Virus record (IMG/VR): IMGVR_UViG_3300031688_000178
Span: 1 to 20,542 of that record
From: a virus
Length of the DNA: 20,542 bases
Direction: 5' to 3' (one strand)
Both the position numbers and the translations under genes were made by a program. The notes below the pieces were generated by a model. That model saw nothing but the letters and a program-made list of their open reading frames with translations. It was not told the DNA's origin and ran no database searches. Below are positions 1 to 20,542 of the stretch, piece by piece; the first letter of the stretch is position 1, and every line of letters begins with the position of its first letter.

Positions 1-1134
1 AAGAGAGAAATGGCCGCGAGGGAGGCGGCTTACATCACCCACGAAACCAACGGCGGCGCTACTTTAGAAACTACACCCAGACTCATACGCGCAGGGCTTG
101 GTAGGGTAGCGGGTATGTACAAGAGTTTTGGCCTACGTATGTGGACAACTATGATAAAAAGTTTTGCAGACATATTTAGGGAAGCAGGGCGTACCAAAAC
201 TATGTCTAAGGCAGAGTTAAGAGAGATACGTACTTTAGGGGCTAAACAACTTGCAACTGTGTTTGTATCGTCGGCGGCTTTCGCTGGCATACAAGGAGTT
301 CCCATATACGGGCTTATCGCTATGATAAGTGACTTATTTACTGATGACGATGAAGATAAGTTTAGAGGTAGTACTCTATATGAATTAACTGACTTGTTCT
401 CCGCTAATTCTAAGCACGGGCAGATGTTGTACAAAGGGCCACTTTCGTACTACTCCGGCGTGGACGTGTCTAACCGTGTAGGGCTGTCTAACTTGTTACT
501 TGGGGATAGTAGATACTTGAGAGACCCTGCCCCAGAAGAATTAATGTTTCTTTATCTTGGTGGCCCTTCTGGGAGCACCCTTAAAAAAATGATTCGGGGT
601 GTGGAAGATATTAAAAGAGATAACTGGCAGAGGGGTATAGAGCAGTTTTTGCCCACAGGAGTTACAAATGTCTTGAGAGTACTACCTTATGGGCGTTTAT
701 ACGAAGACAGAGGGTACTACACCCGAGGCTATAGCGGAGAAAGTGGGCAAGTAATATCCGGCAACCTTACTGGGAAGGACTTGCTAATGTCTGGCTTAGG
801 GTTTCCTCCTTTAGAGTACGCCTTGCAATCGGAATCGAATTCTCGTAAGAAGAACTTAGACATAGGTATAAACGCGAGGAGAAAAGAATTATTAGCAGCT
901 CACACCGGATCGTATATAAACAGTGACACCAATGGTATGCAGGAGGCTATGACACGTATAGAGGAATTTAATAAGGATCATCCCTTTGTGGTAATAGAGC
1001 AATCCACCATTTTTGCTAGTATAGAATCGGCGCAAAAAAGAGCACTAGAAAGTGATTCGGGAGTAAATATTGATCCTAGACTTAGGGAACGGTTACGAGC
1101 GACAGAGTCCTTAGGTGGCCCCATACCAAAATAA
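1..1134 (+). CDS. C-terminal part of a large polyvalent virion protein (PLxRFG-type), 5' truncated
   Basis: The reading frame is open from base 1, and the first ATG at 10 has no ribosome binding site, so the gene starts outside the window; about 377 residues are visible. Counting from that ATG, a hydrophobic segment lies near residues 81-110 and is followed by an acidic patch (TDDDEDK). After that come GPLSYYSGVDVSNRVGLSNL and, near the end, GLGFPPLEYA followed by an R/K-rich stretch. As I recall, this order matches the C-terminus of the multi-kilobase PLxRFG/large polyvalent proteins of podophages, which are thought to be internal virion proteins that enter the host with the DNA. That role is inferred from family resemblance. 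It is the only plus-strand gene and converges on the long minus-strand operon. Confidence 0.7.
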   Translation, partial: KREMAAREAAYITHETNGGATLETTPRLIRAGLGRVAGMYKSFGLRMWTTMIKSFADIFREAGRTKTMSKAELREIRTLGAKQLATVFVSSAAFAGIQGVPIYGLIAMISDLFTDDDEDKFRGSTLYELTDLFSANSKHGQMLYKGPLSYYSGVDVSNRVGLSNLLLGDSRYLRDPAPEELMFLYLGGPSGSTLKKMIRGVEDIKRDNWQRGIEQFLPTGVTNVLRVLPYGRLYEDRGYYTRGYSGESGQVISGNLTGKDLLMSGLGFPPLEYALQSESNSRKKNLDIGINARRKELLAAHTGSYINSDTNGMQEAMTRIEEFNKDHPFVVIEQSTIFASIESAQKRALESDSGVNIDPRLRERLRATESLGGPIPK

Positions 1135-1136
1135 AA

Positions 1137-1170
1137 AACCCCCTGTCGCCTCGGAAACGAGCAGGGGGTT
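1137..1170 (-). terminator. Rho-independent terminator ending the leftward operon
   Basis: The outer arms AACCCCCTG (1137-1145) and CAGGGGGTT (1162-1170) are a perfect 9-bp stem. Inside it, CTCG-GAAA-CGAG forms a second stem with a tetraloop. Read on the minus strand the stem runs straight into a TTTTTT-A-TTTT tract; on the plus strand only two T follow. It therefore mainly stops leftward transcription, although the hairpin may also slow the convergent plus-strand transcript. Confidence 0.85.
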
Positions 1171-1186
1171 GAGGGGGTACAACCGA

Positions 1187-1210
1187 AGTGGGTCAGGGGA
1201 ATGTCCCACT
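1187..1210. other. Small hairpin between terminator and last operon gene
   Basis: AGTGGG (1187-1192) and CCCACT (1205-1210) are a 6-bp inverted repeat with a 12-nt loop. There is no T-tract on either strand. It could protect the mRNA 3' end or be chance. Confidence 0.3.
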
Positions 1211-1225
1211 ACGTCCCACATAGTA

Positions 1226-1441
1226 TCATATAGTCCGCCAGATACGTATACCTAATCTGCCATTTTCTATAGCTATCTTTGCCTTAACTTGCCATTGCTT
1301 ACGGTTAAGCACCTTTACAACTTGTTCTTTCGCTGCCTGTGTGTTGATGCATGGTATAAAGACTGACGCTCCTACATGCATAGCGTCCCAGTTTGTTACG
1401 ATTTTTATTCCGTCGGGCGATAAATCATCTACTAGTAACAC
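1226..1441 (-). CDS. Small conserved-looking protein of unknown function, last gene of the operon
   Basis: 71 residues from a GTG start one base after the TAA of the primase-helicase gene, which suggests translational coupling. The ribosome site is poor, and an internal ATG at codon 21 is the fallback start. The protein is mixed alpha/beta in appearance, with a basic, aromatic middle (RKQWQVKAKIAIENG) and a C-terminal RIWRTI. There is no signal peptide, membrane segment or cysteine cluster. I do not recognise the family. Its position directly after the primase-helicase suggests a replication accessory role, but that is only context. The operon terminator lies about 55 bases further on. Confidence 0.6.
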   Translation of the reverse strand: MLLVDDLSPDGIKIVTNWDAMHVGASVFIPCINTQAAKEQVVKVLNRKQWQVKAKIAIENGRLGIRIWRTI

Positions 1442-1442
1442 G

Positions 1443-4253
1443 TTACTGTGTACTCACATCCAGCTTAGAGCAGTCCACAAATAGTACATGCGATAAGCCT
1501 AGCCTAATCGACGTACCCTTACTGAGTCTGATCTTAGTAGTCTTCGCCTCAAAATCATCTTTCAGTTCCTGCATAAACGACCCATAATTTATCTGCTGCT
1601 GCCCACACCACTTTTTCAGCGGCTTAGGTAGCAAATACGCGTGCTTTAGATCAGTCTCATACCTTCCGATCAATCTTACTTTCGGGTCTAGTTCGGGGAT
1701 GACTAAATCGTCCATGCCATTACCCTGATTCTTGCGTAAGTCGTCAGTGCTTTTGATTTTAAGTATGCTACCCCAATGCTCGTGTATATAGTCGTTGAGT
1801 GTGTCTCCCGCAGAAGAACTCATATCGGCCACAGCATTCATATTCTCACGTAGTAGCTTAATAATGTACTTAAACAGCTTATTAGTATCGTAGTTAACTA
1901 GCCCTATCTTCTTAGCTACAAGCACTCCTGTAAGGTTATTTGCCGCACCTGCTGACCAGAATCGGTTTTCCGCTGTAAGCCCCGCCGCTTCATCTATTTT
2001 GGCTTGCACTGAGTCGCGTAGTTTCTTTACTTCTTCTAAGTTACTCATAACGTACTGTATGTAAACCGTTCCGGCGTGGCCGTATATACTCACCGCGTTT
2101 TGCGCGTGGGCATCGGTAATACTCTTGGTACCCGCTTCCTTAAACAGTTTAACTGCCTTAGTCTCAAGCATACGCTGCGCTTCGGCCTTCGGCCCGTTCT
2201 TGTACATACTTATCTTTTCTATAATACTAGTATTGCCCGTGGTGACAGCTAACAGGCTCCAAGGCTTACCCCGTGCCCGTTCTGTATTTGCTCCACCACC
2301 TGTCATACGGTTTCTCTGCTTACCCCCAGACAGTTGATACACCATGTCTGATAGGTCATCGCCTTTAGCGTTGGTCATCTCATCAATGTACAGTGGTAAG
2401 TTATGGTATACCTCTCCACGTAACATTCTGGAGTTCTGCGTATCGTTCTTATCAAGCACTAACTCTTCGGGTTTGCCCCATACGGACGCTCCTACGTACA
2501 TAGCGGTAGTCTTACCAAGGCCACTCTCTTTACTATGCACGTGGAACCCCGAACAAGCTATAGGACTAAGTGCCATAAGGGGTGATCCGAATGCAGATGC
2601 AACCATATACTGGTGCAGTTCAAATCCATCACGGTCATAGAAATTAGCCATGTCGATCCACTCTTGCAGAGTACCCTTGGGTTCAAATGCATGAAACAAC
2701 CCCACTGTGGGGGTAGAGGGAGGATTGGCCTTTATACTATCCGCGAATATTTCTTGGTTACCTACTACAAACGATGTATAGGAATCGTCAGTCCATCCAA
2801 ATTGCCTACGCGCCTCCGATGCAATGCTAGTAGCTTGTAACTCGTTTACCCATGTTGTCATGTAAGCCATAAGTTCATCCATTCTTGAGACAGCCACACC
2901 ATTCATGGACATCTGCTTTCGTAATTCTTCTTTAGAAGTAACAGAGGTAAGTGGAATAGTAAACTCTCTTACCCCATCTTTAGGTAGGTGCAGCCTAACC
3001 ACTACAGCCTCACCCATCTCTACATCTTGTATGCGCTTAACTACGTATAGGTCATTGTGATATACAACCTTCTCGTCGGGATCGCCCTCTGCGTTAGTAG
3101 TACGCATATACACCCCACCATTTGTACCCCTAAAGAAGGGCCTAGGGTACGCCGGAATAACATAGGTGGTAGTTGGAGCGTTCGGTAGGTCTAGTGCTGG
3201 CACTTCCACTACATTGTCTTCTTCGGTTGCTTCCATCACGCTACTGCCTAGAACTATGGGGGACTTTATCTTACCCCAGTTGGGGCAGTTTGGGCACACG
3301 TCAGGGTTAAACTCGTCAAAAGACGTACACTTATATGGCCCTTTAATAAGTTCCATCTTGTCCCGTGTGTCTTCTGGAGTGTAGCCCTCATGCTTTTTAG
3401 ATATGTTATGTGCTGCCGATTCAGAGTCTACGCAGAACTTGGCTATAGACAACCCTGCCCTCCACATAGGTTCACTGCAAGTCTCTTGGTCTTTCCATAT
3501 AGTCTTTAGCTGGTCGCAGCCAGTACCGTTTATGGTCTTAATTATAATGTCTTTAAACTTATTCTGCCTGTTACCCAGCAGCGCATCCATGACCGCGTTA
3601 CTCCCAGAGGGGATCATCTTCTTAGGGACTGGTATCAACCCACCCCCAAGTAACGCAGAAAACTTGTCGAAGTCTACGTCATCAGGATGGTCATCCGCGA
3701 GAAACTCTACGGGGGAAGGAGGGGTAGTCTTATAGTTATGTGTAGTAGGTACGCGCAGTACCCTAGCAGCATCGGCGGTGACAGCGGGGTCAGCCAATAG
3801 CCCGTGTTCAGCACATAACTTCTTTAGACGCTCCGCTACAGGTAGCCAGTCATCTAACCCTACTGGCTCAGAAAGAAACCAATATGCGTGAATGCCCCGC
3901 CCAGAGTTAACTAACTTAGGTTTTGGTAGCGATAACGTCTTACAGAACCCCTGTAATGCTACTAGGGCTTCATCTTGACTTGGGTAGTCCTTAGTCTCGC
4001 CACAATCTAAGTCTAGAAAGAAAGACTTTAGTTGTTTCACGTTAGGAACTTTACGTGAGTTGTTCTCTTCAAACGTGGCTAGCGCAAAGTAAGCATCGTA
4101 TCCCTTACTGTCTAAGTCACGTGCGGCATCTGCCATATCCCCTACGGAAGTGTAGAACTTTTGTATCCGTCTGTCGTCTTTAGTGCGAAACGAAAACAGA
4201 CAGTAATATCCTTCACTCCCCAGTGTCCGCCTTAAAAAATCTTCTGTGTTCAT
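1443..4253 (-). CDS. Primase-helicase: AEP/RepB-like primase fused to a DUF927-type AAA helicase
   Basis: 936 residues. The N-terminal third carries the archaeo-eukaryotic primase signature: FFLDLDCG with D81 and D83, SGRGIHAYWFL with H122, and the basic motif RVLRVPTTHNYK (R164, R167). A linker with cysteines follows (C259, C309, and C320-x2-C323) and may bind zinc, as in PriCT-like regions. The C-terminal half is a DUF927-like superfamily 3-type ATPase with Walker A ESGLGKTT (K581) and Walker B LPLYIDE (D624, E625). It should prime DNA synthesis and unwind the fork for the family A polymerase in the same operon. The ATG at 4253 has an AGG 8 nt upstream. The family-level function is secure; the exact boundary between the domains is approximate. 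Confidence 0.88.
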   Translation of the reverse strand: MNTEDFLRRTLGSEGYYCLFSFRTKDDRRIQKFYTSVGDMADAARDLDSKGYDAYFALATFEENNSRKVPNVKQLKSFFLDLDCGETKDYPSQDEALVALQGFCKTLSLPKPKLVNSGRGIHAYWFLSEPVGLDDWLPVAERLKKLCAEHGLLADPAVTADAARVLRVPTTHNYKTTPPSPVEFLADDHPDDVDFDKFSALLGGGLIPVPKKMIPSGSNAVMDALLGNRQNKFKDIIIKTINGTGCDQLKTIWKDQETCSEPMWRAGLSIAKFCVDSESAAHNISKKHEGYTPEDTRDKMELIKGPYKCTSFDEFNPDVCPNCPNWGKIKSPIVLGSSVMEATEEDNVVEVPALDLPNAPTTTYVIPAYPRPFFRGTNGGVYMRTTNAEGDPDEKVVYHNDLYVVKRIQDVEMGEAVVVRLHLPKDGVREFTIPLTSVTSKEELRKQMSMNGVAVSRMDELMAYMTTWVNELQATSIASEARRQFGWTDDSYTSFVVGNQEIFADSIKANPPSTPTVGLFHAFEPKGTLQEWIDMANFYDRDGFELHQYMVASAFGSPLMALSPIACSGFHVHSKESGLGKTTAMYVGASVWGKPEELVLDKNDTQNSRMLRGEVYHNLPLYIDEMTNAKGDDLSDMVYQLSGGKQRNRMTGGGANTERARGKPWSLLAVTTGNTSIIEKISMYKNGPKAEAQRMLETKAVKLFKEAGTKSITDAHAQNAVSIYGHAGTVYIQYVMSNLEEVKKLRDSVQAKIDEAAGLTAENRFWSAGAANNLTGVLVAKKIGLVNYDTNKLFKYIIKLLRENMNAVADMSSSAGDTLNDYIHEHWGSILKIKSTDDLRKNQGNGMDDLVIPELDPKVRLIGRYETDLKHAYLLPKPLKKWCGQQQINYGSFMQELKDDFEAKTTKIRLSKGTSIRLGLSHVLFVDCSKLDVSTQ

Positions 4254-4266
4254 AATGTATACCTAA

Positions 4267-4312
4267 TTCCGAGAGGCATCGTAGCAGGGGCGCTTGCACG
4301 CCCTTTTCGGAA
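4267..4312. other. Nested hairpin in the gap between the SSB and primase-helicase genes
   Basis: Outer arms TTCCGA (4267-4272) and TCGGAA (4307-4312) enclose an inner GGGCG (4288-4292) / CGCCC (4299-4303) stem. On the minus (transcribed) strand no U-tract follows the inner stem. On the plus strand TTTT does, but there is no plus-strand gene to terminate. It is best read as an mRNA processing, stability or attenuation element that could lower primase expression relative to SSB. Confidence 0.4.
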
Positions 4313-4350
4313 ATATTCCTAGCTACAGTTAAGGTGTTACAGGGACAGTA

Positions 4351-5076
4351 TCAGTCGTCCCAGTCGGCTACTATGTCAGCCAGCGCATCATCAGATGCTT
4401 TTGGTGCGGGAGCCTTCTTCTTAACTACTTTTTTAGGCTCTTCGACTTTTGCAGTTTCATCACCCCCAAACAGTTCGTCGGTAACTACTTCCGCTGGTGC
4501 GGCGGGTGCAGTGGGGGGCACTACTTCAAATGGGTTATCTTCTGCGGAGAACTGAAACCCTCCTTCGACAGCGCCAAACGGAGATGCAGCTTCCATAGGT
4601 ACGTACTTGATTACCTGTACGGCACGTATTCTAAGGGATACCCCTGCCTCACGCATGTTATAGGGAGTAAACGTAACTGCCACGTTGACAGTACTACCCG
4701 TGGTAAGCATGAAGTCGGCTGGTAGTTTAACGCCTTTACTATCATACTGTACAGGTTTAAACGTAGCATCTTTACCGTACGCCCCTTTTAGGGATGCTTT
4801 ATGAGAATACGATCCGTCTTCTTCTTTCTTGAAGGGCATATCAAACTTGTCAGGCCATCCTTTTTCTTTCTTAGATTCGTATGCTGCAACCATCTCTACA
4901 AAGAGAGCCTTAGCTTGGTCTTTAGTCATGCGGAAACGTGTCTCGTACTTAGCGCCTTCGTCAAACGCGTCACACGGAACCGTGCGGTTTTCTGCGTTGT
5001 CGAACTTGTAAGTCTTATTGATACGAGGCCATAGGGCTTCTACGTTGTTGATAAGGTATTGATTATTTGTAGCCAT
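4351..5076 (-). CDS. Single-stranded DNA-binding protein (gp2.5/DUF2815-type)
   Basis: 241 residues. The N-terminal ~165 residues look like the phage SSB fold related to T7 gp2.5 and DUF2815: an early aromatic/basic segment (WPRINKTYKF), a conserved-looking GWPDKFDMPFK, and a beta-rich core. A flexible Pro/Ala/Lys linker follows (residues ~185-225), and the protein ends in an acidic tail (SDDALADIVADWDD). A linker plus acidic tail is the hallmark by which phage SSBs recruit polymerase and helicase. It coats the single strands made during replication and recombination. The start at 5076 has AGGA about 9 nt upstream. It sits between a Cys4 protein and the primase-helicase, its expected functional partners. 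Confidence 0.82.
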   Translation of the reverse strand: MATNNQYLINNVEALWPRINKTYKFDNAENRTVPCDAFDEGAKYETRFRMTKDQAKALFVEMVAAYESKKEKGWPDKFDMPFKKEEDGSYSHKASLKGAYGKDATFKPVQYDSKGVKLPADFMLTTGSTVNVAVTFTPYNMREAGVSLRIRAVQVIKYVPMEAASPFGAVEGGFQFSAEDNPFEVVPPTAPAAPAEVVTDELFGGDETAKVEEPKKVVKKKAPAPKASDDALADIVADWDD

Positions 5077-5095
5077 GTTTATAAATCCTAGTAAA

Positions 5096-5773
5096 TTAAT
5101 TTGCGTTTAACTCAAAACCTTCCACTACCGAGAATGGAGACACAGGTTCACTTGTTACAGGTACTGACATAGTGATTGCTTGTAACGTATCTTCGTGGTC
5201 AATCATAGTAGATACAATTTCAAGCGTGTCTTTATCTAAGCGGTCTACTGGCTTAAAGCAAAGTTTTGGTACAACACTATCACTAACAAAAGAAACTTGA
5301 GTAGTAATAGTAACTACAGGTGTATCATGTTTAGCTAACAGTCGTGCATAGTTCTGCATCCCCATGTCCCCCTTGGCAGCACTGCCGAATATAGACGTGG
5401 CAGGTATTTGTAATTGATACACTTCTTCGGGCTTATCCCGAAATACAACTGCTAGTCGTTGTGAGAACCGACAAGCCCTACCCCCATACTGACCAGAACC
5501 TCTAATGTTTTGAGGACAGTCCATGCAACGCGTAGCTTGCCGTTGCTCTTGAGGTACATCTACTGATGGTACTTGTGTGTCGGAAGACCAACACGTAGGT
5601 ACCGCAACCCTGTTAGGGTCATACGCATCGCCAAAATAAGCGCGAGATACTGAAGCGGCGTTTACTATAACCACATCCATAGTACTTGAATCTAGAGTAA
5701 CTTCTTTGCCGTCAGCGATAACATTAAACTTGCTATCACGTATGCTGATTCGGCGTAGTCGATTACTACTCAT
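5096..5773 (-). CDS. Phage protein with a four-cysteine cluster, replication-module partner of the SSB
   Basis: 225 residues from the ATG at 5773, which overlaps the preceding stop as TGATG; a TTG one codon earlier is less likely. Residues C61, C83, C86 and C101 (within PTCWSSD, RCMDCPQN and GRACRF) form a probable zinc site set in a Gly-rich loop (RGSGQYGG). The remainder is beta-rich, with no nuclease or ATPase motif visible. I recall proteins with a similar C...CxxC...CR pattern next to SSB genes in other phages, but not a proven function. A DNA-binding or recombination accessory role is inferred from the cysteine cluster and position. Confidence 0.72.
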   Translation of the reverse strand: MSSNRLRRISIRDSKFNVIADGKEVTLDSSTMDVVIVNAASVSRAYFGDAYDPNRVAVPTCWSSDTQVPSVDVPQEQRQATRCMDCPQNIRGSGQYGGRACRFSQRLAVVFRDKPEEVYQLQIPATSIFGSAAKGDMGMQNYARLLAKHDTPVVTITTQVSFVSDSVVPKLCFKPVDRLDKDTLEIVSTMIDHEDTLQAITMSVPVTSEPVSPFSVVEGFELNAN

Positions 5774-6021
5774 CAAGCGTCATCATCTAAATCTAACTCT
5801 AGCTGCTCATACATCATATCGCCTTGCGGGGCTTGTTCCCCCACCGATACAGGTTTACCTAGAAGTTCTGCTTCTAACTCCGGTAACTTGAAACGGTAAG
5901 TGGAGCCTACTTTTATATAAGTATCGCTAGGGATTTTGTTGGTACGTATCCACGCACGGACAGTAGATATAGACACTGCAAAGTGGTTTGCTACGTTTTC
6001 AATTGGTACGAATGCTGCCAT
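5773..6021 (-). CDS. Small helix-turn-helix DNA-binding protein (MerR/excisionase-like)
   Basis: 82 residues. The segment VANHFAVSISTVRAWIRTNKIP (residues ~10-31) is a classic HTH followed by a basic wing-like stretch (YIKVGSTYRFKLPELE), as in HTH_17/excisionase and MerR N-terminal domains. The C-terminus is acidic (LELDLDDDA). It starts at an ATG overlapping the previous stop (TAATG), with a near-perfect AAGGAGG just upstream. It could be a small transcription regulator or a DNA-architecture factor. No integrase is visible, so a true excisionase role is unlikely. It is a candidate, among others, for a protein acting on the palindromes in the operon. Confidence 0.75.
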   Translation of the reverse strand: MAAFVPIENVANHFAVSISTVRAWIRTNKIPSDTYIKVGSTYRFKLPELEAELLGKPVSVGEQAPQGDMMYEQLELDLDDDA

Positions 6022-6419
6022 TACTTCCTCCTTACTGAGACTACATACTCTGAGTCTACGTTAAGACCTTTAGGTACAAGGTCAGGGTTTTCCTCTAAAA
6101 AATCCTTCATGTTCTTCTGATTAAGTCGTTTGTCTAGCAACTCTGGAACTTCATGCTCTAAAACAAATTCATGCATGTTGCTCCAATCGCTAGTCCAGTA
6201 CCTAGTCTTGGCAGACCTATAAAACAATCCGGCTGAAGTTTTTACACTATCTACTCCCTGCTCCTTACAGTATCCCAACAGGGCTTTCTTAACCTTGTCT
6301 AACTGCTCAGTTAGTTTGTCGTCCTTCTCTTTAAATACCGTCGAAAGCTCCGTACGTTTATCCTTTATCTTTAGATAAACCTGAGTTAACTGCTCTGCGG
6401 TAGGCTTGCTATCACTCAT
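6021..6419 (-). CDS. Coiled-coil phage protein of the replication/recombination module
   Basis: 132 residues. The first ~55 residues are highly charged and heptad-like (LKIKDKRTELSTVFKEKDDK and onward), predicting a coiled coil. The second half has GVDSVKTSAGLFYRSAKTRYW, SDW, and ends in a basic VVSVRRK after NPDLVPKGLN. As I recall, proteins of this shape are frequent next to SSB and helicase genes in marine phages, loosely resembling Gam-type nuclease inhibitors with their long N-terminal helix, but I cannot prove that relation. The ATG at 6419 has an AGGAG site. It overlaps the next gene by one base. Confidence 0.7.
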   Translation of the reverse strand: MSDSKPTAEQLTQVYLKIKDKRTELSTVFKEKDDKLTEQLDKVKKALLGYCKEQGVDSVKTSAGLFYRSAKTRYWTSDWSNMHEFVLEHEVPELLDKRLNQKNMKDFLEENPDLVPKGLNVDSEYVVSVRRK

Positions 6420-6468
6420 TACGCTCTCCTTTTGTTAAGGGACGTTCACTTTAGTAGCTTATTATTAG

Positions 6469-8004
6469 CTAGTCAAGTATTTCTTTGTAAAGATCAATCA
6501 TCTTTGTGTGTATGTCTATTCTGTTATCTAGTAATGCGTAAACACGTTTCTCGGCGTGTGAACCTTGTAGCTGCACGACGGTACATTTGTGGTCTTGCCC
6601 TGACCTGTGTACACGAGCGTTGGCCTGAGCGTATGTCTCTAGGGAACTTGTAGGTGCCCACCATACCACTGTGTTTGCCGCAGTAAGAGTTACACCATGC
6701 GCCGCTGATTGAGGTTGTATTACTAATACGCGGGGGTCATCGTTCTCTTGGAACCGTTTAAATATCTCCGTGCGTTTACCAGCAGGTACGTCCCCTCGTA
6801 TTACTTCTGTGGGTATGCCGTCTGCCCGTAACTTACTAGTCAGTAAATCAATGGTGTGCTTGAAGGGGACAAAGACTAATACTTTCTTACTAGACTCATC
6901 AATAACTTCTCGCAATACTTTATACCGTGGGGATATATCGAACTCTATCGCATCGCCCGTGTCGGTATACACTGCTCCCGCTGATATTTGTAGCAACTTG
7001 TTCATGTTAACCGCCGCGTTAGCCGCTGTTATCTGCTCCCCTGCCGCTTGCATGACCATCTTATTCTTTAGTTCTTTGTAGTATTTCAATTGCTGGCGTG
7101 TAAGGGGTACCTCCCTATTGACGTACACCATAGGCGGTAAGTCTAGACACTCATCTTTGGTAAACCTTATGGCAGGTTGCAGTACCCTATGCACTGTTGT
7201 CGTGGCGTCTTCTTTAGGTGTCCACTTAAAGTTAGTTATCTTCCGCATTACTTGATCACGGAAAGACCCGAAGAACCTAGGCACTCCATTAGGGTTAACT
7301 AGTTTAGCTATACCATACGCATCCGTAGGGCTTTGTGCCGCAGGTGTACCTGTCATCATCCAAAGCCACGTGCTTGGCCCCACTAACTTGTTCAAGGTCT
7401 TCCATCGTTTGGTCTGTGGGTTCTTATAGTGAGTAGCCTCGTCAACAATGATTAAGTCGAACCCTCCATTGGCTACCGCGTCAGCCACAATCTCTACCCC
7501 GTCATAATTTATTATCACGTACTCAGCGTCACCTTCTATTATCTTAGCGCGTTTAGCCTTGGCCCCATACGCAACGTCTACCTTACGGTGCATAGCGAAA
7601 CTAAATAAGTCATTCCTCCATGCGGAATCCATAATAGACAGAGGGCATATAACTAGTACTCTTCGTATTGCCCCCTGCTTCATCAAGTAATCAGAAGCCC
7701 ATATAGCACTGGCTGTCTTGCCTGTACCCTGCTCGTTAAAGCAGAATGCCTTGCGGTTAAGAGTAAAGAAACTAGCAGTGGTCTTTTGGTGGTCAAACGG
7801 GGTGTACTTGCCCGTCCACTTGTACTTAGATTCTATGGGGGAGGGGGCGTTTATGTTCATGTTACGTAGAACTTGTGTTTCTTCTAGCCCCCAGTTAACA
7901 AGTACTTGGTTGTTCGGCAGTTCTCTGCTCTTTGGTATTACTGCTGTAACCTTTGCGGGGTTACGTAACGTAAGTAATAACGCCTTACCATCTACTATCT
8001 TCAT
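6469..8004 (-). CDS. SNF2-like superfamily 2 DNA helicase/translocase
   Basis: 511 residues from the ATG at 8004, chosen because GGAG lies 6 nt upstream; a GTG at 8049 would add 15 residues but has no ribosome site. Motif I is NEQGTGKT (K96), motif II VDEAT (D188, E189), motif III MMTGTP (218-221), and motif VI ARVHRSGQ (R464, R467). The VHRSGQ form is typical of the SNF2/RapA branch rather than RecG or UvsW. It is an ATP-driven double-strand DNA translocase, probably used for fork remodelling, recombination or removal of host proteins. It is the first gene after a long structured leader and is followed closely by the coiled-coil protein. Confidence 0.88.
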   Translation of the reverse strand: MKIVDGKALLLTLRNPAKVTAVIPKSRELPNNQVLVNWGLEETQVLRNMNINAPSPIESKYKWTGKYTPFDHQKTTASFFTLNRKAFCFNEQGTGKTASAIWASDYLMKQGAIRRVLVICPLSIMDSAWRNDLFSFAMHRKVDVAYGAKAKRAKIIEGDAEYVIINYDGVEIVADAVANGGFDLIIVDEATHYKNPQTKRWKTLNKLVGPSTWLWMMTGTPAAQSPTDAYGIAKLVNPNGVPRFFGSFRDQVMRKITNFKWTPKEDATTTVHRVLQPAIRFTKDECLDLPPMVYVNREVPLTRQQLKYYKELKNKMVMQAAGEQITAANAAVNMNKLLQISAGAVYTDTGDAIEFDISPRYKVLREVIDESSKKVLVFVPFKHTIDLLTSKLRADGIPTEVIRGDVPAGKRTEIFKRFQENDDPRVLVIQPQSAAHGVTLTAANTVVWWAPTSSLETYAQANARVHRSGQDHKCTVVQLQGSHAEKRVYALLDNRIDIHTKMIDLYKEILD

Positions 8005-8137
8005 TTGTTGCTCCGATGCGAAATAGCATGAAGTGGGTGTCCACGTCACACTGAAATATAATTACTTGTTAACACATTAAGGTGATAACACCTACATATT
8101 CTGTTAATGGGTAGACTGAATAACTGAATAACTGTAC

Positions 8138-8270
8138 AGCCCAGTCAGGTCGGGGCTTTGCTACCTACGTAACAAAAATGTCTCCGCCATACCGTTTTAG
8201 TAGCCCTGCTTCGTCCACAGATAGGGCTAGGTCTGCATTATGTAGGGACTAGATATGTTCTCACTAGCCC
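8138..8270 (-). promoter_or_regulatory. Candidate structured leader RNA with competing stems upstream of the helicase gene
   Basis: On the minus strand, five segments alternate in the order GGGCTAG (8270-8264), CTAGCCCT (8230-8223), AGGGCTA (8207-8201), AGCCCC (8157-8152) and GGGCT (8142-8138). Each can pair with its neighbour on either side, so two mutually exclusive foldings (1:2 plus 3:4, or 2:3 plus 4:5) are possible, as in attenuators. A 17-codon GTG frame (8165-8218) lies over segment 3 but has no ribosome site. Regulation is inferred from base pairing only. Confidence 0.4.
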
Positions 8271-8353
8271 GTTAGACTGCTCGATTTTATGACGCTGATT
8301 CTAATGCCTAAAGGAGTGGCACGCCATCATTTAAAGACGCATCAAGCACGCGT

Positions 8354-8372
8354 CACACACACACACACACAC
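8354..8372. repeat. (CA)9 dinucleotide microsatellite
   Basis: Nine uninterrupted CA repeats plus a final C, just downstream of the stop codon of the HNH-like gene. The tract is outside any coding frame. Such tracts are prone to slippage. Confidence 0.9.
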
Positions 8373-8382
8373 CACAAATTAT

Positions 8383-8667
8383 TTATCTAGGCTTTTTACT
8401 GCCTTTTCTTTGGTAGTTACGGCTACGGTTAGTAGAACTATCCTCTACTGTAACACCATCTTTATTGCTACCGCCTCTACTTAGTGCCTTGTTGTGACTA
8501 ACGTCTTTACCTTCACGCTTATCGGCTTTGCCGTTGTTGTTATCATCTTTACCTTTCTTATCCATAGCACGCCTAGCGCGTTGCCGCTCCATACGAGCTT
8601 CGTGTGCGGGGCTACCTACGGGAGGGTTCTTTTGTTTCTTACGATCTGCTTTATTCTTATACGGCAT
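8383..8667 (-). CDS. Small, very basic HNH-like protein
   Basis: 94 residues, about a third Lys/Arg. The N-terminal half (residues 1-50) is low-complexity and basic, probably disordered (MPYKNKADRKKQKNPP and RQRARRAMDKKGKDDNNN). The C-terminal half reads KDVSHNKALSRGGSN, then NRSRNYQRKG. This resembles the H-x5-S-x-G-G-S-N...N-R core of HNH nucleases, but only one clear catalytic-type His is present and the zinc ribbons are missing. It may be a reduced HNH nickase, a DNA-binding derivative, or a structural relic. The start at 8667 overlaps the previous stop (TAATG) with GGGAG 6 nt upstream. Confidence 0.65.
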   Translation of the reverse strand: MPYKNKADRKKQKNPPVGSPAHEARMERQRARRAMDKKGKDDNNNGKADKREGKDVSHNKALSRGGSNKDGVTVEDSSTNRSRNYQRKGSKKPR

Positions 8668-9338
8668 TAGTTTCTCCCGTTATGTACACATTCTGTCACA
8701 ATACAATGGCGTCTGCATAGTCCGCTTTGGTGCGCGTTCCATACATCATTATCAAAGGCTTGCTCCATGCGGCTGTAGTCTGATAACCACTTAGCCCATA
8801 GCTTAGACTCGTCCTTCTTGTAGTACTTGTCCTTTACAAGCTCGTTACATACTACAAACAACAACCCGCCCTTCACTGTCTCTAGCTTTGGGTACATCTT
8901 AAACAAGCTCATAGCCATTAGTTCTAGCTGCCCTTTGTCTGCGTACCTAGTGTTCTTACTAGTCTTGTAGTCTACCACGTAAGCTGTTTTGGTGCGTTTG
9001 TTTAGGATAACTAAGTCGGCAATGCCCCGCCACCACACAGAGTCATCTCGGAACCCACATGGTTCAAGGTTCTCCGTAAGCCCCATCTCCAGCTCACAAA
9101 TCTTCTCGCCTTCTATAGCATTCAAGGCATCCAACACGTCTTTGCAGTACCCGTACTTCTCAGGTAGTGGAGTACCGTCCCTGATATATTCTTCAGCGGC
9201 CAAGTGTACAGCAGTACCATACAGCATAGCTTCTGTCTCAGGTTCCCTGTAATTCTTCGCTACCTTTAGATGGTAAAACTTCTTAGGGCATTGTTCAAAC
9301 GACTTAATCTTTGAGAAAGACCATGGAGATATACTCAT
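8667..9338 (-). CDS. PD-(D/E)XK nuclease of the RecB/Cas4 type with probable Fe-S cysteines
   Basis: 223 residues. The order of motifs is SFEQCPKKFYHLK (C17), GTAVHLAAEE (H45), RGIADLV (D108), VVDYKT (D123, K125) and Q137. This is the full catalytic set of the RecB/Cas4 nuclease family. C208, C212 and C217 near the end (GLCRRHCIVTEC) with C17 give the one-plus-three arrangement that holds a 4Fe-4S cluster in Cas4 and AddB; the cluster itself is inferred. It probably resects DNA ends for recombination or degrades host DNA. The ATG at 9338 overlaps the previous stop as ATGA. It lies close to polymerase and helicase genes. There is no CRISPR array here, so it is not an adaptation Cas4. Confidence 0.85.
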   Translation of the reverse strand: MSISPWSFSKIKSFEQCPKKFYHLKVAKNYREPETEAMLYGTAVHLAAEEYIRDGTPLPEKYGYCKDVLDALNAIEGEKICELEMGLTENLEPCGFRDDSVWWRGIADLVILNKRTKTAYVVDYKTSKNTRYADKGQLELMAMSLFKMYPKLETVKGGLLFVVCNELVKDKYYKKDESKLWAKWLSDYSRMEQAFDNDVWNAHQSGLCRRHCIVTECVHNGRN

Positions 9339-9586
9339 TCTTTTTCCCCTAGCATTGTTGCGGCCACTATTAATTCCTCTATAAGAGAGTGTAGCATGTC
9401 AGGGGTTAAGATTATTCTATCCTTGTGAGTTGTGGCCCCGTCTACCTCCACTTGCTCTACAAGTATAACGTCTTCCCCGTTGCTGTCCTCCCCCACAACT
9501 ATAGTTAAGTAGCTGCCCTCTGTTTCTAAGGGAGGAGAAGTTGACTTGCCTTCCCTAAACTTGTTTATGTCCGTTATATTAGACAT
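9335..9586 (-). CDS. Small acidic protein of unknown function
   Basis: 83 residues, acidic overall, with a beta-type core (GSYLTIVVGEDSNGEDVILVEQVEVDG split by charged turns) and a C-terminal helix (TPDMLHSLIEELIVAATMLG). There are no cysteines, membrane segments or nuclease motifs. The ATG at 9586 overlaps the end of the upstream small membrane gene by 8 bases. The stop overlaps the nuclease start by 4, so translation of this group is probably coupled. I do not recognise the family. Confidence 0.65.
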   Translation of the reverse strand: MSNITDINKFREGKSTSPPLETEGSYLTIVVGEDSNGEDVILVEQVEVDGATTHKDRIILTPDMLHSLIEELIVAATMLGEKE

Positions 9587-9815
9587 AGGATATTAACTCT
9601 AAGATTATAAATGTACCAAGTATCCCTAGCGTAGCTAGTAAGTGTATTCTGTATACAACCAGAGGTTGTGACATGTACTCCCTAAATGCTATGCCTCTAT
9701 CGCGCAGGGTTACAAATTCTGATTGCCCCTTTATGTCCTTACTAGCCTTTAAGATGGCCTTATCAGCCGCTTTGTGTGTAGCTGCTACAAACTTATCGAA
9801 TTGTTTTTTAGTCAC
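9579..9815 (-). CDS. Small protein with one C-terminal transmembrane segment
   Basis: 78 residues from the GTG at 9815, chosen because GGAG lies 9 nt upstream and the overlap with the polymerase stop is short. A GTG at 9854 would add 13 residues but is weaker. The N-terminal two thirds are charged and helical (TKKQFDKFVAATHKAADK). The end is one hydrophobic helix (LLATLGILGTFIILELI), so the charged part probably faces the cytoplasm in a tail-anchored layout. A role at the membrane, such as anchoring replication or blocking superinfection, is a guess. No family is recognised. Confidence 0.6.
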   Translation of the reverse strand: MTKKQFDKFVAATHKAADKAILKASKDIKGQSEFVTLRDRGIAFREYMSQPLVVYRIHLLATLGILGTFIILELISYV

Positions 9816-11646
9816 CTGCTGCTTCTCCGTATGATTTACCGTTGTCTGATTCACATGTAATAGGCAGACCCTCTGCCCAAGGTGATGTTGCTTTCATACA
9901 ACCCTCAATGAAGTCGGTTGCCCCTTTAAGGTCGTCCTCTGGTACGCAACATACCACGGAGTCATGTACTGTTAGTGCAACTTTATACTTCTTGGCAATA
10001 GCTAACATCTGATCGCCAATGATACACCTAGCTATGGCTTGGCATACATTCTCTGTAACCTTACCGCCATATATCCTAGTGTACCCGCGTCTAGTCTTAT
10101 ACTTAAACTCTGGGCCACGCTCACCTTGCTCATACTGTAAGTCGTCATACCGCATCTTGAGTCCCGATGGCAGTAGCACCCAGCCATTACGCCCGTCCGC
10201 CCCGTACTTAACTATACCATCAGGGCCGAAACTACCTGAGTTACCGCGAGACATCTCTACTAACATGTTCTGGCAGTCGCGCCATAGGGTGTTTATCTTC
10301 CAGTTTGAGTCGCGGTAAATCCTAATAATTCTACGCGCTTCCTCGACATCCATTTGAGTGCCAAAAGATTTTAGTTGTTCCGCAAACCGCTGCGCTCCCA
10401 TACCATACCCGCAACCTAGGATAGTAGTCTTACCTACGAACCTCTGCGCCTTTGTTACCTTGTCTTCTGGTATGCCATATATCTTAGCCGCCATAACAAC
10501 GTAAACATCTTCTCCGTTGGCGAACGCTTGTACTAAGTCATCCTGCCCTGCAAGCCACGCTAGTACACGCGCCTCAATCTGGGAGGAGTCACAGTCAACC
10601 ATAGTGTAGCCTTCGGGGGCAAGCATACTGTTCTTCAGCTTCTTACCATTCACACCACGACTAGGTAGGTTCTGAATGTTTATCTTATCATCACCTCCCC
10701 ACCTACCAGTGTGCGCAGCATAGTACCGGATAGGTACTGGCATAAGCCCACGCTTGGCTATACCTATAAACCTCTCAGTACGTGATTCTTCTAGCGTACT
10801 CTTGGTACCTAACCGTGATGTAACGAGCGCCTGTACCCGTGTGTCCTCATGCTCTAACAATGCCTTGAACTGTTCATCGTTCTTGGCAAACGCGAATGTT
10901 TCCTTGCCTGTAGTAAGGCTGATCTTCGTAGGGGGTATAACGCCTAGCCCCTCAAGCAATTCGGCGAACTTAGGATTGCTCATAAGTTCTTTCTTAGTAA
11001 CACCTGAAGATGTTATCAGGTCTTCCTTAATCTGTTTGGTATCTTCAAGGTGTTGTTCCAGTAGGCCTAAGTCCAACTCCAGTACAGGCTCCACGAACAT
11101 ACGCAGTGTGCAGTCTATAAGGCGTAGCTCAATCTTAGGAAAGCCCCTGCCCATCACATTAAACAACTTGTATGTTAACTCAACATCATTGATGCAGTAG
11201 TCCCCATACTTGTCTAACTCTTCGTCAGTGAAGTCCAACCTACGCTTGCCTATGGCGTCTAGTACTTCCGTCCCTTTAGTACCAAGGCCATATCTCTGCG
11301 TAAGCGCATGGAGAGAACCGCCAACTTCGACACCATGTAAAGCGCGAGCAATACAAAGAGTGTCAGTGAGGACGCGAGGATGAACATCAAATAGCCAGCT
11401 AAGAATAGCACCATCAAACAAAGTGTTATGGCATAGAAGTACAGACGTGCCCCAATCAAAAGTATGTAAGTACTCCTTGAGTTCTTCGTGCGTACCACTA
11501 GCCCATTCTGTGTCATTGTTATTTACCTTAACGCTTACACCCACTACCTCAAAACGAGGGTCACGGATGTAGGCTTCTGTCGTCATCTTACGCAAAGAGA
11601 AGTCTTTGTCGTAGTACGTTTCAAAGTCTACGGTTATTAAATCCAT
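9808..11646 (-). CDS. Family A DNA polymerase with 3'-5' exonuclease domain
   Basis: 612 residues. Exonuclease motifs: ITVDFETY (D7, E9), CHNTLFDGAIL (D78) and YCINDVELTY (D154), so proofreading looks intact. Polymerase motif A is VDCDSSQIEAR, with D353 as the metal ligand. Motif B is R402-x3-K406-x7-Y414-G. Motif C is LTVHDSVV, with D562. Two details stand out: the residue matching E. coli Pol I F762 is L410, and motif C has Ser563 where most family A enzymes have Glu. There is no 5'-3' exonuclease domain, as expected for a phage replicase. It copies the phage genome with the SSB and primase-helicase of the same operon. The ATG at 11646 lies 3 bases after the previous stop. Confidence 0.95.
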   Translation of the reverse strand: MDLITVDFETYYDKDFSLRKMTTEAYIRDPRFEVVGVSVKVNNNDTEWASGTHEELKEYLHTFDWGTSVLLCHNTLFDGAILSWLFDVHPRVLTDTLCIARALHGVEVGGSLHALTQRYGLGTKGTEVLDAIGKRRLDFTDEELDKYGDYCINDVELTYKLFNVMGRGFPKIELRLIDCTLRMFVEPVLELDLGLLEQHLEDTKQIKEDLITSSGVTKKELMSNPKFAELLEGLGVIPPTKISLTTGKETFAFAKNDEQFKALLEHEDTRVQALVTSRLGTKSTLEESRTERFIGIAKRGLMPVPIRYYAAHTGRWGGDDKINIQNLPSRGVNGKKLKNSMLAPEGYTMVDCDSSQIEARVLAWLAGQDDLVQAFANGEDVYVVMAAKIYGIPEDKVTKAQRFVGKTTILGCGYGMGAQRFAEQLKSFGTQMDVEEARRIIRIYRDSNWKINTLWRDCQNMLVEMSRGNSGSFGPDGIVKYGADGRNGWVLLPSGLKMRYDDLQYEQGERGPEFKYKTRRGYTRIYGGKVTENVCQAIARCIIGDQMLAIAKKYKVALTVHDSVVCCVPEDDLKGATDFIEGCMKATSPWAEGLPITCESDNGKSYGEAAGD

Positions 11647-11649
11647 TGC

Positions 11650-11913
11650 CTACACCGTGCCAACCTTAAACGCTTCGCAAAACGCTTTTACCTCCTCCTT
11701 AGATACCCCTGTGTCCTTGGAGGTATACGCTACTGTGTTACTACCCTGCGCAGGGTCAGTAAAGTACTCATATAACCGTCTCAAGTTATCAGAACTAATT
11801 TCTACACCATTCAATACATTCATCGTTTGTTTCCTTTTTGGCTTGTTGAATACGTTGTCCCAGTTATCCCAGAACGTCTCGGCTGTTGGACGTTGGCGAC
11901 TACCCTTACTCAT
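11650..11913 (-). CDS. Small phage protein of unknown function directly upstream of the polymerase
   Basis: 87 residues. The N-terminus MSKGSRQRPTAETFWDNWDNVF followed by a basic stretch (KPKRKQ) is, as I recall, a common opening in small phage proteins of unknown role. The rest, from an internal Met at residue 31, is helical (SSDNLRRLYEYF ... TGVSKEEVKAFCEAF), vaguely HTH-like. The ATG at 11913 overlaps the DUF3310 stop by 8 bases. A DNA-binding accessory to the polymerase is possible from position alone. Confidence 0.65.
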   Translation of the reverse strand: MSKGSRQRPTAETFWDNWDNVFNKPKRKQTMNVLNGVEISSDNLRRLYEYFTDPAQGSNTVAYTSKDTGVSKEEVKAFCEAFKVGTV

Positions 11914-12232
11914 AGTCAGTAACTTCTATTAACTTGTTTAGGTACCACTGCGCCTTCTTGAGGTCTTCTAACGGCTTACCCTTACGCTCGTACCTCCAAA
12001 GGTATTTCAGACATGCACCTTTACAGTACCCTTGGAATGCTTCGGCAGTCATGCTTGCTTCTATACCCTCAATGCATTCGATGTTGCCATAGGTGTAGTG
12101 ACTTGGGCTGTTAACATTGTCTTCCATGCTGCCCTTGAGTGAACTCCACGCTTCTAACCCTGTCTTCTCTATAGCAGGGGCGGCTTCTCGTAATCTATCC
12201 CAGTCTTGCGGTGTTGCATCGTTAATACTCAT
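11906..12232 (-). CDS. DUF3310-family protein
   Basis: 108 residues. Residues ~39-105 match the DUF3310 pattern: NSPSHYTYGNIECIEGIEAS, then FQGYCKGACLKYLWRYERKG and LEDLKKAQWYLNKLI. This family is very common in phages near replication and nucleotide genes and is sometimes labelled a nucleotide kinase, without good proof. The first 35 residues are an extra acidic/helical extension; an internal ATG at codon 36 would give the minimal domain. The start at 12232 has GGAG 10 nt upstream, 2 bases after the VRR-NUC stop. Confidence 0.85.
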   Translation of the reverse strand: MSINDATPQDWDRLREAAPAIEKTGLEAWSSLKGSMEDNVNSPSHYTYGNIECIEGIEASMTAEAFQGYCKGACLKYLWRYERKGKPLEDLKKAQWYLNKLIEVTDYE

Positions 12233-12234
12233 AA

Positions 12235-12525
12235 TTAATGTACTCCAAGGATTAGTTCAATATCATTCATGTTATCTTCATTAATTACGCACGCAATTCC
12301 GTACGCTTCGCTTATCTCTCTGAGATTTTTTTCCTGTAAAGCTGTTGGCATGTTCTTGCCCGCCTTACATTCAATACCAAAGAACTTACCTTTGTAACAA
12401 CCTACTATGTCAGGTACTCCGCTCTTACCGTATCCCCCAGTAGCGGGAAAAAAGTAATAACATCCCAACGCTTTCAGTTGCTCAACTATTTTCTTCTTTA
12501 CTTTTCCTTCGGGTGTCATAGCCAT
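12235..12525 (-). CDS. Stand-alone VRR-NUC nuclease (Holliday-junction resolvase type)
   Basis: 96 residues from the ATG at 12525, chosen because AGGGG lies 10 nt upstream; the open frame extends 20 codons further to 12585 but that would overlap the previous gene. TPEGKVKKKI (E6), SGVPDIVG (D39), FFGIECKAG (E52, K54) and Q64 make up the VRR-NUC form of the PD-(D/E)XK fold. Minimal single-domain members from phages act as dimers on four-way DNA junctions. It is likely used to resolve recombination or replication intermediates before packaging. Confidence 0.87.
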   Translation of the reverse strand: MAMTPEGKVKKKIVEQLKALGCYYFFPATGGYGKSGVPDIVGCYKGKFFGIECKAGKNMPTALQEKNLREISEAYGIACVINEDNMNDIELILGVH

Positions 12526-12538
12526 CGATACCAGTCCC

Positions 12539-12799
12539 CTATTTGTAAACCCAGAATGTATGCTCGTCGATACGCCTCCCAACACCCTCTACAGGTTCAG
12601 TGGGAGGTGTTGGGTCACATAGCATAAGAACCGAAAGTCTCTCTACAAGCCATTTCGGAACAGCCTCATTACGAAGATCATATAACCCCTCACATTCCGA
12701 GTCAACACAATTCATGCCTAAACACGTTACCTCGATACTATCCTTATACCCCAGCGTAGATACGCGGTAACAGTTAGTCATCTCCATCGGATTGTCCAT
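12539..12799 (-). CDS. Small cysteine-containing protein of unknown function
   Basis: 86 residues with Cys at 10, 26, 31, 36 and 61 (for example VTCLGMNCVDSECEG), without a clean CxxC pair. A Pro-rich turn (CDPTPPTEPVEG) precedes the C-terminal strand. The ATG at 12799 shares a base with the previous stop (TAATG) and has AGG 7 nt upstream, so translation is probably coupled. I do not recognise it. A small metal-binding or redox-sensitive protein is possible but not shown. Confidence 0.6.
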   Translation of the reverse strand: MDNPMEMTNCYRVSTLGYKDSIEVTCLGMNCVDSECEGLYDLRNEAVPKWLVERLSVLMLCDPTPPTEPVEGVGRRIDEHTFWVYK

Positions 12800-13722
12800 T
12801 ATAATACCTGCGCTACATAGAACACAGCCTCGCTATATCTGTATCCAACTTGCGGTACGTACTCGCCCACTTCACATATAGACAAAGTAGACAACTTACC
12901 CATTACTCCCTCCGGTAAGTCATCATAGTAAGTAGCAGATTCCAGCCCCACATTCCTAGCCATCAACCCCATATTCTCCAACGGGCATATGTCGAACGCT
13001 TGCTTATCCATACGCTCGTACACACGTACCGCATACATGGGTAGACTCTTGTCACTGTCTGCCTGATCCTTTACTGTCCTAGCCTCACGTAAAGTAGTTA
13101 GGTTGTTCGGTACGTCCAAGTCTACGAACTTGTGCCCAGAATCCAGCAGCATGTACATCTCATTAAGCAGAGGGTCGCATGTACTACCCTTTGAAGAGTT
13201 CCAGTCAGTACCGAATAGATTTTCCCAGTTACGGCTAAAATCAGATATCGCCCTCCTGTATGTCCTAGCCATAGCCTCTTCGCAATCCCCATAGGTAGCC
13301 TTGACTAGCTCCGAATGAGTGAATCTACGTAGGTACTTCTTAGCGTTCTTGATAGCGGTACCTTGTACAGCGGTGACCTTAGTACGAAACTCGTCAGAGT
13401 AATTACTGTACTTGTTATTGGTCACGTCCCTGCTACTCACCGTGTACACTAACTTCTCCCTTGCGTGACAGAAGTCCACATCTATATATCCCATCACGAG
13501 TTCATCTTCGGGCATGTAAACGTAGTACACCGCGTGTCGAGACTCACTGTCACTAGGGCGTATCTCACACCCCCTAAAGGCTTTCTTGATCTCAGCTATA
13601 AACCACGCCAACTCAAGGCGGTTTGTCGCATTACCTACAGGTGACTCCAGTGGAATCTCCTGCGCATTAGCAACCGAACATATTTTGAACCTTCCTGCTT
13701 CGTTGTATGCAAATATAGCCAT
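12799..13722 (-). CDS. Large protein of unknown function, partner of the upstream 298-residue gene
   Basis: 307 residues from the ATG at 13722, which has a strong GAGGGGGG site 7 nt upstream; the frame extends to 13767 but that would overlap the previous gene. Residues ~40-120 look beta-rich (HAVYYVYMPEDELVMGYIDV). The middle is helical and basic (FRTKVTAVQGTAIKNAKKYL, then RTYRRAISDFSRNWENLFG), and the C-terminal part is mixed. There is no Walker motif, nuclease signature, membrane span or signal peptide. The gene follows the 298-residue gene by one base, so the two are probably made together. I do not recognise a family. Confidence 0.7.
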   Translation of the reverse strand: MAIFAYNEAGRFKICSVANAQEIPLESPVGNATNRLELAWFIAEIKKAFRGCEIRPSDSESRHAVYYVYMPEDELVMGYIDVDFCHAREKLVYTVSSRDVTNNKYSNYSDEFRTKVTAVQGTAIKNAKKYLRRFTHSELVKATYGDCEEAMARTYRRAISDFSRNWENLFGTDWNSSKGSTCDPLLNEMYMLLDSGHKFVDLDVPNNLTTLREARTVKDQADSDKSLPMYAVRVYERMDKQAFDICPLENMGLMARNVGLESATYYDDLPEGVMGKLSTLSICEVGEYVPQVGYRYSEAVFYVAQVL

Positions 13723-13723
13723 G

Positions 13724-14620
13724 TTATTTCCCCCCTCTGAATTCTTCAAATGAGTCAGTGAACGCACCCTTATGATTTACCCACGCATTGAACTTGGCGC
13801 GGAACTTCTTAGGGTCACTTGTTAGGCTGACGTTACTATTTATATTAAAGGGGCTTATCCAGTACCTATAGTTGTTACCCATGCTATCTGCTAGTTCACA
13901 CAGGAATGCGTGTACCATAGTGGTACGTTGTTCGTGTTGCTCTTCTACTAACATGTCTCTGAACGTGCCCCCACCCATGCTACCAGCCGCCATCCTAGCC
14001 TCGCGGTTAGACTCGTAGTTCATAGTCCCCTCAAGTATGGGGGTCATAGTCCATGCCCAGTGTAGGTATTCATCTATAGCTTTCTTGTACGGTGCCTTGG
14101 CTTCCTTGTTAACACGTACACGTGTGACAGGTATAGGGTGTTCATCACTGGACAGTGTCCAAGGTGCGTAATGTCTGTGCCCCGCTACAGAACTGTTAGT
14201 CCTTCCTGCGGTAAACACTACAGGCTTGCGCTCATCCTTGGGTAGAAAGTAGCGGTTGCTATCAGGTCTACACAGTATGTACTGCTTGCCGTTGTCTACT
14301 ATGAACCGCGTACCCATAGGCATACACCGCCCAAGGAACGTGTACCTACCATTGTGCGCGTAGTCACCTGTCTCGTTGCGGAATTGCACCGTGTCAGTAC
14401 CATCGGCATTGCGAACCCAGACCACTGCGGCAGTGTGCGACTGTTCATGCTCCCCGCGATCTGATAACACGTACTGGTGTGGTGATAACTTGATGATACA
14501 TTCCCACTTACGTCTGCGATCACCGAGAGGCACTATGCTAGTACCCCTGATTGGTTTGGTGTTGTTATACAAATGTTCCACGTGAGTGAAACTGTCTAGC
14601 CCATAATAATACATAGCCAT
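13724..14620 (-). CDS. Protein of unknown function behind a palindrome leader
   Basis: 298 residues. The N-terminal ~150 residues are beta-rich with many aromatic and glycine turns (YTFLGRCMPMGTRFIVDNG, KQYILCRP). The C-terminal ~130 residues are helical, with a YLHWAWTMTPILEGTMNYES stretch, a Gly-rich GSMGGGTFRD loop and a long conserved-looking end (FNINSNVSLTSDPKKFRAKF). No catalytic motif is recognised. The ATG at 14620 has CGGAG 7 nt upstream. An 18-bp palindrome ends 17 nt before the start, one of five such leaders in the operon. Confidence 0.7.
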   Translation of the reverse strand: MAMYYYGLDSFTHVEHLYNNTKPIRGTSIVPLGDRRRKWECIIKLSPHQYVLSDRGEHEQSHTAAVVWVRNADGTDTVQFRNETGDYAHNGRYTFLGRCMPMGTRFIVDNGKQYILCRPDSNRYFLPKDERKPVVFTAGRTNSSVAGHRHYAPWTLSSDEHPIPVTRVRVNKEAKAPYKKAIDEYLHWAWTMTPILEGTMNYESNREARMAAGSMGGGTFRDMLVEEQHEQRTTMVHAFLCELADSMGNNYRYWISPFNINSNVSLTSDPKKFRAKFNAWVNHKGAFTDSFEEFRGGK

Positions 14621-14637
14621 AATATTTCTCCGAGTTG

Positions 14638-14655
14638 ATTAGGTAATTACCTAAT
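14638..14655 (-). promoter_or_regulatory. 18-bp palindrome, copy 1
   Basis: Exact ATTAGGTAATTACCTAAT, 17 nt upstream of the start of the 298-residue gene and 6 nt after the stop of the 39-residue membrane gene. The flank differs from other copies: after the palindrome comes CAACTCGGAG rather than CAACCAAAG. Confidence 0.8.
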
Positions 14656-14661
14656 GATTAG

Positions 14662-14781
14662 TTAGCATATACCTTGCATAAAGCAGTCTGTGTATGCCAT
14701 ATCGTTTACCACCGCGTACACTACTAGTATTACTACCCCCGCTAGTATGTACATGATGTCCCCTTTCTTATTGTTATCCAT
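14662..14781 (-). CDS. 39-residue single-span membrane protein
   Basis: ATG at 14781 with AGGGG 6 nt upstream; stop TAA at 14662-14664. The protein reads MDNNKKGDIMY, then the hydrophobic helix ILAGVVILVVYAVV, then a short tail with two cysteines (NDMAYTDC...GIC). It is very short but supported by a good ribosome site, correct spacing after the previous stop (3 bases), same strand and the membrane-helix pattern. The charged N-terminus followed by one helix suggests insertion in the inner membrane. Function is unknown. Confidence 0.6.
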   Translation of the reverse strand: MDNNKKGDIMYILAGVVILVVYAVVNDMAYTDCFMQGIC

Positions 14782-14784
14782 ACA

Positions 14785-15000
14785 TTACCCCTGTTGTATG
14801 CGTTGCCACGCACGTTGTACTGTTCCCACGTCATTGCGATCATACTCACTATCCGTCGGTGTGTCCCTCACATGGTCGTAGTAGAACTCCAGTGCCTCCT
14901 CGACAGTGTTGATAGCCTCCGCCCACTCCATACGTAGCTCTTCTGCGGTAGATAGGTGCGCCCTACCTATGTCATGCCCGTACTTATTATCTTCACTCAT
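14785..15000 (-). CDS. Small acidic helical protein of unknown function
   Basis: 71 residues from the ATG at 15000, which overlaps the previous stop as ATGA, with AGAGG 8 nt upstream; the open frame continues to 15024 but that start is less likely. It is rich in Glu/Asp and mostly helical (TAEELRMEWAEAINTVEEAL) with an aromatic FYYDHVRD and a C-terminal WQRIQQG. There are no cysteines or membrane segments. Acidic, short early phage proteins often act as protein-protein inhibitors, but nothing here shows a target. Confidence 0.6.
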   Translation of the reverse strand: MSEDNKYGHDIGRAHLSTAEELRMEWAEAINTVEEALEFYYDHVRDTPTDSEYDRNDVGTVQRAWQRIQQG

Positions 15001-15290
15001 CCTACTATCCTCTTGTTTATCCACTCGCCTGATAACTTCTCACCGAGTGTCTCGAACCTAGACTTATCTGCGGGGTCACGGGGGGTACGTTTGGTGTCGC
15101 CACCCCCGAACCTAGTGTCTTTGTTTATTGGTAACAAGTGTGAGTTGTTTACCTCGAATGTCCTATGTAGCCTAGTAGCCATAGCGTGCGGAGATATATT
15201 GGCCGCGTTTGCATAGTCCCTAGCAGAATACATATGCCCTGTTATTAACCTAGAGTGTGATCCCACAAACTTTATAAGTCTTGCCGCCAT
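14997..15290 (-). CDS. Small basic protein, possible helix-turn-helix
   Basis: 97 residues. Residues ~21-44 (YSARDYANAANISPHAMATR, then LHRTF) fit a helix-turn-helix: a 'YSARDYA' first helix, a turn at NISP and a recognition-like helix with Arg/His. The C-terminal part is basic and Gly/Pro-rich (RFGGGDTKRTPRDPADKSR). DNA binding is inferred. The ATG at 15290 shares a base with the stop of the VWA gene (TAATG), and GAGGG lies 7 nt upstream, so expression is probably coupled to the VWA protein. Confidence 0.6.
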   Translation of the reverse strand: MAARLIKFVGSHSRLITGHMYSARDYANAANISPHAMATRLHRTFEVNNSHLLPINKDTRFGGGDTKRTPRDPADKSRFETLGEKLSGEWINKRIVG

Positions 15291-16555
15291 TACATATCCC
15301 TCGACTTGATGTGTACTGCCTTACCCACATCGGGTAATGCGCTTTTGTTATCTAACACTGTCCATAGTACCGGACAATCCCACGAACCCCAACCGTTGTA
15401 CAAATAGCCATCGGTCAGAACGATACATGCCTGTGGCTTGATACCAGCGCCCTGCATATACTCGGTAACGCATGTCACGTCTGTACCGCCACCGCCTATA
15501 GGCTTGGTGGATGTAGTCAGGTTGTCTAGTTCGTGCATGTTGTATTCCTCGTCACCAACAACACTGCTGCCCCAGTACAGTATTCGTACCTTGTCAGGTT
15601 TTACTGTGTCACATACACCCTTGACCTCAGACAGAAACGATGTCAACGCGGCCTGACCAATAGAGCCTGACGTATCAATAGCGATCACTAACTCACCTAC
15701 CTGCTCACTGATACCGCTAGGCATGATGATACCCTGACTCATCAACCTGCGATTGGGTCGGGCGTATGTAGAGTAGTCGTTACCTGCGCACGTTGTCTGT
15801 ATAAACTCACGCAACACCTCACGCCAATCAACCTGTGGCTGTAATAACTCATCGAGATCGCGACTGCCCCCCAGCTTACCTGCGGCCATAGCACCCTGAC
15901 GGATAGCCTCGTCAATGTCACGCGCCAACTCACGTTGCTCCTCATCGGATAGTTCCTGCGCCCCATCCCAATCATGCTCATCGAATCCTGCGCTACCACC
16001 GTCCGGGGAGCTGGAAGGTTCACCCTCACCCTCTGACTCGTTATCCTGTGGGTCATCACCGTCATCCTCATCAGCAATCCTTCGCATGTCCTCGTTGAGA
16101 TCACGCTCATCCTTGAGTATGTTGAACACCTGTGCGCTGTCCATACCACGGAACCGCTCATCTACTAGCCCACCTTCGGGTAGCTTGGCGAACCCATCTT
16201 GCCTGTTGTCATCGACGATCTTGATGTTGATAACGTAGTCACACGCGCAGTTAGCTAGGTGTGGGTCAATGTCATACATCCATCGCCATGTAGTGAGGTG
16301 GCGGTATAGCTTGTGCCCCTCGTCCTCGTGCAGTACTAGCCCACGCAATTCGGCATCGGTAAGTCCGTCAACGAATGCACGCCCGTACTTGACATCACGT
16401 CCGTTGGTACACGCTGTCGGTACGTCATCCTCGACAGTCTTCTCCCCGATCATCAATACACCTGCTAGTGCTATGTATCGGGGGTGTCCCATGATGGCTA
16501 CGACTGCTTTGGACAGTCGCTCCTCTGCTGTAAGTTGTTTACCTATATTTAACAT
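15290..16555 (-). CDS. VWA-domain protein with a degenerate metallopeptidase-like N-terminal domain (DUF2201-like)
   Basis: 421 residues. The C-terminal VWA domain has a complete metal-ion-dependent adhesion site: IAIDTSGS (D294, S296, S298), GGGTD (T358) and LTDG (D382). The N-terminal domain resembles the putative metallopeptidase region of DUF2201 proteins, but where HExxH is expected it reads HEDEGHKLYRH (H76, E77, H81), one residue too long. A Glu/Asp/Ser-rich linker (residues ~150-205) joins the two. Such proteins usually act as the client adaptor of a MoxR-type AAA+ ATPase, which is encoded two genes upstream. The ATG at 16555 has GGGAG 6 nt upstream and overlaps the previous gene by 17 bases. 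It may be labelled CobT-like elsewhere, but nothing indicates cobalamin synthesis. Confidence 0.82.
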   Translation of the reverse strand: MLNIGKQLTAEERLSKAVVAIMGHPRYIALAGVLMIGEKTVEDDVPTACTNGRDVKYGRAFVDGLTDAELRGLVLHEDEGHKLYRHLTTWRWMYDIDPHLANCACDYVINIKIVDDNRQDGFAKLPEGGLVDERFRGMDSAQVFNILKDERDLNEDMRRIADEDDGDDPQDNESEGEGEPSSSPDGGSAGFDEHDWDGAQELSDEEQRELARDIDEAIRQGAMAAGKLGGSRDLDELLQPQVDWREVLREFIQTTCAGNDYSTYARPNRRLMSQGIIMPSGISEQVGELVIAIDTSGSIGQAALTSFLSEVKGVCDTVKPDKVRILYWGSSVVGDEEYNMHELDNLTTSTKPIGGGGTDVTCVTEYMQGAGIKPQACIVLTDGYLYNGWGSWDCPVLWTVLDNKSALPDVGKAVHIKSRDM

Positions 16556-16742
16556 GATTTACTCCCGTAAATACTCGGACTCTACGTCCACACATACTAC
16601 ACCTTGATACCCAGTCACCGGCTGGCTTGGTACACCGACAATACCTATTGCGAGTATCCTCCGCCAACTCGTACTTACCACACGTCTTAAACTTGGTAGG
16701 GTGTAGTCTTAGTTGTAACAATTCGCTACGCGTTATCTTCAT
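16539..16742 (-). CDS. Small zinc-ribbon-like protein between the AAA+ and VWA genes
   Basis: 67 residues, basic. C35-x-C37 and C48-x2-C51, with an extra C21, fit a small zinc-binding knuckle (RYCRCTKP, then SRCSMCGRR). The start overlaps the AAA+ stop as ATGA, and the end overlaps the VWA gene by 17 bases. It is thus locked into translation of the AAA+/VWA pair and probably works with them, for example as an adaptor or substrate-binding subunit. That role is inferred. Zinc binding is suggested only by cysteine spacing. Confidence 0.62.
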   Translation of the reverse strand: MKITRSELLQLRLHPTKFKTCGKYELAEDTRNRYCRCTKPAGDWVSRCSMCGRRVRVFTGVNHVKYR

Positions 16743-17821
16743 ACCTTGTCACTGGCGAACATGTAGTTGTTCTGCATAGCCCACTCAGTAAACAGCTTGT
16801 TCTGCATGACTACGGTACGGTGCGCGTATGTGTTGGCTCGTATGCCATTGGCAAACAGACCCTGTGATTCCTTGTCTAGTCGTTGCATGTATTTAACCCA
16901 CGCATCCACCCAGCTACGATCCATAGCACCCAGTGCCCGATACACTGTCATAACTATGGCTGACGCTGACTCAGGTACTTTGGCATTGAGCGGATCGTCC
17001 TTGATAGACTGTAGGCTCGGTAGCTGGTCGGCCAGCTTCACAAACGCCATCATATCCATCGCCCCACGATCACCGATAGTACCCATAAGTAAAGCTGTCA
17101 GGGTGTTATCGTCATACATATCGCGTAGCTTGAGCACGTCACTTGCGGCCTCCAATGATCTCGGAGTGATAAACGCGGCACGTTGCTCTTTAGGGTGGTA
17201 GATATAGGGGTTGTCCTTCGGGTCTTTAACATCCTCGAAGCCCTGTAGTACCTGCGGGAACTCGCGCACGAAACCTAGCACACTGTGATCGACATCGTTG
17301 CTGATACCCCACTCAATAAACTCGTCACTGGTAGACTTACGTGCAGTGATTACTGTGATGCGGTTGCGGGTATGTGGGGGTAACAGGTCGCCCACACCCT
17401 CTGCGCTTAGGTTGGTAGTAGCGAACACAATGCTACCTTCTGGTAACTTCTTTGTGCCTACCTTGTGCTCTAGCATAGTAATGTTGAGAGCATTCTTCAC
17501 TGCGGGATTAGCCTTACCTAACTCATCAATGTTAATAAGTAGTGGCTTGCCTAGGTGTATACCAAACTCCTCGTTGGGTAGGTATGTGACGTAACCTTCC
17601 TCGGTGTTGAGCGATGGTATGCTGATGTCGCCTAAGTCCTTGGTGGTACAGTCGAAGTAACATGGTACGTGGTCGGGGAATCTACCTGCTAACGTCTTTA
17701 ACAGTGATGACTTGCCGTTGCCCATGTGACCCTCTACGAGTATGGTGCGTTTGTGACCAACAGTAGCGATAGCGTTGGCGATCTGGTCTAGCGATAGTGC
17801 GTACATATTTTGAGTGTTCAT
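16739..17821 (-). CDS. MoxR-like AAA+ ATPase (CobS-related)
   Basis: 360 residues. Walker A is GHMGNGKSS (K37), Walker B is LLINIDE (D99, E100), sensor 1 is FATTN (N137), and RNR at 152-154 gives the arginine finger region. This is the AAA_5/MoxR class, which forms hexameric rings that unfold or insert metal into partner proteins together with a VWA protein. Here the VWA partner lies 184 bases downstream, with a small Cys protein between. The ATG at 17821 follows a leader containing the 18-bp palindrome. The segment between the palindrome and the start is identical to that before the DUF3150-like gene. Cobaltochelatase labels in databases would be by similarity of the ATPase only. Confidence 0.87.
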   Translation of the reverse strand: MNTQNMYALSLDQIANAIATVGHKRTILVEGHMGNGKSSLLKTLAGRFPDHVPCYFDCTTKDLGDISIPSLNTEEGYVTYLPNEEFGIHLGKPLLINIDELGKANPAVKNALNITMLEHKVGTKKLPEGSIVFATTNLSAEGVGDLLPPHTRNRITVITARKSTSDEFIEWGISNDVDHSVLGFVREFPQVLQGFEDVKDPKDNPYIYHPKEQRAAFITPRSLEAASDVLKLRDMYDDNTLTALLMGTIGDRGAMDMMAFVKLADQLPSLQSIKDDPLNAKVPESASAIVMTVYRALGAMDRSWVDAWVKYMQRLDKESQGLFANGIRANTYAHRTVVMQNKLFTEWAMQNNYMFASDKV

Positions 17822-17842
17822 AATAGTTTCTCACTTTGGTTG

Positions 17843-17860
17843 ATTAGGTAATTACCTAAT
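17843..17860 (-). promoter_or_regulatory. 18-bp palindrome, copy 2
   Basis: Exact ATTAGGTAATTACCTAAT, 21 nt upstream of the MoxR-like ATPase start and 6 nt after the stop of the 62-residue gene. It is followed by CAACCAAAG and GTGAGAAACTATT before the ATG, as in copy 3. Confidence 0.85.
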
Positions 17861-17866
17861 GGTTAG

Positions 17867-18055
17867 TTACAGTGTTTCAACAATGCGACCATCAACGGCC
17901 ACGATCTTGTAGTACGACACGCGGTGCGTGCGCATGTTTCTCAGGTTATTGTAGTGCTTGGTGCGCTTGTAGTTGCGCACTCGTAACACTGTCTGCCCAT
18001 CAAGGTTGCCCAGTACCTGCCTGTCATTTGAATCGTAGGCTTCAACGTAGTACAT
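17867..18055 (-). CDS. Small basic protein of unknown function
   Basis: 62 residues from the ATG at 18055, chosen for the GGGG 7 nt upstream and because it starts 1 base after the previous stop; the frame upstream to 18094 would overlap that gene. The sequence MYYVEAYDSNDRQVLGNLDG is followed by a strongly basic middle (RVRNYKRTKHYNNLRNMRTHR) and YYKIVAVDGRIVETL, predicting a small beta-rich nucleic-acid-binding protein. There are no cysteines or membrane segments. Family not recognised. Confidence 0.62.
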   Translation of the reverse strand: MYYVEAYDSNDRQVLGNLDGQTVLRVRNYKRTKHYNNLRNMRTHRVSYYKIVAVDGRIVETL

Positions 18056-18056
18056 A

Positions 18057-18968
18057 TCACATCCCCAATGATGGTAGTGACTTGATAGCGTCATCCACTA
18101 CCCGTTTAGTTTCGGCACGGAATGATTCGTTATTACGCAATCCATCTGGAGTCACCCCGCGTAGCGCATCGTCTAGTTTACGTGCCATCTCGGACATCTG
18201 GCTGTCACCTGTCACATTACACACGTTGAGCATTTCTACCATGTCGAGCACGTTGTCCACTAGGGAATCGCGGAACACTTTCTTCTTGTCACTGCCCCCA
18301 TAGTCTAGTCGGTCTGACATATTGGTGAGTGCCTTGTACGTACGTTGCCACACGTCACCCATCGCAGACTCTAGCTGCTTGCTGTAGTACTCACTGTAGT
18401 GGTCGGCCAATACCTGCTGCTGCTCGTTGCCCACGTCAATACGGAAGTCACCTGCATCGGGCAGTGGTATGTAGGATATAGTGAAGGCGAACTTACTGCG
18501 TATGGATTCCTCAGTCGGGTAGTCCTCACGTCTAAACAGGTCACCTAGTCGTGCCTGTGCCCTGCTAATCTCCCACGTGTAGTTGTTACAGAACGTGTCG
18601 GCCATGGTAAAGAACTCAGACTGTAATTCGGTAAGCTCTTTGTGATAGTTGAAGTACTGCGCTGTCGGTAGCAGTCGTAGCCCTAGGTCAGACCACGGCA
18701 TTGTCGATGCGTAGTTGATGTTACGTGTGTTGCCTACAAACTTCTGTATCGCGGTCAACTCATCGCAGTTACCCAGTAACTTCTTATTGACTGATGCCGT
18801 GCCCTTATCGGCATAGTTCTGGCTCGTCACTGTTGCGGATGCTGACTTGTCTTTCTTACGGCCAGTCCAACAACTAATCTTTAACTCTACTAGCATGGCA
18901 CTTGATCCAATGGATGGTGCGCTTACCTGTGGTGCTGTTGCTGTTACCATTTGATTTAGATTGTTCAT
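18057..18968 (-). CDS. DUF3150-like protein associated with the AAA+/VWA module
   Basis: 303 residues. After a low-complexity start it reads MLVELKISCWTGRKKDKSAS, then NKKLLGNCDELTAIQKFVGN, MPWSDLGLRLLPTAQYFNY and FTISYIPLPDAGDFRIDVG. As I recall, this matches DUF3150-type phage and mobile-element proteins, which are often found beside CobS-like ATPase and VWA genes; the name is from memory and needs a profile search. The C-terminal half is helical and charged. No enzyme motif is visible. The start at 18968 is preceded by the same palindrome leader as the ATPase gene, suggesting matched expression of the two. Confidence 0.68.
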   Translation of the reverse strand: MNNLNQMVTATAPQVSAPSIGSSAMLVELKISCWTGRKKDKSASATVTSQNYADKGTASVNKKLLGNCDELTAIQKFVGNTRNINYASTMPWSDLGLRLLPTAQYFNYHKELTELQSEFFTMADTFCNNYTWEISRAQARLGDLFRREDYPTEESIRSKFAFTISYIPLPDAGDFRIDVGNEQQQVLADHYSEYYSKQLESAMGDVWQRTYKALTNMSDRLDYGGSDKKKVFRDSLVDNVLDMVEMLNVCNVTGDSQMSEMARKLDDALRGVTPDGLRNNESFRAETKRVVDDAIKSLPSLGM

Positions 18969-18989
18969 AATAGTTTCTCACTTTGGTTG

Positions 18990-19007
18990 ATTAGGTAATT
19001 ACCTAAT
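18990..19007 (-). promoter_or_regulatory. 18-bp palindrome, copy 3
   Basis: Exact ATTAGGTAATTACCTAAT, 21 nt upstream of the DUF3150-like gene. The stop codon of the 203-residue gene (TAA, 18999-19001) lies at its centre. CACAAACCC precedes it on the minus strand, as in copies 4 and 5. Confidence 0.85.
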
Positions 19008-19610
19008 GGGTTTGTGTTGGCTAGATTGGTGGGTGGCTTGCGAGAGAGACTTTGGCACCATTGGGTCCTCCAGTGTAATCAGGCCAGTAACATCACACAC
19101 TACGTGATACACACTAGCCTCATCAAACGTACGTAGCATAGCGTCTCTATCTACGTGCCCGTCGTAGTATCCCTGCAACATTAACGCGGGGGTTGCGTAC
19201 TCACTTATGGGGTTGTCCTTGCGGTAAAGTTCATCACGTTGCTTCTCAAGTACTGCTCGTGCTTCCTGCTCGCGCAAAATCTCATCCTTATCGTACACGT
19301 ACTCTACCTCGTCATCGTCATCGTCCTCTAACTCGTACTCGTACTCTACCTCGTCATGGCGATGAGGAGAGGCCCAACAGTGGCGAAGTGGTACAGTCTT
19401 CGTTGGATTCTCTGTGTAATACTGCAATACAAGTTGTCTGTATAGCTCCTCAGTTATTTTCTCCCCATCAGTCTCGTAATTAGTCCGCGTGTAGGTTGAA
19501 ACATACCAATAGAAGGTACCACGTAACTCCCATACTAGGAGGCTGCCATAGTCGTTACCTACTTCCATTTCTAATACTTCAGGTTCTGCACTCTCATTAA
19601 TAGTTGTCAT
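18999..19610 (-). CDS. Acidic early protein of unknown function
   Basis: 203 residues. The N-terminal part is beta-rich and aromatic (LLVWELRGTFYWYVSTYTR). Residues ~86-108 are an Asp/Glu/Tyr-rich run (DEVEYEYELEDDDDDEVEY) that leads into a charged helix (DEILREQEARAVLEKQRDEL). The C-terminus has YYDGHVDRDAMLRTF and ends HKPIR inside the palindrome. The run of acidic residues could mimic DNA or bind basic proteins, a common trick of early phage inhibitors, but this is speculative. The ATG at 19610 has AAGGA 8 nt upstream, behind palindrome copy 4. No family is recognised. Confidence 0.65.
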   Translation of the reverse strand: MTTINESAEPEVLEMEVGNDYGSLLVWELRGTFYWYVSTYTRTNYETDGEKITEELYRQLVLQYYTENPTKTVPLRHCWASPHRHDEVEYEYELEDDDDDEVEYVYDKDEILREQEARAVLEKQRDELYRKDNPISEYATPALMLQGYYDGHVDRDAMLRTFDEASVYHVVCDVTGLITLEDPMVPKSLSQATHQSSQHKPIR

Positions 19611-19629
19611 ATCTGTATTCCTTTTGTTG

Positions 19630-19647
19630 ATTAGGTAATTACCTAAT
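19630..19647 (-). promoter_or_regulatory. 18-bp palindrome, copy 4
   Basis: Exact ATTAGGTAATTACCTAAT, 19 nt upstream of the 203-residue gene. On the minus strand CACAAACCC precedes it and CAACAAAAGGAATACAGAT follows up to the ATG. Confidence 0.85.
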
Positions 19648-19673
19648 GGGTTTGTGTGGTGCTTGGTTATACC

Positions 19674-19856
19674 TTATTCATCTTCCATACGAGTATCAGG
19701 CATATCGATGTGTTCTTCTACCATAGTCACCATAATCACCCTGTTGCGTATGGGTGCGTAGTCTAGTATAGAACCTTTAAAGTCATCGCCTACAATGACC
19801 ACTGTGTTTCCGTTCTCAGCTAGCTGTATCAGTCCCTGCTTCGTTACCTTTAGCAT
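19674..19856 (-). CDS. First gene of the leftward operon, small protein of unknown function
   Basis: 60 residues from the ATG at 19856, with AAGGA 8 nt upstream. The N-terminal half (MLKVTKQGLIQLAENGNTVV) looks helical and then turns into short strands (VVIVGDD, NRVIMVTMV). The C-terminal 15 residues are acidic (EEHIDMPDTRMEDE). There are no cysteines, membrane spans or known motifs. As the promoter-proximal gene of an early phage transcript it is a candidate host-takeover factor, by position only. Its leader is almost identical to that of the next gene. Confidence 0.65.
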   Translation of the reverse strand: MLKVTKQGLIQLAENGNTVVIVGDDFKGSILDYAPIRNRVIMVTMVEEHIDMPDTRMEDE

Positions 19857-19875
19857 ATCTGTATTCCTTTGGTTG

Positions 19876-19893
19876 ATTAGGTAATTACCTAAT
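19876..19893 (-). promoter_or_regulatory. 18-bp palindrome, copy 5
   Basis: Exact ATTAGGTAATTACCTAAT in the 5' leader of the operon, about 55 nt downstream of the likely transcription start and 19 nt upstream of the first gene. It is flanked by CACAAACCC and CAACCAAAGG on the minus strand. Confidence 0.85.
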
Positions 19894-19930
19894 GGGTTTG
19901 TGTTGATCTGTTAAGGTGTGTTACTCCGTA

Positions 19931-19948
19931 GGCTCAAAATCCCGAGCC
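19931..19948 (-). promoter_or_regulatory. Hairpin at the 5' end of the operon transcript
   Basis: GGCTC (19944-19948 read on the minus strand) pairs with GAGCC (19935-19931) around an 8-nt loop. It begins within a few bases of the expected transcription start, so it may stabilise the 5' end of the mRNA. A 9-codon ATG frame overlaps it but has no room for a ribosome site. Confidence 0.45.
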
Positions 19949-19956
19949 ATGTAACC

Positions 19957-19984
19957 ATTATACGCTAGTAGCGGCTTATGTCAA
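19957..19984 (-). promoter_or_regulatory. Consensus sigma70 promoter for the leftward operon
   Basis: On the minus strand the -35 is TTGACA (19984-19979), the spacer is 16 bp, and the -10 is TATAAT (19962-19957). Both hexamers match the consensus exactly. The likely start of transcription is near 19950, about 95 nt before the first ATG. No other minus-strand promoter of this quality was found in the window, so it probably drives most of the 18.6-kb operon by host RNA polymerase. Confidence 0.85.
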
Positions 19985-20032
19985 ATCGTGTACAAACGTG
20001 TTGTTTAGTGTGTAGCGGTAGCGTGTACTAGG

Positions 20033-20052
20033 TTGTACCTACTTGTACCTAC
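20033..20052. repeat. Tandem 10-bp repeat upstream of the early promoter
   Basis: Two directly adjacent copies of TTGTACCTAC. They lie about 50-70 bp upstream of the -35 box, one helical turn apart, in the usual place for an activator or repressor. The stretch 19985-20032 has further CGTGTA/GTGTAG-type repeats. Confidence 0.6.
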
Positions 20053-20082
20053 GTGAGGTCTGTAAGTCATTGATATTACTAC

Positions 20083-20360
20083 AATGTTACTTTGTTACCT
20101 TTTAGGCTGAAATATGAGGGTAGGAATTTAAGGTGAGAGGGGAGGTAACAAAGGGCTGAAGTTTTCAACTCCGCGTACTATAGAGGTACAAAGTAACATT
20201 ACATATTATTTATTAAAAAGAGTATAAAAAGGGGGATTTTACGCATATGCCTAGTCATGCCCTGATACGAAACAGCACGTTTAGATACTTTTTGTATTGT
20301 TACTTTTTAGGTCGAAAAAAGGTAACATTAGGGTAACATTACAAGGAAAAAGGTAACATT
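20083..20360. other. Candidate replication origin: iteron-like repeats and AT-rich DNA
   Basis: GGTAACATT occurs at 20321-20329, 20332-20340 and 20352-20360, spaced 11 and 20 bp, so all face the same side of the helix. GTAACATT also occurs at 20193-20200 and inverted (AATGTTAC) at 20083-20090. A 21-bp imperfect direct repeat starting TTGTTAC and containing TTTTAGG lies at 20092-20112 and 20297-20317 (18 of 21 positions match). Between them is an AT-rich stretch (about 20198-20235). There is no gene here. The layout fits an iteron origin, but no initiator binding is shown. Confidence 0.45.
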
Positions 20361-20376
20361 GTAAAAACCCTGCCCC

Positions 20377-20394
20377 ATTAGGTAATTACCTAAT
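20377..20394 (+). promoter_or_regulatory. 18-bp palindrome, copy 6, opposite orientation
   Basis: Exact ATTAGGTAATTACCTAAT. The flanks CCCC before and CACCC after, read on the plus strand, match the minus-strand flanks of the other copies. This copy therefore faces right, away from the leftward operon, toward whatever lies past the window end. Confidence 0.75.
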
Positions 20395-20406
20395 CACCCT
20401 GCAAGG

Positions 20407-20542
20407 CGCAACGCGGTACGGATACTGGTTTCATACGCAAGACGCAAAACGCAACGCGGTACGGATACTGGTTTCATACGCAAAACGCAACGCGGTACGG
20501 ATACTGGTTTCATACGCAAAACGCAAAACGCAACGCGGTACG
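20407..20542. repeat. Tandem repeat array running off the right edge
   Basis: Units start with CGCAACGCGGTACGG at 20407, 20450, 20486 and 20529 (the last cut by the window end) and continue ATACTGG then TTTCATACGCAA. The period is 36 bp, or 43 bp when an extra 7-bp CGCAAAA-type element is present (43, 36, 43). There are no unique spacers. The array may be part of an origin, a genome-end repeat or a packaging/replication signal. Confidence 0.85.

Follow-up and report, generated by a model that had tools for sequence, protein, structure and literature searches.

The closest described systems come from mycobacteriophages. In the temperate L5-type (cluster A) phages, the regulator and its 20-30 stoperator sites diverge together, these sites being 13-bp, asymmetric, oriented with transcription and bound by an HTH monomer (PMC6550527, PMC9283540). 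Cluster K phages carry SAS and ESAS repeats associated with the starts of genes. The ESAS takes the form of an inverted repeat, variable in its spacer and with a subcluster-specific consensus; its half-sites are 17 bp long and imperfect, they lie beside the 13-bp SAS, which itself contains the ribosome site, and no binding protein was named (PMC3203893). The palindrome analyzed here is, as far as sequence can tell, one of at least 15 interchangeable control sites in a family of uncultured bacterial viruses. As with the stoperators, many phage-specific copies lie in short intergenic gaps, and there is one regulator (a phage-encoded protein, here called R) whose specificity appears to shift with the site set, with correlated regulator and motif distances. 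Unlike the stoperators, the sites are inverted repeats, overall dyads of 13-20 bp. R, unlike the L5 repressor, has no detectable HTH and is set apart by Pfam/PHROG family search, and in contrast to the L5 phages, no lysogeny genes were found here. By this comparison, the system is most like the stoperators in its working, and yet not a member of that class (dyad site, R unrelated by the searches made, no lysogeny genes found). It also differs from SAS/ESAS, in that the inverted repeat stands alone, is exact, and has an identified covarying protein: No SAS-like repeated element was found beside it, and the ribosome-site regions differ between the copies in the window. Searches of the literature available to the analysis returned no report of this pairing of R and inverted repeat.

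The window, i.e., the whole stretch of DNA analyzed, is a virus record of 20,542 bases. It contains six copies of ATTAGGTAATTACCTAAT with zero mismatches, just as the earlier note had claimed, and no further site with three or fewer mismatches; the chance expectation is 0.03 matches per shuffled window on average, with three mismatches allowed. The early genes lie on the minus strand, behind a promoter TTGACA-16-TATAAT (19957..19984, minus strand) that is conserved in relatives with different inverted repeats. Copy 1 of the early operon (19876..19893) is located in the leader of a 60-aa gene (19674..19856), ~60 nt past the predicted transcription start. Along the same strand, the next copies stand ahead of a 203-aa gene (copy at 19630..19647, gene at 18999..19610), a 303-aa DUF3150-like gene (18990..19007, overlapping the end of the 203-aa ORF; gene at 18057..18968), a 360-aa AAA-type (MoxR/CobS-like) ATPase gene (17843..17860; gene at 16739..17821) and a 298-aa gene (14638..14655; gene at 13724..14620). 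Three cyanobacterial phage records contain relatives of the 303-aa protein, and one of these is annotated DUF3150. The distance from the end of the repeat to the start codon is 17, 21, 21, 19, and 19 nt for the 298-, 360-, 303-, 203-, and 60-aa genes, respectively, in agreement with the 17-21 nt reported before. The part of the operon encoding DNA polymerase and helicase holds no copy, so that some genes would escape control. Among the compared relatives, only a near-identical contig has the 60-aa and the 203-aa gene, and both look inserted, with duplicated leaders.

The sixth copy (20377..20394) has no gene close behind it. It lies in a non-coding, origin-like region, with tandem repeats on one side and GTTACC repeats on the other, and its position is kept in four relatives (L007, G001, G002, and G004). 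We considered the GTTACC repeats as half-sites of the same protein and rejected this, as they are unchanged in relatives with other inverted repeats. The window ends inside a 36-43 bp tandem repeat (20401..20542), just short of the R gene, which lies directly beyond. A second contig, IMGVR_UViG_3300031706_000120 (L010/L011), is at least 99% identical to the window over the shared part and runs on beyond its end. It carries a seventh copy of ATTAGGTAATTACCTAAT outside the window, 1141 bp past the sixth and ahead of an ORF of 248 codons in the same orientation; this ORF is the R gene of the window phage (L011:1239-1985, minus strand).

We gathered relatives with the 360-aa ATPase and the 303-aa protein as queries, obtaining ~90 loci, mostly with 55-93% ATPase identity. 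In a perfect-palindrome scan, the equivalent gene junctions of these relatives were found to carry a palindrome whose sequence changes by phage group, in several exact copies each. It is already TGTCTACATATGTAGACA in phages whose ATPase is 93% identical, and TGTATACATATGTATACA, GTTATAACACGTGTTATAAC, TGTTAGTGAGCTCACTAACA, GTTAGGGAATTCCCTAAC, and GTTCTAACATGTTAGAAC occur in further relatives. The earlier note had made function depend on related phages keeping a palindrome at these junctions; they do keep one, which favors function, but its sequence differs for each phage. The exact palindrome common to L005 and L008 is a single, unrelated occurrence. We then searched larger contigs from 15 phages for all sites, and screened the remaining loci for spacer-containing inverted repeats of any sequence in more than one copy. 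The arms differ by phage (ATTAGGT, TGTATAC, GTTATAAC, GTTAGGG, TTCGGGC, TAGCCA, and others), with 3-11 identical copies each, and the spacer has a fixed length of 1, 2, 3, 4, or 5 nt and free bases (e.g., GTTAGTG-NNN-CACTAAC, TAGCCA-N-TGGCTA). The description of the element as an 18-bp perfect palindrome thus holds for the window phage, while its AATT center is phage-specific and corresponds in relatives to a spacer with variable bases. A self-complementary center as a general feature of these repeats was likewise discarded, since 80 of 137 four-base centers are not self-complementary. Inverted repeats with 7-nt arms in at least three copies were present in the window and in 15 of 15 contigs, versus none of 40 mononucleotide shuffles; with the settings used, the distant loci L036, L040, L079, L082, and L089 had no repeated inverted repeat. 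Inside one phage, nearly all copies are exact. Several relatives (G001, G005, L007, and L030-L032) have their own repeat at the upstream sites and GTTATAACACGTGTTATAAC ahead of the 298-aa gene, as expected if the site set is exchanged stepwise.

The position of the repeat is conserved even where its sequence is not. In close relatives, the promoter (TTGACATAAGC...GTATAAT) is conserved together with the leader that follows it, and the repeat is in the same place, just before the ribosome site; both flanks stay alike while the repeat itself is replaced. Of the 224 sites in 34 contigs, 123 have a start codon accompanied by a ribosome-site-like stretch within the next 60 nt, compared with 178 of 1360 random positions, and the median distance of these 123 sites to the start is 20 nt. 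At the R gene, the repeat lies farther from the start codon than at other genes: In the close clade, a conserved promoter-like element, TTGNNA-16-TANNAT, has its predicted start ~60-69 bp downstream of the repeat. In the window phage, the first ATG of the 248-codon ORF falls within this element, and thus the true start of R is probably Met29, giving a protein of 220 aa. We infer this promoter placement from conservation alone; the best-scoring automatic promoter differed in several phages.

The ORF for R, of 160-250 aa, occupies a constant position next to the outermost copy of the repeat and is divergent from the terminase genes. It is hypervariable (typically ~200 aa long), far more so than the neighboring genes, and the family could be recovered across loci by a profile built from the R ORFs. 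Searches of R against Pfam and PHROGs gave no meaningful match, and no DNA-binding motif was recognizable in it. The AlphaFold2 model of R from the relative G001 is all-helical, with mean pLDDT 88.6; that of the window phage R (mean pLDDT 78.8) has a similar helix order and a C-terminal helical hairpin. Comparison of the R model with the PDB (Foldseek, VIA-align 2) and with viral models gave nothing convincing, most aligned rows covering the helical hairpin only; this does not establish a new fold. R was not found in cellular genomes, by a search that reaches close relatives only. R is an undescribed protein family, without name, annotation, or recognized fold.

The sequence of R varies together with that of the inverted repeat. 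The nearest R shares the same class of repeat in 29 of 32 cases, the best of 10,000 permutations reaching 11, and R distance correlates with repeat distance when the ATPase and DUF3150 distances are controlled for (partial correlation 0.395, a value reached in none of 5000 permutations); these nearest-neighbor and Mantel tests remove shared ancestry only in part. Among pairs with at least 85% ATPase identity, the median R identity is 0.72 for those sharing a repeat and 0.31 for those with different repeats, and none of the other genes tested shows a comparable gap in these pairs. The highest R identity between classes of repeats is 0.53. The relatives G010 and G013, for example, share 34 orthologs with a median normalized score of 0.88, whereas their R proteins have no detectable similarity, and their arms are TTTAGGG versus TTCGGGC. 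There are also exceptions: The R proteins of L056 and G009 are distant from those of phages with the same arms. As a held-out test, three R proteins were used to fetch contigs not previously used. The predicted repeat was present in 8 of 8 loci, in at least one copy and most often directly upstream of R, although several of these contigs are short, with one copy only, and L153 is a fragment of a phage of the window's type. In a ninth held-out locus (L168), whose R is only 43% identical, the arms are those predicted and the spacer is 5 nt long. The R of the relative L007 is a natural domain swap. Over the N-terminal ~140 residues, it is 45% identical to the window phage R and 16-25% identical to R of the TGTATAC and GTTATAAC phages. 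Over the C-terminal 54 residues, the identity is 83-89% to these phages with other repeats and 50% to the window phage. The inverted repeat of L007 is of the window's type, which indicates that the repeat follows the N-terminal part of R.

The inverted repeats recur within each phage, are replaced as sets, and covary with R, all at the level of the sequences. The reading that we favor, with a probability of about 0.76, is that the palindrome is an operator that recurs along the early region and that the phage-encoded R binds as a dyad, each phage having its own pair of R and operator; R would contact the DNA directly. That the element is a DNA operator we consider very probable. The earlier note had left the choice between an operator for a dimeric protein and an RNA hairpin; the first half is supported and the second is not. 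The candidate binders named there do not fit, since the 82-aa HTH protein is 86-89% identical among phages with different palindromes, and the gene for the 97-aa HTH protein is missing in most relatives. Operators usually tolerate mismatches, and considering this, the near-exact copies within each phage count against the operator reading.

The main competing explanation is an RNA hairpin ahead of the ribosome site that acts on translation or on the processing of mRNA, with R perhaps binding RNA. It was the model preferred in the earlier note, and it accommodates the location of the repeat 17-25 nt before start codons, the possible 7-bp stem (-5.1 kcal/mol), and also the covariation, provided that R bound RNA. 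All tested types of repeat can fold as RNA, so that stability alone cannot decide between DNA and RNA. However, the stem is invariant within a phage, and it is the loop bases that vary; RNA operators mostly keep pairing with a free stem sequence, and have a specific loop or bulge. With spacers of 1-2 nt (TAGCCA-N-TGGCTA, GTTATAAC-NN-GTTATAAC, GTGGGAC-NN-GTCCCAC), the innermost conserved bases could not pair in RNA. Furthermore, the copy in the origin-like region and the R copy, upstream of a conserved promoter-like element, need not be transcribed from that element. We consequently judge the hairpin unlikely. Even less credit can be given to centromere- or nucleoid-type sites (ParB-/KorB-like) acting in segregation, condensation, or packaging rather than in single-gene control. 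The clustering of many identical dyads around the origin-like region would suit such sites, but not their strong bias to positions just before start codons, nor the lack of a ParA-type ATPase among 11 near-complete relatives, whose contigs may be incomplete. The least probable explanation takes the repeats as recombination boundaries for the exchange of gene cassettes, their identity being due to homologous exchange instead of a bound protein; it draws on the inserted appearance of the 60-aa and 203-aa genes with their duplicated leaders and on the single foreign type of repeat that ends the series in some phages, but recombination alone leaves unexplained the dyad symmetry in every phage, the replacement of the repeat between conserved flanks, and the covariation with R.

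Returning to the operator bound by R, we suggest the following mechanism. The variable N-terminal ~140 residues of R would set its sequence preference, and the conserved C-terminal helical part would probably form the dimer. R sitting on the early-leader site at ~+60 and on those ahead of the individual ribosome sites might stop RNA polymerase, in a stoperator-like manner. We give this transcription-block mode even chances; the position after a conserved promoter is compatible with it. Such a block could shut down the early genes of the phage itself and of any superinfecting phage of its type, and the site ~60 bp upstream of R's own promoter might provide autoregulation. More tentatively, and somewhat against the odds, the pairs of R and operator may constitute incompatibility groups in phages that lack lysogeny genes, with R in an infected cell silencing the early genes of an incoming phage with the same operator and thereby driving frequency-dependent diversification. 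Rare operator types would then gain, and change would proceed by stepwise replacement of all sites together with domain swaps in R.

No tyrosine integrase (PF00589), serine resolvase (PF00239), or ParA-type ATPase (PF13614) was detected in the 11 near-complete relatives, whose contigs may be incomplete. The phages with this system are thus probably lytic, incomplete contigs or an unusual lysogeny being also possible. With none of these genes found, repressor-operator diversification in apparently lytic phages is unexpected. A regulator that recognizes many sites should evolve slowly, as a shift in its specificity requires all its sites to shift with it. The at least 15 naturally matched pairs of protein and operator, in similar genomes and accompanied by a domain swap and half-way genomes, offer material for studying how multi-site specificity evolves. 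Immunity groups are known from temperate phages, and if R causes superinfection exclusion, they would be extended to apparently lytic marine phages.

Lastly, we looked at cultured phages. The R profile had no match in the eight phages searched, and no repeated inverted repeats were seen in the stretches read of HTVC027P, HTVC023P, KPP25, Rollin, DSL-LC04, and 023Pt_psg01. Two cultured phages with genes related to this family, Planktothrix phage Pag-Yong1 and Rhizobium phage RHph_TM3_14A, possess 15-19 exact copies of an inverted repeat. The set is GGTTCA-N3-TGAACC in Pag-Yong1, mostly ~21 nt before start codons, and GTTACC-N6-GGTAAC in RHph_TM3_14A, with many copies within genes. Profile search detected no R homologue in either of the two, and thus the arrangement of repeated, phage-specific sites may extend beyond R.

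The origin-like copy of the phage-specific inverted repeat (IR), at window 20377-20394, is adjoined by tandem repeats with a GATACCAGT core (window 20401-20542), which are also present in the contig of a related phage (L007:4890-5067) and at many loci. Near this place the motif GATACCAGTWYC was found again in relatives whose IRs differ, so a separate, conserved protein, other than the one that would bind the IR, probably reads it. Several GTTACC/GGTAAC repeats, conserved across relatives with other IRs, lie at window 20060-20370, which is AT-rich and non-coding and looks like a replication origin.

Between the early promoter and the first IR, the leader (window 19894-19957) carries a short hairpin, the sequence of which is not constant among relatives (GGCTC...GAGCC versus GTAGG...CCTAC). 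The leaders of the IR-preceded 60-aa and 203-aa genes (window 18999-19856) are near-identical to each other, and no homologues of these genes were found among the relatives; the two look like cassettes that came in together with an IR.

In the cultured freshwater Planktothrix phage Pag-Yong1, GGTTCA-N3-TGAACC occurs at 19 places, with start codons mostly ~21 nt beyond the copies. Rhizobium phage RHph_TM3_14A has 15 exact copies of GTTACC-N6-GGTAAC, many of them within genes. Window 15290-18968 encodes in series a DUF3150-like protein, an AAA ATPase and a metallopeptidase/VWA-like protein (the last listed by PHROGs as an HNH endonuclease), a set that Pag-Yong1 likewise carries. The piece at window 10-1134 matches giant DarB-like antirestriction proteins at their C-terminal end.
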